A DNA stretch of 64,000 nucleotides from Asanoa sp. WMMD1127 (lineage in GTDB: Bacteria > Actinomycetota > Actinomycetes > Mycobacteriales > Micromonosporaceae): positions 2,604,001 to 2,668,000 of the forward strand of contig NZ_JARUBP010000001.1 of the NCBI RefSeq assembly GCF_029626225.1. Reading direction: 5' to 3'. The translations under genes were made by a program, and so were the position numbers. A model generated the notes under the pieces. The model saw nothing but the letters and a program-made list of their open reading frames with translations, had not been told where the DNA came from and did not search any database. Positions 1-64,000 of the stretch are shown here, piece after piece. Within the stretch, counting starts at the first letter, position 1, and each line of letters begins with the position of its first letter.

Positions 1-689
1 AGCGCGCCCACCTCGGCCGCCGCCGCGGTCAGCGCGTGCGAGTTGGCGTCGACGACCTGCCCAGGCTGGCTGCCCCGCCCGACCTCGACCAGCTCGTCGC
101 CGGTCGCGATGATGACGACCCGCGGGCTGGACCGCACCACCACGTGCCCGATGCCGGTGGCGGCGAACGCCGCGACCAGGGCCGGCGTGATGGTCGAGCC
201 GGCCCGGGCCAGGACGGACCCGGCGGCCAGCTCGTCGCCGGCGCGGCGCAGGCCGGAGCCCCGCTTCGGCGGATGGAAGATCTCGACCGCGGCCATGCCC
301 TGGTCGGTCCAGCTGATCGGGACGACGACGTCGGCACCGCCGGGCAGCGGGGCGCCGGCCGCGACCGAGAAGCAGGTCGACGGCGTCAGCCGCACGGGCC
401 GCCAGCTCGACGCGGACAGGTCGCCGATCACGTTGAGCCGCACCGGCGTGCCGCGGCCCGCGGTGGACACGTCCTCCCAGCGCGCCGCGTAGCCGTCGAT
501 CGCCGCCAGGTCGAACGCCGGGAAGGCGTGCGGCGCCACGACGTCCTGCGCGAGCACGTTGCCGTACGCCTGCGTCAGTTCGAGGTCGAGCGGGGGAAGC
601 GCGCGCAGCCGCCGCAGCGCGCTGCCGAGATAGTCGGCCAGCGGCGTCAGCTCTCTGGCGGCCACCTCCGCGTCGGCTGTCTGGGTCAT
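1..689 (-). CDS. moeA: Molybdopterin molybdotransferase MoeA/Glp (partial, C-terminus off the window)
   Basis: MoeA inserts molybdate into adenylylated molybdopterin in the last step of molybdenum cofactor synthesis, in the cytoplasm. Translating the minus strand from the ATG at 687-689 gives about 229 residues with MoeA marks: AIDGYA near residue 65, a PGGAD loop, and ATGDELV followed by QVVDANSHAL near the cut end. The rest lies beyond base 1. Its ATG overlaps the galU stop as ATGA (686-689), so the two are probably translationally coupled. GalU-MoeA adjacency matches M. tuberculosis Rv0993-Rv0994. The longer plus-strand frames over this stretch are shadows. Confidence 0.93.
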   Translation of the reverse strand, partial: MTQTADAEVAARELTPLADYLGSALRRLRALPPLDLELTQAYGNVLAQDVVAPHAFPAFDLAAIDGYAARWEDVSTAGRGTPVRLNVIGDLSASSWRPVRLTPSTCFSVAAGAPLPGGADVVVPISWTDQGMAAVEIFHPPKRGSGLRRAGDELAAGSVLARAGSTITPALVAAFAATGIGHVVVRSSPRVVIIATGDELVEVGRGSQPGQVVDANSHALTAAAAEVGA

Positions 690-1636
690 GAGCCCCCCGC
701 TTGGACGAACTCCTCGAGCCAGGACCGGAACGCCGGCCCCAGGTCTTCACGCTGGCACGCGATCTGCACGACGGCCTGCAGGTAGCCCAACGGCATGCCC
801 GTGTCGTAGCGGGTGCCGCGGTAGACGATGCCGTGCACCGGGGTGCCCTCGTCGAGCAGCGTCTGCATCGCGTCGGTCAGCTGGATCTCGCCGCCGCTGC
901 CGGGCTTGGTGTTGCGAATGGTCTCGAAGATCTTCCCGGGCAGCACGTAGCGGCCCAGGACGGCGAGGTTGCTCGGGGCGTCCTCCGGCGACGGCTTCTC
1001 GACCAGGCCGGTGACCTTGACGATCTCGGCGCCGGGCACCAGGTCGGGATCCGCCGGCTCCACCGACGCGATGCCGTAGCGCTTGACCTCTTCCCGCGGC
1101 ACCTCCAGGAACGCCAGCACGATGCCGCCGGTCTGCGCCTGCAGGTCGAGCATCGCCGGCAGCAGCGGCTCGGACTCGTCGACGAACTCGTCACCGAGCA
1201 GCACCGCGAACGGCTCGTCGCCGACGTGCGAGTCGCCCATCCCGACCGCGTGCCCGAGCCCGAGCGGCTCGCCCTGGCGGCAGGTGTAGATCTCGGCGAG
1301 CTCGGCGGGCTTGCGCACCGCCGCGAGGCGCTCCGCGTCGCCCTTCTCCTCGAGCCGACTCTCCAGGTAGGGCTGGCGGTCGAAGTGGTCGACCATGGAC
1401 GTCTTGCCGCGGCCGGTCACGAGCAGGATGTCGCGGATGCCGGCGGCCGCCGCCTCTTCGACGATGTATTGCAGGACCGGCCGGTCGACGACGGGCAACA
1501 GCTCCTTGGGTACGGCCTTCGTCGCGGGCAGGAACCGGGTGGCGAGGCCGGCGGCCGGGATGACCGCCTTCACCGCGCGCCGGCGCTTTTCGGTCGACGG
1601 GGAGGGCGGTCGTGGGGTCGCGGGCTCGTCCGACAT
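686..1636 (-). CDS. galU: UTP-glucose-1-phosphate uridylyltransferase
   Basis: Makes UDP-glucose from UTP and glucose-1-phosphate, the precursor for trehalose, glycogen-type glucans and cell-surface polysaccharides. The 316-residue product has the nucleotidyltransferase signature AAGLATRFLPATKAVPKELL after a short basic N-terminus, and VTGLVEKP further on, typical for GalU. Length is normal for the family (about 300). It lies 9 bp downstream of the diguanylate cyclase gene and overlaps moeA by 4 bp, so the three look like one operon. Start chosen at the ATG 1634-1636. Confidence 0.95.
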   Translation of the reverse strand: MSDEPATPRPPSPSTEKRRRAVKAVIPAAGLATRFLPATKAVPKELLPVVDRPVLQYIVEEAAAAGIRDILLVTGRGKTSMVDHFDRQPYLESRLEEKGDAERLAAVRKPAELAEIYTCRQGEPLGLGHAVGMGDSHVGDEPFAVLLGDEFVDESEPLLPAMLDLQAQTGGIVLAFLEVPREEVKRYGIASVEPADPDLVPGAEIVKVTGLVEKPSPEDAPSNLAVLGRYVLPGKIFETIRNTKPGSGGEIQLTDAMQTLLDEGTPVHGIVYRGTRYDTGMPLGYLQAVVQIACQREDLGPAFRSWLEEFVQAGGS

Positions 1637-1645
1637 TCCGCGAGA

Positions 1646-3784
1646 CTATCCGCCCCTCGTCTGTCGCGGTGGCTGCGTCCCGCTTGACGCGCCGCCAGCA
1701 GGTCGGATCGGTTCGCCACCCCCGGCCCGGGGCAGGTTGTCGTCGGGTGGAACGCCTCCCGCGGCCACCGGAATCTCGGCCACCAGGGTGCCGCCGCCGG
1801 GCGCCGTGCGGAAGCCGTCGCGGCCCGCCGCCTTGGCCGCGTAGAGCGCGTCGTCGGCCGCGTCGAGCACGGCCTGCGCGGTCGCGGCGTGCGACGGGAA
1901 CACCGCGACTCCAATGGAGACGGTCACGTCGATGCCGGCGGCGCCGTCGATGTCGAACGGCTCGTCGCGGACGGCGGCACCGAGCCGGCGGGCCACGATG
2001 GCGGCCCCGTCGGCGTCGGTCTCGGGCAGCAGCACCACGAACTCCTCGCCACCCTGGCGGAACGCCAGGTCGACCTCGCGCACCACGCCCCGGATCCGGC
2101 GGGCGAACTCGACCAGCACCGCGTCGCCGGCCGCGTGCCCCCAGGTGTCGTTGACCTCCTTGAACCGGTCGAGGTCGAGGGCGAGCACCGCCAGCATGCG
2201 GCCGAACCGGCTCGCCCGCTCGACCTCGCGGCGGATCGACTCGCGCAGGTAGCGGTAGTTCCACAGCCCGGTCAGCGGATCGGTGAGCGAGAGCCGCTGC
2301 GCCTCCTGGTGGACCCGCACGTTGTCGACGGCCACCGCGGCCTGGCCGGCGAAGGTGCGCAGGGTGATGAGGTCGGCGTCGTCGAACTCGTCGGAGCCGA
2401 GCCGGTCGTAGAGGGCGAGCACCCCGGAGGCCGTCGGCGGCTCGGGTGGCAGCACGCCCGGCACCGCGGTCTGCTCGGCGGCCGGCCCGGAGACGTTGAA
2501 CGGCACGGCGACGTAGGTGCGGCAGGTCGGCTCGAACGGCGACAGGGCGGGCCCGTCGCGGTCGATCCGGCCGCGGATCGGCACTCCGGTCGCGGCGACG
2601 GCGCCGAGCAGTCCACTACCGAGCGGCACCCGGCGGCCCGCGACGTCGACACCGAGCCCGCACTGGCCGACCAGCGTGCCGGTGGCCGGGTCGAGCAGCA
2701 GCACCACGCCGCCGCTCGCCCCGGTCGCCGCTCGCGCCGTGTCGAGGATGACCTGCAGGATCCGCTGCAGGTCATGGGTGCTGCTCAGGGTGTCGCCGAG
2801 CACCGCCAGATGGCCGCGCAACTGGTCACGGCTGGTGGTGAGGGCGCGGACGTACGCCTGCGTCTCGCGGGTCATCCGGTTGAACGCGACCGCGAGCCGG
2901 CCCACCTCGTCCTGGCCGCGCACCGGCACCCGGGCGCCGAGGTCGCCGCCGCCGACCCGGCCGGCCGCGGTGGCGAGCTCGGCCAGCGGCCGGGTGGTCG
3001 ACCGGGCGAGCCACCACGCGGCCGCCACGGCGCACAGGGCGGCGAGGATGACGGCGGCGACCAGCAGGGCGTACAGGCCGGGTAGTTGACCGGTCGGCAC
3101 GGACAGCACAAGGGGGAGCGGCTGGCCGGGCGCGGGGCCGACCCGCCGGACCGCCCGGCCGTCGGCGGTCTCGGCGACCGCGTCGCCACGGACCCCGGCC
3201 GCGGCGGCGACGACGCCCCGCAGCGCGCCGGCCGACTCAGTGCTGTGCACCGCGGCCGACGGGTCGCCGCCGAGCAGGGTGACCGCGGTCCCGGTGGCGC
3301 CGGCGAGCCGGCCGACCGTGACCGGGCCGAGGTCGTGCGTCGCCCAGATCGCGCCGAGCGGGGCACCGGCCGCGTCGCGGGCCTCGATCCGGACGGCGAG
3401 GCCGAGGAACGGGCCGCCGTCCTGGTCCGGTCGCGCGCAGTCGGCCCACGGCCGGTCCGGTGACCCGGGGGTACGCAGCGTGGGTACGCCGGCCGCGTCC
3501 TCGACGACCACGCCCGAGGCGAGCCCACGGGCGACCACCAGCCCGGCGATGTCGCTCTGGTGGGCGGCGTCGGTGGCCATGGCGACCGCGTCCGCGGCGG
3601 CCTGGAGCTGCTGGCAGAGGGAGCTGACCGAGGTGCGCGCCGCGGTGGCCGCGACGCCCAGCCGCTCGACCGCGCGGTCGCGGCTCACGGCGGCCACCGT
3701 GCCGCCGACGAAGAGCGCGCCCAGCAGCACCGGACCCAACACGACGGCGAGGAACGCGGCGGTCAGCCGCCCGCGCAGCGTCAC
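1646..3784 (-). CDS. Membrane diguanylate cyclase with HAMP, GAF and GGDEF domains
   Basis: A 712-residue membrane sensor predicted to make cyclic di-GMP from two GTP. Order: N-terminal transmembrane helix (about residues 7-32), a roughly 200-residue extracytoplasmic sensor region, a second helix (about 233-258), HAMP, GAF (about 335-505) and a C-terminal GGDEF domain. The active-site loop is GGEEF (about 577-581), a functional variant, and an RxxD inhibitory site (REVD) stands five residues before it, so product inhibition is expected. Start is the GTG at 3782-3784. It heads a probable operon with galU and moeA, which is unusual and suggests a link between c-di-GMP and UDP-glucose supply (inference). 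Confidence 0.92.
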   Translation of the reverse strand: MTLRGRLTAAFLAVVLGPVLLGALFVGGTVAAVSRDRAVERLGVAATAARTSVSSLCQQLQAAADAVAMATDAAHQSDIAGLVVARGLASGVVVEDAAGVPTLRTPGSPDRPWADCARPDQDGGPFLGLAVRIEARDAAGAPLGAIWATHDLGPVTVGRLAGATGTAVTLLGGDPSAAVHSTESAGALRGVVAAAAGVRGDAVAETADGRAVRRVGPAPGQPLPLVLSVPTGQLPGLYALLVAAVILAALCAVAAAWWLARSTTRPLAELATAAGRVGGGDLGARVPVRGQDEVGRLAVAFNRMTRETQAYVRALTTSRDQLRGHLAVLGDTLSSTHDLQRILQVILDTARAATGASGGVVLLLDPATGTLVGQCGLGVDVAGRRVPLGSGLLGAVAATGVPIRGRIDRDGPALSPFEPTCRTYVAVPFNVSGPAAEQTAVPGVLPPEPPTASGVLALYDRLGSDEFDDADLITLRTFAGQAAVAVDNVRVHQEAQRLSLTDPLTGLWNYRYLRESIRREVERASRFGRMLAVLALDLDRFKEVNDTWGHAAGDAVLVEFARRIRGVVREVDLAFRQGGEEFVVLLPETDADGAAIVARRLGAAVRDEPFDIDGAAGIDVTVSIGVAVFPSHAATAQAVLDAADDALYAAKAAGRDGFRTAPGGGTLVAEIPVAAGGVPPDDNLPRAGGGEPIRPAGGASSGTQPPRQTRGG

Positions 3785-3860
3785 AACTCCCCCTTCGCAC
3801 CTGCCATGCTCGGCACCTGGGCCCTCGAGGGTCTAACCGGGTAAGGGTCGGGAGTGTTGC
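3785..3860. promoter_or_regulatory. Divergent promoter region between the cyclase operon and 5-FCL
   Basis: This 76-bp gap separates two divergently read units and must hold both promoters. A GGGAG ribosome-binding site lies 6 nt before the GTG at 3861 and supports that start. No confident -35/-10 pair could be assigned by eye. Confidence 0.5.
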
Positions 3861-4454
3861 GTGCCGGATTTATCGCATAGTGGGCCGACGAAGGCGGACA
3901 TGCGGGCGGCGGTGCTCGCCGAGCGCCGGTCACTGTCCGAGCCGGCCCGGCTGGCGGCGGCCGCGGCGGTGACGAAAACGCTGGCCGAGCTCATCCGGGT
4001 CAGCGCGCCGCGCCGGGTCTGCGGGTACGTGCCGGTCGGCAGCGAACCCGGCGGCGCCGGGTTGGCCGAGGCGATCACCGGGGCGCTGAGTGAGGGCGCC
4101 GAGTTGCTCCTGCCCGTGTTGCGGGCGGACAACGACCTGGACTGGGCGCGCTACGCCGGGACTCTGGTGCCGGCCGGCCGGGGGCTGCGCGAGCCGCCGG
4201 GGGAGCGGCTGGGCCGCTCAGCGGCGGCCGGGGCCGACCTGATCGTGGCCCCGGCGCTCGCGGTGGACCGGCGCGGGATGCGGCTGGGCCGCGGCGGTGG
4301 CTCGTACGACCGGGTGTTGGCCCGGGTGCCCGCCGGCGTGCCGATCGTCGCGCTGCTGCACGACGGGGAGCTGGTCGACCGGGTCCCGGAGGCGGCACAC
4401 GACCAGCGGGTGACGGAGGTGATCACCCCGTCCGGCGGGCTGACCCGCCTCTGA
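3861..4454 (+). CDS. 5-formyltetrahydrofolate cyclo-ligase
   Basis: Converts 5-formyl-THF to 5,10-methenyl-THF with ATP, returning stored folate to one-carbon metabolism. The 197-residue protein has the family pattern: a basic N-terminus (KADMRAAVLAERRSL), a GYVPVGSEP segment, and the C-terminal ATP/Mg site GMRLGRGGGSYDR near residues 135-147. Length fits the family (about 190-200). Start is a GTG with a good ribosome-binding site; an ATG 39 bp downstream is possible but would trim the conserved N-terminus. The M. tuberculosis counterpart in the same neighbourhood is Rv0992c. Confidence 0.93.
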   Translation: MPDLSHSGPTKADMRAAVLAERRSLSEPARLAAAAAVTKTLAELIRVSAPRRVCGYVPVGSEPGGAGLAEAITGALSEGAELLLPVLRADNDLDWARYAGTLVPAGRGLREPPGERLGRSAAAGADLIVAPALAVDRRGMRLGRGGGSYDRVLARVPAGVPIVALLHDGELVDRVPEAAHDQRVTEVITPSGGLTRL

Positions 4455-4469
4455 CCGGGGCCGGGGACC

Positions 4470-4784
4470 TCAGGCGGCCGGGGTGCTCGCGGCCTTGGCT
4501 GGCTCGGCCTTCGGCTTCGACTCGGTCTTGGTCTCCGTCTTGGTTTCGGACTTCGACTCGGCCGGCTTCGCGTCGGACTTGACCTTGGTGTCGCCGCCGC
4601 TGTTGCCGTTGCGCGAGTCGGTGCGGTAGAAGCCGGAGCCCTTGAACACGACGCCCACCGAGCCGAAGACCTTGCGCAGGCGACCCTCGCACTCGGGGCA
4701 GACGGTCAGCGCCTCGTCCGAGAACGACTGAACGGCCTCGAGCTGGTGTCCGCACTCGGTGCAGGCGTACTGGTAGGTCGGCAC
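4470..4784 (-). CDS. FmdB-family zinc-ribbon protein, probable Ruc (Rv0991c) orthologue
   Basis: A 104-residue protein with an N-terminal zinc ribbon (CTECGH near residue 8 and CPECEG near residue 34, four cysteines) and a C-terminal tail made almost only of Lys, Glu, Ser, Thr, Ala and Pro, expected to be disordered. This layout and the neighbourhood (5-FCL, galU, moeA) match M. tuberculosis Rv0991c (Ruc), reported as a redox-regulated chaperone working with Hsp70 and under HrcA control. A CIRCE operator lies 41 bp upstream of the ATG, which supports heat-shock/HrcA regulation here too. Older annotation as a formamidase regulator (FmdB) is only a family name. Confidence 0.9.
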   Translation of the reverse strand: MPTYQYACTECGHQLEAVQSFSDEALTVCPECEGRLRKVFGSVGVVFKGSGFYRTDSRNGNSGGDTKVKSDAKPAESKSETKTETKTESKPKAEPAKAASTPAA

Positions 4785-4824
4785 GGCTTCCTCCGGATCT
4801 TGCGCGCTCGGTCGTGGCAGCGTC

Positions 4825-4851
4825 TTGGCACTCAGCCTATCCGAGTGCTAA
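4825..4851 (-). promoter_or_regulatory. CIRCE operator (HrcA site) upstream of fmdB/ruc
   Basis: The plus strand reads TTGGCACTC, nine bases, GAGTGCTAA. The CIRCE consensus is TTAGCACTC-N9-GAGTGCTAA, so 17 of 18 arm positions match and the spacer is exactly nine. It lies between the start of the FmdB/Ruc gene (4784) and the next gene upstream, where an HrcA repressor site would block transcription. Chance occurrence at this match level in a very GC-rich genome is unlikely. Confidence 0.9.
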
Positions 4852-4889
4852 TAGTGCGGCATCGGACCAGCCTTCGTCCAGCGACAACA

Positions 4890-5063
4890 TCAACCCCAGT
4901 GCGGCGGCCGGTCTTCCCAGAGCCGGTCGTCGTTGGTGTCGGTTCGCTCACCCCAACCCCGGTCGGTGTCGTCCGAGGTCTGCTCCGGCAGCACGAAGTC
5001 GTCACCACTGAGGTCCACGGGGCGCTCGTCGTCAGGTGTCGCTGGCGGTTCCACGCGGTTCAC
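4890..5063 (-). CDS. Short conserved acidic hypothetical protein (57 aa)
   Basis: Minus-strand GTG at 5061-5063 opens a 57-residue frame ending at 4890. The product is acidic and rich in Asp, with LPEQTSDDTDRGWGE in the middle and NDDRLWEDRPPHWG at the end. This pattern resembles a small family of unknown function that I recall from several actinobacterial genomes; the C-terminal RPPHW is its most recognisable part. It has no membrane segment. It is divergent from the 5103 gene with only 39 bp between starts. A second in-frame GTG 9 bp downstream is an alternative start. Confidence 0.72.
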   Translation of the reverse strand: MNRVEPPATPDDERPVDLSGDDFVLPEQTSDDTDRGWGERTDTNDDRLWEDRPPHWG

Positions 5064-5102
5064 GGGGGCAGCGTACCCGCGGGTTCGGTAGCGTCGTTCG
5101 CC

Positions 5103-5405
5103 GTGAGCGATGACTCCGCGTGGCAGCGGCCCGGTCCCGGCGGCGAACTCGGACCGGAGAGCGCCCCGCCGGCCGTACCCCCGGTCGGCTATTCGGGTCC
5201 GCCGCCCTCGGACCCGCCGCCGGCCGACTGGCGACCGCCCACCTATGTGCAGCCGCCACCGCCCCGCCAGCTCGCGCCGCAGGACGTCGACAAGATCGAG
5301 GCGCAGGAGAAGGAAGCCCGGACCCTGACGTACGGCGTAGCCCTGGTCGCGGCGGCCGTGCTGGTCGTGCTCTCCTGCCTGCTCTGCTCGCGCGTGCTCT
5401 TCTAG
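5103..5405 (+). CDS. Small proline-rich protein with a C-terminal membrane anchor
   Basis: A 100-residue product starting at the GTG 5103. Residues 1-55 are rich in Pro, Gly and Ser; a short charged stretch (DVDKIEAQEKEART) follows; the last 25 residues form one hydrophobic helix (about 77-97) ending in RVLF. This suggests a tail-anchored protein with a disordered cytoplasmic part. Function unknown. The TAGCGT hexamer 8 bp before the GTG could be a -10 box of a leaderless transcript. Its stop overlaps the stop of the convergent DUF2231 gene by 4 bp (CTAG). Confidence 0.75.
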   Translation: MSDDSAWQRPGPGGELGPESAPPAVPPVGYSGPPPSDPPPADWRPPTYVQPPPPRQLAPQDVDKIEAQEKEARTLTYGVALVAAAVLVVLSCLLCSRVLF

Positions 5406-5887
5406 GGGACGGCACCTTCCCAGACCGCGTGGGCGCCGCTGTCGCCGGTGAGGAAGACGTAGATCGCGGTGGCGACGGCCAGCGCGATGACGATCACGCT
5501 GATGCCGAGGTGGACGCCGACCGGCACGTGCGGCGCGCGGCGGTTGCCGCTGGTGATGAACACCATGACCAGCGTCACCACGCCCAGGGCGAGGGTGAAC
5601 CACCAGGCGCGGTCGCCGTACGTTTGATGCTGGTTGACCTTGTCGAGGATCTCGCCCGAGAAGCCGGCCGCCACCAGGCGGTCCTCTAGGTTCTCGCCGG
5701 ACGCCTTGGCGAACCACGCGGCGATGGGGGAGATCACCGCCAGCGCCGTGACAGCCCACCCGATCTTGCCGCGGAACCGCGGGACCACCGCGTAGACGAC
5801 CGCGCCGAGGCAGAGCAGCGGGATGAAGACGACGGCCGCGTGGACGATCAGGGGATGGGCCGGAATGCCCAAAATGTTGTTCAGCAC
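5402..5887 (-). CDS. DUF2231 family membrane protein
   Basis: A 161-residue membrane protein whose N-terminus carries the DUF2231 signature (IPAHPLIVHAAVVFIPLL: a proline-histidine pair in the first helix), followed by three further hydrophobic segments. Function of the family is not established; members often sit near redox or catalase-related genes. The frame is open to 6016, but I place the start at the GTG 5885-5887, 4 bp after AGGAGG, because upstream residues are not membrane-like and the family begins near this point. Divergent from the Fur gene. Confidence 0.85.
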   Translation of the reverse strand: MLNNILGIPAHPLIVHAAVVFIPLLCLGAVVYAVVPRFRGKIGWAVTALAVISPIAAWFAKASGENLEDRLVAAGFSGEILDKVNQHQTYGDRAWWFTLALGVVTLVMVFITSGNRRAPHVPVGVHLGISVIVIALAVATAIYVFLTGDSGAHAVWEGAVP

Positions 5888-6057
5888 GCGGCCTCCTGTG
5901 GTGAATGAGACGTCAGCGTACGGCCGGTCCCGGCGCTGAACAGTCCCTACGCACGGGACACGTGAGACTCCCCGGGATCGGTTCAGCCGTTGATCGAAAT
6001 TCGCGCTGAACTCCACGTATCTTGAACGTTTCCAGGGTGCGTGCTTCCATTGCGGGC
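5888..6057. promoter_or_regulatory. Intergenic region between DUF2231 and Fur-family gene
   Basis: 170 bp with both divergent promoters. It contains a degenerate palindrome around TTGAACGTTTCCA (about 6022-6034) that could be a Fur-type site, but the match is weak. No other structure seen. Confidence 0.35.
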
Positions 6058-6498
6058 ATGTCGCAGCCCGCGGAGGACGAGAGCGCGACCCTGCTGCGCG
6101 CCCGCGGCATGCGGGTCACCCGCCCGCGCGTCGCCGTGCTCGAGGTGCTGGCCGGCGGCGGTCACCTCGAGGTCGACGAGATCGCCAGAGCGGTCCGCGC
6201 CCGGCTCGACTCGGTCTCCACCCAGGCGGTGTACGACGTGCTGGGCGCGCTGTCCCGGGCCGGGCTCGCGCGGCGGATCGAGCCGGCCGGCAGTCCCGCC
6301 CGGTTCGAGGCGCGCGCCGGCGACAACCACCATCACGTGGTCTGCCGGGCCTGCGGCGCGATCGCCGACGTCGACTGCGCCCACGGCGCCGCACCCTGCC
6401 TCGACCCGGTCGGCGCTGGCGGCTTCGTGGTCGACGAGGCCGAAGTGACGTTCTGGGGCCTGTGCCCCGACTGCCAGCGGGCCAAGGCCGACGACTGA
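6058..6498 (+). CDS. Fur-family transcriptional repressor (FurA/CatR type)
   Basis: A 146-residue metal-dependent regulator. The winged-helix half includes MRVTRPRVAVLEVL and the recognition region STQAVYDVL; the dimerisation half has the metal motif NHHHVVCRACG with a C-x2-C pair and a second CPDC pair near the C-terminus, the usual structural zinc site. Sequence style is closest to actinobacterial FurA/CatR regulators of katG-type catalases, but no catalase gene follows here; the next gene is a DUF2236 protein 23 bp downstream. ATG 6058 chosen over an upstream TTG because the conserved domain starts soon after. Confidence 0.9.
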   Translation: MSQPAEDESATLLRARGMRVTRPRVAVLEVLAGGGHLEVDEIARAVRARLDSVSTQAVYDVLGALSRAGLARRIEPAGSPARFEARAGDNHHHVVCRACGAIADVDCAHGAAPCLDPVGAGGFVVDEAEVTFWGLCPDCQRAKADD

Positions 6499-6521
6499 CC
6501 GGTCGTGGCAGGCTTGGTCTT

Positions 6522-7367
6522 ATGAGCGATCTGGGGTTGTTCGGGCCGGAGACGGTGACCTGGCGGGTGCACGCCGAGCCGATCCTCTTCGTCGGCGGCC
6601 TCCGCTCCCTCTATCTGCAGGCCCTGCACCCCCGCGCGATGGCCGGGGTGGCGCAGAACTCCCACTACAAGGACGACCCGTGGGGCCGGCTGGTCCGCAC
6701 GTCGATCTACGTGGCGACGGCGGTCTACGGCACCACGGCGGAGGCCGAGGCGGCCGGCCGCCGGCTGCGCGCCATCCACTCCCGGATGAGGGCCCGCGAC
6801 CCGTTCACCGGCGAGGAGTTCCGGGTCGACGAGCCCGACCTGCTGCGCTGGGTGCACGTGGCCGAGGTCGAGTCGTTCATCACCACGGCCCGCCAGGCCG
6901 GGGTGCCGCTGACCGACGCCGAGGTCGACACCTACTACGACGAGCAGCGCCGGGTGGCCGCCCTGGCCGGCCTCGACCCGGCTTTCGTGCCGGGGTCCGC
7001 GGCGGAGGTCGCCGACTACTACGAGTCGATGCGGCCGGAGCTGCGGGTGACCCGCGACTCGGCCGAGGCTCTGGTCTTCCTGACGGCCCCGCCGGTGCCG
7101 TGGAAGCTCAACCCGGCCGTGCGGCTGGGCATCGAGCTCGGCGGGCCGCGGCTGGCCTATCTGGGTGTCGCGTCCACCGCGCTCGGGCTGCTGCCGCCGT
7201 GGGCGCGGCGGCTCTACGGCGGGCTCGGGTTGCCGGTCGAGGGCTTCACGGCGGGCCTGTCGGTGCGCGCGCTGCGGGCGGCGCTGGCCGCGCTGCCGCG
7301 CCGCTACGTCGAGGGCCCGATCTACCAGGGCGCGATGGCCCGCGCCGCCGCCGCGGCCGCGAACTAG
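6522..7367 (+). CDS. DUF2236 / MpaB-family oxygenase-like protein
   Basis: A 281-residue protein of the ER-bound oxygenase MpaB/latex-clearing family (DUF2236), heme b proteins in characterised cases. Seen: ALHPRAMAGVAQNS near residue 33, the RDPFTGEEF stretch, and LRWVHVAEVESF near residue 107, where the histidine is the usual proximal heme ligand. The C-terminal third has hydrophobic helices but no signal peptide. ATG 6522 is preferred to upstream in-frame starts. Read in the same direction as the Fur gene, so possibly regulated by it. Substrate unknown. Confidence 0.87.
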   Translation: MSDLGLFGPETVTWRVHAEPILFVGGLRSLYLQALHPRAMAGVAQNSHYKDDPWGRLVRTSIYVATAVYGTTAEAEAAGRRLRAIHSRMRARDPFTGEEFRVDEPDLLRWVHVAEVESFITTARQAGVPLTDAEVDTYYDEQRRVAALAGLDPAFVPGSAAEVADYYESMRPELRVTRDSAEALVFLTAPPVPWKLNPAVRLGIELGGPRLAYLGVASTALGLLPPWARRLYGGLGLPVEGFTAGLSVRALRAALAALPRRYVEGPIYQGAMARAAAAAAN

Positions 7368-7375
7368 CCCATGGC

Positions 7376-8218
7376 TCAGACGTAAGCCGCGGCCAGGGCG
7401 GTCAGCTCCGGGTCCGTGCGGCTGGCGATCACCCGCACCGTGCCGGCGATGATGTCGGCGACCTGGACCCGGGGGTCGTCGTTGGAGTCGACCAGCGTCA
7501 GGCTGACCAGGTCGGGCGCGGCCGCCCGCAGCCAGGCCACCCGGGTCGGGGTGAGGGTGCTCTGGAAGTCGTGGACGATCCGCACCGGGCCCCAGTGCGC
7601 GACGGCGTTGACGATCGCCGGCGCCAGCAGGTCGACCGGGGCGAACGCGGGTGGGTCGGTGCGGGCCCGTTCGTGGATCTCGTCGGCCCGCGCGCGGCTC
7701 TTGGCGAGCAGGGCCAGCGTCTCGTCGGCGGCGGGCGGCAGGCCGCCGCGGCGCAGGTCGTCGATCGACCAGAAGACCGCGTCGGCCGCGGTGGGGTCGA
7801 GCGGCTCCCGGGTGCGCAGCAGCGCGTTGGCGGCCGCGAGGAAGCGCCGCCAGCGGGGCTCGTCGGTGACCGGCAGGGTCGCTTCGCGCTCGGGCGCGTC
7901 GATCAGCTGGTCGAGCAGGACCCGGACGAGGAACCGCGGCTTGTCGACCAGCTGCACGTAGGCGCGGCCGTGCACCGGACCGCCCGGGCCGAGCAGCCAG
8001 AGCAGCACGTCGCGGTGCTTGTCGCGCAGGAGGTGGTTTGCCTTGTATTCGGTGGCCGGCGACCGGATCCGCGCCCGCAGCTCGGCCATGCAGTCGACCG
8101 CGGCCTCGGGCGAGATGTGCACGCTGCCGTGGGCGAACACGGTGGTCGGCGAGTTGACGATCGCCTGGCCCTCGTAGCCGGACTCGTCACAGGCGATCTC
8201 GCGCACGTCCGCCGCCAC
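7376..8218 (-). CDS. DUF3800-like hypothetical protein (possible RNase H-fold)
   Basis: A 280-residue soluble protein. The N-terminal CDESGYEG and the C-terminal VQVADIIAGTVRVIA resemble the DESG and QLADLIAG ends of DUF3800 proteins, a family with an RNase H-like fold often linked to mobile or defence genes; catalytic acids would be the Asp/Glu of DESG and the Asp of VADII. Activity is not proven for the family. I chose GTG 8216-8218, which has GGGAGG about 8 bp upstream, over a TTG at 8245. It is 23 bp downstream of a small membrane protein gene. Confidence 0.7.
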   Translation of the reverse strand: MAADVREIACDESGYEGQAIVNSPTTVFAHGSVHISPEAAVDCMAELRARIRSPATEYKANHLLRDKHRDVLLWLLGPGGPVHGRAYVQLVDKPRFLVRVLLDQLIDAPEREATLPVTDEPRWRRFLAAANALLRTREPLDPTAADAVFWSIDDLRRGGLPPAADETLALLAKSRARADEIHERARTDPPAFAPVDLLAPAIVNAVAHWGPVRIVHDFQSTLTPTRVAWLRAAAPDLVSLTLVDSNDDPRVQVADIIAGTVRVIASRTDPELTALAAAYV

Positions 8219-8241
8219 CCGACCACCCTCCCACGGGCGGC

Positions 8242-8475
8242 TCAATCGGTGACAGCGTATTTCCGCCGGCGCCGGGCCAGCACCGCCGCGAAGATGACCA
8301 GCGCGACGACGCCCGGACCACAGTGGACGGCGAGCACCCCGGCCAGGCTCGGCCCGCCCCAGTCGCGCTGATAGGTCGACGGATCGTTGAAGTCGATCAC
8401 GAACGGCTCGATCGCGGCCCGCACGACCAGATAAGCCCCGAACAGGATCCCCAGCACCGCCAGCGCCTTCTTCAT
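8242..8475 (-). CDS. Small two-helix membrane protein
   Basis: 77 residues with one hydrophobic segment at the N-terminus (about 5-24) and another near residues 51-69, followed by a basic RRRRK tail. The topology suggests a hairpin with both ends in the cytoplasm. I do not recognise the family. It is read in the same direction as the sugar ABC operon upstream (41-bp gap) and the DUF3800-like gene downstream. Confidence 0.7.
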   Translation of the reverse strand: MKKALAVLGILFGAYLVVRAAIEPFVIDFNDPSTYQRDWGGPSLAGVLAVHCGPGVVALVIFAAVLARRRRKYAVTD

Positions 8476-8516
8476 GACGTTCAGCCTCGCGTCACGCGCG
8501 CGGGCCGGCCAGCCGG

Positions 8517-9395
8517 TCAGCCCCCCGTCGATGGTGCGGCCAGCCGCACCATGACCTCGCGGAGGTGGCGCAGGCCGTTGGTGGCCAGCGCGTCCTGGGA
8601 CGGCGCGAACGGGCGCCAGATCGACGCCGCCACCGCGATCGACTCGTTCTCGCCCGTGAACGACTCGATGCAGATCGGGCCGCGGTAGCCCGTTTCGGCC
8701 AGGGTCCGCAGCCAGCGCGCCCAGTCGATGTGGTCGTCGCCCGGTGCGCCGCGGTGGCTGCCGCTGACCTGGACGTGCACCAGGCGCGGGCCGGCGGCCG
8801 TGATGGCCGCGTACGGGTCGGCTTCCTCGATGTTCATGTGGTAGCTGTCGAGCATGATGCCGACCGTGTCCGGGAGCCCGTCGAGCGCGGACAGCGTCTG
8901 GTCGACCGTGTTGAGCACCGACGTCTCATAGCGGTTGAGCGCCTCCAGGCCGATCCGGACGCCCGCGGCGCCCGCATGGTCGGCCACCGGGGCCAAGGCG
9001 GCCCGCAGCGCGGCGTAGCAGGAGGCCCGCTCGGCCGGCAGCATCCGCCAGACCCGGCCCACGGAGGCGTAGGCCGGGCCGCAGACGCTCGGCGCGCCCA
9101 GGACCACCGCCGCGTCCACAAGGGAGCGTAGGTAGTCCTGGGTCGCCCGTACCGTCGCGGGATCGGTGTCGACCAGGTCACGGCCGGGTGGCGTGACCAG
9201 GAGAACCGCGGCGGCGGTCAGCCCGTGTGCCGCGAGCAGGTCGCGGGTTCGCTCAGGTGACCAGTCGCCCGGGTTCTCCACCGGGATCTCGATAGCGTCG
9301 AAGCCCCAGCCGGCGATGCGTGGCACGAGGTGCGCCAGCGCGGCGTCGGTGACCGGGGACGTCCAGATCCAGGGGTTGGCACCGATCTCGAACAC
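8517..9395 (-). CDS. Sugar (phosphate) isomerase/epimerase, TIM barrel
   Basis: A 292-residue xylose-isomerase-like TIM-barrel protein of the D-tagatose/D-psicose 3-epimerase group. The four expected metal ligands can be placed: Glu in GLEALNRYE, Asp in MLDSYHMN, His in SGSHRGAPG / DDHIDW, and Glu in CIESF. Its GTG start follows the TAA of the ABC substrate-binding gene after one base, so it is the last gene of that operon and probably acts on the imported sugar. The exact sugar cannot be read from sequence. Confidence 0.88.
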   Translation of the reverse strand: MFEIGANPWIWTSPVTDAALAHLVPRIAGWGFDAIEIPVENPGDWSPERTRDLLAAHGLTAAAVLLVTPPGRDLVDTDPATVRATQDYLRSLVDAAVVLGAPSVCGPAYASVGRVWRMLPAERASCYAALRAALAPVADHAGAAGVRIGLEALNRYETSVLNTVDQTLSALDGLPDTVGIMLDSYHMNIEEADPYAAITAAGPRLVHVQVSGSHRGAPGDDHIDWARWLRTLAETGYRGPICIESFTGENESIAVAASIWRPFAPSQDALATNGLRHLREVMVRLAAPSTGG

Positions 9396-9396
9396 G

Positions 9397-10590
9397 TTAC
9401 TTACCGCCCCAGTCGCCCGGGTAGCCCGGCAGGTCGGCGCAGCCGCACATCGCGTAGTGCAGCGGCGGCATGCTCGGGTCGACGAACTCGGCCAGGTTGG
9501 CGTCGGTGATCGTCGGCTGCGGGAGCTTCCACGGGTTCGGCACCGCTTCGCCGTTCAAGATCTTCAGGGCGGCGATCACCGGCGTACGCCATTGGTACGT
9601 CGGATAGGTCGGCGCCACCGCCGTCAGCTTGCGGTCCTGCCACATCCGCAGGAAGTCCTGCTGGTCCTCGCCCACGATCGCCGGGAACGGCTTGCCCGCG
9701 TCCTCGAACGCCTCGGCCGCGGCTACCGCCGTGGCGCCCGCGTCCATCCAGATGCCGTCGATCGTGCCGAAGCGCTCGATGTAGTTGCTCACGATCGTCT
9801 TCGTCTTGGCCGGGTCGCCGTCGGTGAACTCGACCCCGACGACCTTGAGCTGCGACTTGTCGAAGGTGACCTTGGCCGCGCCCCAACGGGCCTCGAGCAC
9901 GTCGACGCCGGGCAGGATGCGCAGCGCCAGCACGTTGCCGCCCGGCTTGACCTTCTCGGTCAGGAACTCGGCGCCGGCCGCGCCGAACGCGTACCCGCCG
10001 ATGGGGTTGATGAACGTGACCGGGCACTTGGTGTTGACGCCGCGGTCGAAGACGATCACCGGCACCTTGGCGCAGGCCTGCTCGACGGCCGGGGTCAGCG
10101 TCGCGGTCGTGTTGGGCGACACGATCAGCGCGTCACAGCCCTTGCCCAGCAGGTCGGTGATGTCGGAGATCTGCTTGTCGTCCTTGCTCTCCGCGTCGGC
10201 CACCTGGAACGACTTGATCTCCGGGTGCAGCTTGACCTCGGCCTGCATGTTCTTGAAGCCGACCTGGCGCCACGGGTTGCCGACGCCGGCGTTCGAGAAG
10301 CACAGGTCGTACGGCCCCGCCTTCTTGTATTTGGCTGTATCTGCGTTCTGCGGGTTGAGCGCCTGCTCCCACGGCTTGTCGGCGGGGCCGGTGGGCGTGG
10401 CGGTGCGCAGGGCGATCTCGTTGTCGTAGTCGGCCTGGACGAAGAACTCCGACGTCTCGCCGGTGCCGGCGCCCGCCTCCGCCGAGCCGCTCGCCGTCGG
10501 GTTGGCGGCCGGCACGTCGCTCGAGCAGCCGGCCAGGACCAAGGCCGTGGCGGCCAGGACGGCGAGGGCGCTACCTGTTCTCTTTCGCAA
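9397..10590 (-). CDS. Sugar ABC transporter substrate-binding lipoprotein
   Basis: A 397-residue periplasmic-binding-protein-type lipoprotein (Peripla_BP_4 group). The signal peptide ends in a lipobox LVLAGC (Cys about 22), followed by a low-complexity linker. The body alternates the two Rossmann-like lobes of ribose/galactose-type binders, with DALIVSPNTTATL and VIVFDRGV segments. The start is an unusual TTG, well supported by AGGAGG a few bases upstream. The last 20 residues contain CGC and a WGGK end, not typical of the family. Fourth gene of the ABC operon. Confidence 0.9.
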   Translation of the reverse strand: MRKRTGSALAVLAATALVLAGCSSDVPAANPTASGSAEAGAGTGETSEFFVQADYDNEIALRTATPTGPADKPWEQALNPQNADTAKYKKAGPYDLCFSNAGVGNPWRQVGFKNMQAEVKLHPEIKSFQVADAESKDDKQISDITDLLGKGCDALIVSPNTTATLTPAVEQACAKVPVIVFDRGVNTKCPVTFINPIGGYAFGAAGAEFLTEKVKPGGNVLALRILPGVDVLEARWGAAKVTFDKSQLKVVGVEFTDGDPAKTKTIVSNYIERFGTIDGIWMDAGATAVAAAEAFEDAGKPFPAIVGEDQQDFLRMWQDRKLTAVAPTYPTYQWRTPVIAALKILNGEAVPNPWKLPQPTITDANLAEFVDPSMPPLHYAMCGCADLPGYPGDWGGK

Positions 10591-10614
10591 CTCTCCTCCT
10601 CGGGTTTCGGTGCG

Positions 10615-11613
10615 TCAGGTGCGTGCCCGTAGCCCGCCGATGGCCACGGCAGCGAGGATGATCAGCCCTTGCACCGCGGACGCCAGCGCGCCCGCGACGC
10701 CGAGCAGGTTGAGCAAGGTCAACAGGGTCTGCAGGGTGAGCGCGCCGAGCATCGCGCCGACGACCGAGCCGCGGCCGCCGCCGAGCACCACGCCGCCGAG
10801 CACGACCGCGGTGATCGCGGTGAACTCGAGGCCCGCGCCGACCTGGAAGCTCACGCCGCCGAAGCCGCCGAGCAGGATGGCCGCCACGGCCGCGCAGCCG
10901 CCGCTGATCACGAACGCGATCGTGCGTACGCCGGCGACCCGACCGCCGGCCAGCCGGGCCGCGCGCGGGTTGTCGCCGACCGCGAGGAGCACCTTGCCGA
11001 AGTCGGAGCGCATCGCGAGGACCGCGAGGGCGGCCAGGACGAGCAGGATCAGCACGGCGTACGGAATCTCGCCGAGCCACGGGACACCCTCGATGCCCCG
11101 CCGGCCGAGCATGCGGAACTCCTCGGACAGGGCGCCGCGCGGCGAGCCGCCGGTCCAGGTGTAGACGGCGCCGACGAGGATCAGGTACATGCCGAGCGTG
11201 GTGATGAACGACGGCACCAGCAGTCGGGTGGTGACGAGCCCGTTGACCAGGCCGACCAGCAGGCCGAAGCCGAGCACGAGGGCGACCACCGGCCAGGTCA
11301 TCGCCGGGTCGCCGTCGATCACCCGGGCCGCGATGACCACGCCGGCGGTGACCAGCGAGCCGACCGAGAGGTCGAAGTCGCCGGCGACGATGACGAAGTA
11401 CTGGCCCGCCGCGAGGATGATCAGCGGGGCGGACCGCTTCAGGAACGCCAGCAGCGACGGCGGGTCGTAGAAGTCCGGCTGCCGGATGGCGACCGCGATA
11501 AGCAGCAGCACGAGTATCGCGACGACCGGCCAGACGCTGCCCGCGCCCCACCGTCCCCGGCGCGACTGCCCGAGCGCGGCCGGCCCCGCCGGCGGCGCCA
11601 CCGTCTCCGTCAT
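10615..11613 (-). CDS. Sugar ABC transporter permease (RbsC type)
   Basis: A 332-residue BPD_transp_2 permease with 8-10 hydrophobic segments. Typical motifs are GQYFVIVAGDFDLSVG near residue 69 and AVVLGGVVLGGGRGSV near residue 270. ATG 11611-11613 chosen; an in-frame ATG 30 bp upstream would add a basic MPFRAKRGRR that lies in an intergenic repeat-like stretch. Pairs with the second permease as a heterodimer in the membrane. Confidence 0.92.
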   Translation of the reverse strand: MTETVAPPAGPAALGQSRRGRWGAGSVWPVVAILVLLLIAVAIRQPDFYDPPSLLAFLKRSAPLIILAAGQYFVIVAGDFDLSVGSLVTAGVVIAARVIDGDPAMTWPVVALVLGFGLLVGLVNGLVTTRLLVPSFITTLGMYLILVGAVYTWTGGSPRGALSEEFRMLGRRGIEGVPWLGEIPYAVLILLVLAALAVLAMRSDFGKVLLAVGDNPRAARLAGGRVAGVRTIAFVISGGCAAVAAILLGGFGGVSFQVGAGLEFTAITAVVLGGVVLGGGRGSVVGAMLGALTLQTLLTLLNLLGVAGALASAVQGLIILAAVAIGGLRART

Positions 11614-11683
11614 GCGCCTGCCTCGCTTCGCTCGGAAGGGCATGACCCGGCTACTGAGCCGAATGATTCGGTCGCAAGCTCCC
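11614..11683 (-). other. 70-bp intercistronic stretch with a small inverted repeat
   Basis: This gap between the two permease genes is longer than others in the operon. It holds CCGAA-TGA-TTCGG and, on the minus strand, a frame reading MRELATESF...ERSEAGA whose TGA overlaps the downstream ATG. The sequence style resembles short intergenic repeats that I recall from related actinomycete genomes. A role in tuning expression is possible. Confidence 0.4.
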
Positions 11684-12673
11684 TCATGCCCGCACCGCCT
11701 TTCGGCGCAGCCGTAGCGCGTAGATCGCGACCGCGGCGACGATCACGACGCCGCGGACGACCTGCTTGAAGAACGGGTCGACGGCGAGCTGGTTGAAGAT
11801 GCCGTCGATGACCGCGAGCAGCAGGACGCCGCCGACCGTGCCGGCCACGCCACCCTTGCCGCCGGCCAGCACCGTGCCGCCGAGCACCACCGCGGCGATC
11901 GACTCGAGGTCGTAGCCACCCTCGGCGCCCACCCGCGGCGCGCCGGCGCCGAGCCGGCTGGCCAGGTAGAGGCCCGCGATGCCGGCGCAGAGCGAGCAGA
12001 TGACGTGGGTGCGGATCAGCACCCAATCGGTGCGGACGCCGGATAGGCGGGCCACGTCGAGGTCGCCGCCGGTGGCGATCAGGTGGTGCCCGAACCGGCT
12101 GCGGTTGATGACGACCCAGGCGACCGCGGCGACGCCGATGAACAGCAGGAACGCCACCGGCACCGGGCCGATCCGGTCGTAGCCGAGATGCTGGAAGGAG
12201 ACCGGCACCTGGCCGGCGGGGCCGGCGTACCCCTGCTCGAGATAGCCCTTGATGAGCAGGCCGACGCCGAGCGTCGCGATGAACGCGTTGATCCGCAACT
12301 TGGTGATCAGCAGGCCGTTTACGAGGCCGATCGCGCCGGAGACGGCGACCACGGCGAGGATGGCCGGCAGGACCCGGCCGTCGCTGCCGGCCATCGTCTC
12401 GGCCGCGATCAGCGAGGTCAGGCTGATCACGTAGGCGACGGACAGGTCGAGGGAGCCGGCCAGGATCGTGAACGTCTGGCCGACCGCGACGATGCCCAGC
12501 CCCGCCGCCCGCTGCAGCAGGCTGACCGTGCTGTTCTGACCGAACAGCGAGCCGCCGTCGGTGGCGACCAGGATGCCGCCCACGATCAGCGTCACGCCGA
12601 GCGCCAGCCAGACGCCGTTGGTCGAGTCGATCCGCGGCCGCCGCCAAGCCGCCGTCGCCGCGGTCGCGCTCAT
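11684..12673 (-). CDS. Sugar ABC transporter permease (RbsC type), second subunit
   Basis: A 329-residue BPD_transp_2 permease with 8-10 hydrophobic segments; GQTFTILAGSLDLSVAYV near residue 65 and AAVVLGGTVLAGGKGGVAG near residue 260 are the family motifs. Its ATG overlaps the ATPase stop as ATGA, so translation is coupled. Two non-identical permeases in one operon indicate a heterodimeric channel. Confidence 0.92.
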   Translation of the reverse strand: MSATAATAAWRRPRIDSTNGVWLALGVTLIVGGILVATDGGSLFGQNSTVSLLQRAAGLGIVAVGQTFTILAGSLDLSVAYVISLTSLIAAETMAGSDGRVLPAILAVVAVSGAIGLVNGLLITKLRINAFIATLGVGLLIKGYLEQGYAGPAGQVPVSFQHLGYDRIGPVPVAFLLFIGVAAVAWVVINRSRFGHHLIATGGDLDVARLSGVRTDWVLIRTHVICSLCAGIAGLYLASRLGAGAPRVGAEGGYDLESIAAVVLGGTVLAGGKGGVAGTVGGVLLLAVIDGIFNQLAVDPFFKQVVRGVVIVAAVAIYALRLRRKAVRA

Positions 12674-14178
12674 GCGGGCACCTCGTGCGGGGTGCCGGTG
12701 GCCAGGCTCAGGACCGCCTCCTCACTCGCGTCGCCGGGCAACTCGCCGGCCAGCGCGCCGTCGCGCATGACGACGATCCGGTCGCTCATGCCGAGCAGCT
12801 CGGGCAGCTCGGACGAGATCATCAGCACCGCCGCGCCCTTGGCGGCGAGGTCGCGGATCAGCTCGTGGATGGCCGCCTTGGCGCCGACGTCGATGCCCCG
12901 GGTCGGCTCGTCGAAGAGCAGCACCCGCGGCGTCATGGCCAGCCAGCGGGCCAGCACCACCTTTTGCTGGTTGCCGCCGGAGAGGTAGCGCACCTCCTGG
13001 TCGGCGCCGGCCGCGTGCACCTCGACCGCGGCGAGCAGGTCCCGCACGCCGGTGGCGCGGGCGCCGCCGCCGAACCAGCGCGGCGTGGCGGCCCGCTTGG
13101 CCAGCAACGCGTTGTCGAGCACCGACTGGCTCAGCGCGAGGCCGTCGCCTTTGCGGTCCTCGGTCACGTAGGCGATCCCGGCCCGCACCGCCTGCCGCGG
13201 CGACCGCACCCGCACGGGCCGGCCGTCGAGCGTCATCCGGCCGGTGGTGAACCCGTCGACGCCGAACAGCGCCCGGGCCAGCGCCGACCGGCCAGAGCCC
13301 TGCAGCCCGCCGACGCCGAGCACCTCGCCGGCCCGCAGCTCGAGGTCGAGCGGCCGCAGCCGGGCGTTGCCGGCGCCGGTCAGCGTGACCAGCGCGGGCC
13401 CGGCGCCGTCGGTCTTGGGCGGGTAGTAGCTGGCCAGCTCGCGGCCGACCATGTGCCGCACCAGCGCCTCGGGCGTCGCGTCCGCGGTCCGCAGGGTCGT
13501 CACCCGGCGGCCGTCCTTGAGCACGGTGATCCGGTCGGAGAGGTCGAACACCTCGGCCAGCCGGTGTGAGACGTAGAGGATGCCGATGCCGCGGGCCTGG
13601 AGGCGGCGGACCAGCGCGTAGAGGAGCTCGACCTCGTGGTCGGCCAGCGCGGCCGTCGGCTCGTCCATGATCAGGATGCGAGCGTCGAGGGAGAGCGCCT
13701 TGACGATCTCGACCACCTGCTGCTGCGCGATGCCGAGCTGGCCGACCCGGTCGGTGGGGCGGACCGTCTCGGCGCCGACCGCGGCGAGCAGCTCGCCGGT
13801 GCGCTCCCGCATCGCCCGGCGGTCGACCAGCCCGCGGCGGGTCGGCTCGCGGCCCAGGAAGACGTTCTCGGCGACCGTGCGCTCCGGCAGGAGGTTGAAC
13901 TCCTGGTGGATGATGCCCACGCCGGCGGCCTGGGCAGCGCGCGGGTTCGGCAGCGTGACCGGTTGGCCGGCGATCGTCAGCGTGCCCGCGTCGGGTTGGT
14001 GCACACCCGAGGCGATCTTCATCAGCGTCGACTTGCCTGCGCCGTTCTCGCCGACCACGGCGTGCACTTCGCCGGGATGCACGTCAATGTCCACATTGGA
14101 CAATACGGACACACCGTAGAACGACTTGCCGACGCCGGCCATCGCCAGGAGCGCGTCCGGTGGTTCAGGTGAGTCCAT
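12670..14178 (-). CDS. Sugar ABC transporter ATP-binding protein (RbsA/MglA type)
   Basis: A 502-residue protein with two fused ABC ATPase domains, as in RbsA/MglA/XylG. The first domain has the canonical Walker A GENGAGKST near residue 44, LGIAQQQVVEIVKAL as signature region and a MDEPTAAL Walker B; the second has the degenerate P-loop GLQGSGRSAL, the signature LSGGNQQKV and FDEPTRGID. It powers sugar import and is the first gene of the operon. Its ATG is overlapped by a perfect 14-bp palindrome, so repression at the promoter or start codon is likely. Confidence 0.94.
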   Translation of the reverse strand: MDSPEPPDALLAMAGVGKSFYGVSVLSNVDIDVHPGEVHAVVGENGAGKSTLMKIASGVHQPDAGTLTIAGQPVTLPNPRAAQAAGVGIIHQEFNLLPERTVAENVFLGREPTRRGLVDRRAMRERTGELLAAVGAETVRPTDRVGQLGIAQQQVVEIVKALSLDARILIMDEPTAALADHEVELLYALVRRLQARGIGILYVSHRLAEVFDLSDRITVLKDGRRVTTLRTADATPEALVRHMVGRELASYYPPKTDGAGPALVTLTGAGNARLRPLDLELRAGEVLGVGGLQGSGRSALARALFGVDGFTTGRMTLDGRPVRVRSPRQAVRAGIAYVTEDRKGDGLALSQSVLDNALLAKRAATPRWFGGGARATGVRDLLAAVEVHAAGADQEVRYLSGGNQQKVVLARWLAMTPRVLLFDEPTRGIDVGAKAAIHELIRDLAAKGAAVLMISSELPELLGMSDRIVVMRDGALAGELPGDASEEAVLSLATGTPHEVPA

Positions 14179-14191
14179 TGGTGATCACCAA
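14178..14191 (-). promoter_or_regulatory. Perfect palindrome TTGGTGATCACCAA at the ABC operon start
   Basis: A perfect 14-bp inverted repeat whose edge touches the ATG of the ATPase gene (minus strand reads CACCAATG). The form TGGT-N4-ACCA is like operators of GntR/FadR-type or similar dimeric regulators. No matching regulator gene adjoins, so the repressor must be encoded elsewhere. Confidence 0.65.
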
Positions 14192-14480
14192 AACTTTCGC
14201 TTGCCAGGCTTGAGCTTTTGCTGAGCCGACCGAAAGCGCCGTTGGCGTCGCATCGTAAGCGGCTGACGACAGACCGATCAAGACCGTAACTTGCCTGAAC
14301 CGATCACAGTTCGGCATTGATTCATTGCCATTCGCGATTGCTCGACCGTTGACGCGCCGAAGGGTTCCGGCGCAGACTCATCTGCGTCGATGCTCAGTCG
14401 CTCGACCACGCGTTTTTCGGCGGACGCGTTGCACCGCAAGCCTCCTGCACGCCCTCGCACGGCATCTCGAAGGAGACCGC
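14192..14480. promoter_or_regulatory. Divergent control region between ABC operon and ThuA-fusion gene
   Basis: Markedly more AT-rich than its surroundings. It holds two copies of ACCGATCA (about 14274 and 14299), a TTGACG near 14349 that could be a -35 box, and AGGAGA 5 bp before the ATG at 14481. No gene or stable hairpin was seen. Confidence 0.5.
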
Positions 14481-17400
14481 ATGCGCCGCCGCAGACCTGT
14501 CCTTGCCCTGCTCACGATCGCCGTCACGCTGCTCGGACTTGGCATCGTGCAAGCCCCAGCCCAGGCCGCACCGGCCTTTCGCGCCTTGGTGTTCAGCGAG
14601 ACCGCCGGCTACCGGCACGACTCGATCGCCGCCGGCGTCACGATGTTCAACCAGCTGGCCGCGGCCAACAACTTCGAGGTGGTGTTCAGCGAGGACTCCA
14701 CGGTGCTGAACACCGCCAACCTCAACACGTTCGACGTGCTGGTGATGTTCCAGACCTCGGGCATGGTGTTCGACAACGACGCGCAGCGCACCGCGGTGCA
14801 AAATTACCTGCGCTCCGGCAAGGGGATCGCGGCCATCCACAACGCGACCGACATGGGCATCGACACGACGTTCCCGTGGTGGGACCAGACGATCAACGGC
14901 GGCGCCCACATGCCGTCGCACTCACCGGGCTCGTTGCAGGGCTTCGCCCGCGTCGCCGACAAGGTGCACCCGTCCACAGTGGGCCTGCCGGACAACTGGC
15001 AGCGCACCGAGGAGTGGTACAACTTCGACGTCAACGCCCGGGGCAACGTGCACGTGCTGGTCACGGCCGACGAGCGCACCTACAACCCCGGCTCCGACGC
15101 GATGGGCATCGACCACCCGATCTCCTGGTGCCGCGAGACCGAGGGCGGCAAGGTCTGGGCGACCGCGATGGGTCACGACATCGCCTCCTACAGCGAGACG
15201 AACTTCCGCAACCACATCCTCGGCGGGGTGCGGTACGCGGCCGGCAACCTGGCCGGTGACTGCGGCGGCACCGTCTGGGGCAACTTCGAGAAGGTCAGCC
15301 TCGACTCCAACACGGTGGACCCGATGGCGCTGGACATCGCGCCGGACGGCCGGGTGTTCTACGTGCAGCGGGCCGGTCAGATCAAGATCTTCAAGCCGGC
15401 GCAGCAGAGCACGGTCACCGCGGGCACGCTGTCGGTCTACACCGGTGGCGAAGACGGCCTGGTCGGGATGGCGCTGGATCCGAACTTCGCCAGCAACGGT
15501 TGGATCTATCTCTACTATTCGCCGTCCGCCTCGTCGACCGACGTCAACCGGCTCTCGCGCTTCACGGTCAGCGGTGACACGGTCAACCTGGCCAGCGAGG
15601 TGGTGCTGCTGAACGTGCCGGCCTACCGCGACCGGACGTACCCCGAGCCCGGGCACACCGGCGGTTACGTCGCGTTCGGGCCCAACGGCAACCTCTACCT
15701 GTCGACCGGCGACGACACCCCGCCCAACCTGGACCCGGCCTGGCAGGGCTACGCGCCGCTCGACTGGCGGTCCGGCAAGTCCTACCTGGACGCCGCCCGC
15801 AGCGCGGGCAACACCAACGACCTGCGCGGCAAGATCCTGCGGATCCACCCCGAGAGCAACGGCACGTACACGATTCCCAGCGGCAACCTGTTCGCGCCCG
15901 GCACCGCGCAGACCCGGCCGGAGATCTACGCGATGGGCTTCCGCAACCCGTTCCGGTTCGAGGTCGACAAGCAGACGGGGTGGATCAACCTGGCCGACTA
16001 CGGGCCGGACCGCGGCGCGCCGACCACCAACCGTGGGCCCGAGGGACTGGTCGAGCTCAACGTGATCAAGCAGGCGGGCAACTTCGGCTGGCCGTTCTGT
16101 CACGGCAACAACCAGGCGTACGCGCCGTACAACCCCGACACGGGTGTGGTCGGCGCGAAGTTCAACTGCAACGCGCCGGTCAACGACTCGCCCAACAACA
16201 CCGGCTTGCGGGTGCTGCCGCCGCTGGTGCAACCCCAGATCTGGTACGGCTACGGCGCCTCGCCGCAGTTCCCGGAGATGGGCTCGGGCGGCGCCGCGCC
16301 GATGGGCGGGCCGGTCTACCGCTACAACGCGGCCAGCACCTCGACCACGAAGTTCCCCGCCTACTACAACGGCGTGCACTTCTTCTACGAGTGGGCGCGG
16401 AACTACGTCCAGGAGATCCATTTCGACTCTTCGGGTGGTTTGGTCAAGATCAATCCGTTCCTGCCCGGTGAGTTCTTCAACAAGCCGATGGCCATGCGGT
16501 TCGGGCCCGACGGGTCGCTCTATCTGCTCGAGTGGGGCGCCAACTTCGGTGGCGGCAACAACGACTCGGGGCTCTACCGCATCGACTACGTCAAGGGCGG
16601 CCGGGCACCGGTCGCGGTGGCCACGGGCACGCCGACCAACGGGCTGGCCCCGTTGACCGTGCAGTTCTCCAGCGCCGGGACGCACGACCCGGACACCGGC
16701 GACACGATCAGCTACGCGTGGGACTTCGAGAGCAACGGCAGCACCGACTCGACGGCGGCCAACCCGTCGAAGACGTACACCGCGAACGGCAATTATGTGG
16801 CGAAGTTGACGGTCACCGACAACACCGGCCGGTCGTCGTTCGCCAACGTGCCGATCACCGTCGGCAACAACGCGCCGGTGGTCACGATCACCGGTCCGCC
16901 CAACGGCGGCATGCTCGACTTCGGGCAGAACGTGTCCTACTCGGTGTCGGTGACCGACGCCCAGGACGGCACGGTCAACTGCCAGCAGGTGTTCACCAAC
17001 CCGGCGCTCGGGCACGACGACCACGAGCACGGCACGACGGACCTGCCGGGCTGTTCGGGCACGGTGTCGACCGGCAACCTCGGCGGTCACCCCGACGGCG
17101 CCAACCTGTTCTATGTGCTGAACGCCCGCTACCAGGACAACGGCAACGGTTCGGTGGCCCGGCTGACCGGCTACGCCAAGGCGATCCTGCAGCCCAAGCA
17201 CAAGCAGGCGGAGTACTACACGGCGCAGTCCGGCGTCCGGATCGTCGCGCAGGGCGGCGCCGAGAGCGGCGGCCGGATCGGCGACGTCAGCAACAACGAC
17301 TGGATCATGTTCGACCCGATGAGCCTGCAGGGGATCAGCACGGTCAGCTACCGCCTGTCATCGCCGAGCGGTGGCGGCAGCATCGAGCTGCGGGCGGACT

Positions 17401-18032
17401 CGCCGACCGGCACGCTGCTGGCCACCAACCCGGTGGCGGCGACCGGCGGCTGGGACACCTACGTGCAGCAGGCGGCGGTCAACGTCGCGGCGCTGTCTGG
17501 CACCCACAAGCTCTACATGGTGTTCAAGACCAGCTCGAACAACAGCTTCGACGTCGACTCGTTCACCTTCGGTGGCAACGGGGTCGGCAGCACGCCGTCG
17601 GGCGGGATCGCCGGCCGGACCTACACGCTGACCGCCAACCACAGCGGCAAGCTGGCCGACGTCAACGGAGTGTCGACGGCCGACAACGCGGTCGTGCACC
17701 AGTGGGCCGCGACCGGCGGCGCCAACCAGCGCTGGCAGGCGGTCGACGCGGGCGGCGGCAACGTTTATCTCAAGGCCGTCCACAGTGGTAAGTGCATGGC
17801 GGTGTCCGGTGGCTCGACCGCCGACGCGGCCGGGGTGGTCCAGCTGACCTGCAACGACCAGGCCAACCAGCAGTGGACGCCGGTGGCCGGGTCGGGGGTC
17901 TACCAGCTCCGGGCCGTGCACAGCGGCAAGTGCCTCGACGTCAACGGCGCCTCGACGGCCGACGGCGCGGCGCTCATCCAGTGGCCGTGCCACACGGCGA
18001 CCAACCAGCAGTGGCGATTGATCCAGCAGTGA
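14481..18032 (+). CDS. Secreted multidomain ThuA / sugar dehydrogenase / PKD / CBM / ricin-lectin protein
   Basis: A 1183-residue secreted protein. Order: signal peptide (1-30, ending AQA-AP), ThuA domain (about 32-255; SETAGYRHDSI), glucose/sorbosone dehydrogenase-type beta-propeller (about 268-700; MALDIAPDGRVFYVQR, EPGHTGG, MGFRNPFRFE), a PKD domain (about 709-793), a linker, a CBM6-like domain (about 900-1030; QAEYYTAQSG) and a ricin-B lectin (about 1046-1183) with three QxW marks (NQRW, NQQW, NQQW). It probably binds extracellular polysaccharide and oxidises or processes its sugars. Divergent from a sugar ABC operon with a TIM-barrel epimerase, a pairing often seen with ThuA genes. ATG 14481 is set by AGGAGA. 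Confidence 0.92.
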   Translation: MRRRRPVLALLTIAVTLLGLGIVQAPAQAAPAFRALVFSETAGYRHDSIAAGVTMFNQLAAANNFEVVFSEDSTVLNTANLNTFDVLVMFQTSGMVFDNDAQRTAVQNYLRSGKGIAAIHNATDMGIDTTFPWWDQTINGGAHMPSHSPGSLQGFARVADKVHPSTVGLPDNWQRTEEWYNFDVNARGNVHVLVTADERTYNPGSDAMGIDHPISWCRETEGGKVWATAMGHDIASYSETNFRNHILGGVRYAAGNLAGDCGGTVWGNFEKVSLDSNTVDPMALDIAPDGRVFYVQRAGQIKIFKPAQQSTVTAGTLSVYTGGEDGLVGMALDPNFASNGWIYLYYSPSASSTDVNRLSRFTVSGDTVNLASEVVLLNVPAYRDRTYPEPGHTGGYVAFGPNGNLYLSTGDDTPPNLDPAWQGYAPLDWRSGKSYLDAARSAGNTNDLRGKILRIHPESNGTYTIPSGNLFAPGTAQTRPEIYAMGFRNPFRFEVDKQTGWINLADYGPDRGAPTTNRGPEGLVELNVIKQAGNFGWPFCHGNNQAYAPYNPDTGVVGAKFNCNAPVNDSPNNTGLRVLPPLVQPQIWYGYGASPQFPEMGSGGAAPMGGPVYRYNAASTSTTKFPAYYNGVHFFYEWARNYVQEIHFDSSGGLVKINPFLPGEFFNKPMAMRFGPDGSLYLLEWGANFGGGNNDSGLYRIDYVKGGRAPVAVATGTPTNGLAPLTVQFSSAGTHDPDTGDTISYAWDFESNGSTDSTAANPSKTYTANGNYVAKLTVTDNTGRSSFANVPITVGNNAPVVTITGPPNGGMLDFGQNVSYSVSVTDAQDGTVNCQQVFTNPALGHDDHEHGTTDLPGCSGTVSTGNLGGHPDGANLFYVLNARYQDNGNGSVARLTGYAKAILQPKHKQAEYYTAQSGVRIVAQGGAESGGRIGDVSNNDWIMFDPMSLQGISTVSYRLSSPSGGGSIELRADSPTGTLLATNPVAATGGWDTYVQQAAVNVAALSGTHKLYMVFKTSSNNSFDVDSFTFGGNGVGSTPSGGIAGRTYTLTANHSGKLADVNGVSTADNAVVHQWAATGGANQRWQAVDAGGGNVYLKAVHSGKCMAVSGGSTADAAGVVQLTCNDQANQQWTPVAGSGVYQLRAVHSGKCLDVNGASTADGAALIQWPCHTATNQQWRLIQQ

Positions 18033-18034
18033 CG

Positions 18035-18913
18035 TCAGTAGCCCGCACGGCGGCGTAGGCCCGGCGTGATGGGCATGTCGAGCCGGATCGGTTCGGCCCC
18101 CGGGGCGGCGAAACCCGCCGCGGCCAGGCCGACCGGTTCCGGCTCGGCGGCCGTCACGGTCGCCGGACCTTCGCCGCCGAACTCCTCGGTGGTCATCGCC
18201 TGCAGCGCCACGGTCGCCATCACCGTCATCGTGACGGCGGAGACCAGGGCGACGGCGACGATCAGCCCCAACGGGCGTACGCCCTCGACGCTCGCGAGGC
18301 CCGTCAGGTCGAGCCGCACGCCGACCGCGGCCATCGCGATGTAGTGCATGCCGCAGACCCCGGCGGCCAGCAGACCCGAGGCGATGGCGATCGGCAACCG
18401 GCCGTCGACGGTGACACTGCCCCACAGCGCGCCGGTGGCCGCGACGACCGCGATCAGCGCCGACAGCGCGACCAGCTGCGGCTGGTAGACGATCTCGCCG
18501 GCCACGTCGATCGCGGCCATCGCGGTGTAGTGCATGCCGAGCAGGCCGGCCGCGGTGATCCCGCCGGCCCTCAGGATCTGCGCGGTGCTCGGCTCGCGGT
18601 AGCCGACCAGGAAGAGGCCCACGCCGGTGGCGCCGAGCGAGAGCGCGAGGCTGGCCGCGGTCAACCCCGGGCTGTAGCGCACCGGGCTGTTGACCACGTC
18701 GAAGCCGAGCATCGCGGTGAACTGCGCGAGCCAGATGCCGGCGCCACCGATCGCCACGGTCGCGATGGTCAACCACTTCACCCGGGCGGCCCCTTCGCGC
18801 AGGCTCCGGGCGCGGGCGGTGCAGTAAAGGCCGATCAGGGCGCCGATCACCGAGACGGCGTACGCGAAACCGGGGTTGAGCCAGCCGTGCGTGAAGTGGT
18901 GGACCTCTGCCAT
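18035..18913 (-). CDS. MHYT-domain integral membrane sensor
   Basis: 292 residues with seven or so membrane helices and the MHYT pattern: GMHYTAMAAID and GMHYIAMAAVG are intact copies, while the first repeat reads QFTAM and has lost the histidine. MHYT proteins are thought to sense small ligands such as oxygen, CO or NO through metal bound at these His/Met sites. There is no attached GGDEF, EAL or kinase domain, only a short cytoplasmic tail of about 65 residues. ATG 18911-18913 (MAEVHHF) is preferred over an upstream start. Only 2 bp separate its stop from that of the convergent ThuA-fusion gene. Confidence 0.87.
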   Translation of the reverse strand: MAEVHHFTHGWLNPGFAYAVSVIGALIGLYCTARARSLREGAARVKWLTIATVAIGGAGIWLAQFTAMLGFDVVNSPVRYSPGLTAASLALSLGATGVGLFLVGYREPSTAQILRAGGITAAGLLGMHYTAMAAIDVAGEIVYQPQLVALSALIAVVAATGALWGSVTVDGRLPIAIASGLLAAGVCGMHYIAMAAVGVRLDLTGLASVEGVRPLGLIVAVALVSAVTMTVMATVALQAMTTEEFGGEGPATVTAAEPEPVGLAAAGFAAPGAEPIRLDMPITPGLRRRAGY

Positions 18914-18993
18914 GCGGAGAGTACGCCAGCTGGATACGGTTAGGAGTCGCACATCTCGTCCGTCACTCACCCGATCGAGGTGGCTTGTACTAG

Positions 18994-19953
18994 ATGTCCT
19001 TTTGGCCCGTTGACCCGCGCAAGTGGCCGCGCCTACGGTCGCTCGCCGTGGGACGTTTCAGGTACGGCTGGCCCTTGACCGCAGTGCTGGCCGGCGCGGC
19101 GGTGATCGCACTGGCGGGCACGCTCGCCGCGCACGCCGACCGGTCGCCGGAACGCACCGGCACGGGCTGGAGCTCCGAGGACGGTGGCTGGTCGCAGCCG
19201 GCGACGCCGCCGACCGGACTGTCGTCGACGACGCGCCCGGCGCCGCCCGCCGCGCCGCAGCGGTTCCGCACGCTGCCGCCCGGCGCGGCCCTGCCGACCG
19301 GCGCGCAGTGCGCGACCTGGGTGCGAGAGCGGCCGTCGCCGGAGAACAAGCGCATGAACCTGATGGCCAACGCGGCGACCGGACACAAGATCGGCCCGGA
19401 CATCCTGGCCGACAGCCGGGCCAACGCCACCTTCGCGCCGCGGGTCGACGGCGCCTTCACGGGCTCCACAAAGGACATCCTGCGCTGGGCGGCCTGCAAG
19501 TGGGGCGTCGACGAGGACCTAGTCTTCGCCCAGGCGGCGATCGAGAGCTGGTGGCGCCAGACGGTCTTCGGCGACTACACGTCGGACCCGACGCGCTGCG
19601 CCCCGGGCCACGGGTTGGGTGTCGACGGGCGGCCGGGCCAGTGCCCGGAGAGCTTCGGCATCCTGCAGGACCGGCACCCCTATCAGAAGTCGGCCTGGCC
19701 GGGCGTCTCCCGCTCGACGGCGATGAACGCGGACCTGGCGTACGCGATCTGGCGGAGCTGCTTCGAGGGCCACGAGGGCTGGCTGAACGACGAGGAACGC
19801 GGGCGGCCGTACGTCCCCGGCGACCAGTGGGGCTGCGTCGGGCGCTGGTACAGCGGGCGCTGGCACACGCCGGACAGCGAGGACTACATCAACCGGGTCA
19901 AGGACTACCTGAACCGCCGCATCTGGGAAACCCGCGACTTCCAACAACCGTGA
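18994..19953 (+). CDS. Secreted transglycosylase/lysozyme-like protein
   Basis: A 319-residue protein with a basic N-terminus, one hydrophobic segment (about 28-46, signal or anchor ending AAHA), a Pro/Ser/Thr linker to about residue 90 and a globular domain. The segment DEDLVFAQAAIESWWRQ with a central Glu, then ESFGILQDRHPYQ and TAMNADLAYAIWR, resembles SLT/goose-lysozyme-type lytic transglycosylases, where the Glu is catalytic and the FGI(L)Q stretch lines the groove. Peptidoglycan is the likely substrate. The start could also be a GTG 54 bp downstream. Confidence 0.75.
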   Translation: MSFWPVDPRKWPRLRSLAVGRFRYGWPLTAVLAGAAVIALAGTLAAHADRSPERTGTGWSSEDGGWSQPATPPTGLSSTTRPAPPAAPQRFRTLPPGAALPTGAQCATWVRERPSPENKRMNLMANAATGHKIGPDILADSRANATFAPRVDGAFTGSTKDILRWAACKWGVDEDLVFAQAAIESWWRQTVFGDYTSDPTRCAPGHGLGVDGRPGQCPESFGILQDRHPYQKSAWPGVSRSTAMNADLAYAIWRSCFEGHEGWLNDEERGRPYVPGDQWGCVGRWYSGRWHTPDSEDYINRVKDYLNRRIWETRDFQQP

Positions 19954-19984
19954 CAGAAGCCGCGCCCGGGGTAAGGGATGGGCT

Positions 19985-21454
19985 ATGACTGTCGACGACG
20001 TCACCCTCGACGCCGCGGTGGAGCCGCTGGTCGTGGCGGTTGACATCGGGTCGACCGCGACCCGTGGCGGGGTTCACGACGGGTCGGGCCGGCGGGTCGC
20101 GGGGCTGCAGCACAAGGTGCCGCACGCGTTCACGGTCGCGCCGGACGGCACCTCGGTCATCGATCCCGAGCAGGTGACCGCGGAGGTCGAGCAGGTCCTC
20201 GACGCGGTGACCGGGCACTCGCGGCTGCGGACCCGCGTCGCCGGCGTCGCGATCGACACCTTCGCCGCCTCGCTCATCGCGGTCGACGCGGCCGGGCGTG
20301 CGCTCACCCCGTGCCTGACCTACGCCGACTCGCGCAGCGCCGACGCGGTAGCGGCGCTGCGGAAGGAGCTCGACGAGCACGCGATCCAGCAGCGCACCGG
20401 CACCCGCCTGCACACCAGCTACCACGCCCCGCGGCTGCGCTGGCTCGCGGCCACGCAACCGCGCGTCGTCGCCGGGGCCGCGGGCTGGTGGTCACTGGGC
20501 GAGTACGTGCTCGCCCGGCTCGTCGGGCAGCCGCTGGCCGGGACGTCCACCGTGGCCTGGACGGGCCTGCTCGACCGGCGCACCGGCGAGTTCGACACCG
20601 AGCTGCTCACGGCCGCCGACATCGCCCCGGAGCAGCTGACCCCGCCACTGGACCCGACGCGGCCGCTGCCGTTGGCCAGACCGGCGCGCTGGCCCGCCCT
20701 CGCCCGGGCGGCCTGGTTCCCCGTCATCACCGACGGCTTCGCCAGCAACATCGGATCCGGGGCGACCGACGCCACGGTCCTCACCGCGGCCACGGCCACC
20801 AGCGGCGCCCTGCGGGTGCTGCTCGACGGCCCGGCCGACCCGCTGCCGTTCGGCTTGTGGAACTACCGGGTCGACGGGGGACGCACGCTGCTCGGCGGGG
20901 CGATCAACGACGTCGGTCGCGCGTTCAGTTGGGCGCAGGACTCGTTGCGGGTGAGCGGGACGCTCGCCGACGTGCTGACCGCGCCGCCGAGCGACGCCAC
21001 GCCACTCGTGCTGCCGTACCTCACCGGTGAACGCGCGCCCGGCTGGGTCGGCGGCGCCCGCGCCGTGTTGGGCGGGGTCTCGGCCGCCACGGACGCCGAC
21101 GCCCTGTTCCGCGGGATCGTCGAGGGCGTGGCGATGACCTACGCGCGCGTCGCCGACGAGCTGGGGCCGGCGGCCCCGCAGGTCGTCGAGGTCGCGGCGG
21201 CGGGTCGGGTCAGCAACGACCAGCCCGAGTGGCTCCAGGTCCTCGCGGACGTGCTCGGCCGGCCGGTCACCCACGTGACCCGGCAGCGCGCCACACAACG
21301 CGGCACGGCCCTGCTCGCCCTCGACGTGCTGGCGCCCGAGGTCCCGCGCGCGCCCCGCAGCACCGGGGCGACCTTCGAGCCGCGACACAAAGACCACTAC
21401 ACGGCCCGCCGAGCCCGCTTCGCCGACGTCTACGACGCCCTCCTGCGTGGCTGA
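19985..21454 (+). CDS. FGGY-family carbohydrate kinase (gluconokinase-like)
   Basis: A 489-residue ATP-dependent sugar kinase. The N-terminal phosphate loop is VDIGSTATRGGV; TFAASLIAVD and YADSRS follow, with the second FGGY half carrying LTGERAPGW and VEGVAMTYARV. The closest style is gluconate/xylulose-type kinases of actinobacteria. It lies 31 bp downstream of the transglycosylase-like gene but is more naturally linked in function to the sugar ABC operon nearby. Substrate cannot be fixed by eye. Confidence 0.88.
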   Translation: MTVDDVTLDAAVEPLVVAVDIGSTATRGGVHDGSGRRVAGLQHKVPHAFTVAPDGTSVIDPEQVTAEVEQVLDAVTGHSRLRTRVAGVAIDTFAASLIAVDAAGRALTPCLTYADSRSADAVAALRKELDEHAIQQRTGTRLHTSYHAPRLRWLAATQPRVVAGAAGWWSLGEYVLARLVGQPLAGTSTVAWTGLLDRRTGEFDTELLTAADIAPEQLTPPLDPTRPLPLARPARWPALARAAWFPVITDGFASNIGSGATDATVLTAATATSGALRVLLDGPADPLPFGLWNYRVDGGRTLLGGAINDVGRAFSWAQDSLRVSGTLADVLTAPPSDATPLVLPYLTGERAPGWVGGARAVLGGVSAATDADALFRGIVEGVAMTYARVADELGPAAPQVVEVAAAGRVSNDQPEWLQVLADVLGRPVTHVTRQRATQRGTALLALDVLAPEVPRAPRSTGATFEPRHKDHYTARRARFADVYDALLRG

Positions 21455-21471
21455 GGCGCGGGCCGGCCAGT

Positions 21472-22047
21472 TCAGCGCAGCGCCGTCGCGACCAGGGTGG
21501 CGAACGAGCGGGCGGCTTCTGGGTCCGGCCGGCGGGCCGGGCCGTTCATGTGGCCCAGGAACGCGTGTTGGAAGCAGGCGCCGACGAGGAGGGCGGCGGC
21601 CGCGACCAGGTCCGCGTCCGGGCGGACGGCGCCGCGGTCCTGCTGCAGGCGCAGGTAGTCGACGACCGCCTCGTTGACCCGGTGCGGGCCGGCGCCGACC
21701 TGGCGGAGGCCCGCCGTGTGGGCCGCCAGGATCGACGGGTCGCCGAAGATCGAGGCGAGCATCGGGAACGCCTCCGTGTAGAAGGCGATCGCGGCCGTCG
21801 CGATCGCGGTCAGGCCCGTCGGCAGGTCGTCGTCCAGGACGGCCAGGGCGCGGTTGAGTCTGGCCAGGCCCGGTGAGCGCTCGCGGAGCACCTCGACCAG
21901 CAGCTCGACCTTGCCGGTGAAGTGCTTGTAGAGCGTGGCCTCCGAGTAGCCGGCCGCTTTCGCGATCTCGCGGGTCGTGGCGTTGGCCATGCCGCGGCTG
22001 CGGATGACCTCGGCGGCGGCGTCGAGGATCACGTCCCTGGTTCCCAC
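21472..22047 (-). CDS. TetR-family transcriptional regulator
   Basis: 191 residues with the N-terminal TetR helix-turn-helix (TREIAKAAGYSEATLYKHF, residues about 25-43) and a helical ligand domain. GTG start at 22045-22047. It is divergent from an NmrA-like reductase gene and two operator-like palindromes lie between them, so it probably represses that gene and itself. The ligand is unknown. Confidence 0.92.
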   Translation of the reverse strand: MGTRDVILDAAAEVIRSRGMANATTREIAKAAGYSEATLYKHFTGKVELLVEVLRERSPGLARLNRALAVLDDDLPTGLTAIATAAIAFYTEAFPMLASIFGDPSILAAHTAGLRQVGAGPHRVNEAVVDYLRLQQDRGAVRPDADLVAAAALLVGACFQHAFLGHMNGPARRPDPEAARSFATLVATALR

Positions 22048-22058
22048 TGCGGCTCCCC

Positions 22059-22087
22059 TTGACAGGTTAGTAAGCGTTCACCATCCT
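22059..22087 (+). promoter_or_regulatory. Promoter of the NmrA-like gene
   Basis: A perfect -35 TTGACA (22059-22064), 17 bp, then CATCCT (22082-22087) as a weak -10. The first TetR-type palindrome fills the spacer, so repressor binding would block polymerase. Confidence 0.6.
22070..22081. promoter_or_regulatory. TetR operator candidate 1
   Basis: GTAAGCGTTCAC, an imperfect palindrome (8 of 12 positions symmetric) within the promoter spacer. Its outer sequence GTTAGTAAG is mirrored by CTTACTAAC in operator 2. Confidence 0.55.
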
Positions 22088-22094
22088 AGAGGTG

Positions 22095-22108
22095 AGTGAG
22101 CACTTACT
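22095..22108. promoter_or_regulatory. TetR operator candidate 2
   Basis: AGTGAGCACTTACT, 10 of 14 positions symmetric, centred 26 bp from operator 1. Together the two sites form a larger mirror-image block between the divergent genes, as expected for two TetR dimers. Confidence 0.6.
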
Positions 22109-22131
22109 AACCACACGGGTGGAGGCAACTC

Positions 22132-22770
22132 ATGAAACTCACGGTGCTGGGCGCGACCGGGGGGACCGGGCAGCACGTCGTGCGGCGGGCGCTCGACGCG
22201 GGCCATCACGTGACCGCGGTCGTACGCGACCCGGCGCGGCTGACCGTCGCCGCCGACCCGCGGCTCGAGGTGGTGGTCGCCGACGTGTTCGACCCGGAGT
22301 CGATCGCGGCCGCGGTCACCGGCCGGGACGCGGTGATCGACACGCTCGGACCGCGGCCGGGCACCGAGCCGACGGTCTGCTCGCGTGGCGCGCAGGCGGT
22401 GGTGGCGGCGGTGGCCGCCAACAACTCGGCGGCGCGGCTGCTGGTGGTGACCGGCAGCGGGCACGCGCGGGACGCGGGCGACGGACCGGTCACCCGCTAC
22501 CTGCTCAAGCCGCTGGTCGGCGCGCTGGCGCTGCGCAAGCAGTTCGCGGACTTCGGGCGGGCCGAGCGCGCGGTCTTCGACAGCCGCCTGCGGTGGACCG
22601 TGCTGCGCCCGCCGCAGCTCACCGACGGCGGGCGCAAGCCCTACCGCACCGCGCTCGACCGCAACGTCCGCGGCGGCTTCCGGCTGTCCCGCGCGGACCT
22701 GGCCGACGCCATCATGGTCGCCCTCGACGACCCGAAGACCGTCGGCCACGTCATCGGGCTCGGCTACTGA
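22132..22770 (+). CDS. NAD(P)-binding NmrA-like / atypical SDR oxidoreductase
   Basis: 212 residues with the Rossmann signature GATGGTGQHVVRRAL at residues 7-21, VVRDPARL and DAVIDTLGP, typical of atypical short-chain dehydrogenases/NmrA proteins (flavin reductase-like). These bind NAD(P)H and act as reductases or redox sensors. It is divergent from, and presumably controlled by, the TetR gene. Its TGA is 2 bp from the stop of the convergent PRC-barrel gene. Confidence 0.88.
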   Translation: MKLTVLGATGGTGQHVVRRALDAGHHVTAVVRDPARLTVAADPRLEVVVADVFDPESIAAAVTGRDAVIDTLGPRPGTEPTVCSRGAQAVVAAVAANNSAARLLVVTGSGHARDAGDGPVTRYLLKPLVGALALRKQFADFGRAERAVFDSRLRWTVLRPPQLTDGGRKPYRTALDRNVRGGFRLSRADLADAIMVALDDPKTVGHVIGLGY

Positions 22771-22772
22771 AG

Positions 22773-23204
22773 CTACTGAGAGCCGTAGGTGTCGCGGTAG
22801 TAATGGGCCAGCCGGTCGCGGTAGTCGGGCGCGTCAGCGTGTTCCGGTGCGTCCTTGATCTGGTCCTTGGTGCGGTCGACGTGCACCGTGCGGGACTGGT
22901 GGTCGACCCGGTCGACGACGCCGGCCGGCAGCAGGACGGAGCGGCCGAAGATCCAGGGGCCGGTGTCGACCACCAGGTCCGTGTCGGTGGCCTTCTCGAC
23001 CTTGCCGATCTCGCCGTCGACCGCCGCTACCGCGTAGCCGGTCAGGTCGATCGAGAAGCCCGGACCGCCCTCGTCGGCGGCCTCGACCGTGCGGCTGCGG
23101 GCACGGTCGAGATCCGGGTCGTCGGGGTCGCGGTCCGGCGTGGTCTGGTCGTGGCCGCCCCCGAGGGCAGGAGTGCGCCACGACCACGCGTTGAAGACAT
23201 CCAC
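22773..23204 (-). CDS. PRC-barrel domain protein
   Basis: 143 residues. A charged N-terminus precedes a PRC-barrel-like domain (about 50-120; GYAVAAVDGEIGKVEKATD and VLLPAGVVDRVD). Such domains occur in ribosome maturation and photosynthetic reaction centre proteins, and in many small stress-related proteins of unknown role. No membrane segment. Start ATG at 23202-23204. Confidence 0.82.
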   Translation of the reverse strand: MDVFNAWSWRTPALGGGHDQTTPDRDPDDPDLDRARSRTVEAADEGGPGFSIDLTGYAVAAVDGEIGKVEKATDTDLVVDTGPWIFGRSVLLPAGVVDRVDHQSRTVHVDRTKDQIKDAPEHADAPDYRDRLAHYYRDTYGSQ

Positions 23205-23224
23205 GCCTTCGCGTTACCCAGGAA

Positions 23225-23977
23225 TCACCACGCCAGAACCCCGTTCTGGTCGCCCTCGAGGGTGATCAGGTGGCCCCAGAGCAGGCCCGACGGGCCGTCC
23301 GCGGGCAGCGTCGCGAGGTGCACGTTGACGGCGGCGGCCTGCTCGGGCGTACGGAAGCCGTGGTGGTCGTTGAAGTCCGTCGCGGTGTAGCCGGGGTTCG
23401 CCGCGTTGACCTTGATAGCGGTGTCGCGGAGCTCCTTGGCGTACATCGCGGTGATCATGTTGAGCGCCGCCTTCGACGCCGGGTACGGCACGGAGGTCAG
23501 CACGAACAGCGGGCTCGCCGGGTCGGTGAGCGAGGTGATCGAGCCGACCTCGCTGGACACGTTGACGATCCGGGCGGCCGGGGCGCGGCGCAACAGCGGC
23601 AGGAACGCGTTGGTGACCGTGACGACGCCGTACACGTTGGTCTCGAAGACCTCCCGCAGCGTGCCGATCGTCGTGCGGCTCGGCTCGCCGGCGGCGCCGT
23701 CGGCGCGCAGGATGCCCGCATTGTTGACCAGCACGTCGAGCCGGCCGAACTCCTCCTCGACGAGGTCGGCGGCGGCTCGCACGGTGGCGGCGTCGGTGAC
23801 GTCCAGCAGCACGAACTTGGCGTCCAGCCCAGCGCCGGAGAGCTCCTTCGCCGCCGTCCGGCCGCGGTCGGCGTCCCGGGCGGCGACCAGCACCGTCATG
23901 CCCCGCTCGCCGAGCGCCCGCGCTGTCGCGTACCCGATGCCCTTGTTGGCGCCGGTGATCAAAGCGATCTGTGTCAT
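23225..23977 (-). CDS. Short-chain dehydrogenase/reductase
   Basis: A 250-residue classical SDR: TGANKGIG cofactor loop (residues 8-15), NNAG at about 90, catalytic Ser in VNVSSEVGS and YPASK with Tyr and Lys. NADP preference is suggested by AARDADRGR. ATG 23975-23977. It is divergent from an MmyB-type regulator, a pairing common in actinomycetes in which the regulator controls the SDR (known pattern, inferred here). Confidence 0.93.
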   Translation of the reverse strand: MTQIALITGANKGIGYATARALGERGMTVLVAARDADRGRTAAKELSGAGLDAKFVLLDVTDAATVRAAADLVEEEFGRLDVLVNNAGILRADGAAGEPSRTTIGTLREVFETNVYGVVTVTNAFLPLLRRAPAARIVNVSSEVGSITSLTDPASPLFVLTSVPYPASKAALNMITAMYAKELRDTAIKVNAANPGYTATDFNDHHGFRTPEQAAAVNVHLATLPADGPSGLLWGHLITLEGDQNGVLAW

Positions 23978-24079
23978 GCGGTCGAGCCTGCCGGCGCCCG
24001 GGCGGTCGGCGGCAGGACCGGTGTTGCCTGGTACCGGCCGTACCACCCAGGTCGGCGCGGGTTGCGGCACCCTTGAGTC
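23978..24079. promoter_or_regulatory. Divergent promoter region of SDR and MmyB-type regulator
   Basis: 102 bp between divergent starts. It contains ACCGGCCGTACCA, which may form part of a regulator site, but no clear palindrome was resolved. Confidence 0.35.
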
Positions 24080-24925
24080 GTGACGGTCAACCGGCAGGAG
24101 CTCGCGGCCTTCCTGCGCAGCCGGCGCGCCCGGCTGCGGCCCGGCGACGTGGGCCTGCCGGCGGGTGGCGCCGGCCCCCGCCGCACGCCCGGCCTGCGCC
24201 GCCAGGAGGTGGCCGAGCTCGCCCGGATCTCGATCGACTACTACATCCGGCTCGAGCAGGGCCGCGGTCCGCAGCCGTCCCGGCAGGTGCTCGGCGCGCT
24301 GGCCCGGGCGTTGATGCTGACCGCCGACGAGCGCGAATACCTGTTCCGGATGGCCGGCGAACCGCCGCCGGTGGTGGTCGGGCCGAGCCGTGAGCTGCTG
24401 CCCGCGATCCGGCACCTGCTCGACACCATGCCGCTGACCCCGGCGTACGTGGTCGACGCGAAGTACGACCTGCTCGCCTGGAACGCCCTGGCGACCCGGT
24501 TCATCGGGGACCTGTCGGCGCACCCGCCGGCCGACCGCAACATGCTGCGCTGGATGTTCCGCCAGTCGGTCGACGACCCGCACTGGCGCGACGAGGACGC
24601 GCTCGCCTTCACGGCCGCCTCGGTCGCGGACGTACGCGCGGCGTACGCCCGATATCCCGGCGACCCCGGCATCGAGGCGCTGGTGACCGAGCTGCTCGGG
24701 CTCTCGCCGCAGTTCGCCCGGATGTGGCACAGCCACGACGTGGCAGTGCGCCGCGGCGTACGCAAGCGCGTCGTCCACCCCGACGTCGGCCCGCTCGAGT
24801 TCGAGTGCCAGGTGCTGCACATCAGCGACAGCGACCAGCGGATGATCGTCTACTGTGCTGAGCCCGGCTCCCCGACCGAAGCCGCCTTCCGCCGCCTGAC
24901 CGAACTCCCCGCCCTGCGACCCTAG
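24080..24925 (+). CDS. XRE helix-turn-helix regulator with MmyB-like ligand domain
   Basis: 281 residues: an N-terminal XRE-type HTH (LRRQEVAELARISIDYYIRLEQGR, with the usual Arg-Gln-Glu-Val and Gly-Arg-Gly ends, about residues 35-60) and a C-terminal MmyB-like PAS-fold domain (ILDAKYDLLAWN-like stretch and the final FECQVLHISDSDQR). MmyB-type domains bind fatty-acid-like ligands. GTG start. Its TAG overlaps the stop of the convergent toxin gene by 4 bp. Confidence 0.92.
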   Translation: MTVNRQELAAFLRSRRARLRPGDVGLPAGGAGPRRTPGLRRQEVAELARISIDYYIRLEQGRGPQPSRQVLGALARALMLTADEREYLFRMAGEPPPVVVGPSRELLPAIRHLLDTMPLTPAYVVDAKYDLLAWNALATRFIGDLSAHPPADRNMLRWMFRQSVDDPHWRDEDALAFTAASVADVRAAYARYPGDPGIEALVTELLGLSPQFARMWHSHDVAVRRGVRKRVVHPDVGPLEFECQVLHISDSDQRMIVYCAEPGSPTEAAFRRLTELPALRP

Positions 24926-25224
24926 AGCGCCAGCAGCCGGCGCAACCCCTGGTCGACCTGGCTCATCAGCGCGGCCGACAGCCGGGCGTGCCGGTGACCG
25001 AACGCCGCCGGGTCGGCGTACCGGATGCGGGACAGGTCGATCGTGCCGCCACCGGCGATGTCCTTCGGCAGCGGCAGCAGGATCCCGGGCACGTCGCCGT
25101 CGGCGCGATCGTGCACCAGCACGATCACCGGATAGTCGGCGCTGAACGTGTTGGCGCTGACCACCAGCACGCGGACCCGGCGGCTGCCGATCGTGTAGTC
25201 GAAGACGTCGCCGCGCCTCACCAT
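24922..25224 (-). CDS. MazF/PemK-family endoribonuclease toxin
   Basis: A 100-residue toxin of the PemK/MazF fold. VRRGDVFDY at the start matches the conserved RGD(V) strand; TIDLSRIRYAD matches the segment containing the catalytic-region Arg of MazF proteins. It would cut mRNA at a short sequence. Its ATG lies 4 bp before the end of the antitoxin gene (7-bp overlap), the standard coupling for this toxin-antitoxin arrangement. Confidence 0.82.
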   Translation of the reverse strand: MVRRGDVFDYTIGSRRVRVLVVSANTFSADYPVIVLVHDRADGDVPGILLPLPKDIAGGGTIDLSRIRYADPAAFGHRHARLSAALMSQVDQGLRRLLAL

Positions 25225-25424
25225 GTGGCGTCGAAGTCGGCCAGCGCGGCCGCGTCGTCACCCTCCAACGAGGCGTGCCAGGCCTTGGCGGCGGCGATGT
25301 TGCGCCGGTCGAGATATTCGCGGATGGCCTCCGCGACCAGCGCGGACCGGTTGCCGCCGCCGACGGCGGCATTGAGCGCCTGCGCGAGATCGTCGTCGAG
25401 CGTGATCGACATGGCCGCCGTCAT
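25218..25424 (-). CDS. Ribbon-helix-helix antitoxin
   Basis: A 68-residue protein: an N-terminal ribbon-helix-helix DNA-binding part (SITLDDDLAQALNA, RSALVAEAIREYL) and an acidic C-terminus (EGDDAAALADFDATW) that would bind and block the toxin. ATG 25422-25424; a second ATG four codons in (MSITL) is an equally reasonable start. It precedes the toxin and should autorepress the pair through the repeat just upstream. Confidence 0.8.
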   Translation of the reverse strand: MTAAMSITLDDDLAQALNAAVGGGNRSALVAEAIREYLDRRNIAAAKAWHASLEGDDAAALADFDATW

Positions 25425-25438
25425 GCCGGGGACACTAT

Positions 25439-25452
25439 CAATGATCGTATTG
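25439..25452. promoter_or_regulatory. Inverted repeat upstream of the toxin-antitoxin pair
   Basis: CAAT-N6-ATTG, 15 bp upstream of the antitoxin ATG, in a locally AT-richer stretch. Position and size fit an operator for the ribbon-helix-helix antitoxin dimer. Confidence 0.45.
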
Positions 25453-25495
25453 GGGATGTTGTCACTGCCGGCGTGTCGATGCTCGGCGTGTCGGA

Positions 25496-26008
25496 TCAGC
25501 CGCTGGTGGTCGCGCCCCAGTCCTCGGGCTTGGTGTCGCGGAGGTGTTGGCTGAACATCCAGCGATGCCCTTCCGGGTCCTCGACCCGGTAGCTGCGCAC
25601 GCCGTAGGGCTGGTCCTCCGGCCGGCTGAGCAGCCGGGCGCCCGCGGTCTCGGCCCGGGCGGCGTGGGCGTCCACGTCGTCGACGTAGATCATCACGCCG
25701 TTGATCACCCAGGGCTGTTCGGTCCAGCGCATCGCGATGGTGCAGTGTTCGCGGTGGTGTTTCGGGCTCTCGTAGCCGATGCCGGCCGGCATGGCGATCG
25801 CGACGACCGCGTCGCCGAGGGCGAGCTCCGCGTGGCCGATCGAGCCGTCGTCGGCGGTCAGTCGCATGCGCTCGGTGAAGCCGAACGCGTCGCGCAGGAA
25901 GTTGATGGCGGCCACGCCGTCCTCGTACGCCAGCATCGGCACGATCGCGGCCGGATAGTCCGCGGGCCGGGTGTTGCGTTCGGGCCCGGCGTCGATGTCG
26001 TTGGTCAT
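25496..26008 (-). CDS. VOC/glyoxalase-family protein
   Basis: 170 residues with a single VOC (glyoxalase/bleomycin-resistance/dioxygenase) fold of the PhnB-like kind: a PMLAYEDGVAAINFLRDAFGF start and a YGVRSYRVEDPEGHRWMFSQH end, the latter holding a likely metal-binding His/Glu pair. Function not known; such proteins include metal-dependent lyases and drug-binding proteins. Start ATG 26006-26008. Confidence 0.87.
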   Translation of the reverse strand: MTNDIDAGPERNTRPADYPAAIVPMLAYEDGVAAINFLRDAFGFTERMRLTADDGSIGHAELALGDAVVAIAMPAGIGYESPKHHREHCTIAMRWTEQPWVINGVMIYVDDVDAHAARAETAGARLLSRPEDQPYGVRSYRVEDPEGHRWMFSQHLRDTKPEDWGATTSG

Positions 26009-26097
26009 GTGACCGACCGTATCGACGCGCGCCGCGCTCCGCTTGGACAAATGGGAAGGCGGCGCAACCCGCGCTCCGTCCGCGCGTTAGCCGAGGC

Positions 26098-26724
26098 GTG
26101 GGTGTGGCCGGCACGCTGACCGCGCGCCTGGTCGAGGTGGTCCTCGCCGTGGGCGGGCTGCTGTTCACCGTCGTGGGCAGCGAGAGCGAGCCGGTCGTCG
26201 TGCTCTTCCTGCTCTTCTGGGGCCTGCTCGCGTTCGCCTACCTGCTGGTCGGCACGGTCTGGGTGCGCCGGGAGCGGTTCATCGACCCGCACCTGCCGCC
26301 ACCGCCGATGACCGGTTGGAACGCCCGGCTGACCGGCCGCCGGTTCAGCTTCTTCTTCACCGCCGCCGCGAGCATCACGGGGCTCGGCGCGTCGCTGGAC
26401 GTGCTCGCGGTCGACGAGAGCAGCGACTTCAGCGGTCTGGTGCAGGGGCTCGGCGCGTTCGTCACGTTCTGCGCGTGGCTGTTGCTGCAGGTCGGGTACG
26501 CCCGCTTCTACGCACAGTGGACCGGCTGGCGGTTCCCGAAGTGCCCGTACCCCCGGTTGATCGACTTCCTGTACTTCTCGGTCACGGTGGGCGTCTCGTT
26601 CGCGGCGTCCGACGTGGAGGTGCAGGGTCGGGTGGTCCGCTATCACGTGATGGTGCACAGCGTGATCAGCTTCTTCTACAACGCGATCGTGCTGGCCATC
26701 GCGGTCAACATCATCACTGGATAG
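26098..26724 (+). CDS. DUF1345 membrane protein
   Basis: 208 residues with about five hydrophobic segments. The C-terminal half has the DUF1345 pattern, DFLYFSVTVGVSFAASDVEV followed by HSVISFFYNAIVLAIAVN. Unknown function. GTG start at 26098. Confidence 0.82.
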   Translation: MGVAGTLTARLVEVVLAVGGLLFTVVGSESEPVVVLFLLFWGLLAFAYLLVGTVWVRRERFIDPHLPPPPMTGWNARLTGRRFSFFFTAAASITGLGASLDVLAVDESSDFSGLVQGLGAFVTFCAWLLLQVGYARFYAQWTGWRFPKCPYPRLIDFLYFSVTVGVSFAASDVEVQGRVVRYHVMVHSVISFFYNAIVLAIAVNIITG

Positions 26725-26805
26725 TTGTCCTCCGATCAGGGGATTCCATTCGGGCTTATTGGGTGTGTTCCGGCATACCGGTCGGTTGACGAGTATGACT
26801 GTCCG

Positions 26806-28434
26806 GTGACGTCAGAACCCCCCAAGACGCCCAAGCCGAAGCCCACACCTGAACCCGAGCCCGTCCCGGCGCCAGGAAAGCCCTGCGCACGGGTGGTCGG
26901 CGGCTGCTACGAGCTGGTCGAACAGATCGGCGGCGGCGCCAGCGGCACCGTCTGGCGTGCCCGCAGCCAGGCCACCGGCGAAGCGGTCGCCGTCAAGCTG
27001 CTGCGCGACGAGCTGGTGCCGCAACCCAAGGCCGTGATGCGCTTCGTGCAGGAGCGCGCGATCCTCGCGGCCCTCGAACACGAGAACATCGTGCCGGTGC
27101 GTGAGCTGCTCACCATCGGCGACTCGCTCGGCCTGGTGATGGAGCTCGTCGAGGGTGGCAGCGCGCGGGCGCTGCTGCGGGAGCGTGGCACGCTGACCCC
27201 GGCTGAGGCCGCCACGGTGATGGCCGGCGTGGCCGACGGGCTGGCGCACGCGCACCACCTCGGTGTCGTGCACCGCGATCTCAAACCCGACAACATCCTG
27301 GTGGGTACGCCCGAGGCGCTGGACAGCGATCCCGGTGTGCGCCTGACCGACTTCGGCATCGCCCGGGTCGTCGACGCGCCGCCGCTGACCACCACCGGGG
27401 CGCTGCTGGGGACGCCGAACTACCTCGCGCCCGAGGTGATCAACGGTGCCAAGCCGTCGCCCTCCTCCGACGTCTACGCGTTCGGCATGGTGCTCTACGA
27501 GCTGCTGACCGGGCGGCCGCCCTACGCGGGCCACACCCCGCGCTCGGTGTTCCGCCGGCACGTGGAGACCCGGCCGCGGCGCAACCCTGGCATCCCCGAC
27601 GTGCTCTGGCGCATTGTCTCGTCCTGTGTGGACCGCAACCCCGCGTGCCGGCCGTCGGCGGCCGGGCTGGGCGAGGCGCTGCGCCTCGCCGCCGTGCGGT
27701 TGGGCGCCGCGCCGGCGCTGCCCAAGCCGCCCCGGCTGCCGATGCAGTCGGCGCTGACCGGCCGCCCGTGGATACCGACCCAGCGTCGCCGGGTGCCGGC
27801 CTGGCACGCGATCACCACGGTCGTCTCGGTGTTCGTGCTGCTGACCGTCGCGTTGGTGGCGCTGGACTGGCCGGGCGGCGGCGACGGGCAGCGGGCCGAC
27901 GCGAGCCGGCCGACCGCGTCGCCCGGACCGTCCCGCAGCGGTGGTGGCGGCGCCAAGCCGCAGCGGGCCGGCCGGCCCGCCTCGACCGAGATCGCCGAGT
28001 TGACCGCCAACCGGATGGCCAAGCCGGCCCCGGCCAAGGCCGCCCGCCCGTCGGAGGCCAAGGTGGCGCCGGTCCCGACGGCGTACGGTCCGGTCAAGTG
28101 CACCGGCTACCAGTGGAAGTTCCTGCAGCCGGCGTTCTCCAACACGTGCTTCGCGACCGGCCCGGGGATCCGCGTGTCCGGGGGGCTGAAGTCCAAAGAG
28201 GTGCTGGCCGACATCACGCTGACGCTGAAGGACACGGCCGGCAACCGGGTCGGGCAGCCGTACACCTGCCCGGGTCTGCGCTTCGGTCCGGAGATGTCCG
28301 AGCGGGTCTGCGGCGCTTTCGAGCTGACCCCGCCGCGTGGCCGGCGCTACGTGCTCGTGCAGAGCTGGCGGGTCTACGACGGCGACGGCACGGCGATCCA
28401 CGGCGAGGCCAAGAGCGCGGAGTTCGCCTACTGA
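26806..28434 (+). CDS. Membrane Ser/Thr protein kinase (PASTA-less, extracytoplasmic C-terminal domain)
   Basis: 542 residues from the GTG at 26806. A Pro/Lys-rich N-terminus precedes a Hanks-type kinase domain (about 28-290): GGGASGTVW loop, AVKLL lysine, HRDLKPDN (about 156-163), DFG (about 182) and APE. A juxtamembrane linker leads to one helix (about 328-355), then a low-complexity Ala/Lys/Pro stretch and a roughly 115-residue extracytoplasmic domain with four cysteines (KCTG, NTCF, YTCPG, RVCG) that probably form two disulfides. No PASTA repeats, so the signal sensed is unknown. Confidence 0.92.
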   Translation: MTSEPPKTPKPKPTPEPEPVPAPGKPCARVVGGCYELVEQIGGGASGTVWRARSQATGEAVAVKLLRDELVPQPKAVMRFVQERAILAALEHENIVPVRELLTIGDSLGLVMELVEGGSARALLRERGTLTPAEAATVMAGVADGLAHAHHLGVVHRDLKPDNILVGTPEALDSDPGVRLTDFGIARVVDAPPLTTTGALLGTPNYLAPEVINGAKPSPSSDVYAFGMVLYELLTGRPPYAGHTPRSVFRRHVETRPRRNPGIPDVLWRIVSSCVDRNPACRPSAAGLGEALRLAAVRLGAAPALPKPPRLPMQSALTGRPWIPTQRRRVPAWHAITTVVSVFVLLTVALVALDWPGGGDGQRADASRPTASPGPSRSGGGGAKPQRAGRPASTEIAELTANRMAKPAPAKAARPSEAKVAPVPTAYGPVKCTGYQWKFLQPAFSNTCFATGPGIRVSGGLKSKEVLADITLTLKDTAGNRVGQPYTCPGLRFGPEMSERVCGAFELTPPRGRRYVLVQSWRVYDGDGTAIHGEAKSAEFAY

Positions 28435-28504
28435 CGAGGGGCAGCGAGCGGCGGTGGCTTTCGCTATCGTCGGCGCTCTTCCGTCGTCGTGAGGAGTTCT
28501 CGCC

Positions 28505-28981
28505 GTGCGCCGCATCCTGGTCGCTGCCGTTGCTGTTTCCGCCCTGGCCCTCGCCGCGTGCGGGTCCTCCGACGACGACGCCGGCGGCGCGGGTGCGGCC
28601 CCGGCCGGCGCCAGCCCGACCGCCGCCGCGGCAGCCGGCGGGTCCGACGACACGACCGTCTGCCGGGAAGCCGTGCAGATCAGCAAGGACGGCGCCGCCG
28701 GCTTCGGGGCGGGCGTGGAGAACCTTTTGAAGCTCGCCATCGAGGGCGACGAGGCCAAGGTGGACGCGGCGGAGAAGGAGTTCCGCGGCACGTTGGGCGC
28801 GTGGTCCGACAAGCTCGCCGAGCTGTCGGGCAAGCAGGTGTCGGCCGAGGTCAAGTCCGCCCTGACCGAGGGCGCGGCCACGGTCGAGAAGATCGCCGAC
28901 CCCGCGGACAACACCCCGGTCAACGCGGCCAAGGAGGCCCTGACCGGCGTCGCCGACAAGGTGCGGGCCGCCTGCTCCTAA
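28505..28981 (+). CDS. Small lipoprotein
   Basis: 158 residues with a signal peptide and lipobox ALAAC (Cys about 20), a Gly/Ala/Ser linker and a helical, charged domain of about 110 residues with one Cys pair (TVCREA and final AACS). GTG start with GAGGAG 8 bp upstream. I do not recognise a family. It follows the kinase gene by 70 bp and might act with it at the membrane (inference from position only). Confidence 0.78.
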   Translation: MRRILVAAVAVSALALAACGSSDDDAGGAGAAPAGASPTAAAAAGGSDDTTVCREAVQISKDGAAGFGAGVENLLKLAIEGDEAKVDAAEKEFRGTLGAWSDKLAELSGKQVSAEVKSALTEGAATVEKIADPADNTPVNAAKEALTGVADKVRAACS

Positions 28982-28984
28982 CTT

Positions 28985-30925
28985 TTAGCGGCGGCTCGTG
29001 GTCAGGTCGCGTTGCGCCAGCCAGCGGGTGTATTCCGTGCGGTCCAGCGGGTTGCCGTCGGTGCGGGCGCGGTGGGGTGGGCGGCCCTCGACCGGGCGGT
29101 CCCCGGCCGGGGTCGAGGTCCAGAGGCCCTCGCCGTTGGTCAGGTCGGGCAGCCGGCGCTGCGCCTGCGTGACCGCGCGGGCGGGGATCGAGCCGGCGAT
29201 CCGCCAGCTCTCGCCGGCCGGGGTGGTCTCGTCGACGCGGCCACCGAGGTGCGCCAGGGCGCCGGTGACCGGGCCGAGGGCCGTGGCCGGCACGTCGACC
29301 TCGAAGCGGTGGCACGGCTCGAAGACCCGGGTGCCGGCCGCGGCCAGGGCCTGCAGCAGCACGTGCGGCGTGAGGTCGCGGAAGTCGCCGGCCACCGTGA
29401 TCGGCGACCAGTAGCCACTGTGCGTCAGCGTCACCCGCACGTCGGTCACCGGCCAGCCGCACAGACCCTGCTCCAGCGCCTGCACGACCGTTTCCTCGAT
29501 CGCCTTGTGGTAGGCCAGCGGCAGGGAACCCAGTTCGACCGCGAGGTCGTACTCGATGCCGGTGCCCGGACCGACGCGCAGCCCGACGGTGCCGAAGAAG
29601 CCGTTCCCGATGATCTCGACGGCGGTGCCGACGCCGGTGGGGCGTTCCAGGTGGACGAGCTGGCTCGGCGCGAACTCGGCGGCGATGCCGAAGGTCTCCG
29701 CCAGCGTCGAGGCGATGACCTCCTTCTGCACCTCGCCGTAGAGCCGCACGCCGGTCTCCCCGGATGCGGTCACCCGGGTGTGGATCAGCGGGTCCTCGTC
29801 GGCCATCCGCAACAGCGCGGCGTGCAGGTCGCCGGCCGGTCCGCCGTCGCGCCGCCGGACCACCGCCTCGAGGCTAGGGCGCGGGAAGTGCGCGTCCACC
29901 GCCAGGCCGTCGGCCGCGCCGATCTGGTCGCCGATCCGCACACCGGGCAGGCCCTGCACCGCCGCGATGTAGCCGGCGGTCAGCGCGGGCGCCGCCGGAT
30001 CGCCGACCACCGCGACGCTCGTCGGCTGCGCACGATAGGACTGGACCCGGCCGTCCGCGCCCCGGCGGAACACCTCGACGCGCTGGCGGGCCGCGAGCGC
30101 GCCGCCGTAGGAGCGGGCGTAGGCCACCTTGCCGCCGCCTGGGCCGCGGCTGATCGCGAAGACCCGGGCCCGCGTCGCCGGCTCGGCGTTCGGCGCCGCG
30201 GGCAGCAGGTCGCGGACCGCGCCGAGCAGCTCGGGCACGCCGGCGCCGGACATCGCCGACCCGAACAGCACCGGATGCGCCAGCCCGGCGGCGGTCTGCG
30301 CGCGCAGCGCGGCCCGCAGCTCCGGGGCGGCCACGGGACGGTCCTCGACGTACGCCGCCAGCAGTGCCTCGTCGTGCTCGGCCAGCACCGGCAGCCAATC
30401 ACCGGCGCCGGCTTTCACCGCGGCGCCGGCGGTACCGATGCCCGTGACCGTCCCGAGCGGCGCGATCGACGGCGTCAGGAGGCGGCGGATGTCGGCCAGC
30501 AGGTCCGCCTCCCGCGCCCCGGCCCGGTCGATCTTGTTGACGAAGAGCAGCGTCGGCAGCCGCATCGCCCGGCACGTGCGCATCAGCAGCCGGGTGTGCG
30601 GCTGCACGCCTTCGACCGCGGAGAGCACCAGCACCGCGCCGTCGAGCACGGACAGGGCCCGTTCGACCTCGGCCATGAAGTCGCGGTGGCCGGGGGTGTC
30701 GATCAGGTTGACCTGGCGGTCGCCGGTGCGGAACGCCGTGACGGCGGACCGGATCGTGATGCCGCGCCGGCGCTCGATGTCGCCGGTGTCGGTCTGGGTG
30801 GTGCCCGAGTCGACGCTGCCGAGCCGGTCGATCACCCCGGTGTCGAACAGCAGGCGTTCGGTCAGGCTGGTCTTACCGGCGTCGACATGCGCCAGGATCC
30901 CGATGTTGACGGTTGACAGAGACAT
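28985..30925 (-). CDS. Ribosomal protection-type GTPase (OtrA/Tet(M) family)
   Basis: A 646-residue EF-G-like translational GTPase. G1 AHVDAGKT (12-19), G2 region RGITIRS, G3 DTPGH (76-80) and NKID (130-133) are intact, and domains IV-V are present (GEVQKEVIASTL, LTHSGYWSP). The start matches Tet(M) closely (NIGILAHVDAGKT) and length is right (about 640). Family members release tetracycline from the ribosome; in soil actinomycetes similar chromosomal genes exist outside tetracycline clusters, so the natural substrate is open. The ATG has a poorly spaced ribosome-binding site and an upstream leader that may attenuate it. Confidence 0.9.
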   Translation of the reverse strand: MSLSTVNIGILAHVDAGKTSLTERLLFDTGVIDRLGSVDSGTTQTDTGDIERRRGITIRSAVTAFRTGDRQVNLIDTPGHRDFMAEVERALSVLDGAVLVLSAVEGVQPHTRLLMRTCRAMRLPTLLFVNKIDRAGAREADLLADIRRLLTPSIAPLGTVTGIGTAGAAVKAGAGDWLPVLAEHDEALLAAYVEDRPVAAPELRAALRAQTAAGLAHPVLFGSAMSGAGVPELLGAVRDLLPAAPNAEPATRARVFAISRGPGGGKVAYARSYGGALAARQRVEVFRRGADGRVQSYRAQPTSVAVVGDPAAPALTAGYIAAVQGLPGVRIGDQIGAADGLAVDAHFPRPSLEAVVRRRDGGPAGDLHAALLRMADEDPLIHTRVTASGETGVRLYGEVQKEVIASTLAETFGIAAEFAPSQLVHLERPTGVGTAVEIIGNGFFGTVGLRVGPGTGIEYDLAVELGSLPLAYHKAIEETVVQALEQGLCGWPVTDVRVTLTHSGYWSPITVAGDFRDLTPHVLLQALAAAGTRVFEPCHRFEVDVPATALGPVTGALAHLGGRVDETTPAGESWRIAGSIPARAVTQAQRRLPDLTNGEGLWTSTPAGDRPVEGRPPHRARTDGNPLDRTEYTRWLAQRDLTTSRR

Positions 30926-30983
30926 AGGCGGAGGCGTCCTCGAAAACTCGCACGGATGGGCGGAAGTTTTCGCTGCCTCGCAT
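30873..30983 (-). promoter_or_regulatory. Leader with upstream ORF and hairpin before the ribosomal protection gene
   Basis: An ATG at 30981-30983, with AGGAG 7 bp upstream, opens a 36-codon frame (MRGSENFRPSVRVFEDASAY...) that runs past the main ATG and stops at 30873. Within it GAAAACT (minus strand, 30971-30965) and AGTTTTC (30948-30942) can pair across a 16-nt loop. GAGG and CCTC just before the main ATG can also pair. This is the layout of a translational attenuator responsive to stalled ribosomes; it is a prediction. Confidence 0.45.
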
Positions 30984-31054
30984 TGCCTCGCTCCTGTCGT
31001 CGGGTGCGCCTGACCCGCCCAGCCTCCCACGCCGGACGGGTCGGGCCCAGCGAA

Positions 31055-32290
31055 TTAACCTTGGTCGGCCACCCACGCGCCGACGAGGCCGCGGAAGTGC
31101 GCCAGGAACCGCTCGTGCTCGTTCTCCGGGTACGTCGTCCGCACCGTCTCCACGAGCAGGTTGTCGAACTCCGGCGAGCGCACCCAGTCGTAGACCATCT
31201 CGTCGACGTGGCCGAGCCGGGAGGCGCAGAAATCGGCGTACCGCTCGGTCTCGAAGTATTCGTCGGCGAGCTTCCGGTAGGCGGCCAGCTTCTCCCTGTA
31301 GGACAGGTCGGTGCGGTCGGCGATCTCGAAGTAGCGCCGGGTGTTGAGGTCGACGTTGAACCGCCGGTCGGTCACCACGCAGAACGTGGTCCACCGCAGC
31401 AGCGCCTTCATCGCCCACGGGAAGTAGTAGTGCAGCGAGGTCAGGGCCACGTCGGGGCAGGCGTTGGCGTAGTCGATCGGGTAGACCTCGGTGCCGCGGA
31501 CCAGCGACTCGCACGAGTTGAACTCCCAGCCGAAGAACGCGTTGACGAGGCGCGAGATGGTGACCACCTCGTCGCCGGTCTCGGCCGACAGGAACCCGTG
31601 CTCGACGGCGTACCGGTCGTGCATCGGCAGCTCGGGCCGGAACTTCATCACCATCGTCTCGGGCCCGATCGACAGCGACCGGCTGAACACGTCGTAGCCC
31701 TCCACGGACTGCTGCAGGTGCATCAGCCGCTCGCCCGACGCGTCGTAGGCGGCGTGCAGCTCGGCGCTGTCGCGGATCTTCGAGACCCCGACCCAGGCGC
31801 CACCGTCGTACGGCTTCATGAACAGCGGATAGCCCAGCTCGTCGGCGATCGCGTCGAGGTCGAACGTCTGGTTGTAGCGGGCGGCCGTGTAGGCCCAACG
31901 CGAGTTCTCGACCGGGTGCTTGTAGGGCACGAGCACCGTCTCGGGCACCTTGAGCCCGAGCCGCATCATCGCGCAGTACGCCGCGTGCTTCTCCATCGAC
32001 TGGAAGGTGAACGGGCTGTTGAGCAGGTAGACGTCGTCCATCATGGACACTTTCTTGAGCCACTCGCGCGGGTGGTAGTACCAGTACGCGAGCCGGTCGA
32101 TGACCAGCGAGTGGCGCGGCTTGTCACGCAGATTGAACGGCTCGATGGTGACCCGGGCGGTCTTCAGCCGGTGCTTGCGCCCCGCGCCGTCGACGACCGG
32201 ACCGAGCCGGTCGACCAGCGCCTCGTAGGCCCGCGGCCAGTCGTCCTCCGTGCCCAGCAGCATCCCGATGATGTGTTCCACGTCGGCCAC
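31055..32290 (-). CDS. ATP-grasp family ligase
   Basis: A 411-residue ATP-grasp enzyme: PLFMKPYDGGAWVGVSKI holds the ATP-binding lysine region, followed by the usual alternating strands and VEVYPIDYAN-type acidic metal site near the C-terminal third. Such enzymes join a carboxylate to an amine (or similar nucleophile) through an acyl phosphate. I place the start at GTG 32288-32290, with GGGAGG 8 bp upstream. It is the last gene of a tight run with two or three esterase-fold genes, 16 bp after the previous one. The substrates are unknown. Confidence 0.83.
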   Translation of the reverse strand: MADVEHIIGMLLGTEDDWPRAYEALVDRLGPVVDGAGRKHRLKTARVTIEPFNLRDKPRHSLVIDRLAYWYYHPREWLKKVSMMDDVYLLNSPFTFQSMEKHAAYCAMMRLGLKVPETVLVPYKHPVENSRWAYTAARYNQTFDLDAIADELGYPLFMKPYDGGAWVGVSKIRDSAELHAAYDASGERLMHLQQSVEGYDVFSRSLSIGPETMVMKFRPELPMHDRYAVEHGFLSAETGDEVVTISRLVNAFFGWEFNSCESLVRGTEVYPIDYANACPDVALTSLHYYFPWAMKALLRWTTFCVVTDRRFNVDLNTRRYFEIADRTDLSYREKLAAYRKLADEYFETERYADFCASRLGHVDEMVYDWVRSPEFDNLLVETVRTTYPENEHERFLAHFRGLVGAWVADQG

Positions 32291-32306
32291 GTGCGAACCT
32301 CCCCAG

Positions 32307-33053
32307 TCAGCAGAAACGCGGCAGGTGATGCGCCCATTGCGCCCGCCACGACGGCCAGTCGTGCGGCACGTCGTAGCCCCACAGGTCCAGCTCGTGCCGG
32401 ATCCCTTTTGCGGCAAGCAGTCCGGCCACGTGCCGCGTCGAGTCGAGAGCACCGGTGGTGTCCTCCCACTGCCCCTGGCCGCAGACCAGGAGCACGGACA
32501 ACCGGGTGCGCAACCAGTCGAGGTGGTCGCCGTGCAGGTGTCCCAGGTAGTCGGCGGGGCTGTTGAAGTAGGCGGCGTCGCCGCGCTCGCCCCAGCCGTG
32601 CCAGGCCGACGGGTCGTAGTTGCCCGAGAAGCACATCGCGAGCGGGAACAGGTCGGCCCGCTTGCACGCGAAGTTGAGCGCGTGGAAGGCGCCCATCGAG
32701 CAGCCGGCCACCGCGATGTCGGCGCCGTCGCCGCCCTGGTCGTCGTGGATGAAGGGGACGACCTGGTCGACGATCCACGACTCGAACGCGCCGTGCCGCC
32801 GGGCCCGTTCCTCCAGCGGCAGGTCGCGGGAGGCCCAGGAGGCCGCGTCGTAGGAGTCGACGCAGAACAGCTTGACCCGCCCGGCGTCGATGAGGTCGGC
32901 GACCGCGCCCACCATGCCGTTGCCCGCGAAGTCACTCGCGCGGCCCTGCTCGGACGGGAACACCAGCACCGGCCGGCCGTAGTGGCCGTAGCGCACCACG
33001 GAACCCGCCGTGCCGATGGCCGGGGAGAACAGCTCGACCCAGTGTTCCCGCAC
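32307..33053 (-). CDS. Esterase-D-like alpha/beta hydrolase
   Basis: A 248-residue alpha/beta hydrolase with nucleophile elbow AGCSMGAFHAL (Ser about residue 111) and a late His in DVPHDW. The N-terminal strand GSVVRYGHYGRPVLVFPSEQG and a Tyr/Asp loop match cytosolic enzymes of the putative esterase family. GTG start at 33051-33053 with GGGAGG 6 bp upstream, only 2 bp after the upstream esterase gene, so translation is coupled. Works presumably with the neighbouring ATP-grasp ligase. Confidence 0.83.
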   Translation of the reverse strand: MREHWVELFSPAIGTAGSVVRYGHYGRPVLVFPSEQGRASDFAGNGMVGAVADLIDAGRVKLFCVDSYDAASWASRDLPLEERARRHGAFESWIVDQVVPFIHDDQGGDGADIAVAGCSMGAFHALNFACKRADLFPLAMCFSGNYDPSAWHGWGERGDAAYFNSPADYLGHLHGDHLDWLRTRLSVLLVCGQGQWEDTTGALDSTRHVAGLLAAKGIRHELDLWGYDVPHDWPSWRAQWAHHLPRFC

Positions 33054-33055
33054 GC

Positions 33056-34144
33056 TCAGCCTCCCGACTGCCCACGCCGCCACGGCCCCGGGCCCCACGA
33101 GCCGAGGCTCCAGGACCGCTCTCCCCACGACCGGGCCAGCAACCGGGTCAGGTGCGGGTCGAACGCGTCCCGCCAGGCGGTGAAGTGGTGCCCGTCGGGC
33201 ACCTCGACGAGCTCGGCCGGATAACCCTGCCGCGCCAACGCCTCCGCCATCTCCCTGTTGTTGGCCAGGTTCTCCTCGACGGTGCCACAGGTGAGCAGAG
33301 TCGGCACGGGATGCGCGGCGAACGCGGACGCGACGACCGGCTCGGTGAAGCGGGTGATCCGGTTGAAGTAGGGGAAGCCGGACTCCTGCGGGTCGAGCCG
33401 CGGCCGGAAGAAGCTGGCCGACTGCAGGAACAGCCCGCCGAACGCGGCCGGCGCCCGGCGTTGCGCGTGCAGCATCGCGAGCCCGCCGAGACTCGCGCCC
33501 ATCCCGGTGACTTTCCCGGTGAAGCCGAGCTCCGCGCGCAGCCGTTCGAGCACCGGGCCGGTGAGGGCCGCCATGTAGGCGTTGTTGGCGGAGTACCAGT
33601 CGTCGCGGTTGCCGGGGCCGAGCAGCACCAGGTGGAACGGCGGCAGCGAGCCGGAGCCGACCATCGCCGCCGCGTAGTGACCGAGGTCGGCCAGCTTCTC
33701 GAACTCGGGACCGTCGTGGGCGATCAGCACGCGGTCGCCGGCGCCCGGTGGCGACCAGGTCTGCGCGGTGACCTTGGCGCCCAGCGTCTGCGCGGGGACG
33801 GTCAGCTCGCGCCACGTGCCACGGGCCGCCGGCAGGTCGAGCCAGAGCGGCTCCGTGTAATCGGCGCGGTGCAGCACCGACTTGTCACCGAACGCGCCGC
33901 CGACCCGGGCCGGGTTGTCGGGGTCGTTGACCCACTCCCGCCCGCCGTCGAGGTGCCGGAGCTCGAACTGGTATTCCAGGCGCCACGCCGCCGGGGCCGG
34001 CACGTCCAGGATCCAGGCGCGGTCGCGGTAGGTGAAATTCAGCTGGTCGCCGGGCAGACCGGCATGCTGCGCGAGGCGTACGCCGGCCAGCCGCTGCTGC
34101 GGATCGGCGTAGCGGAACGTCAGCCGGCCGTCGACCCATCCCAT
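33056..34144 (-). CDS. Enterochelin-esterase-like alpha/beta hydrolase
   Basis: 362 residues: an N-terminal beta-sandwich-like part (about 1-110, like the Fes N-domain) and a C-terminal hydrolase with elbow GMGASLGGLAML and His in DGHHFTAW. The last 25 residues are a Trp/Gly/Arg-rich tail. No signal peptide, so it acts in the cytoplasm. Fes-type enzymes cut ester or peptide-like bonds in siderophore conjugates; no siderophore genes are visible here, so this is only a fold assignment. First base of its ATG is at 34144, 19 bp after the antiporter gene. Confidence 0.85.
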   Translation of the reverse strand: MGWVDGRLTFRYADPQQRLAGVRLAQHAGLPGDQLNFTYRDRAWILDVPAPAAWRLEYQFELRHLDGGREWVNDPDNPARVGGAFGDKSVLHRADYTEPLWLDLPAARGTWRELTVPAQTLGAKVTAQTWSPPGAGDRVLIAHDGPEFEKLADLGHYAAAMVGSGSLPPFHLVLLGPGNRDDWYSANNAYMAALTGPVLERLRAELGFTGKVTGMGASLGGLAMLHAQRRAPAAFGGLFLQSASFFRPRLDPQESGFPYFNRITRFTEPVVASAFAAHPVPTLLTCGTVEENLANNREMAEALARQGYPAELVEVPDGHHFTAWRDAFDPHLTRLLARSWGERSWSLGSWGPGPWRRGQSGG

Positions 34145-34163
34145 CGGAGAACTTTAACGGCGG

Positions 34164-35273
34164 TCATGGTCGCACCGCGAGGAACACGAACGCGGCCAGC
34201 AGAGAAAGGTGCACGCCGCCCTGCAGCGGATTCGCCCGCCCCGGCACGACGGTCAGGATGCTGACCAGCACGGTCAGGGCCAGCAGCACGAGCTGGGTCG
34301 CCGGCAGGCCGAGCGTGAGCGGACCGTCCAGCCAGATCGACGCGACGGCGATCGCGGGGATGGTCAGGCCGATGCTGGCCATCGCCGACCCGTACGAGAG
34401 GTTGAGGGCGGTCTGCACGCGGTCGCGCAGGGCCGCCCGGACCGCGGCGAGCGTCTCCGGCAGCAGCACGAGCAGCGCGATCACCACGCCGACCACGGTG
34501 GGCGGGAAGCCGACCGCCGCGACGCCGCGCTCGATCGTCGGCGACACCGACTTGGCGTTGCCGACGACGGCGATCAGGGCCACCACGAGCAGGCTGAGGC
34601 TGATCAGCGCGGCCCGGGTGCTCGGCGGGTCGGCGTGCTCCTCGGCGTCGACGACGTCGCCGCTGGTGGTGATCGGCAGGAAGTAGTCGCGGTGCCGGAC
34701 GGTCTGCACCGCGACGAACAGGCCGTAGAGGCCGAGCGAGGCGACGGCGGCGAAGGTGAGCTGGGCGGGGGAGAACTCCGGGCCGGGCTCGCTGGTGGTG
34801 AACGTCGGGAACACCAGGCTGAGCGTGGCCAGGGTCGCGACGGTGGCGAGCGCGCCGCCGGTGCCCTCGGGGTTGAACACGGCGACCCGGCGGCGCAGGG
34901 CCCCGACCAGCAGGCAGAGGCCGACGATCCCGTTACAGGTGATCATCACGGCTGAGAACACGGTGTCGCGGGCGAGGGTGGCGGTCTTCTCGGGCGTACC
35001 GCTGATCATCAGGGTGACGATCAGCGCGACCTCGATGAAGGTGACGGCGACGGCGAGCACGAGGGAGCCGAACGGCTCACCGACGCGAGCGGCGATGACC
35101 TCGGCGTGGTGCACGGCAGCGAGGACGGCGCCGGCCAGGCAGACGGCGACCACCCCGACCATCCAACCGGCGAGGTCGCGGTTCCAACTGAGGAAAAGCA
35201 CGACCAGCGCGATGACGGGTACGCTGACCGTCCAGTTTGTCAGGTATGTGCGTCTGGTAACTCCTGCTGCCAT
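34164..35273 (-). CDS. chaA: Calcium/proton antiporter (ChaA/CAX family)
   Basis: 369 residues with about 11 hydrophobic segments and the two alpha repeats of the cation exchanger family: GEPFGSLVLAVAVTFIEVALI (about 66-86) and LLVLLPETLAAVRAALRD (about 268-285), each with the key acidic residue. It exchanges Ca2+ (or Na+/K+) for H+ across the membrane. It lies between two esterase-fold genes with gaps of 22 and 19 bp. Confidence 0.9.
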   Translation of the reverse strand: MAAGVTRRTYLTNWTVSVPVIALVVLFLSWNRDLAGWMVGVVAVCLAGAVLAAVHHAEVIAARVGEPFGSLVLAVAVTFIEVALIVTLMISGTPEKTATLARDTVFSAVMITCNGIVGLCLLVGALRRRVAVFNPEGTGGALATVATLATLSLVFPTFTTSEPGPEFSPAQLTFAAVASLGLYGLFVAVQTVRHRDYFLPITTSGDVVDAEEHADPPSTRAALISLSLLVVALIAVVGNAKSVSPTIERGVAAVGFPPTVVGVVIALLVLLPETLAAVRAALRDRVQTALNLSYGSAMASIGLTIPAIAVASIWLDGPLTLGLPATQLVLLALTVLVSILTVVPGRANPLQGGVHLSLLAAFVFLAVRP

Positions 35274-35295
35274 GCGTTCAAAGGTGCCAGACGTT

Positions 35296-36093
35296 TCACG
35301 TTGCCTTCGGCGTCGGCGCCTTCGGCCTCGTCAGCATCGACCCGATGAACCGGAAGGCGTCGGGGATCTCGCTCCGCCAGTAGCTCATGTTGTGGCCGCC
35401 CTCGTCGTAGCCGCCGGCGATCGGGGGCAGGGGTAGCGCCAGCTGGAACGCGCGGACGTTTTCCAGGAGCCGGTCGTCGAGCCCGCACCAGAGGCCGAGG
35501 GGGTGGTTGCGCAGCCGGCCGACGCCTTCGAAGACGTCGTCACCGGGCGCGATGGCCGGGGAAAAGGCGGCGGTCGCGCGGACGAACCCACGGAAGGTCT
35601 GCGCCAGCCGCAACGCCCCGGCGCCACCCATCGACCAGCCCCACACCGCGAGCCGGCTGATGTCGAAACCGCGTTCGGCACACCAGTTCGGGATCTCCTC
35701 GTACGCCATCCGCTGTGGATCGTCGCCCTCGTGCGGCCGCCAGCCGCGCCGCCCGCCGTCGGCCCCCGCCAGCACGAACGGCGGCGCGCCTTTCTCGACG
35801 ACCCGGGTCAGCGCGCGCCCGAACCCGAGGTCGGCGAAGTCCTCGGGCCGCCGCGAGGCCCCGTGCAGCACGATGCAGACGGGCAGCCCCTTGCCGTCGC
35901 CGTGCCCGGCCGGGACGGCGGTGTAGAAGTCGACGGCCTTGCCGCGGGATCTGGACTGCCTGCGCTCGAGCCGCTCATCCCCGGCGGCGGCCTCGGCCTG
36001 GGCGGTGCCGGCGCTGGAAAGCCCACTCACCGCCGCCACCCCGATCCCGGCAGCGGAGGCCACAACACCTTTGAACAACGTCCGACGTCTCAC
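35296..36093 (-). CDS. Tat-exported esterase-family hydrolase
   Basis: 265 residues starting at the GTG 36091-36093. The N-terminus VRRRTLFKGVV with a following hydrophobic stretch and AQA site is a twin-arginine signal. The mature part is an alpha/beta hydrolase with VLHGASRRPEDF (oxyanion region), elbow WGWSMGGAGALRL (Ser about 146) and His in EGGHNMSYW. It is likely secreted folded. An upstream TTG (36105) is possible. It heads the run of five same-strand genes (esterase, ChaA, esterase, esterase, ATP-grasp). Confidence 0.83.
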   Translation of the reverse strand: MRRRTLFKGVVASAAGIGVAAVSGLSSAGTAQAEAAAGDERLERRQSRSRGKAVDFYTAVPAGHGDGKGLPVCIVLHGASRRPEDFADLGFGRALTRVVEKGAPPFVLAGADGGRRGWRPHEGDDPQRMAYEEIPNWCAERGFDISRLAVWGWSMGGAGALRLAQTFRGFVRATAAFSPAIAPGDDVFEGVGRLRNHPLGLWCGLDDRLLENVRAFQLALPLPPIAGGYDEGGHNMSYWRSEIPDAFRFIGSMLTRPKAPTPKAT

Positions 36094-36348
36094 ATCACTG
36101 ATCAACGCCTCGCCATGAGGTGCCGTTATGCACCGATTTGGACGGTCTCGCGGGAAGGCCGAGTGCACTGAAACGGCGTCGACATCACCGGCCGAGTCGG
36201 GCCAGCTAGGAATGCCGGTCGCGAAGGAGAGATGCGCCAAAAGATCGTCGGTCGTATCTGAACGGGACGGAAACTGCGACGTGCTGGCCAACCGATCGGG
36301 CGTAGGTGCCTGTGTTCGTCCGTTGGTCTCGACTCGCATAATGCGGCG
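36094..36348. other. Divergent intergenic region, AT-richer than average
   Basis: 255 bp before the restriction gene. CATAAT (about 36337-36342) lies 6 bp before the ATG at 36349 and is a good -10 box for a leaderless transcript. Base composition falls toward the restriction gene. No other structure seen. Confidence 0.5.
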
Positions 36349-36789
36349 ATGGAGCGCAAGGTCAGGATGTTGGAAGTGTTTCGCTACGCCCAGGGCGCCA
36401 ATCGCATCGATGTGCTCATCGACGGCTACCCGAATCATCACTTCGTCACCGCCAGCCCCGGGGTCTCGCAAGCCAAGATCATGCTCGAGCGGGGCATCAA
36501 CCCCTCGGCCAGGATCACCGGCCCCGACGGTATACGTCGTCCGGTCATCGCCATCCGGTCGAGCCCATGGAAGGCAGGACACGCGACCAATCCCTGGCAT
36601 GACGAGTTCGACCTCGACCACGGGCACGTGCGCTACTTCGGCGACCACAAGCCAGGCATAGTCGGCATGCCTGGCGTCACGGCCGGCAACGGAGCGCTGC
36701 TGCAAGCCTGGGAGCAACATGGCGCGCCAAGCGAAGCGGAGCGCCGACTAGCCCCGCCGCTCCTGCTCTACCGGTCAATCACGGTGTAG
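36349..36789 (+). CDS. N-terminal part of a split AspBHI-like restriction endonuclease
   Basis: 146 residues with the sequence style of the RE_AspBHI_N domain, the DNA-recognition half of modification-dependent type IV-like enzymes: NRIDVLIDG near the start, GHVRYFGDHKPG and GNGALLQAWEQHGAP near the end. It ends at an in-frame TAG (36787-36789). The next gene is in the same frame, starts 15 bp later and supplies the expected catalytic half, so together (36349-37668) they look like one gene of about 440 codons interrupted by a nonsense codon. Codon use is less GC-biased than the neighbours, a sign of transfer. Confidence 0.75.
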   Translation: MERKVRMLEVFRYAQGANRIDVLIDGYPNHHFVTASPGVSQAKIMLERGINPSARITGPDGIRRPVIAIRSSPWKAGHATNPWHDEFDLDHGHVRYFGDHKPGIVGMPGVTAGNGALLQAWEQHGAPSEAERRLAPPLLLYRSITV

Positions 36790-36804
36790 CGGGGCGGCCA
36801 GTCC

Positions 36805-37668
36805 GTGCCCAAGGGACACGTCGAATTCTGCGGTGTCGCTGTCATCGAGCGACTCGAGTACGTCATCCAGCGTGACGCTGCAAGTGGATCAAGCTTTCCG
36901 AATCTCGTACTCGATCTCGCGGTTCTGGACCTGGCCGATCGGGGGGACGGTATGGATTTCCGCTGGATCGACGATTACCGCAACCCCATCCTGACGTCCG
37001 TCGAAAGGTTGCGGCATGCTCCGGAATCCTGGAGGCGCTGGGTCGTCGAGGGGCGTGGCGCGATACCGCAGATCAGACGTCGAGTTGTCAGCTCACGAGT
37101 GAGGTCGACAAGTGACCAGCTGCCACTGCCCGGGTCCAAGGAGGAGGCCATCCTCGAGAAGCTCTATCACCACTTTGACGGCCGCAAGCATGCCTTCGAG
37201 CTGCTTGCCGCGCGGCTGGCGTCGCGGATTCTCGGGGGCTCGGGGGCGGTGTACCGCGACGGCTGGCTTACCCGGTCCGGTGGGGACGGCGGAGTTGATT
37301 TTGTAGGTCGCCTTGACGTCGGGACGACTGGCAGCAACACTCCCTTGGTCGTGCTTGGGCAAGCGAAATGTGTGTCTTCCAAGACTTCGATCGGCGCTGA
37401 TCAGGTTGCTCGCGTGGTGGCGCGGCTGCGTCGCGGGTGGATCGGCGTCTACGTGACGACCGGCGTCTTCTCCAGGCAGGCCCAGATCGAGATCATCGAT
37501 GATCAGTATCCGTTGGTGCTTGTCAACGGCCGCGAGCTGGTGGAACAGGTGGTTCAGCTCGCGGCGACCGACCACGGCACCGACATCGACGCATTGCTCA
37601 GCCGCATCACCGACGAGTATGAAGGTGCGGTGACCCACCGCCGGCCTGAGGAGATCCTGTTCGCCTAG
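36805..37668 (+). CDS. C-terminal (Mrr-like nuclease) part of a split AspBHI-like restriction endonuclease
   Basis: 287 residues from GTG 36805. It begins with KGHVEFCGVAVIERLEYV and FPNLVLDLAVLDL, which read as the continuation of the preceding recognition domain, then a linker and an Mrr-type PD-(D/E)xK nuclease: GGDGGVDFVG gives the Asp, and LGQAKC gives the Gln-x-Lys. The catalytic residues are intact. Alone it lacks most of the recognition domain. It could be made by reinitiation after the TAG, by readthrough, or be a dead remnant. No cognate methyltransferase is nearby, as expected for an enzyme that cuts modified DNA. Confidence 0.78.
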   Translation: MPKGHVEFCGVAVIERLEYVIQRDAASGSSFPNLVLDLAVLDLADRGDGMDFRWIDDYRNPILTSVERLRHAPESWRRWVVEGRGAIPQIRRRVVSSRVRSTSDQLPLPGSKEEAILEKLYHHFDGRKHAFELLAARLASRILGGSGAVYRDGWLTRSGGDGGVDFVGRLDVGTTGSNTPLVVLGQAKCVSSKTSIGADQVARVVARLRRGWIGVYVTTGVFSRQAQIEIIDDQYPLVLVNGRELVEQVVQLAATDHGTDIDALLSRITDEYEGAVTHRRPEEILFA

Positions 37669-37761
37669 GGCGGGATGTCCCTAAACTCGACCCTTCACCT
37701 GACCCTCATCGGGAGCTTTGAGGGTTCAGCCCGCGTCTATGCGGACCATAGTCTGCCGTCC

Positions 37762-40700
37762 ATGTTGGGCATCCCTCGTGCCGGGCGGCGTCGCTCGGCG
37801 GCTGCGCTGGTCGCTGCGGCGACCCTGTCCGCCTTCACCTTGACCAGCGCGCACGCGCAGGCCGCACCACCCGTGGCGGCCGCGGCGGCGGGCGCGCCGA
37901 CGCAGACCTATCTCGTGCAGACCACCGACGCGCCGGCCGCCACCTACAACGGTGGTGTGGCGGGCCTGGCGCCCACCCGCGCCGCGGCCGGTGGCAAGCT
38001 CGACGCCACCGACAAGAGCGTGAAGGCGTACCGCCAGCATCTGGCGCAGGCCAAGAACCGCGTGCTCGACCGGGCCGGGGTGAGTGCCAGCAAGGTCAAG
38101 TTCGACTACACGCTGGTGTTCGCCGGGTTCTCCGCCGAGCTGACCGCGGCCGAGGCCGAGCGGCTCAAGCGGACGCCGGGGGTGGCCCACGTCTGGAAGA
38201 ACGAGATCGTGCACGCCGAGACGTTCACGACGCCCGAGTTCGTCGGGCTCGACGGGCGTGACGGGGCCTGGCGCAAGCAGTTCGGGAGTCCCGAGCGGGC
38301 CGGCGAGGGCATGATCATCGGCGTCATCGACTCCGGCTTCTGGCCCGAGAACCCGAGCTTCGGGCCGCTGCCGACGCCGCGCCGCGACCAGGCGACGATC
38401 GACGCCAAGTGGAACGGCAGCTGTGACCCGGGCATCGAGCGGCCGGTGTCCTGCAACAACAAGGTCATCGGCGCCCGGTGGTACGCGTCCAACAACATCT
38501 CCAAGGCCAACCCGGGTGAGTTCGACTCGCCGCGGGACTACTACGGCCACGGCTCGCACACCGCCAGCACCGCCGGCGGCAACCACAACGTGACCGCGAC
38601 CATCAACGGCGCCGTCGCCGGTGTCATCTCCGGCATGGCCCCGGCCGCCCGGCTCTCGATCTACAAGGTGTTGTACGCGAACGCGGCCGGCACCCAGTCC
38701 GTCGGCAACAGCGTCGACATCGTCAAGGCGATCGACCAGGCCGTGGCCGACGGCGTCGACGTGATCAACTACTCGATCGGCGACAACAACGACAGCTTCG
38801 GCGCCGTCGAGCTCAGCTTCCTCAACGCCGCCAACGCCGGTGTGTTCGTCGCGGCGTCGGCCGGCAACAGCGGGCCCGGCGCGTCCACTGTCGACAACGG
38901 CATGCCGTGGACGACGACCGTCGCGGCCGGCACCCACGACCGCTCGGCCACCAAGACCCTGACGCTGGGCAACGGCGAGGTCTTCGACGGCGTCGGCACC
39001 GGTCCCACCGCGGTGACCGCCCCGGTCGTCGACGCCCGCGCCAGCGGCCTGCCCGGCACCGCCGAACTCGCGGCGGCGCAGTGCATCAGCACCCCGCCCA
39101 CGCTCGACCCGGCCAAGGTGACCGGCAAGATCGTGCTCTGCGAGCGCGGCAACAACAACCGCGTCGACAAGAGCCTCGCCGTCAAGAACGCCGGCGGCGT
39201 CGGCATGATCCTGTTCAACCCGACGCAAAACACGCTCAACGCGGACTACCACGCGGTGCCGTCGATCCACGTCGACCAGAACGCGGGCGCGGCCGTCAAG
39301 GCGTACCTCGCCGCCGGTGGCACCCCCACCGCCACCATCTCCGCGGCCAGCAACGCGAAGGTCCGCGCCCCCGTGGTCGCCACCTTCTCCAGTCGTGGCC
39401 CCGGCACCTCCAGCGGCGGTGACCTGCTCAAGCCCGACATCATGGCGCCGGGCGTCGACGTGGTCGCCGCGACCGGACCCGACAGCCACAACGGCAACCT
39501 GTGGGACACCAACAGCGGCACCTCGATGGCCAGCCCGCACATCGCCGGCATCGGCGCGCTGATCAAGGCCAAGCACCCGAACTGGTCGCCGATGATGGTC
39601 AAGTCGGCGCTGATGACCACGGCCGGCGTGCGCGACAACGAGGGCCAGCCGATCCAGGACGAGGCCGACAGCAGCGACGCCAACCCGCTGGAGATGGGCG
39701 CGGGCCAGGTCGCCGCCAAGAAGGCGTTCGACCCCGGCCTGGTGTACGACTCGGGGCTGACCCAGTGGCTGCAGTACTCGTGCGGCATCGGCGTGCACCT
39801 CACCTCGGGCGGCCAGGACGTCTGCCCGAGCGTCGGCACCGTCGACCCGAGCGACTTCAACAGCCCGTCGCTGGCCGTGGGCGACCTGGCCGGCAAGCAG
39901 ACCCTGACCCGCACGGTGACCAACGTCAGCAAGCTGCCGGCCCTCTACCTGCCGACCGTGCAGGCGCCGGCGGGCTTCAAGGTGGACGTCTCGCCGAAGA
40001 TCATCGCGCTGCTGCCGGGCAAGAAGCAGACGTTCAAGGTGACGATCACGCGTACGACCGCCGCCTTCGGTGAATGGTCCTTCGGCTCGCTGCGCTGGCG
40101 CGACCTGCTCGGCCACGACGTGCGCAGCGCCATCGCGGTCCGGCCGGTGCCGGTCGCGGCGCCGCTGGAGGAGAGTGGGACCGGCGTCTCCGGCCAGGTC
40201 ACGCTGCCGGTGACGGCGGGCTACTCCGGCACGCTCGAGGCGGCCGGCCACGGCCTGGTCGCCGCGAAGGTCGACCAGTGGAACCTGACGCCGAACCCGG
40301 CGACGGCGTTCAACGTCAACGCGCCGGCGACGGCGAGCGACACCGTCTCGGTGACGGTCGACGTGCCGGCCGGCACCAAGGTCGCCCGGTTCGCGACGTT
40401 CGACGCGGACTACCCAGCCGGGACCGACATCGACGTGTTCGTCTACCAGCAGGGTGCCAACGGCGCCCTGACGCTGGCCGGGCAGAGCGCGAGCGGCACG
40501 TCGGAGGAGTCGGTGACGGTCACCGAGCCCGGCACGTACGTCGTCTTCGTCGACCTCTTCGCCGCACCCAGCGCCGTCGACGTCAAGCTCGACAGCTGGG
40601 TCGTCCCGTCCGGCAACGCCGGCAACCTGACCGTCACCCCGCCCAGCCAGCCGGTCACGGTCGGCGGCGCGGCCACGGTCACGGCGTCGTGGAGCGGCCT

Positions 40701-40788
40701 GTCCGCGGGGCAGCGCTACCTCGGCGTCGTCGAGTACACCGACGGCACCACCATCTTGGGGACCACCAATCTCCTAGTAGTGGCGTAG
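37762..40788 (+). CDS. Large secreted subtilisin-like serine protease (S8)
   Basis: 1008 residues. Signal peptide (1-34, ending AHAQA), inhibitor I9 propeptide (about 45-150), then the S8 domain with catalytic Asp in VIDSGF (about 190), His in GHGSHTAS (about 266) and Ser in SGTSMASPH (about 588). A PA (protease-associated) domain is inserted between His and Ser (about 395-510), and Fn3-like domains follow (about 690-1008). This is the cucumisin-like layout found in plants and actinomycetes. It degrades extracellular protein. ATG 37762 is chosen because the signal peptide begins there; the frame is open further upstream. Confidence 0.93.
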   Translation: MLGIPRAGRRRSAAALVAAATLSAFTLTSAHAQAAPPVAAAAAGAPTQTYLVQTTDAPAATYNGGVAGLAPTRAAAGGKLDATDKSVKAYRQHLAQAKNRVLDRAGVSASKVKFDYTLVFAGFSAELTAAEAERLKRTPGVAHVWKNEIVHAETFTTPEFVGLDGRDGAWRKQFGSPERAGEGMIIGVIDSGFWPENPSFGPLPTPRRDQATIDAKWNGSCDPGIERPVSCNNKVIGARWYASNNISKANPGEFDSPRDYYGHGSHTASTAGGNHNVTATINGAVAGVISGMAPAARLSIYKVLYANAAGTQSVGNSVDIVKAIDQAVADGVDVINYSIGDNNDSFGAVELSFLNAANAGVFVAASAGNSGPGASTVDNGMPWTTTVAAGTHDRSATKTLTLGNGEVFDGVGTGPTAVTAPVVDARASGLPGTAELAAAQCISTPPTLDPAKVTGKIVLCERGNNNRVDKSLAVKNAGGVGMILFNPTQNTLNADYHAVPSIHVDQNAGAAVKAYLAAGGTPTATISAASNAKVRAPVVATFSSRGPGTSSGGDLLKPDIMAPGVDVVAATGPDSHNGNLWDTNSGTSMASPHIAGIGALIKAKHPNWSPMMVKSALMTTAGVRDNEGQPIQDEADSSDANPLEMGAGQVAAKKAFDPGLVYDSGLTQWLQYSCGIGVHLTSGGQDVCPSVGTVDPSDFNSPSLAVGDLAGKQTLTRTVTNVSKLPALYLPTVQAPAGFKVDVSPKIIALLPGKKQTFKVTITRTTAAFGEWSFGSLRWRDLLGHDVRSAIAVRPVPVAAPLEESGTGVSGQVTLPVTAGYSGTLEAAGHGLVAAKVDQWNLTPNPATAFNVNAPATASDTVSVTVDVPAGTKVARFATFDADYPAGTDIDVFVYQQGANGALTLAGQSASGTSEESVTVTEPGTYVVFVDLFAAPSAVDVKLDSWVVPSGNAGNLTVTPPSQPVTVGGAATVTASWSGLSAGQRYLGVVEYTDGTTILGTTNLLVVA

Positions 40789-40796
40789 CCCAGGGT

Positions 40797-40834
40797 GCGA
40801 AAGGACGCCCCGGTTCTCCGGGGCGTCCTTTCGC
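40797..40834 (+). terminator. Strong rho-independent-type terminator after the subtilase
   Basis: GCGAAAGGACGCCCCGG, loop TTCT, CCGGGGCGTCCTTTCGC: a perfect 17-bp stem starting 8 bp after the stop. There is no long T run, as is common in actinomycetes. The AAAGG/CCTTT part of the stem means it may work in both directions. Confidence 0.88.
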
Positions 40835-40849
40835 TTATACGGTTCTTCG

Positions 40850-41377
40850 ATGGCGCTGGACATCTCGATCGCTCGCGACGCCGACGACGCGTTCGTCAAC
40901 CGCGTTGCCGAGTTGGTCAATCAGGTTTACGCCGATGCCGAGAAAGGGATCTGGCAGCCCGGTGCGCTGCGCACCAGCGTCGCCGAGATGGAGTCGGTGG
41001 TGCGGGCCGGCGAGCTGGCCGTCGCCCGGCTCGACGGCGAGCTGGTCGGCGCGGTGCGGCTGCAGCGGCTCGACAGCGGCGAGGGCGAGTTCGGGATGCT
41101 GGTCGCCGACCCGGCGCACCGGGGTCTCGGGATCGGGCGGGCCCTGGTCGCCTTCGCCGAGGACTGGGCCCGCGACCGCGGCCTGCCCACCATGCAGCTC
41201 GAGCTGCTCGTGCCGCGCGGCTGGACCCACCCGGTCAAGGAGTTCCTGCGCGACTGGTACACCCGGCTCGGCTACCGCGCGGTCCGCAGCGACCCGTTCG
41301 AGGAGGCGCACCCGGCGCTCCAGCCGCTCCTCGCCACCGGCTGCGACTTCGTCGTCTACCACAAACCGCTGCGTTGA
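40850..41377 (+). CDS. GNAT-family acetyltransferase
   Basis: 175 residues of the GNAT fold. The acetyl-CoA loop is HRGLGIGRALV (about 88-98), preceded by the strand GEFGMLVADP. Substrate unknown. A TATACG hexamer 8 bp before the ATG fits a leaderless -10 box right after the terminator. Confidence 0.87.
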   Translation: MALDISIARDADDAFVNRVAELVNQVYADAEKGIWQPGALRTSVAEMESVVRAGELAVARLDGELVGAVRLQRLDSGEGEFGMLVADPAHRGLGIGRALVAFAEDWARDRGLPTMQLELLVPRGWTHPVKEFLRDWYTRLGYRAVRSDPFEEAHPALQPLLATGCDFVVYHKPLR

Positions 41378-41421
41378 CCACTGCCGGCGAGGTGGGCGGC
41401 TACCGCTGGCGAAGGCGGCGG

Positions 41422-42645
41422 CTAGCCGGTGCGGAGGCGGCGGACCAGGGGGAGGGTGGCCGCCACGATGCGTTCGCGGTCATAGCAGACGCCCGCTTCG
41501 AAGCCGCCGTCGGACTCGCGGGCGAAGACCCCGCTCGCGTAGTGGCTGCCGATGAAGAGCACCGAGCGTTCGTGCGCCAGCGGGTCGTCCGCCGCCAGTG
41601 GTACGCCGCGGACCCGGCCCGCCGGGGCCACCGGCACGTCGCGGCCGAGCACGTAGACCTCGACGCCGCGGGTGGTGATGTAGCCGTACCGCAGCCGGGC
41701 CTCGTCGTCGAGGTTGCGGGCGTCCGCCAGGTTGACGACGAGGATGGCCGAGTCGTCGGTGTGCAGCGCCTGGTTCTCGATGTGGCCCGTCATCGCCGTG
41801 AGCAGCGCCTCGGTTATCGGGTTGGTCGGGTCCGTCTGGGAGAGCATCTCGAACGGCGTCGCCTCGGGCACCATCCGCGGCGTGACCCGGACCAGCTCGA
41901 CGGACGTGGTCGGCACCGACGTGGGCAGCGGTCCCGGCACACCGAAGTGGTAGCCCTGGGCCAGCGTCGCGCCGAGGGAGCGGGCGATCTGGAGGTGGTG
42001 CTCGTCCTCGATGCCCTCGGCGAGGATCTGCGCGCCGCTGCGGGCGGCCTCGTGCAGGACGGCATTGACCACATGGGACACCGCCCACGTCGGGGAGTGG
42101 GCCTGCACCACCGTACGATCGATCTTGATGATGTCGGGGTTGACCAACGGCATCGCAGCCAGGCTCGACGGTTCGATGCCGACGTCGTCGAGCGCCACCC
42201 GGGCCGACAGCCTGCGGGCCTGGATCACGGCGTCCATCAGCGCCGGCGGGTCCTGGGTCACCGCCCGCTCCGTGATCTCGATGACCACCTGACGCCGTTG
42301 CATGAGGTCCGCCAGCACGTCCAGCAGGCGCTGCCGGAACGGACCGCGCAGGGTGAACGGATCCATGTTGATGAACAGCGCGGCGTCGCCGAGGTTCGCC
42401 TCCAGGAAACGCTCGGCCGCCACGCCCGCGCACAACCAGTCGAGGTCCGGTGAGCGGCCCAACCGGGCCGCGGCGGCGAACAGGGCCGGCGCCGACTCGA
42501 ACTGGCCGCGCGGACCCCGCGCCAACGCCTCGAAGCCGACCACACTCCCGTCGGCGATCGAGACGACGGGCTGGAAAACCGGATAGATGGAGCGGTCCCG
42601 GAGGATCGCCTCGAACACGTCGTCCGGTGACGGCTGCGCACCCAT
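41422..42645 (-). CDS. Cyclic di-GMP phosphodiesterase: EAL plus C-terminal DICT-like domain
   Basis: 407 residues. The EAL domain (about 20-250) has the key residues GFEALARG (Glu), FINMDP (Asn), EITE, ALDDVG (Asp-Asp), IIKID (Lys) and AEGIED (Glu), so hydrolysis of c-di-GMP is expected. The C-terminal 140 residues resemble the DICT sensory domain (SVLFIGSHYASGVFARES), often paired with EAL in actinobacteria. No membrane segment. ATG 42643-42645 chosen; the frame is open upstream. Confidence 0.88.
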   Translation of the reverse strand: MGAQPSPDDVFEAILRDRSIYPVFQPVVSIADGSVVGFEALARGPRGQFESAPALFAAAARLGRSPDLDWLCAGVAAERFLEANLGDAALFINMDPFTLRGPFRQRLLDVLADLMQRRQVVIEITERAVTQDPPALMDAVIQARRLSARVALDDVGIEPSSLAAMPLVNPDIIKIDRTVVQAHSPTWAVSHVVNAVLHEAARSGAQILAEGIEDEHHLQIARSLGATLAQGYHFGVPGPLPTSVPTTSVELVRVTPRMVPEATPFEMLSQTDPTNPITEALLTAMTGHIENQALHTDDSAILVVNLADARNLDDEARLRYGYITTRGVEVYVLGRDVPVAPAGRVRGVPLAADDPLAHERSVLFIGSHYASGVFARESDGGFEAGVCYDRERIVAATLPLVRRLRTG

Positions 42646-42728
42646 GGCGACCAGGCCCCCTTGCGCGCCGGTGAAGACCTTCGCACTGGCGACGCTACCC
42701 AAGGGCCAGCCGCGGGTCCGGCGAATGG

Positions 42729-45461
42729 CTATGCCGGTGGTGAGCCGCCGAGCGCCCGGGTGAGCTGAGCCCGGTTGCGCACGCCGTGCCGCCGGTAGAG
42801 GCGGGTCAGCTTGGCCTCGATGGCCTTCACGGACAGGTGAGTGGCCCGGGCGATCTCCCGGTTGGTCGCCCCGCCGAGCACGAGCTCGACGATCCGTCGC
42901 TCGGTATCGGAGAGCCCCGGACCCTGGCCGCCGTCGAGGCGGGCCAGCTCGGCCTCGGCCTGTGCCAGCCACGGCGCCGCGCCGATGGCCGCGTACCCGG
43001 CGACCGCCTCGACCAGCGCGGACCGCGACGCGCCGCGGCGGTGCGCGCGGCGCTCCAGCGTCGCGAGGGTGTGCCAGGCCCGGGCGACCTCCAGGGGGTA
43101 CGGGTGCTCGCCCGCCTCGGCCAGCGCCTCCGCCAGCCCGATCGCCGCCTCCCGGGGCTCACCGCTCGCCGCCCGCACCAGCGCGCCGGCCCGGGACAGT
43201 CCGAGTTGGACGACATCGCGGTTGAACGAGGTGGCGACGGCGCGGGTCTCGGCCAGCACCTCGCCCGCCTCGGCCAGCTCGCCGACGGCGGCCAGGGCCT
43301 CGACGAAGTCGGCGTGCCAGAGGAAGATCGCCGGGTCGTTGCGGCCGTGCCGGCGTTCGAGCTCCTGCGCCTTGCGGAATTCGGTCACCGCGGCCTCGGG
43401 GGCGCCCTGGAAGAGCAGCACCTGACCGTGCGCGGCGTGGCAGAGCCGGAGCCAGTCCTCGTCGCCGGCCGCCGAGCACGCCTCGATCGCCTGCCCCAGC
43501 AGGCTGGCCGCCACCGCGGGCGAGCCGGCCAGCATCTCGCCGAGCGCGCCGACCACCAGGCCGTGCCCCGGGGTCGCCTCCATGTCGAGGATCAGCCGCA
43601 TGCCCTCGCGGCCGGCCCGCAGCGCGTCGGGGCCGCGGCCGGCGCGGAAGTAGATCGACGCCGACGCCAGCAGCACGCTGGACAGGTCGCGCAGGGTGCC
43701 CGAGCGCAGCACCGCGTCGCGCTGGGCCTCGATCACGCGGGTCGCCTCGCCCACGTCACCGGCGTACGCCCGGCCGCGCGCGTAGGTCGCCGCGGCGTGC
43801 ACGCTCTCGGTGCTCGGCGGCAGGTCGGCGGCGAGCGACGCGGCGTGGCTGAGCAGCCGGACACTCTCGGGGTCGTGCGCGCCGCGGATCAGCGACCGGG
43901 TGGCCAGCAGGGACACCAGCTGGTCGGTCGCGCCGGCCTCGCGGGCCTCCTCCTCGCCCCGCTTGAGCTCCGCGTCGGCGAACTCGATGTCGCCGTCGTA
44001 GTAGGCCTTCAGCGCCCGGTAGTGCCGCACCCGGCAGAGCAGCGCCGGGTCGTGGCCGGCGTCGGCGAACGCCGCGTCGAGCACGGGACCGACCGCGGAC
44101 TGGTCCTGGCCGGCGAGGTCGACGATCAGCAGCCGCCCGCCGACGCGTACCGCCGGGTCGTCGGAGGCCGCCAGCGCGGCGGAGGCGAGCCGATGCGCGT
44201 CGGCGGTCAGGCCCGCGGCGTGCGCGTGCTCGGCGGCCGCGTAGCGGCGTGCGGCGCCGACCCCCCGCAGTTTCGCCGGCGTGCGCTCGGCGGCGCGCTC
44301 GGCCAGGTCGGCGGCGACGGCTGGGGCGCCGCGCATCCGGGCGGTGGTGGCCGCCTCCATCAGCTGGTCGGCCAGGTCCTCGTCGGCGTGCGGCCGGGCC
44401 AGGGCCAGGTGGCGGGCCCGCTCGACCGAGTCGTCGGTGTGCGCGGCGATGTGCTCGTGCGCGGCGGCGCGGGCGGCCGGGGTGGCGTCGGCGTAGACCA
44501 GCTCCCGCAGCAGCGGATGGGCGAACCGCACGGTCTCGTCGGGGCCGGCGGTGGCCAGGCCGGCGTCCATCGCCGCTTCGAGACCCGCTTTGGCGTCGCC
44601 GTCGCGGCCGATCAGCGCGACCGTGGGGCGGGCGGCCGCCGCGGCCCGCAGCAGCACCGGGCCGCTGTGCGCGGGCAGGCTGGCCAGCCGCTGGGCGAGC
44701 AGCGGGCGGAGCCGCTCGGGCACGGGGAGGGGCTGGTCGACGCCGATCGTGCCGCCGCGGGCGACCAGGGTGCGGCCCAGCTCGACGGCGAGCAGCGGGT
44801 TGCCCTGGCTGGCCTCGTGCACGCGGGCGATCGTCGACAGCGACAGCACCGGGCCGAACTGCTCGCGGAGCAGGTCGGCGGTGTCGTATTCAGTCAGCGG
44901 GGCCAGCAGCAGCTCGGTGACCGGCGCCGGGCACAGGTCGGTGTGCCGCGGGGCGGCCGACTCGACGCGCTCGGCGCCGAGCACCCGGACCCGGGCGCCG
45001 CCCAGCCGGCGCGCCACGAACCGCAGCACGCCGGCGCTGTGCGGGTCGACCCACTGGAGGTCGTCGACGAGCAGCAGCACGGTGCGGTTGGCGGCCAGCC
45101 GGCGGAGCACCTCGAGCGTGGCGAGGCGCACGGCCAGCTGGTCCTGTGCGGTGACCGGGGTGGCGCCGCGGAGCAGCGCGCCGTCGAACGCGGCACGCAG
45201 GTGGCGCGGGAGGCCCTCGCCGCTGACCCCGTCGAACAGGTCGACCAGCGTCAGGTAGGGCAGGCCGGACTCGACCTCGGCCGCGTTGGCCCGCAGCACC
45301 AGCGAGTCGCCGGCCCGCGCCGGGTAGGCCGCGAGCACGGTGGACTTGCCGATGCCGGCCGGACCGTAGACGACCACGCTCTCGCCCGTGGTGAGCCGGG
45401 CGTGCAGCTGGTCGAGCACGTCGGACCGGCCCACCGGTGCCGGGTCGCGGTTGACTGCCAC
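42729..45461 (-). CDS. Large ATP-binding LuxR-family regulator (LAL type)
   Basis: 910 residues. The N-terminal AAA/STAND ATPase has Walker A GPAGIGKST (33-41) and Walker B VLLLVDDLQWVD (about 130), a long TPR-like helical middle, and a C-terminal LuxR HTH (about 845-905; LSDTERRIVELV, NREIARATHLSVKAIEAKL). GTG start at 45459-45461. It lies 76 bp downstream of the Hsp70-like gene and on the same strand, at the edge of the ini-like locus, which it may control. An inverted repeat overlaps its start codon. Confidence 0.92.
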   Translation of the reverse strand: MAVNRDPAPVGRSDVLDQLHARLTTGESVVVYGPAGIGKSTVLAAYPARAGDSLVLRANAAEVESGLPYLTLVDLFDGVSGEGLPRHLRAAFDGALLRGATPVTAQDQLAVRLATLEVLRRLAANRTVLLLVDDLQWVDPHSAGVLRFVARRLGGARVRVLGAERVESAAPRHTDLCPAPVTELLLAPLTEYDTADLLREQFGPVLSLSTIARVHEASQGNPLLAVELGRTLVARGGTIGVDQPLPVPERLRPLLAQRLASLPAHSGPVLLRAAAAARPTVALIGRDGDAKAGLEAAMDAGLATAGPDETVRFAHPLLRELVYADATPAARAAAHEHIAAHTDDSVERARHLALARPHADEDLADQLMEAATTARMRGAPAVAADLAERAAERTPAKLRGVGAARRYAAAEHAHAAGLTADAHRLASAALAASDDPAVRVGGRLLIVDLAGQDQSAVGPVLDAAFADAGHDPALLCRVRHYRALKAYYDGDIEFADAELKRGEEEAREAGATDQLVSLLATRSLIRGAHDPESVRLLSHAASLAADLPPSTESVHAAATYARGRAYAGDVGEATRVIEAQRDAVLRSGTLRDLSSVLLASASIYFRAGRGPDALRAGREGMRLILDMEATPGHGLVVGALGEMLAGSPAVAASLLGQAIEACSAAGDEDWLRLCHAAHGQVLLFQGAPEAAVTEFRKAQELERRHGRNDPAIFLWHADFVEALAAVGELAEAGEVLAETRAVATSFNRDVVQLGLSRAGALVRAASGEPREAAIGLAEALAEAGEHPYPLEVARAWHTLATLERRAHRRGASRSALVEAVAGYAAIGAAPWLAQAEAELARLDGGQGPGLSDTERRIVELVLGGATNREIARATHLSVKAIEAKLTRLYRRHGVRNRAQLTRALGGSPPA

Positions 45462-45482
45462 GCAAGCGAGTCTGCCTTGCGT
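45460..45482 (-). promoter_or_regulatory. Inverted repeat overlapping the start codon of the LAL regulator
   Basis: ACGCAAG, nine bases, CTTGCGT: a perfect 7-bp repeat with a 9-bp spacer. It covers the GTG start on the minus strand. It may be an autoregulatory operator or an RNA hairpin that hides the start. Confidence 0.45.
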
Positions 45483-45537
45483 TTTGCGCGCTGTCGGTCG
45501 GCGGTCCGGCCTTTTTTGCGAAAGCGAAACCTTGCCC

Positions 45538-47616
45538 CTAACGGCGATCTTGGATGGTCACGCAGTTTCCCGTTTCGTAGCCACCCTCGGTGTCCTTGAC
45601 GAGAACGTCGGCGGCGTCCGCGATCCGGGCGCAGACCTTGGGGTTGTCGCCGATGACGTCGCGATAGTTGCTGCCGTCGACCGCGCGGACCGACGGCTCT
45701 TTGTCTTCGAGATAGAAACGCCCTGGCTGGTCGGACTGGTTGCCCATCTGCGCGGCCGGCGGGTTCTGGCCGTCACCGCCGTAGATGTGCAGATGGAATC
45801 CGCCGCTGTTGCGTGGGGCGGCGCCTTTCCATTGGGCGTCGTATTCGACGACGAACTTCTCGTCGTCGACGAACGCCTGGGTGATGCAGACCCAACGCTC
45901 GTTGGCCTGGATCGCCGCGGTGCACTGCTCGTCGGGCGGCAGCGGCGGCGCGGTGACGCCGGCGGCGTTGGTCGGGTTCGTCGGGTCGGCGCTGCCGAAG
46001 CCGAAGTTGTCGCGGTTGACCCACAGCGCGGCGCCGGCGAGGGCCAGCACGACCACCACGGCCGCCGTGACGAGCAGGGCACGGTTGCGCGGCCGCGGCG
46101 GTGCTTGCGACGGGGCGGCCGGATACGCGTATTCGACCCGGTGCGGTCGCGGCGCCGGCGAGGTCGGTGCGGCCGATCCGGCCCGGCCGGGCGCGAAGAC
46201 CTGCTGGGGCATGCGGGCGGTGGGCTCGTCGGCCGGCGCCGTGACGGGCGACCGGTGCGGCTGCGCGGGCGGCGCGGAGGCCGGCCGGACCGGCGCGCCG
46301 GAGGTCGGACGGCCGGTGGGCGGCGCAGCGGCGGCCCGGGCCGGCGGCGCGGAGGTGGGCCGGGCCGGTGGCCCGGAGGTGGGCCGCGCGGGTGACGGGC
46401 TGACCGGCGCGCTCGGCATCGGCGTGGGGCTGACCGGCGCGTTGGACATCGGTGGGGCGCTGACCGGGGCCGAGCCGGTGGCCCGGGTCGGCGGGTGGTG
46501 GATGACCACGGTGGCGGAGCCGCGGGCCGCGCCGGCGTCGGGCGCCTGCCCGGTCAGGCCCGCGCCGGCCAGCCGGGCCGCGCCGAGGGCCACGGCGTGC
46601 TTGGGGTGGGCGTCGACCGCGACCGGCCGGTTGAGCTCCGCCGCCACGAGCTGGGCCACGATCGGCATGCGGGACGAGCCGCCGACGAGCAGCACCGAGT
46701 GCAGCTGCTCGGGCTCGACCCCGGCCGAGCGGACCGCCCGGCGCAGCGCCTCGATCGAGCCGTAGAGCGCCGGCCGCACCATCGCCTCCAGCTCACCGCG
46801 GGTCAGCCGGATCTCGGTGGAGATGGTCGGCAGCAGCACCGGGATGGAGACGTCGGTGTCGGCGGAGAGCGCCTCCTTGGCCGCCACGCACTCCTCGCGC
46901 AGCCGGGCCACCGCGGCGATCGCCGTCGGGTCGTCCTCGTCGAGCTCGGCCAGCTTGCCGCCGAGGGCCTGGGCGACGTGGTGGAAGACGGCCGCGTCGA
47001 AGTCGATGCCGCCCAGCCGCTCGATGCCCTCGGGCTGGCCCAGGATCTCGAAGCCCTGCGCGGTCTTGCGCAGCACCGCGGCGTCGAACGTACCGCCACC
47101 CAGGTCGTAGACCGCCACCACGGCCCCGGGGTCGATGCGCTGCTGGCTCGCGTAGAACACCGCCGCCGCCTCGGGCTCGGTGATGAACGAGACCGGCTCC
47201 TCGATCCCGGACAGCCGCACGGCCTGCCGCAGCAGGTCGGTCTTGTAGGGACCCCAGTTGGCCGGGTGCGAGACGGTGATCGCCCGCGGCGCACCGCCCT
47301 CGCGGCTGGCCACCTCGTCGAGCGTCCAGCGCAGCAGGCGGCCCATGAGCGCCTCGGCGGAGTACGGCACGCCGCCCAGCAGGATCGGCGTGGTGTCACC
47401 GAACCGGCGCTTGAACTCGCGCGCCACCCGGTGCGGCTCGGTCAACCCGCGCCGGTTGGCGGGCTCGCCGGTCAGGAACGTCTCATCCTCGCGCAGCAGC
47501 ACCACCGACGGCACCGCGGCCGCTCGGCTGCCCAGCGAGGCGATCTCCGCATGACCGGTGCGCCAGGTCGCGGCCGCCGTGAACGTGGTGCCGAGGTCAA
47601 CGCCGAGTGCGTACAT
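45538..47616 (-). CDS. Membrane-anchored Hsp70-like protein with extracytoplasmic domain
   Basis: 692 residues from ATG 47614-47616. Residues 1-385 are an Hsp70-type ATPase domain: GVDLGTTFTAAA, PANWGPYKTDLLRQA, YDLGGGTFDAAV and LVGGSSRMPIV are present. Instead of a substrate-binding domain there is a Pro/Ala/Ser/Thr-rich linker (about 390-508), a single helix (about 511-531) and a 160-residue outside domain with several cysteines (EQCTAAI, RWVCIT, KVCARI, GNCVTI). So ATPase and sensing ends are on opposite sides of the membrane. It sits with dynamin-like and IniB-like genes and may drive or sense membrane stress with them. Confidence 0.88.
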   Translation of the reverse strand: MYALGVDLGTTFTAAATWRTGHAEIASLGSRAAAVPSVVLLREDETFLTGEPANRRGLTEPHRVAREFKRRFGDTTPILLGGVPYSAEALMGRLLRWTLDEVASREGGAPRAITVSHPANWGPYKTDLLRQAVRLSGIEEPVSFITEPEAAAVFYASQQRIDPGAVVAVYDLGGGTFDAAVLRKTAQGFEILGQPEGIERLGGIDFDAAVFHHVAQALGGKLAELDEDDPTAIAAVARLREECVAAKEALSADTDVSIPVLLPTISTEIRLTRGELEAMVRPALYGSIEALRRAVRSAGVEPEQLHSVLLVGGSSRMPIVAQLVAAELNRPVAVDAHPKHAVALGAARLAGAGLTGQAPDAGAARGSATVVIHHPPTRATGSAPVSAPPMSNAPVSPTPMPSAPVSPSPARPTSGPPARPTSAPPARAAAAPPTGRPTSGAPVRPASAPPAQPHRSPVTAPADEPTARMPQQVFAPGRAGSAAPTSPAPRPHRVEYAYPAAPSQAPPRPRNRALLVTAAVVVVLALAGAALWVNRDNFGFGSADPTNPTNAAGVTAPPLPPDEQCTAAIQANERWVCITQAFVDDEKFVVEYDAQWKGAAPRNSGGFHLHIYGGDGQNPPAAQMGNQSDQPGRFYLEDKEPSVRAVDGSNYRDVIGDNPKVCARIADAADVLVKDTEGGYETGNCVTIQDRR

Positions 47617-47776
47617 CGCGGTCGCTCCGGTGATCGTGGGCAGGTGCTGGATCGAGTTTTCTTGATGGCACGACGGCGCGCCGGTTCCTGTCGGGAGTCC
47701 GACCACGCGCGGGTTGGGGGATGGGCACGGGGAAGTCCCCGACGGCGCGGGCGCGCCGCCGCCCTAGGGTGAGGAC
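47617..47776. promoter_or_regulatory. Divergent promoter region of the Hsp70-like and acidic IniB-like genes
   Basis: 160 bp. It contains GGGTTGGGGGATGGG (47711-47725) followed by CGGGGAAGTCCCCG (47728-47741, a 6-bp inverted repeat). A related pair of motifs stands upstream of the IniB-like gene at 52816-52845, suggesting a common regulator. Confidence 0.5.
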
Positions 47777-48325
47777 ATGGACGCGCGACCGCTCAAGGAC
47801 GTTCTCACCGACCTCGTCGGTGACCCGTCCGCGGCCGCCGACGCGCTGGCCGGCGCCGGGCACGATCTGCCGCCGGAGCTGGTGGCCGAGGCCGTGGTGA
47901 GCTTCGCCGGCACCGCGCCGGCGGAGGTGGCCGAGCATCTCGCGCCGTTCGTCACCGCGCACAGCGGCGTCCCGGTGGAGTCCGAGCTGGACGCGCCGGC
48001 CGACTGGTTCGAGTTGCTGGCGACCGCGCCCGAGACCGGCGCCGAGCTCGACGAAGGGCTGGCCGCGGCGCCGGACAGCGCCGACGGGCCGGGCCTCGGC
48101 GAGTTGGACTTCGGTGCCGGCGCCGATGCCGCCGACGCGGACCTCGACCTCGACCCGAACCCCGGCGGCGACCTGGACGACGAGCCGGTCGCCGCCGGCG
48201 GGGTCGACGAGACCGACCTGGCAGAGCCGTCGACCGACCTGGACCAGGTCGACCCCGACCCGACCGACGCCGGCTTCGACGACGGCGACGCTGACGAAAC
48301 TGACCTCGACGACCTCGACGGCTGA
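47777..48325 (+). CDS. Acidic IniB-N-like protein
   Basis: 182 residues. The first 70 are a helical domain with DPSAAADALAGAGHDL and an APAEVAEHLAPFV end, which follows the pattern of the IniB N-terminal domain (a DP-x-A start, a Gly-x-Asp turn, a final P-x-V helix). The remaining 110 residues are almost all Asp, Glu, Ala, Gly, Pro and Leu (Asp-rich repeats such as DLDLDPNPGGDLDD), expected to be disordered and strongly negative. It is on the opposite strand to the rest of the ini-like genes. ATG 47777. The link to IniB is an inference from pattern. Confidence 0.68.
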   Translation: MDARPLKDVLTDLVGDPSAAADALAGAGHDLPPELVAEAVVSFAGTAPAEVAEHLAPFVTAHSGVPVESELDAPADWFELLATAPETGAELDEGLAAAPDSADGPGLGELDFGAGADAADADLDLDPNPGGDLDDEPVAAGGVDETDLAEPSTDLDQVDPDPTDAGFDDGDADETDLDDLDG

Positions 48326-48339
48326 GCGGCGGCGCGACA

Positions 48340-49812
48340 TCAGCGGCCCCGGCCGTTGAGGTCGGCCAGCAGGCCCTCGCACGACCGCACCGCGACCCGG
48401 GCCGCCACGGCCATCTCGTGCGCGGTCATCGGGTTCTCCGCCCGACGCTGCCAGCGCATCAGCGCATCGGCGGCCGCGGAGCGCAGCTGGCCCGCGGCGG
48501 CGTCCGGCGGCAGGTCGAGGCGGACGTGCGGGGCGGTGCCCGTACCCCCGATGACCCGTTCCAGCTCCTCCACCACCGCCGGCTTGCCGCCCAGCCAGCC
48601 GGCCCGCAGGGTGGCGAGCACGCGCAGCTCGTTGAACGGATGGGCGGACGCGACGATCTCCTCGACCTCGGCCGCCACGGTCGCGCTGCCGGGCCGGGGC
48701 CAGCCGCGGGCGAGGGCGTCGAGGGCGAGCAGCGCCGAGCGGGCCTTGAGCACCTCGCGCCGCTCGAAGAACAGCGAGCCGAGCACCTCCTGCAGCTCGG
48801 TCAGCCCGCTGCGCTCGGTCAGCTCGCGGGCCAGCCCGGTCGCCGTGACCTGCGCGTCCTGGCGCAGCAGCGTGCTGGCCAGCCGGATGCCGTAGAGGCC
48901 GAACCGGGCCAGCAGCGACTCGCGCTCGATCGAGGTCAGCCCCAGCTCCGGCAGCGTGTTGACGAACCGGTCGGCGGTCAGCAGCAGCTCCTCGGCCGGC
49001 TTGACCTCGAGCCCGGCGACGGCGCGGAGGTGGCGCACCTCGGTCTCGGTCAGGGTCGCGGCGGTCTCGGCGAGCAGACCGGCCACGGGTACGACGGTCT
49101 GCACCACCCGCCGCACGTTGGCGTCACCGGCCAGCCGGCCGGCGATCCGCCGCGCCGAGGCCATCGCGTCCAGCCGCCCCACGCCGATCTCGTCGGCCCG
49201 GGACAGCACGCCGATCGCGTTGACCGGGTTGGGCCGCGACACCTCGGTGTCGTGGAACGCGTGCAGGAACTCGAGGTCCTTGGCGTGCAGGTGGCGCATC
49301 AGATAGAGCACCGCGTCCGCCGGCGTCTCCTCGTCGTCGGGCGCGAGCAGCTCCCAGGCGCGCCGCGAGACCCGCTCCGACAGCGAGCCGATGCCCGGTG
49401 TGTCGATCAGTGTGGCCTTGCGCAGCGCCTGCGACGGCCAGGTGATGTCGAGCGAGTGCACGTCCTGCGGCGCGGTGCCGCCGAGGTCGACCTCGATCGC
49501 GCCGTCGTCGCGGGTGAACCGCAGCTGCCGCGGGGCGCCGGAACGGGGGTGCAGGGTGACGCGGTAGGTGTGGCCGTCCCGGTACCAGGTGACGATCCGG
49601 GTGCACTCGCCCGCGTCGGTGGGCGCCAACCGGTCGGCGACCAGCGCGTTGAGCAATGTGGACTTGCCGGACTTGATCCGCCCGGCGATCGCCACGCGCA
49701 GCGGCTCGTCGAGCCGTTCCCGCACCTCGGCGATCCGGGCGTCGAACCCGCTGCCCCGGTAGACCCCGGCGGCCCGCGTCAACGCCGACCGGGTCCGGTC
49801 CACGAGCGTCAT
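48340..49812 (-). CDS. Dynamin-like GTPase (IniC-like)
   Basis: 490 residues. The N-terminal dynamin GTPase has P-loop GRIKSGKST (44-52), DTPGIGSLSERVS as G3 and switch II, and a changed G4 (VLSRADE in place of TKxD). The rest is helical stalk with no clear membrane paddle. In mycobacteria IniC is the shorter partner of IniA; here too it follows the longer dynamin gene, with an ATGA overlap. Likely forms hetero-oligomers at the membrane. Confidence 0.87.
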   Translation of the reverse strand: MTLVDRTRSALTRAAGVYRGSGFDARIAEVRERLDEPLRVAIAGRIKSGKSTLLNALVADRLAPTDAGECTRIVTWYRDGHTYRVTLHPRSGAPRQLRFTRDDGAIEVDLGGTAPQDVHSLDITWPSQALRKATLIDTPGIGSLSERVSRRAWELLAPDDEETPADAVLYLMRHLHAKDLEFLHAFHDTEVSRPNPVNAIGVLSRADEIGVGRLDAMASARRIAGRLAGDANVRRVVQTVVPVAGLLAETAATLTETEVRHLRAVAGLEVKPAEELLLTADRFVNTLPELGLTSIERESLLARFGLYGIRLASTLLRQDAQVTATGLARELTERSGLTELQEVLGSLFFERREVLKARSALLALDALARGWPRPGSATVAAEVEEIVASAHPFNELRVLATLRAGWLGGKPAVVEELERVIGGTGTAPHVRLDLPPDAAAGQLRSAAADALMRWQRRAENPMTAHEMAVAARVAVRSCEGLLADLNGRGR

Positions 49813-51599
49813 GCGGCACCGAGCTTGAGCGCGCGGTCGCGGAGCTGGCCCAGCCGGGTGAGCTCGGCCTCGAGGTCCTTGAGCCGCTTCTGGCGGTCCG
49901 CCTGCGAGCGCTTGGCCGTGTCGGTGGCCGCGGCCAGCGCGGTCGCGGTCGACCGGTTGAGCTCGTCGGCGAGCTGCGTGTAGTGGTCGCGCAGCTGCCG
50001 CTGCACCCGGCGCACGGTGTCCCGGCTGTCCTTGCCGGTCACGAAGCTGATCTCGTCGCAGTAGCGGCGCATCGCGTTCTTGCCCTGGGCCCGGCGCCTC
50101 TCCAACTGCCGTTTCTTCTCGTCCTTGAGGCCGCGATGGCCCATCACGACGCCGATGCCGATGCCGATCGGACCCAGCGCGACGCCCATCAGGCTGCCCA
50201 GCATGGTGAACATCAGGGCGCCGCCGTACGCGCTCTTCAAGGCGACCATCACCTGCTTGCCCGCGGTCATCTTGGCCAGCTCGATGCGGTGCTCCACGTC
50301 GCGTTCCTCGACGATCGGCGTCGGGTTGTAGACCTTGAGCATGCCGATCGCCTCACCGGAGGCCTCCTGGAAGTGCTCGGCCACCTGCTCGCTCAGCTCG
50401 GTCGCCCGGCGGCGCAGGTAGGTGTAGTTGCCGAGCAGGTCGTAGGAGATCCGGGCGCGCAGCCACTCCTCCATCTCGGGCCACATGTCGGCCGGGTCGA
50501 CCTCGTCGATCGCGTCGTCGGCCTCGGTGGTGATCTTGCGGATCCGGTCGCGCAGGTCGAAGTCGACGTCGGCGGTCAGGTCGGCGGTGCCGTCGTTGAG
50601 CGTGACGCTCCACCGGGCGGCGGCCGTCTTCAGCTCCTCGACCCGGCGCTTGGCCGTGTTGAGGTCGTCGACGATCCGCTGGGCGTTGGCGGGGTCGGCG
50701 AGCGTGTCCCGCTCGGCGGTGAACTGCCCGCGCAGCTGGTCGCAGACGGCCAGCACCTCGGCCGCGGCGTCCTTGGTCCGGCGGGCCGCGGCGCCGCCGC
50801 CGACCCGTTCCTGCACGAACTTGACCAGGTCGGGGAACCCGGACTCGACGTTGAGGGCCTGGTTGTTGGCGCGCACGGCACGGGCGCGCAACGGCGACGA
50901 GACCGGCAGCAGCGGGATCTCGCCGACCATCCGGAGGTGGCCGGCGTTGAGGTCGCGGATCCGTCGCCAGGCCGGATAGAAGTCGATTTTGGTGAGTACG
51001 CAGACCACGGTGGAGCACAGCTCGCGGGCCTGCCGGAGGAACTCGACCTCGCTGCGGGTCAGCTCCTGCGCGGCGTCGGTGACGAAGAGGACGGCGTCGG
51101 CCAGCGAGATGGCGGCCAGTCCCGCGGCGGCGTGCGCGGAACCGAGGCCACCGACGCCGGGGGTGTCGACCATGACCAGGCCGCCGCTGAGGATCTTGCG
51201 CGGGACGGTCACGTCGACCCGGGACGCCCGGGCGCCCTCGTGTCCCTCGACCACGTGCCGGCGCAGGTCCGCGAAGTCGACCTGCTCGCGGCGGGGCGGG
51301 TTGCCCTCGTGCACCACGGTGGCGGTCTTCTCCGCGCCGTGCCGCACGAACGTCGGCACCGCCGTGGCCACGTCGTCGTCGACGGGGCAGACCGCCGTGC
51401 CGAGCAGCGCGTTGATCAGTGAGCTCTTGCCCTGCTTGAACTCGCCCGCGACGACGATGTGCACCGCCGGGTCGGCCAGCCCGGCCTGGAGCCGGCCCAG
51501 CCGCGCGGCGAGGTCCTCCCGCCCGTACGCCGTGCACGCCTTGATCCCCAGGTCGACCAGGGCGGTCGCCGGGGCGGTGGCGGTGGCTGGCTCGGTCAT
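49809..51599 (-). CDS. Dynamin-like GTPase with membrane-binding region (IniA-like)
   Basis: 596 residues from ATG 51597-51599. GTPase motifs: GEFKQGKSS (52-60), DTPGVGGLGSAHA and CVLTKIDFYP with an intact TKxD. A long helical stalk follows, then a hydrophobic hairpin (about 455-485; MFTMLGSLMGVALGPIGIGIGVV) flanked by basic residues, which matches the lipid-inserting paddle described for mycobacterial IniA. The C-terminus is a coiled coil. Role: membrane remodelling or repair under cell-wall stress, by analogy with IniA. The next gene overlaps by 4 bp. Confidence 0.9.
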   Translation of the reverse strand: MTEPATATAPATALVDLGIKACTAYGREDLAARLGRLQAGLADPAVHIVVAGEFKQGKSSLINALLGTAVCPVDDDVATAVPTFVRHGAEKTATVVHEGNPPRREQVDFADLRRHVVEGHEGARASRVDVTVPRKILSGGLVMVDTPGVGGLGSAHAAAGLAAISLADAVLFVTDAAQELTRSEVEFLRQARELCSTVVCVLTKIDFYPAWRRIRDLNAGHLRMVGEIPLLPVSSPLRARAVRANNQALNVESGFPDLVKFVQERVGGGAAARRTKDAAAEVLAVCDQLRGQFTAERDTLADPANAQRIVDDLNTAKRRVEELKTAAARWSVTLNDGTADLTADVDFDLRDRIRKITTEADDAIDEVDPADMWPEMEEWLRARISYDLLGNYTYLRRRATELSEQVAEHFQEASGEAIGMLKVYNPTPIVEERDVEHRIELAKMTAGKQVMVALKSAYGGALMFTMLGSLMGVALGPIGIGIGVVMGHRGLKDEKKRQLERRRAQGKNAMRRYCDEISFVTGKDSRDTVRRVQRQLRDHYTQLADELNRSTATALAAATDTAKRSQADRQKRLKDLEAELTRLGQLRDRALKLGAA

Positions 51600-51638
51600 C
51601 GCTGCGTCCCTCCGGTGTGGACGGCGCAGCGGGCCGGC

Positions 51639-51654
51639 CGGGCCTAGTGGCCCG
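51639..51654 (-). terminator. Intercistronic hairpin between IniB-like and IniA-like genes
   Basis: CGGGCC-TAGT-GGCCCG, a 6-bp stem in the 97-bp gap. Without a T run it would give partial termination or mRNA end protection, making IniB-like product more abundant than the dynamins. Confidence 0.45.
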
Positions 51655-51696
51655 ACCGCCCGCTGTCGGCGAGTGGTGTGTAGTTGGGTGGATGGA

Positions 51697-52731
51697 TCAG
51701 GCGGGGGCGTCCTCGGGCTCCGGCTCGCGCATCGAGGGCTCGTCGTGCTCCTCGAGGGTCCGCGGCGGCGGGACGCTGAAGTCCTGGTCGAAGTCGGCGT
51801 CCTGGTCGCCCGGGCCCTGCTCCGTGTTGACCACCGAGTCCTCGGCGTTGACGTTGGTGTTCTCCGTGATCGTGGTGTCGTTGTCCTCGTTGGTGGTGTC
51901 ACCGTCGCCGAGGCCGATCGCGGAGTCGTCGTTGTCGGCGATGTTGGTGCCGGAGCCGACGTTGGAGTTGTCGAGCGTCGAGTCGTTGACGTTGTTGACG
52001 TCGCCGTCGCCGAAGTTGATGACGCCGTCGTTGTCGCCGTCGACGTCCACGTCGTTGGCTTGCTGGTCGTTGTTGTTGCCGACGATCGAGTCCTCGACGT
52101 CGCCGTCGGCCACGATGCCGGTGTTGGTGCCGGTCACCACGGGCGCCTCGAGGTCGCCGTCGACCGAGACGGCGCCGTCGCTGTTGAACAGGTTGTCGCC
52201 CTCGATGTCGCCGTCGACGACCTGCGAGTTGGCCCCGGTGGCGGCGTTGACGTCGTCGGCCTCGCCGACCGCCACGGCGCCCGCGCCGGACGCGTTGGCG
52301 TTGTTGCTGTCGATGTCGAGCTCGCCGTCGAAGTCGTCGCCGACCTCGACGTTGGTGCTCTGGTCGACGATCTCGTTGATGATGTCGTTGTCGTTGGTCA
52401 CCTGGTTGACGTAGGTCAGGTGCTGCACGACCTGCTCCATCGACTGCGGCCCGGAGGTCACGTGGTGGGTGGGCGGGGTGTAGCCGCCGCCACCGCCGCC
52501 GCCGCTCGTGTAGCTCTGCAGCGCCCGCGCCGCGTCGGCCGGGAAGCCCGGCTCGCCGCAGGCCTGCTGCACGATCGCCGGCATGTCGAGGCCGGACAGG
52601 TCGTGCTCGGTGATGCCCTGGGCGACGAGCTCGCCCTGGGGGTTCTGCGCGAACTGCAGAGCCTTGGTCGGGTCCGTCGCCAGCTGCTTGACGAGGTTGA
52701 CCAGGAGGTTGGTGAGCTCGAGATTCTGCAT
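51697..52731 (-). CDS. IniB N-terminal domain protein with Asp/Asn-rich repeat tail
   Basis: 344 residues from ATG 52729-52731 with AAGGAGG 8 bp upstream. Residues 1-62 are the IniB N-domain (LTNLLVNLVKQLATDPTKAL, QGITEHDLSGLDMPAIVQQACG). A Gly7 linker leads to about 230 residues of imperfect 18-22-residue repeats built around [VA]DGD[ILV]E and rich in Asn, Asp, Val, Thr and Gly, which could form a beta-solenoid. The end is Pro/Glu-rich. Mycobacterial IniB has a Gly-rich tail instead. No signal peptide or membrane helix is seen. It is upstream of both dynamin genes. Confidence 0.88.
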   Translation of the reverse strand: MQNLELTNLLVNLVKQLATDPTKALQFAQNPQGELVAQGITEHDLSGLDMPAIVQQACGEPGFPADAARALQSYTSGGGGGGGYTPPTHHVTSGPQSMEQVVQHLTYVNQVTNDNDIINEIVDQSTNVEVGDDFDGELDIDSNNANASGAGAVAVGEADDVNAATGANSQVVDGDIEGDNLFNSDGAVSVDGDLEAPVVTGTNTGIVADGDVEDSIVGNNNDQQANDVDVDGDNDGVINFGDGDVNNVNDSTLDNSNVGSGTNIADNDDSAIGLGDGDTTNEDNDTTITENTNVNAEDSVVNTEQGPGDQDADFDQDFSVPPPRTLEEHDEPSMREPEPEDAPA

Positions 52732-52815
52732 TTCCCTTGCCTCCTTCTGAGGAGTTCTCCCGGCCTGTCTGGCGGGTGTGCATACAGCGTCGCCGTCGGC
52801 CCACCCCCCGGACAT

Positions 52816-52845
52816 CGGGAAGACCCCCCTGGTTGGGGGGAGGGG
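52816..52845 (-). promoter_or_regulatory. G/C-tract inverted repeat in the IniB-like promoter region
   Basis: CCCCCC-TGGTT-GGGGGG (52824-52840), preceded by CGGGAAGA and followed by AGGGG. The motifs CGGG(G)AAG(A/T)CCCC and GGTTGGGGG-AGGG recur upstream of the Hsp70-like gene. TATGCA further down (minus strand, about 52778-52783) may be the -10 box. A binding site for the adjacent LuxR regulator is a reasonable guess. Confidence 0.45.
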
Positions 52846-52905
52846 ATAGGGGGTGCCGGCCGGTACACAGCAGACCGCGAAACAACCCGCTGATGACGCG
52901 GAGTG

Positions 52906-55185
52906 TCAGGAATTGAGCAGGGATTTCAACGCGGCGACGAATTCCGCCCGGTCGGTGGCGCCGACCTTGACGCGGATCCGGGCCACGTGATGCTCGACGG
53001 TCTTCGGCGAGATGAAGAGCTGAGCCCCGATCTCCTTGTGGGTACGCCCGTCGAGCACCAGCCGGGCCACCTCGACCTCCCGTTCGGACAGTCCGGCCGC
53101 GTTGCCCTCGCCGGCCCGCTCCGGCTCGGCGCCCGACAGCTCGCGGGCCACCTCCAGCAGCCGGCGGGCGGCGGTCGGGTCGGTGGTGCGGATGGCGGCG
53201 TGCCCCGCCAGGCGGGATGCCTCCCACGGCAGTTCGGCGGCGCCGAGCGCGTCGGCCGCGGCGAGGACGGCGTCGAGGTCGACCGCGCCGGCCAGCGAGC
53301 GCGTCCACGCCGCCGCGGCCGCCGCCTGGGCCCGCTGCCGCTCGCCGCCCGCGCCGGCCGACCCGACCGCGTCGGCGGCCGCCTTGACCGCGGTCGGGTC
53401 GTCGGCCGCGACGCCGATCTGCAGCCGGATCCAGGCGAGGGCGACGGTCCAGGCCGGCGGATGGCCGAGCCCGGCGACGACGCCGTCGAGCGCCGCCAGC
53501 ACCGGCGCGATCCGTCGTGGTTGCCGCAGCCGGGTCGCGGCCACGGCCAGCTCCTCCACCTGCTCCAACTGGAACAGGTCGACCGCCTGCCGGGCCAGCA
53601 CGGGCTCGACGCTCACCCACGCCTCGCGCAGCTTGGCGATGTCGCCCGACCGGCGGGCCAGCCCCGCCCGCAGCGCGGCCGCCAGCAGCACCTCGCGGCC
53701 GGGCAGCCCGTCGCCGAGCCGGCGCAGCTCGGCCAGCGCGGTGTCGTAGCGACCCGTGCGCAGCCGGGTCCAGGCCAGCAGCAGGCGGTGGCGCTGGGTG
53801 AAGACCGGGCCGCCGACGCCGCGGTCGAGGGCGCGGTGCAGCAGGTGCTCGGCGGTCCCCGCGTCGCCGGCCGTGACGGCGACGATCGCGGCCAGCGCGT
53901 GGGGCGTATCCGGCAGCACCACCGTGGGCGGCGTGCGCTCCACGGCCTCGGCGGCCTCGATCAGCAGCGGCACCGCCGCCCCCGGCTCGCTCGCCGCAGC
54001 GACCACTGCTTGCGCAAGAAGGAACGGCCCGTTGTTAACGCTTTCCGCAGAGGAACGGTCCGTTCCTAACGCGGCGCGGGCGTCGGCGAACCGGCCGAGG
54101 GCGACGAGCGACGGCACTGCGAGCAGCGGCCCGGGCGAGGCTGCGGTGGCGGACGGGGCGGCCGGGTGGCCCGACCGCCCGTCGGCGGCGGCGAGCGTTT
54201 CGACGGCGCGAGCCGGCCGGCCGTCGTGGGCCGCGACTGCGCCGGCCACCAGGGCGAACCGGTGTCGGTCGGCCGGACGGGAGGCACCGGACGGCTCGAC
54301 GGGGAGTCCGACCAGCGCGGCCGCCTCGGCCCGGCCCGCGGCGACCGTCGCGGGATCGGCGCCGGCGTCGACCGCGTCGGCGTACCAGGAGATGGCGGCG
54401 GCCGGGTCGGTGAAGCGCAGGCGGTCGCCGGCGGCGCGGAACACGTCGGCGCCGGTGCGGATGCGGGCCGCCCGCAGTTGGGTGGCGGCCGCGACCGGGT
54501 CGGCGCCCGAGGCGGCCAGGGCCGTGGCGACCCGGGCGTGCACCCGGCGGCGCTCGGCCGGCGCGAGATCGTCGAGCAGGGCCGCCGCCACCGCGGGCAC
54601 GAGCCGCTCGGTGTCGGGCGCCAGGAAACCGAGGTCGCGGAGGGCACGCAGCGCCCCGGCGAGCGCGTCGGGCGGCTGGCCCGTGGCGCCGGCCAGCACG
54701 TCGTCGGCCAGGTCGAGGCCGAGCGCCAGTGTGCGGGCCACCTCGATCACCATCGGGTCCACTGTGGCCAGGCGACGCTGCACCCGGCCGAGCAGTCCGC
54801 CGTCGGCCAGCAGCGCGGCGATCGCCGGCCAGCCCGCGCAGGCCTCGTGCAGGTCGGGCCGGCCGGTCAGGGCTGCGATCGCCGCGGCGTCGAGCGGCGC
54901 GAGCCGGGTCAGGCCGTCGTGGGCGGCCAGCTCGTCGAGCTCCGCCAGCGCCGGCCGGTCCAGCGTCGGGCGGCGGCCGAGCAGCAGGGGTATGCCCCGA
55001 CGGGCCACATCGGACAGCGCTGCCAGGATCGCGTCGGGCAGGCGATGCGGGTCGTCGACGACCACGGCGGACGGGGCCGCGGGCACCTCGGGCCGGTCGG
55101 GCGTCACCCACACGGCGTGGGGTGGGGCGAGCGCGCGCAACCGGTGCGTACGCCCGGCTCCGTCGACCCCCACCACGACCGCCAT
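52906..55185 (-). CDS. IniR-like LuxR-family regulator with degenerate P-loop
   Basis: 759 residues. The N-terminus VVGVDGAGRTHRLRAL sits where Walker A should be but has Arg for the Lys (GAGRT), and AVVVDDPHRL stands for Walker B, so ATP binding is doubtful. A long TPR-like helical region follows, then a C-terminal LuxR HTH (about 695-755; LSEREVEVARLV, HKEIGAQLFISPKTVEHH). Its place directly upstream of the IniB-like gene matches iniR (Rv0339c) beside iniBAC in mycobacteria, where IniR activates the operon. A 54-bp palindromic element lies in frame within the gene (54019-54072). Confidence 0.87.
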   Translation of the reverse strand: MAVVVGVDGAGRTHRLRALAPPHAVWVTPDRPEVPAAPSAVVVDDPHRLPDAILAALSDVARRGIPLLLGRRPTLDRPALAELDELAAHDGLTRLAPLDAAAIAALTGRPDLHEACAGWPAIAALLADGGLLGRVQRRLATVDPMVIEVARTLALGLDLADDVLAGATGQPPDALAGALRALRDLGFLAPDTERLVPAVAAALLDDLAPAERRRVHARVATALAASGADPVAAATQLRAARIRTGADVFRAAGDRLRFTDPAAAISWYADAVDAGADPATVAAGRAEAAALVGLPVEPSGASRPADRHRFALVAGAVAAHDGRPARAVETLAAADGRSGHPAAPSATAASPGPLLAVPSLVALGRFADARAALGTDRSSAESVNNGPFLLAQAVVAAASEPGAAVPLLIEAAEAVERTPPTVVLPDTPHALAAIVAVTAGDAGTAEHLLHRALDRGVGGPVFTQRHRLLLAWTRLRTGRYDTALAELRRLGDGLPGREVLLAAALRAGLARRSGDIAKLREAWVSVEPVLARQAVDLFQLEQVEELAVAATRLRQPRRIAPVLAALDGVVAGLGHPPAWTVALAWIRLQIGVAADDPTAVKAAADAVGSAGAGGERQRAQAAAAAAWTRSLAGAVDLDAVLAAADALGAAELPWEASRLAGHAAIRTTDPTAARRLLEVARELSGAEPERAGEGNAAGLSEREVEVARLVLDGRTHKEIGAQLFISPKTVEHHVARIRVKVGATDRAEFVAALKSLLNS
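54019..54072 (-). repeat. 54-bp palindromic element, copy A, in frame inside the IniR-like gene
   Basis: Read on the minus strand it matches copy B (59356-59409, plus strand) at 49 of 54 positions. It holds GGAACGG(A/T)CCGTT...GTTAACAACGG(G/A)CCGTTCC. Its 54 bases are 18 codons, adding LGTDRSSAESVNNGPFL to the protein without a frameshift. It behaves like a small mobile palindromic repeat tolerated in coding sequence. Confidence 0.85.
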
Positions 55186-55213
55186 GCGACGCAGCGTGCC
55201 ATCACTCGAGCCG

Positions 55214-55235
55214 CGCGACCAGTCGCCCGGTCGCG
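55214..55235 (-). terminator. Hairpin after the deacetylase/glycosyltransferase operon
   Basis: CGCGACC, eight bases, GGTCGCG: a perfect 7-bp stem 24 bp past the stop at 55259 and before the IniR-like start at 55185. It probably ends the upstream operon; no T run. Confidence 0.45.
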
Positions 55236-55258
55236 ACTGTCCGGTAGGCGTCTGTGCG

Positions 55259-57733
55259 TTAGGTGTGCACGGCCGCCTCGCCGGTGCGGCGGAGCTTGTG
55301 CCAGCGCAGCCGGCCGCCGGTCAGGGCGGTGACCAGCGACTGGATGAGCACGAGATACATGAGCTGGCGGTACGCGAACTGCTGCAGCGGCAGTGTCCAG
55401 AGTGGCGTCAGGCGCTCCTTGTCGAGCTTGAACGCCACCACGCCCGTGATCAGCTGTAGGCCGAGCATCGCCAGCCAGGCGAGCGCGGTCTCGCCCCGGC
55501 CCGCGAACAGCACGCCGTAGACGGCCAGCAGGTCGATCACCGGGGCGAGCAGCGGCAGCGCGATGCCGAACAGCGCCAGGAACGGCAGACCGCGGCGGCC
55601 GAAGCGACCCGAGGGGCCGTCGTCGACCAGGGACCGGCGGTGCTTCCACATCGCCTGCATGGTGCCGTAGCTCCACCGGTAGCGCTGCCGCCAGAGCTGG
55701 CCCAGCGACGCGGGGGCCTCGGTCCAGGCGCGGGCGCGGCCCTCGTAGACCACCTTCCAGCCGGCCCGGCAGAACGCGATCGTGACGTCGGTGTCCTCGG
55801 CGAGCGTGTCGTCGCTCATCCCGCCGATCGCCAGCAGGGCGTCCTTGCGCCACGCGCCGATCGCGCCGGGGACCGTGGGCATGCAGCGCAGCGTCTCGTA
55901 GAGGCGGCGGTCGAGGTTGAAGCCGATCACGTACTCGATGTGCTGCCAGCGGGCGACCAGGCTGGCCCGGTTGCCGACCTTGACGTTGCCGGCGACCGCG
56001 CCCACCTCGGGGTCGGCGAACGGCTGCACGAGCTGGCGCACCGAGTCGGCCTCGAAGATCGTGTCGCCGTCGACCATCACGATGATGTCGTGGCTGGCCG
56101 CCGCCACACCGGTGTTCAGCGCGCTCGACTTGCCGCCGTTGGGCTTGCGGATCACGCGTACGTTCGGCAGGTTCAGGCTTTCCGCGATGTCGGCGGTGTC
56201 GTCGGTCGAGCCGTCGTCGACGACGATCACCTCGATGCCGCCCGGATGGTCGCCGCCGGCCAGCGAGCGCACCGCCGACTCGATGCCCTCGCGCTCGTTG
56301 TAGGCGGGCACGATCACCGACACCGGAGCGGTCACCGGCGGACCCCACGACCAGTCGCCGCGGCGCCGCCGTGCCTGGCGACCGGAGAGCACGAAGAGCA
56401 GCAGCGTACGGGCGAGCGTCAGGATGCCGACGATCAGGAACAGCACCGCGACGAAGTCCAGTGACCAGTCGGCGATCCGGATCGCCGTCGCCAGGGCCAG
56501 GCCGCGCTGCTGCTCGGCGGCCGCGGCGGGCGGATTGCGCAGCACGGTCGGCGCGGCGCCGGTCTCCGGGTCGGTCAGCGCCTGGCGCAGGCCGTCGGTG
56601 ACCGTCACGAACGAGTAGCCCCGCGCCTGCATCATCGGGACGAACCGCTCCAGCGCCTGCACGGTCTGCTCGCGGTCACCGCCCGCGTCGTGCAGCAGGA
56701 CGACCGCGCCGGCGTCGCCCTCCGGCATCATGTTGGCGATGATCCGGTCGACGCCGGGCCGGGCCCAGTCCTGGCTGTCGCGGTCGTTGACCACCGTGAC
56801 ATAGCCGAGCCCGCCGGCCTGGTTGACCAGCTTCCAGGCCGCGTCGTCGATCGCGTCGGCCCGCGACGAATAGGGGAAGCGGAGCAGCGAGCTGCGCACC
56901 CCGGCGGCGTCGGCGAGGGCGAGCTGGGTCTGCGAGTACTCCATCCGGCGGCGCCACTCGGGGAGCGTCGCGACGTCCGGGTGGGTGAAGGTGTGCACGC
57001 CGAGCTCGTGGCCGTTGTCGACGAGCTGCCGGGCCAGGCCCGGGTGGCGGACGACCTGCGAGCCGACGACGAAGAACGTCGCGTCGGCGTGGTAGCGGTC
57101 GAGGGTCGCCATCACCCGCGGCGTCCACACCGGATCGGGGCCATCGTCGAACGTGAGCGCGATGGTCTTCGGCGGCATGCGGTACGAGCGGGGATCCTGG
57201 CCCGGCACCGCGTTGATGATCGGCCCGCCCTCGAGGATCTGGTCCGGGACCGTGGTGGTCGGGCCCGGCTCGCTCTGGTGGTCGGGGGTGAAGCGCGCGT
57301 TCGCGTACGCCTCGACGAGCAGGAGGCTGACGAAGACGAAGACCAGGACGGCGGCGACGACCCATTTGGGCTTGGGTACGACCCGGCGTGCGCTGCGGCG
57401 CGGCGGCGCGTCGTCGGCGGCGACGGTGACCGGCGGTGGTGGCGGTGGGATCGGAGGCTGGTTGGCGAGGATCACGGCGGTGTCGGTGGCGGCGGTGCGT
57501 TGGTTCGGGAGGGGGGTCCCGACGACGGCGCGGCCGGTCGCCGGTGGGACCGGGATCGGCTGGGTGTCCTCGTCGGGGTCGACGTCCTGGTCGGCGTCCT
57601 CGTCGTCCAGCAGGGGGTATTCCGGTAGCTGCGGGGCGATCTTGAGGCCGGCGGGGATGCTGGCGCGGCCGAGGACGGGCTCGCCGGCGGTGCCGGCGAG
57701 CCCGTCGTACGGGTCACGGGTGGGTGCGCTCAT
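55259..57733 (-). CDS. Fused polysaccharide deacetylase and family 2 glycosyltransferase
   Basis: 824 residues. A disordered cytoplasmic N-terminus (1-120), a helix (about 121-142), a NodB-type deacetylase outside (about 185-370) with TFDDGPD, HTFTHPD and RFPYSS metal/catalytic motifs, a helix (about 420-445), a cytoplasmic GT2 domain (about 465-700) with VSVIVPAYNE, VVDDGS, DGD, AEDTD and QRYRW, and several C-terminal helices. The GT2 half is of the chitin/hyaluronan/poly-GlcNAc synthase kind. It would make a beta-linked hexosamine polymer and deacetylate it on the outside. ATG 57731-57733 overlaps the upstream stop as ATGA. Confidence 0.92.
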   Translation of the reverse strand: MSAPTRDPYDGLAGTAGEPVLGRASIPAGLKIAPQLPEYPLLDDEDADQDVDPDEDTQPIPVPPATGRAVVGTPLPNQRTAATDTAVILANQPPIPPPPPPVTVAADDAPPRRSARRVVPKPKWVVAAVLVFVFVSLLLVEAYANARFTPDHQSEPGPTTTVPDQILEGGPIINAVPGQDPRSYRMPPKTIALTFDDGPDPVWTPRVMATLDRYHADATFFVVGSQVVRHPGLARQLVDNGHELGVHTFTHPDVATLPEWRRRMEYSQTQLALADAAGVRSSLLRFPYSSRADAIDDAAWKLVNQAGGLGYVTVVNDRDSQDWARPGVDRIIANMMPEGDAGAVVLLHDAGGDREQTVQALERFVPMMQARGYSFVTVTDGLRQALTDPETGAAPTVLRNPPAAAAEQQRGLALATAIRIADWSLDFVAVLFLIVGILTLARTLLLFVLSGRQARRRRGDWSWGPPVTAPVSVIVPAYNEREGIESAVRSLAGGDHPGGIEVIVVDDGSTDDTADIAESLNLPNVRVIRKPNGGKSSALNTGVAAASHDIIVMVDGDTIFEADSVRQLVQPFADPEVGAVAGNVKVGNRASLVARWQHIEYVIGFNLDRRLYETLRCMPTVPGAIGAWRKDALLAIGGMSDDTLAEDTDVTIAFCRAGWKVVYEGRARAWTEAPASLGQLWRQRYRWSYGTMQAMWKHRRSLVDDGPSGRFGRRGLPFLALFGIALPLLAPVIDLLAVYGVLFAGRGETALAWLAMLGLQLITGVVAFKLDKERLTPLWTLPLQQFAYRQLMYLVLIQSLVTALTGGRLRWHKLRRTGEAAVHT

Positions 57734-58842
57734 GCGGCCGCGGTGGTCGGGGTCGGCGTCCGGGCGCCGGTGGCCGTCGTCGACGCGGTGACCGGTGCGG
57801 CGCTCGACGACGTGCCGCCGGTGTTGTCGCCGCCGCTCTCGTTCGCGCCGTTGCCGCTGGAGCCGCCGCCGGTGTCGCCCGATCCGCCGCCGGTGCCGCC
57901 GGTGTTCCCGGTGCCGCCGCCGGAGCCGCCCGGGTCGCCGGTGCCGCCGCCGCTGCCGGACCCGCTGCCGGATCCGCCGCCGCTGTCCGAGCCGGATCCG
58001 TTGCCGGAGCCGCCGCCGTCGGAGCCGCCACCGCCACTGCCGGTGCCGCCCCCAGCGCCACTGCCGGTTCCGCCGCCACTGCCGGTTCCGCCGCCGCTGC
58101 CTGTGCCGCCACCGTCGCCGGTGCCGCCACCGCTGCCACCGGCGTTGCCGGTGCCGCCGCCGGTGCCGCCACCGCCGTTGCCGGTGCCGGTGCCGCCGCC
58201 GTTGCCGGTGCCGTTGCCGGTGCCGCCGTCGCTGCCGTTGCCGGGCTGCGGGCCGGCGGGCTGACCGCCGCCACCCCCACCGCCGGCCGGCGGATCGACG
58301 GTCGGCGGCGCGGTCGGATCCTCGGTCGGTCCGGGCGGTGCGGTCGGCGTGCCTTCCGGCGGCCGGGTCGGTGGGTTCGTCGCGGGCGGTGGCGAGACGG
58401 GCGCGGTGCCCTTGGTCGGGCTCGGCGTGGGCCGGGCGGCGACGGGCAGGGTCGAGGTGCGCAGCCCGCTCGGCGCACCGGGCGCGGTCGGCGGGGGCAG
58501 CGGCGCCACGAACGGCCCGGGGTCCGGCGGGCGGAACGCGGTGCGCAGCGGGTTCTGCGCGGGCCGGTCGTCCTGTTCGGGTTCCTGCACCCGGTCGGGG
58601 AACGGCATCAGCGCGTGCGGCAGCGCGGGGCCACCGGCGATGCTGACGCCGACCAGCGCGGTGTAGCCGAGGCACACGGCGCCGATCCCGTACGCCGTCC
58701 AGCGCACGAGCCGCCGCCGCCGACCGGTCTCGTCGACGAAGATGGGCGCCGCGGGGTCCTGCCCCAGCGTCACTCCAGGCGCGTCGACCGGCTCCGCGGC
58801 GCTGACGATGATGTCGGTTTCGGGTTCCTGGTCCGGAATCAC
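57730..58842 (-). CDS. Single-pass membrane protein with Pro/Thr linker and Gly-rich tail
   Basis: 370 residues from GTG 58840-58842. An acidic cytoplasmic start (1-45), one helix (about 48-70), a Pro/Thr/Ser linker (about 90-180) and a 165-residue tail made of Gly, Ser, Thr, Asn repeats (GGGTGSG, GGGTGNG types), ending in a Thr/Ala/Pro segment. No sortase motif. It may be a wall-spanning spacer or scaffold for the coupled deacetylase/GT2 enzyme. A TACGCT hexamer 7 bp before the GTG suggests a leaderless start. Confidence 0.8.
   Translation of the reverse strand: MIPDQEPETDIIVSAAEPVDAPGVTLGQDPAAPIFVDETGRRRRLVRWTAYGIGAVCLGYTALVGVSIAGGPALPHALMPFPDRVQEPEQDDRPAQNPLRTAFRPPDPGPFVAPLPPPTAPGAPSGLRTSTLPVAARPTPSPTKGTAPVSPPPATNPPTRPPEGTPTAPPGPTEDPTAPPTVDPPAGGGGGGGQPAGPQPGNGSDGGTGNGTGNGGGTGTGNGGGGTGGGTGNAGGSGGGTGDGGGTGSGGGTGSGGGTGSGAGGGTGSGGGGSDGGGSGNGSGSDSGGGSGSGSGSGGGTGDPGGSGGGTGNTGGTGGGSGDTGGGSSGNGANESGGDNTGGTSSSAAPVTASTTATGARTPTPTTAAA
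57830..58290 (-). repeat. Low-complexity GGC/GGT tandem repeats coding Gly-Thr/Ser/Asn
   Basis: Irregular repeats of 9, 15 and 18 bp, all multiples of three (units such as GGCGGCACCGGC), within the gene above. Likely unstable in length between strains. Confidence 0.8.
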
Positions 58843-59355
58843 GCCGGGAAGCGTAGAAAGCACGCTGCGCGATGAGGAGACGTCAGTCACCCAGCCGGGC
58901 GTCGTCGGCCCAGTCCGTAAAACTGCCCGAACCGGCCGCAACCGACCGGCCCACCCCGCGCCGCCGACGCGCGTCGGCCACCGAAACGCCACTGTGACCA
59001 GCATTGATGTCAAGCGTCAAGGCCGGTAACGGAAATCTTGTGCGACGCTCACTGTCCGGTACGCGACAACTGCGCAGGTTGTTCGACGATGCTCGCGTCG
59101 GGAATCCGACCACATTTCTGGACCCCATCACCCGTTGTGCCGGTGATCGCCGCTCGTTAAGCTCTCATGTGCGCGCCCCTATCGCCCGCTTCCCCCGTGG
59201 CAGGCGATCGGGGCGCGCCCTATTTGCCGGTTGCCCGCGACCCGGTCGCACCTAGGCCGGCCCGTCGCGTGATGACCCCGCCGCAGACCGCCCTTCACCC
59301 GCCGGCCGGCAACTCTCCGCAGCCCGCGTTCCACGATCGGAAAGCGCCGCCTCCG
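58843..59355. other. Long intergenic region with structured element
   Basis: 513 bp without a supportable gene between the Gly-rich protein start and repeat copy B. It holds TTGA-N9-TCAA near 59001, ATCACC-N9-GGTGAT (59129-59149) and a long hairpin at 59171-59218. Otherwise nothing recognised. Confidence 0.5.
59171..59218 (+). ncRNA. Candidate small structured RNA: 19-bp hairpin with C-rich loop
   Basis: Arms GCGCGCCCCTATCGCCCGC and GCAGGCGATCGGGGCGCGC pair at 17 of 19 positions around a 10-base loop TTCCCCCGTG. Upstream, TTGTGC and TAAGCT are 17 bp apart and end about 10 bp before the hairpin, so a short transcript could begin there. The C-rich loop recalls actinobacterial 6C-type RNAs, but only one such hairpin is visible. 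A terminator without a nearby upstream gene is the main alternative. Confidence 0.35.
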
Positions 59356-59409
59356 GCGTTAGGAACGGTCCGTTGTTCTGCGGAAACCGTTAACAACGGA
59401 CCGTTCCTT
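59356..59409 (+). repeat. 54-bp palindromic element, copy B
   Basis: AGGAACGGTCCGTTGTT and AACAACGGACCGTTCCT are perfect 17-bp inverted arms around a 14-bp centre. It abuts the stop codon of the DapA-like gene (59410), where it could work as a terminator or 3' end stabiliser. Near-identical to copy A. Confidence 0.88.
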
Positions 59410-60189
59410 TCAGCTCAGGCGGGCTGTCACCGACGTGCCGTAGCGCTCCGCGACGAGCGCCTTCAGACCGGCCGGGAAGCGATCCTTGGCCCGCAGGTGC
59501 GGCTCCAGCAGCGCCCGCTGCGCGGCGGCGTCCCCGTCGAATGCCGCCACCGCTTGGCCCGGCGCCGCGTTGGCGACGGCGAGGATCGCGCCGGCCGCTC
59601 CCACCGCGCCGGCCATCAGCACCAGCGCGCTCGACCCCACGTAAACCGCGCGGTCCCAAACCGCCAACTCCTGGAGCAGGCGCTCTGCCGAGCCGGTCGA
59701 GTCCTTGAGGCCGGTGAGGGGAAGATCGGGCAGCGCCGGCACCGGGACGTCGCCTCCGGCGACCCCGGGGAAGTGGTACGCCAACACCGGGGCACCGCCG
59801 GCCGCCTTGGCGGCGGCGCCGTAGAAGGCCGCTAGATCGGGAACGCCGCGGCGGGGCGGGGCGACCAGCACCGCATCCGCGCCGGCGCCGACCGCGGCCT
59901 CGATGCGGCTCACGGCCGCCCTGCGCCACGCGCCGCTGGCCCCCGTCACCACGGGAATCCCGCCCGGCACCGCGGCGCGGACCGCAGCCGTCAGGCCGGC
60001 GAGCTCCGCGTCCGTGAGGGTGTCCGCCTCGCCCGTGCTGCCGCCGACCAGGACCGCGCGGATCCCCTCGTCGGTCAGGCGGGCAGCGTGGGCGGCGGTG
60101 GCGCGCTCGTCGACCGCGCCTTCGTCGTCGAACAGGGTCACCAGCGCCACCGCGACGCCGGTCCACAGCGGATCGGTCACGACCCCCAC
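59410..60189 (-). CDS. DapA-family (dihydrodipicolinate synthase/NAL) aldolase
   Basis: 259 residues of the class I aldolase family that includes 4-hydroxy-tetrahydrodipicolinate synthase and N-acetylneuraminate lyase. GGSTGEADTLT matches the GTTGE loop, LAYHFPG gives the catalytic Tyr and GLKDSTGS the Schiff-base Lys. It is shorter than true DapA (about 290), so another 2-oxo acid substrate is likely. GTG 60187-60189 is 1 bp after the mannosyltransferase stop; a second GTG three codons in is possible. Confidence 0.88.
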   Translation of the reverse strand: MGVVTDPLWTGVAVALVTLFDDEGAVDERATAAHAARLTDEGIRAVLVGGSTGEADTLTDAELAGLTAAVRAAVPGGIPVVTGASGAWRRAAVSRIEAAVGAGADAVLVAPPRRGVPDLAAFYGAAAKAAGGAPVLAYHFPGVAGGDVPVPALPDLPLTGLKDSTGSAERLLQELAVWDRAVYVGSSALVLMAGAVGAAGAILAVANAAPGQAVAAFDGDAAAQRALLEPHLRAKDRFPAGLKALVAERYGTSVTARLS

Positions 60190-60190
60190 G

Positions 60191-61861
60191 CTATATCCAG
60201 CGGGAGCCCAGCCACATCCGAGCGGACCAGTCCCCGTAGGGCATGACGTCGCCGACGAAGACCTTGAAGAAATAGGCGAAGCAGAGGACGACCAGCACCA
60301 GGTACGCGCCCGCGACGACGCCCCCTACCAAGCGGCGGTCGGCGAGTTTGCGGGCGTTCTCCGGGGTCGGCGCTGGCCGGCCGGCCGGATACATGATGGC
60401 GCCGAGCACGTACACCACCGCAAGGATCATGAACGGCAACGCGGGGGCCGTGTAGAAGGAGAACATCGTGCGGCCGTTGTCGATCGCGTAGTAGAACCAC
60501 GGCGCCAGGCCCACGAAGACCATCAGCAGGATCGCGCCGGCGCGCCAGTCGCGGCGGGCGATGCCCAGCCAGGCCAGCGCGGCCAGCGCCGGGATGAACG
60601 ACCACCACAGCAGCGGCGTGCCGAGCAGCAGCACCTCGGACGCGCACGAGTCGGTGCCGCAGGTGCCGGTGTTGGACCAGTAGAACGCGACCGGCCGGCC
60701 CAGCAGCAGCCACTGCCACGGCCACGACTGGTAGGTGTGCTTGGCGTCCAGCCCGGAATGGAACTTGAACGCTTCCTGGTGGTAGTGCAGCAGGTTGTGC
60801 AGCGCCCCGATGACCGGCGGCTCGGACCGGCCCGAGTCGGCCAGCCAGTGGCGGTAGAACCCGTCGTCGGTCAGCAGCCAGCCGCTCCAGCTGCCCACGT
60901 AGACCACGAACGCGACCACGACGAACAGGCCGACCCAGCCGAGCTCGTCGAGGAACGTGTCGCGGATCGGGTGCCGGGCGCCGACCGTGCGCCGCACGCT
61001 GTATTCCCACCAGAGGATGAGCAGCAGGAACGCCGGCAGGAAGAACAGCGCGCTCCACTTGACCGAGACCGCGCAGCCGAACAGCACCGCCGCGGCCAGC
61101 CGCCACCACGGGAACGCGAACGGCAGCCGGCCCGCGCGGCCAGCCCGGGTCGGGTCGAGGCCGCCCTCCATCGCGGTCAGCCAGCGGCGCCGCCGGCTGT
61201 CGCGGTCGGCGACCAGCGCGGCGAACGCGGCGAGGATGAACAGCAGCAGGAAGATGTCGAGGATGGCGGTACGCGACAGCACGAGGTGGAAGCCGTCGAG
61301 CGCGAGCAGGAGGCCGGCCGCGGCGCCCAGCACCGTGGAGCCGAACATCCGCCGGGCAACCCGCACCATGATCAGCACGGAGACGGTGCCGGCGACCGCC
61401 GCCGAGAACCGCCAGCCCAGCTCGGGCGCGGCGGTCCAGAGGTGACCGGCGGCCCGCACGTTGCCGTCGGCGTCCTGGTAGCCGAACATCCACTCGCCGA
61501 TGGCGATCAGCCACTTGCCCAGGGGCGGGTGCACGACGTACGACGCGACGCCGTCCTTGTAGTTCCATTCGACGCCTTTGGTGAGCAGACCGTAGGCGTC
61601 CTTGGCGTAGTAGGTCTCGTCGAAGATCTTGCCCGGCGGGTGGGACAGCCCGACGAACCGCACGAGGGCCGCGACCGCGACGACGAAGCCGGTGACCGCC
61701 CACGACCACGGGTCGCGGCGGGCGTCGAACGGCTGGAGGCGGCGCCGGATCTGGTCGGAGACCGTATCCCGCCGCGCGGGTATGGAGGACGGGAGCTCCG
61801 GTGCCTCGGCCTCCTCGGGCCCGGCCTCGGGGCTCGCTACGCTCGTCGCCGCCAGGGTCAC
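60191..61861 (-). CDS. Protein O-mannosyltransferase (PMT family)
   Basis: 556 residues, GT-C fold with about ten membrane helices. The catalytic Asp-Glu is in IFDETYYAKDAYG (about residue 80), followed by HPPLGKWLIAIGEW, a family mark. It moves mannose from polyprenyl-phosphate mannose to Ser/Thr of secreted proteins during Sec export. M. tuberculosis Rv1002c has the same place beside rsmI. Divergent from rsmI; coupled to the DapA-like gene. Confidence 0.93.
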   Translation of the reverse strand: MTLAATSVASPEAGPEEAEAPELPSSIPARRDTVSDQIRRRLQPFDARRDPWSWAVTGFVVAVAALVRFVGLSHPPGKIFDETYYAKDAYGLLTKGVEWNYKDGVASYVVHPPLGKWLIAIGEWMFGYQDADGNVRAAGHLWTAAPELGWRFSAAVAGTVSVLIMVRVARRMFGSTVLGAAAGLLLALDGFHLVLSRTAILDIFLLLFILAAFAALVADRDSRRRRWLTAMEGGLDPTRAGRAGRLPFAFPWWRLAAAVLFGCAVSVKWSALFFLPAFLLLILWWEYSVRRTVGARHPIRDTFLDELGWVGLFVVVAFVVYVGSWSGWLLTDDGFYRHWLADSGRSEPPVIGALHNLLHYHQEAFKFHSGLDAKHTYQSWPWQWLLLGRPVAFYWSNTGTCGTDSCASEVLLLGTPLLWWSFIPALAALAWLGIARRDWRAGAILLMVFVGLAPWFYYAIDNGRTMFSFYTAPALPFMILAVVYVLGAIMYPAGRPAPTPENARKLADRRLVGGVVAGAYLVLVVLCFAYFFKVFVGDVMPYGDWSARMWLGSRWI

Positions 61862-61936
61862 CCCGCGATCGTAGGCTGCCAGGACCGAATTGGGGGGTTC
61901 GGCAGGCTGGCTTAATTACGCATAAGGGGCTATGAA

Positions 61937-62794
61937 GTGCCGGAGAACGGCGGGATTGGGCGTTTGGTTCTTGTTGGCGCGCCGCTCGGCAACCCCGGCG
62001 ACGCGTCCACCCGGATGCGGGAGGCGCTCGAGACCGCCGACGTCGTCGCGGCCGAGGACACCCGGCGACTGGTCCGGCTCGCCCGCGACCTCGGCATCAC
62101 GGTGCCCGGCCGGATCGTCTCCTACTTCGAGGGCAACGAGGAGCGGCGTACGCCCGAGCTCGTCGAGACCCTGCGGGACGGCGCGCTGGTCGCCCTGGTC
62201 ACCGACGGCGGCATGCCGAGCGTCTCGGACCCCGGCTACCGGCTGGTGCGGGCCGCCCTCGACGCCGGCCTGCCGGTCACCGCGGCCCCCGGCCCGAGCG
62301 CGGTGACCACCGCCCTGGCCCTCTCCGGCCTGCCCACCGACCGGTTCTGCTTCGAGGGCTTCCTGCCCCGCACCGGCAGCGCGCGGCGCGCCCGCCTCGC
62401 CGCCCTCGCCGCCGAGGAGCGCACGCTGGTCTTCTTCGAGGCGCCGCACCGGCTGGCCGCGATGCTGGCCGACCTGGCGGGCGCGTTCGGCCCCGACCGC
62501 CCGGCCGCGGTCTGCCGCGAGCTGACCAAGACCTACGAGGAGGTCGTCCGCCGACCGCTCGGCGGGCTGGCCGAGTGGGCCACCGACGGCGAACCCAAGG
62601 GCGAGATCACACTGGTGGTCGCCGGCGCCACCGCGACGCCGGCCAGCCGGCCGCCCGACGACGAGCTCCGGGACGAGGTCGCCGCCGCGGAGCGGGCCGG
62701 CAGCTCACGGCGCGACGCGATCACCGCGGTGGCGGAGCGACACGGCGTACGCCGGCGCGAGGTCTACGCCATCGTCCACGCCAGTGGTCAGTAG
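61937..62794 (+). CDS. rsmI: 16S rRNA (cytidine-1402 2'-O) methyltransferase
   Basis: 285 residues of the tetrapyrrole-methylase fold. LVLVGAPLGNPGDAS, AAEDTRR, VTDGGMPSVSDPG and PGPSAVTTALALSGLP are the RsmI signature blocks. It uses SAM to methylate C1402 of 16S rRNA in the decoding centre. GTG start at 61937. Its stop and that of the convergent membrane protein gene overlap by 7 bp. Equivalent to Rv1003. Confidence 0.95.
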   Translation: MPENGGIGRLVLVGAPLGNPGDASTRMREALETADVVAAEDTRRLVRLARDLGITVPGRIVSYFEGNEERRTPELVETLRDGALVALVTDGGMPSVSDPGYRLVRAALDAGLPVTAAPGPSAVTTALALSGLPTDRFCFEGFLPRTGSARRARLAALAAEERTLVFFEAPHRLAAMLADLAGAFGPDRPAAVCRELTKTYEEVVRRPLGGLAEWATDGEPKGEITLVVAGATATPASRPPDDELRDEVAAAERAGSSRRDAITAVAERHGVRRREVYAIVHASGQ

Positions 62795-63654
62795 CTGGCG
62801 GCCAGGAATCCGACCGTGACCAGCAACGGCGCCGCCAGCCCGCAGACCGTGGCCGTGCGGCGGGCCCAGCGTTCCTCCAGCCGCCGGGCGCCGGTGGCGA
62901 ACACGATGCCCACTCCGCAGAGCAGCACCAGCAGCAGGCCGAGCAGCCAGCGCAGCGTCAGCACCAGCCGGTCGTCGAGATAGGTCGACGTGCTCCCGGC
63001 GTGCACCATCTGCGCCCGCACCTGGGTGCCGGGCGCGGTCTGGGCCTCGTCGACGCCGAGCACGCGTACGCCCTGGGTGGTGTAACGCCCGTCCGCGGCG
63101 GTGAACGAGCCCCGGCAGCGCTGGGTGAGCCCCGAGCCGACGCAGCCGGCCACCGTCGCGGTGCCGGAGTCGCCCCGGCCGACCGCCAGCCAGATCGGCT
63201 CGGCGGTGACCCAGGCGAAGAACGTGCCCGTGAGGGCCAGCACGATCAGCATGGCCAGCCCGACCCGGACCCCACGTGGCTTGCGCGGCCGCCTGCCCCG
63301 CTTCGCCGCGTGGCGGGCCGGTCGGGCCGCGGACCGGGCCTTGGCGGCCAGCCGGGTCGGCGACCACGCGTCCCGGTCGACCTCCTCGACGACCAGCGGC
63401 TTCGGCGGCGCCGGCGGGGTGGCGTCCCGGAGCGTGTCGACCCGCCCGCCGCTGCGGGCCACGCTGGCGCCGTGCACGGCGGCGGCCAGGCCGTTGACCG
63501 CGGCCGGCTCGCGGGTCGGGGCCGGCACGTGCGCGACACCGACCGCATCCCGCACCGGGTGCGGCTCGTTGGCGGGTACGGCGATTTCCACCTCGTGCGC
63601 CAGCGGCTCAAGCTCGCCGGTCGTCTCGGGTCGTTCGGCGGTCACAAATCTCAT
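62788..63654 (-). CDS. Two-helix membrane protein of unknown function
   Basis: 288 residues from ATG 63652-63654. A long cytoplasmic N-terminus rich in Ala, Pro and Arg (1-130, ending in a very basic [20 protein letters not shown]), a helix (about 133-155), a roughly 75-residue outside domain with two cysteines (AGCVGSG, QRCRGSF) and two further hydrophobic segments near the C-terminus. I do not recognise the family. Divergent from metG. Confidence 0.78.
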
Positions 63655-63781
63655 TGGACAACGCCTCACGTCACGGTTCGTGCAGGCAAAGGGCGTGTCG
63701 GCCGATAAATCCGGACAATGCGGCACCGGCCGGTACGGACTCGCTGGCCGCCCTCCGCGCCGGGTCACTACCCTTGCGCCC

Positions 63782-64000
63782 ATGAGTCACGTTCTCGCCG
63801 CGGTCGCCTGGCCCTACGCCAACGGCCCGCGTCACATCGGCCATGTGTCCGGCTTCGGGGTGCCCTCCGACGTGTTCAGCCGTTACATGCGCATGGCCGG
63901 GCACGACGTGCTCATGGTGTCGGGCACCGACGAGCACGGCACCCCGATCCAGGTGCAGGCCGACAGCGAGGGCGTGACCGCCCGCGAGCTGGCCGATCGC
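63782..64000 (+). CDS. metG: Methionyl-tRNA synthetase (partial, C-terminus off the window)
   Basis: 73 codons from ATG 63782 to the window end. [17 protein letters not shown] holds the HIGH motif of class I synthetases, and [13 protein letters not shown] is the next MetRS block. It charges tRNA-Met. Its position matches Rv1007c near rsmI. A TACCCT hexamer 9 bp before the ATG may be the -10 box. Confidence 0.95.

Follow-up and report, generated by a model that had tools for sequence, protein, structure and literature searches.

Ini loci sampled across Actinomycetota usually carry a linked gene for an Hsp70-type protein, a possible membrane scaffold

Among the ini loci that we sampled, the usual form, judged from family matches and gene order, is one with a linked Hsp70. 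We propose that the Hsp70 protein is a membrane-bound scaffold of the IniR-IniB-IniA-IniC envelope-stress system and that it is switched on together with the other components by IniR. We would put the probability of this reading at roughly 45%: the scaffold role, with its contact to the wall and its binding of the dynamins or IniB, is something that we infer rather than read from the sequence. Induction of iniBAC is widely used as a readout of the action of cell-wall drugs in mycobacteria, but a settled account of how IniB, IniA, and IniC work jointly on the membrane is lacking. The Hsp70-fold protein is a concrete candidate for an anchor or sensor that this picture may lack.

In mycobacteria, the MalT-like activator IniR binds upstream of iniBAC, and for M. 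tuberculosis and M. marinum it is reported to respond to drugs (Boot 2017, PMC5760070). As far as the available portions of that paper go, the locus is described as iniR, iniB*, iniB, iniA, iniC, and a "dnaK-like gene" beside iniR is mentioned for M. smegmatis only. The initial annotation of our sequence knew of no description of the Hsp70 member's role, which is nearly so; this one printed remark is the exception. IniA mediates membrane fission; the study of IniA calls this activity relatively low and proposes that IniC may be required (PMC6715688).

The window is a 64,000-nt stretch from Asanoa sp. WMMD1127 (GCF_029626225.1, NZ_JARUBP010000001.1, forward-strand positions 2,604,001 to 2,668,000). 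In window coordinates, its relevant features are:

42729..45461, minus strand: AAA-LuxR regulator (P0007), with Pfam AAA_16 and GerE
45538..47616, minus strand: whole gene of the Hsp70-type membrane protein, 692 aa (Pfam HSP70, E = 8e-46)
45541..45960, minus strand: outside domain of the Hsp70 protein, in which four Cys and one HxH are invariant over an alignment of 23
46024..46080, minus strand: single membrane helix of the Hsp70 protein, about residues 513-531, from a hydropathy scan
46537..47616, minus strand: nucleotide-binding domain of the Hsp70 protein, roughly residues 1-360 and presumably cytoplasmic, from the Pfam HSP70 match
47728..47743, minus strand: palindrome GTCGGGGACTTCCCCG between the acidic gene and Hsp70, a candidate operator
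47777..48325, plus strand: acidic IniB-N-related protein of a conserved family, divergent from Hsp70
48340..49812, minus strand: IniC-like dynamin, P-loop AGRIKSGKST (Pfam Dynamin_N, E = 2.8e-9)
49809..51599, minus strand: IniA-like dynamin, P-loop GEFKQGKSS (Pfam Dynamin_N, E = 1.2e-23)
51697..52731, minus strand: IniB-like protein, 344 aa
52808..52853, minus strand: conserved element upstream of IniB, CCCCCTA ... GGGGGG-N-CCCGATGTCCGG, a candidate IniR operator
52906..55185, minus strand: IniR-like LuxR regulator, 759 aa (LuxR HTH, E = 1.6e-14)

The initial annotation had described seven genes at 42729-55185 as an ini-type locus. All seven are there and were picked by a gene caller based on codon-position GC, and IniR-, IniB-, IniA-, and IniC-like homologues do sit together. 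On the minus strand, the order of transcription is IniR-like, IniB-like, IniA-like, IniC-like, Hsp70, and AAA-LuxR, and the IniC and Hsp70 genes are split by the acidic IniB-related gene on the plus strand. This opposite-strand gene rules out one plain operon for the whole set. Because it lies between IniC and Hsp70, the Hsp70 gene has a divergent promoter region to itself (47617-47776).

The P-loops of the two dynamins are intact, as had been claimed. The IniA-like protein matches M. smegmatis IniA (PDB 6j72) with 381 bits over 582 aa, the top of three PDB matches. The IniC-like gene comes directly after it with a 4-base overlap, and its best matches (71-93% identity) are from related genomes. 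The IniB-like protein matches the IniB N-terminal domain model weakly (15.4-18.5 bits, with a cut-off of 40), while 18 of 20 aligned IniB-like members reach E ≤ 0.1 against this model, the strongest of them with 3.5e-23. Its structure model has a helical N-terminal domain (pLDDT 72-90 at residues 1-70) and then an Asp/Asn/Gly-rich region predicted with low confidence (pLDDT under 45 from residue 121 on). The acidic protein on the other strand had also been called IniB-like, and profile comparison bears this out (probability 93.7 and E = 1.8e-7 against the IniB N-terminal domain).

The regulator at 52906-55185 scores 222 bits over 500 aa against NCBIfam NF038181, the IniR equivalog (STAND ATPase-LuxR), which is under the curated cut-off of 750, and its P-loop is degenerate (GVDGAGRT, with R for K). 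Because of the low score and the lack of a Walker-A lysine, we file it as IniR-like and not as IniR. The AAA-LuxR protein had been proposed as a second regulator within an expanded locus. An orthologue above 400 bits is present at just 4 of the 169 loci scanned, three from named Asanoa and one from another genome of that genus, so this gene does not belong to the conserved set, and it is probably a genus-restricted neighbor outside the ini core.

The Hsp70-type protein is, as first described, an ATPase anchored by one helix and with a cysteine-containing outside domain. All four of the ATPase features that we checked (D.G, D.GG.T, E, and K) are intact. The best stretch of the Pfam HSP70 match stops at profile position 373 of 599, and a DnaK-type substrate-binding domain and lid are absent from this protein. 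What comes after the ATPase domain is instead a linker rich in Pro, a single hydrophobic helix, and the four-Cys tail; here the ATPase domain of Hsp70 is used without the chaperone half. Arginines just ahead of the helix fit a topology with the N terminus inside. The outside domain is predicted to be beta-rich (pLDDT 90.9) and gives weak FN3/Ig-like matches. We considered Cu/Zn superoxide dismutase for the HxH, and the best match of that profile was E = 0.18 over 31 profile positions.

How often does an Hsp70 accompany the ini genes? We looked for a non-DnaK Hsp70 within 7 kb of IniA and counted loci with full 7-kb flanks. The window belongs to this Hsp70-bearing group and also has the IniB, IniC, and IniR-like genes. 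A linked Hsp70 is present in 48/50 loci of our named set, in 9/10 loci from the phylum sample, in 17/18 sampled Mycobacteriaceae loci, and in 19/19 sampled Mycobacterium loci. For 16 genomes that had already been mapped beforehand, 19 linked Hsp70s were observed versus 0.18 expected. The linkage spans several classes of Actinomycetota, and Hsp70, the dynamins, IniB, and usually IniR stay together in at least five gene orders. In 31 of the 48 named loci, the nearest Hsp70 is encoded on the strand opposite to IniA and upstream of it, usually head-to-head with IniB, and one locus (L043, which is the same as L085) has a second, tandem IniB-Hsp70 pair. A membrane-anchored Hsp70-fold protein is linked to ini genes in several lineages of actinobacteria and occurs in a close relative of the laboratory species M. 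smegmatis. In our tree, a 14-tip clade of unlinked and group III paralogues contains no ini-type linked Hsp70. The ini system itself is patchy across the phylum, with IniA matches at E ≤ 1e-30 in only 24 of 246 genomes.

The initial annotation would have been undone if the Hsp70 and dynamin genes did not co-occur; the counts show strong co-occurrence and do not refute it on that point. They do not uphold the view of the locus as an expanded version with an added Hsp70: because most of the sampled ini loci, including those of Mycobacterium, have one, a locus that lacks an Hsp70 looks derived.

The protein varies between lineages. A membrane helix follows the ATPase domain in 135 of 159 linked Hsp70 records (some records are the same gene twice). 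For the Micromonosporaceae set, our scan gave no such helix in 11 of 29 records, and the group II sequences that we examined mostly lack one and have changed ATPase residues, so neither the anchor nor ATP switching is universal. The outside region also varies by lineage: it may be a four-Cys beta-sandwich, a kelch domain (Pfam match in L049), a WD40-like domain (Pfam match in L047), or a Pro/Thr/Ser-rich tail. The passing of an outside signal to the dynamin/IniB assembly, as suggested by the initial annotation, would be compatible with these observations.

One idea, by analogy with the uncoating of clathrin by Hsc70, is that the protein takes apart dynamin or IniB polymers with ATP. The gene does sit beside dynamins, and the window's protein keeps the ATPase residues that we checked, as do 23/23 copies of the named set that lie downstream on the same strand. 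But 0/33 Mycobacterium copies keep these residues, the Pro-rich linker and membrane helix take the place of a substrate-binding domain, and none of the eight window proteins that we scanned matches a J-protein or GrpE family. This recycling role, which was part of the original proposal, is weakened, and we consider it quite unlikely. Given the variation of the outside part and the loss of ATPase residues in Mycobacterium, a scaffold or signal-coupling role is a better fit than the recycling of dynamins by a chaperone.

Another possibility is that the protein acts as a receptor upstream of IniR, sensing the wall outside and signaling through its ATPase domain so that IniR turns on iniBAC. Hsp70 lies next to IniR and in the same direction both in <R<H>B>A>C loci (in Mycobacteriaceae and in group II of the Micromonosporaceae) and where the order is >H>R>B>A>C, in an Arthrobacter and in a Microbacteriaceae MAG, and the outside domains are diverse and partly of binding types (kelch, WD40-like, and the conserved four-Cys/HxH). 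However, IniR does not adjoin Hsp70 in Pseudonocardia or in the window, and some Mycobacterium loci (L207, L208, L211, and L212) keep IniR even though the only Hsp70 found is downstream of IniC. Also, IniR has a metabolic cue of its own, trehalose (PMC5760070). We find this route doubtful.

Under the scaffold reading, the outside part of the protein would touch the cell wall or periplasm, and the actin-fold cytoplasmic domain would switch with ATP where its residues are intact. This domain would bind IniB, the IniA/IniC dynamins, or both, and hold them at damaged membrane. IniR or its paralogue would activate the iniBAC operon and, by acting on boxes within a promoter region that is shared, the Hsp70 gene as well.

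Some upstream sequences are candidates for such control. In 25 of 31 IniB upstream regions (a count without a random control), we found a site with CCCGATG preceded by G-runs. GGGGANNTCCCC occurs once in the 64-kb window, within the palindrome at 47728-47743, and GGGGN3-5CCCC is found in 10/13 acid/Hsp70 promoters versus 121/4000 random 260-mers. Shared boxes, which we noticed only after looking, suggest co-regulation: at least two TAGGGG are present in 16/18 promoters of upstream opposite-strand Hsp70s in Mycobacterium (1/58 control genes) and in 8/14 Hsp70 promoters of the Micromonosporaceae set (1/204 controls). TAGGGG boxes were found at 0/12 downstream Hsp70 copies in Mycobacterium and not upstream of the window's own Hsp70, and when the upstream regions in the window were compared directly, their similarity was no higher than that of shuffles.

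Common regulation might also be the whole story, with the Hsp70 protein serving some other envelope task, such as polar wall growth. Unlinked relatives do exist: in our tree, 10 unlinked Mycobacteriaceae paralogues nest within the linked clade. MSMEG_0692/Rv0312 is presumably a member of the same membrane Hsp70 family. It has one helix, is Pro/Thr-rich and ATP-binding, and is listed in the FhaA interactome in a study of polar growth (PMC11898655). Yet co-regulation alone explains less well why linkage to IniB, IniA, and IniC persists through at least five gene orders and several classes, and we think this explanation is unlikely.

A bolder reading, which we regard as speculative, is that these proteins are a so far unrecognized class of transmembrane Hsp70-fold wall-stress receptors. 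Each would combine a cytoplasmic, actin-like ATPase or pseudo-ATPase with a swappable outside sensor (four-Cys/HxH, kelch, WD40-like propeller, or a wall-spanning Pro/Thr/Ser-rich stalk) and would gate membrane repair by dynamins directly through IniB, while IniR switches on the whole module. In that case, the larger machine would include the classic iniBAC operon as just one part.

In endocytosis, Hsc70-auxilin acts with dynamin, and eukaryotic Hsc70 uncoats clathrin. There too, an Hsp70 ATPase and a dynamin act within one membrane pathway, but the window's Hsp70 has no substrate-binding domain and the scanned window genes gave no J-protein match, so the likeness is likely just an analogy. 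With DnaK and HscA chaperones, the protein shares the nucleotide-binding domain and its motifs, while a membrane helix and outside domain replace the substrate-binding domain. The group III dynamin pairs of actinobacteria (C1:6250017 in this genome) are also paired dynamins, and some of their loci (L059, L066, and L070) encode a tail-anchored Hsp70 at a distance of a few kb; they differ in having no IniR or IniB labels alongside, and their Hsp70s form a separate clade. The locus also resembles mycobacterial iniR-iniBAC, where homologues of IniR, the IniB N-terminal domain, IniA, and IniC occur together and where the sampled Mycobacterium loci carry Hsp70-like genes too. Compared with these, the window's copy stands out by an intact Hsp70 ATPase, by the four-Cys domain outside, and by an IniR-like protein whose P-loop is degenerate.

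The genes for the dynamins, IniB, IniR and a membrane Hsp70-fold protein form a conserved unit in the physical and genetic sense. In the window, which comes from a 7.97-Mb genome, the arrangement is:

52906-55185, minus strand: IniR-like LuxR gene, first in transcription order (family scan)
51697-52731, minus strand: IniB-like gene, second (family scan)
49809-51599, minus strand: IniA-like dynamin, third (family scan)
48340-49812, minus strand: IniC-like dynamin, fourth (family scan)
47777-48325, plus strand: acidic gene, between IniC and Hsp70
45538-47616, minus strand: Hsp70-type gene, fifth (family scan)
42729-45461, minus strand: AAA-LuxR gene, sixth (family scan)

The IniA-like protein matches the solved IniA of M. 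smegmatis at 381 bits across 582 residues. The IniR-like protein has IniR homology across 500 aa at 222 bits, which is below the NCBI cut-off of 750, and its Walker-A lysine is replaced by arginine. The IniB-like protein is a weak match to an IniB N-terminal model; of 20 aligned members, 18 reach E<=0.1 against this model (best E=3.5e-23). The acidic protein resembles the same domain in a profile comparison (probability 93.7). Nine of these 20 members also match a RiPP model, TIGR04509 (NHLP-related peptide; best E=1.4e-5), and 5 match NF038399; the IniB N-terminal domain and RiPP leader-like domains may have a common origin. The frame called for an EAL-DICT domain protein (41422-42972, minus strand) shares bases with the end of the co-directional AAA-LuxR gene.

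We collected relatives of IniA blind to Hsp70 and inspected their flanks afterwards. Our named set holds 79 loci, from the top 80 among 517 confirmed candidates, and 50 of them have full flanks (at least 7 kb on each side of IniA). A non-DnaK Hsp70 frame lies within 7 kb of IniA in 48 of these 50 loci; IniC is nearby in 49, IniR in 44, and IniB in 40. The initial annotation had described an ini-like locus expanded by a membrane Hsp70 and a second regulator, and the co-occurrence of Hsp70 with the dynamins in related genomes is borne out, both here and in Micromonosporaceae (16 of 17 loci with full flanks, from 38 loci taken). In the phylum sample, a match to IniA at E<=1e-30 was present in 24 of 246 genomes (27 rows), and among the 12 strongest rows outside the window's own genome, 10 had full flanks and 9 of those had Hsp70. 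The other samples gave 17 of 18 loci with full flanks for Mycobacteriaceae (20 of 69 rows sampled, with six further rows counted under the phylum sample) and 19 of 19 for Mycobacterium (20 of 70 rows; IniA was matched in 68 of 98 genomes). These family samples were chosen for diversity before the flanks were read and are non-random, and we do not sum the sets because they share contigs (e.g., L082/L042, L085/L043, and L148/L159). With a looser 6-kb flank, 6 of 29 classed Micromonosporaceae loci lacked Hsp70, and each of the six reads '>C>A' and has neither IniR nor IniB, the pattern of group III (other dynamin pairs). Our Hsp70 search profiles were partly derived from linked copies, and an independent Pfam model also recovers the ini-linked Hsp70 in the genomes that we used for a background rate.

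For that rate we used 16 of 20 searched genomes, leaving out G136, G355, G360, and G362 (several contigs each). By our filter they encode 61 non-DnaK Hsp70 genes, of which 19 are no more than 9 kb from an IniA or IniC gene, versus 0.18 expected, with cases in 16 of 16 genomes. As all 16 were mapped before being chosen, this shows the rarity of the background rather than an unbiased rate, and it is the named set that carries the linkage claim.

Linked Hsp70s occur in Micromonosporaceae, Pseudonocardiaceae, Kineosporia, Acidimicrobiia, Nitriliruptorales, Arthrobacter, Microbacteriaceae, and Mycobacteriaceae, in at least five gene orders (R, B, A, and C are the ini genes and H is Hsp70): R-B-A-C-H, as in the window; H head-to-head with B-A-C, then R (Pseudonocardia); R-H head-to-head with B-A-C (Mycobacteriaceae and part of Micromonosporaceae); H-C head-to-head with R-B-A (two loci, Actinoplanes and Couchioplanes); and H-R-B-A-C (two loci, an Arthrobacter and a Microbacteriaceae MAG). 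A tandem second IniB-Hsp70 pair is present in one locus, L043 (L085 is the same contig). We call genus g45 Mycobacterium because one of its genomes has an IniA that is 96% identical to that of M. smegmatis. In that genome (locus L193), as in several others, Hsp70-like genes occupy two sites, the IniR/IniB gap and after IniC. Several genomes also have a true dnaK no more than about 10 kb from the ini locus (for example L163, L165, and L193, from Mycobacterium and Mycobacteriaceae). The second regulator does not hold up as part of the conserved set: four of the 169 scanned loci, each in the window's genus, have an orthologue of AAA-LuxR above 400 bits, so we consider it a local neighbor.

We built FastTree trees of the ATPase domain from 69 linked copies (a subsample of 159 records, with gappy sequences dropped), 28 unlinked or group III copies, and one DnaK; a second tree omitted four duplicate group III copies. 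The ini-type linked Hsp70s separate from a 14-tip clade (support 0.978 for that clade) that includes three unlinked Hsp70s of the window's genome and five group III copies. The 79-tip clade that holds the ini-type copies has a support of just 0.565. It includes 11 unlinked tips, of which 10 are Mycobacteriaceae paralogues; here, then, copies have also left the locus. The Hsp70 of L169, linked to a divergent dynamin pair, falls outside this clade. The unlinked Hsp70-ATPase proteins of the window's genome, encoded outside ini loci, are L170-L172 (570, 652, and 888 aa). It also has a second dynamin pair (L039 and L040, G000:C1:6242001-6276000) adjoining a 974-aa protein that we read by eye as a P-loop LuxR, and the distance to a tail-anchored Hsp70 is about 14 kb. 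At L059, L066, and L070, a tail-anchored Hsp70 is a few kb from a dynamin pair. A second Hsp70-dynamin association outside the ini loci is possible.

What might the Hsp70 protein do? A membrane helix follows the ATPase domain in 135 of 159 linked records. The part outside is a 4-Cys domain in 31 records, including the window's, kelch in L049, a WD40-like propeller in L047 (both by Pfam), and Pro/Thr/Ser-rich tails in Pseudonocardiaceae and Mycobacteriaceae. In the named set, all four checked ATPase residues are intact in 34 of 40 copies that lie upstream on the opposite strand and in 23 of 23 downstream copies. The full set is intact in 3 of 14 upstream copies from the Micromonosporaceae set and in 0 of 33 Mycobacterium copies. 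The substrate-binding half is missing, ATPase residues are lost across whole lineages, and the outside domains are swapped between copies, so we think that the role of a classical chaperone is improbable. The same three features favor an anchor, scaffold, or switch, and our preferred reading, at a probability of roughly 0.45 from sequence, is that the protein would act as a scaffold.

In group II (Micromonosporaceae loci with the R-H head-to-head order), Hsp70-like proteins carry a PPRPPVKITPLKLPK-like motif near the C-terminus, following a Pro-rich stretch (L053, L055, L057, L058, L069, L075, and L076), and their phosphate-2 loops are altered. The WD40-like Hsp70 of the Micromonosporaceae genome G090 (L047:3410-8661) is preceded by an SLT + NlpC/P60 wall hydrolase gene and by a gene with a sub-threshold Ig-like match, neighbors that again point at the cell wall. 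A separate envelope task for the Hsp70 protein seems rather doubtful to us, although slightly less so than a chaperone.

The promoters favor co-regulation of Hsp70 with the ini genes. A GGGGN3-5CCCC palindrome is found in 10 of 13 divergent acid/Hsp70 promoters versus 0 of 10 other Hsp70 upstream regions, and in 14 of 31 IniB upstream regions (random 260-mers of the same loci, 121 of 4000). A G-run followed by CCCGATG occurs in 25 of the 31 IniB regions, a count that has no random control. We also counted genes with at least two TAGGGG boxes, on either strand, 5' of upstream opposite-strand Hsp70 genes versus control genes: 16/18 versus 1/58 in Mycobacterium, 8/14 versus 1/204 in the Micromonosporaceae set, 9/19 versus 0/68 in Mycobacteriaceae, 4/7 versus 0/50 in the phylum sample, and 9/40 versus 0/327 in the named set. 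Downstream copies are mostly box-free (0 of 12 in Mycobacterium; 5 of 23 in the named set have any box). Upstream of the window's Hsp70, the palindrome is present and no TAGGGG box was found; GGGGANNTCCCC occurs once within the 64-kb window, at 47729. As the patterns were chosen after looking, they support co-regulation rather than prove it. The boxes may be binding sites for IniR. The Hsp70 protein might be a receptor that signals to IniR, which we consider unlikely, if less so than a separate envelope task; we still prefer the scaffold.

MSMEG_0692/Rv0312 may be a member of the ini-linked Hsp70 family. An interactome table describes it as a one-helix, Pro/Thr-rich, ATP-binding protein (PMC11898655). 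IniR is reported to be MalT-like and, in M. tuberculosis, to bind upstream of iniBAC (PMC5760070), and HpoR is described as a link between c-di-GMP and iniBAC control in mycobacteria (PMC13413693). M. smegmatis is said to be without iniB (Boot 2017, PMC5760070); in L193, a 371-aa and a 176-aa frame match a small IniB N-terminal profile at 21 bits each. A term search of the main text of PMC6715688 gave 0 occurrences of DnaK, Hsp70, or chaperone. Among the open-licence papers listed for iniBAC, IniR, or dynamins with Hsp70, we found one relevant sentence, and a description elsewhere is possible: that sentence places a dnaK-like gene beside iniR in M. smegmatis (PMC5760070).
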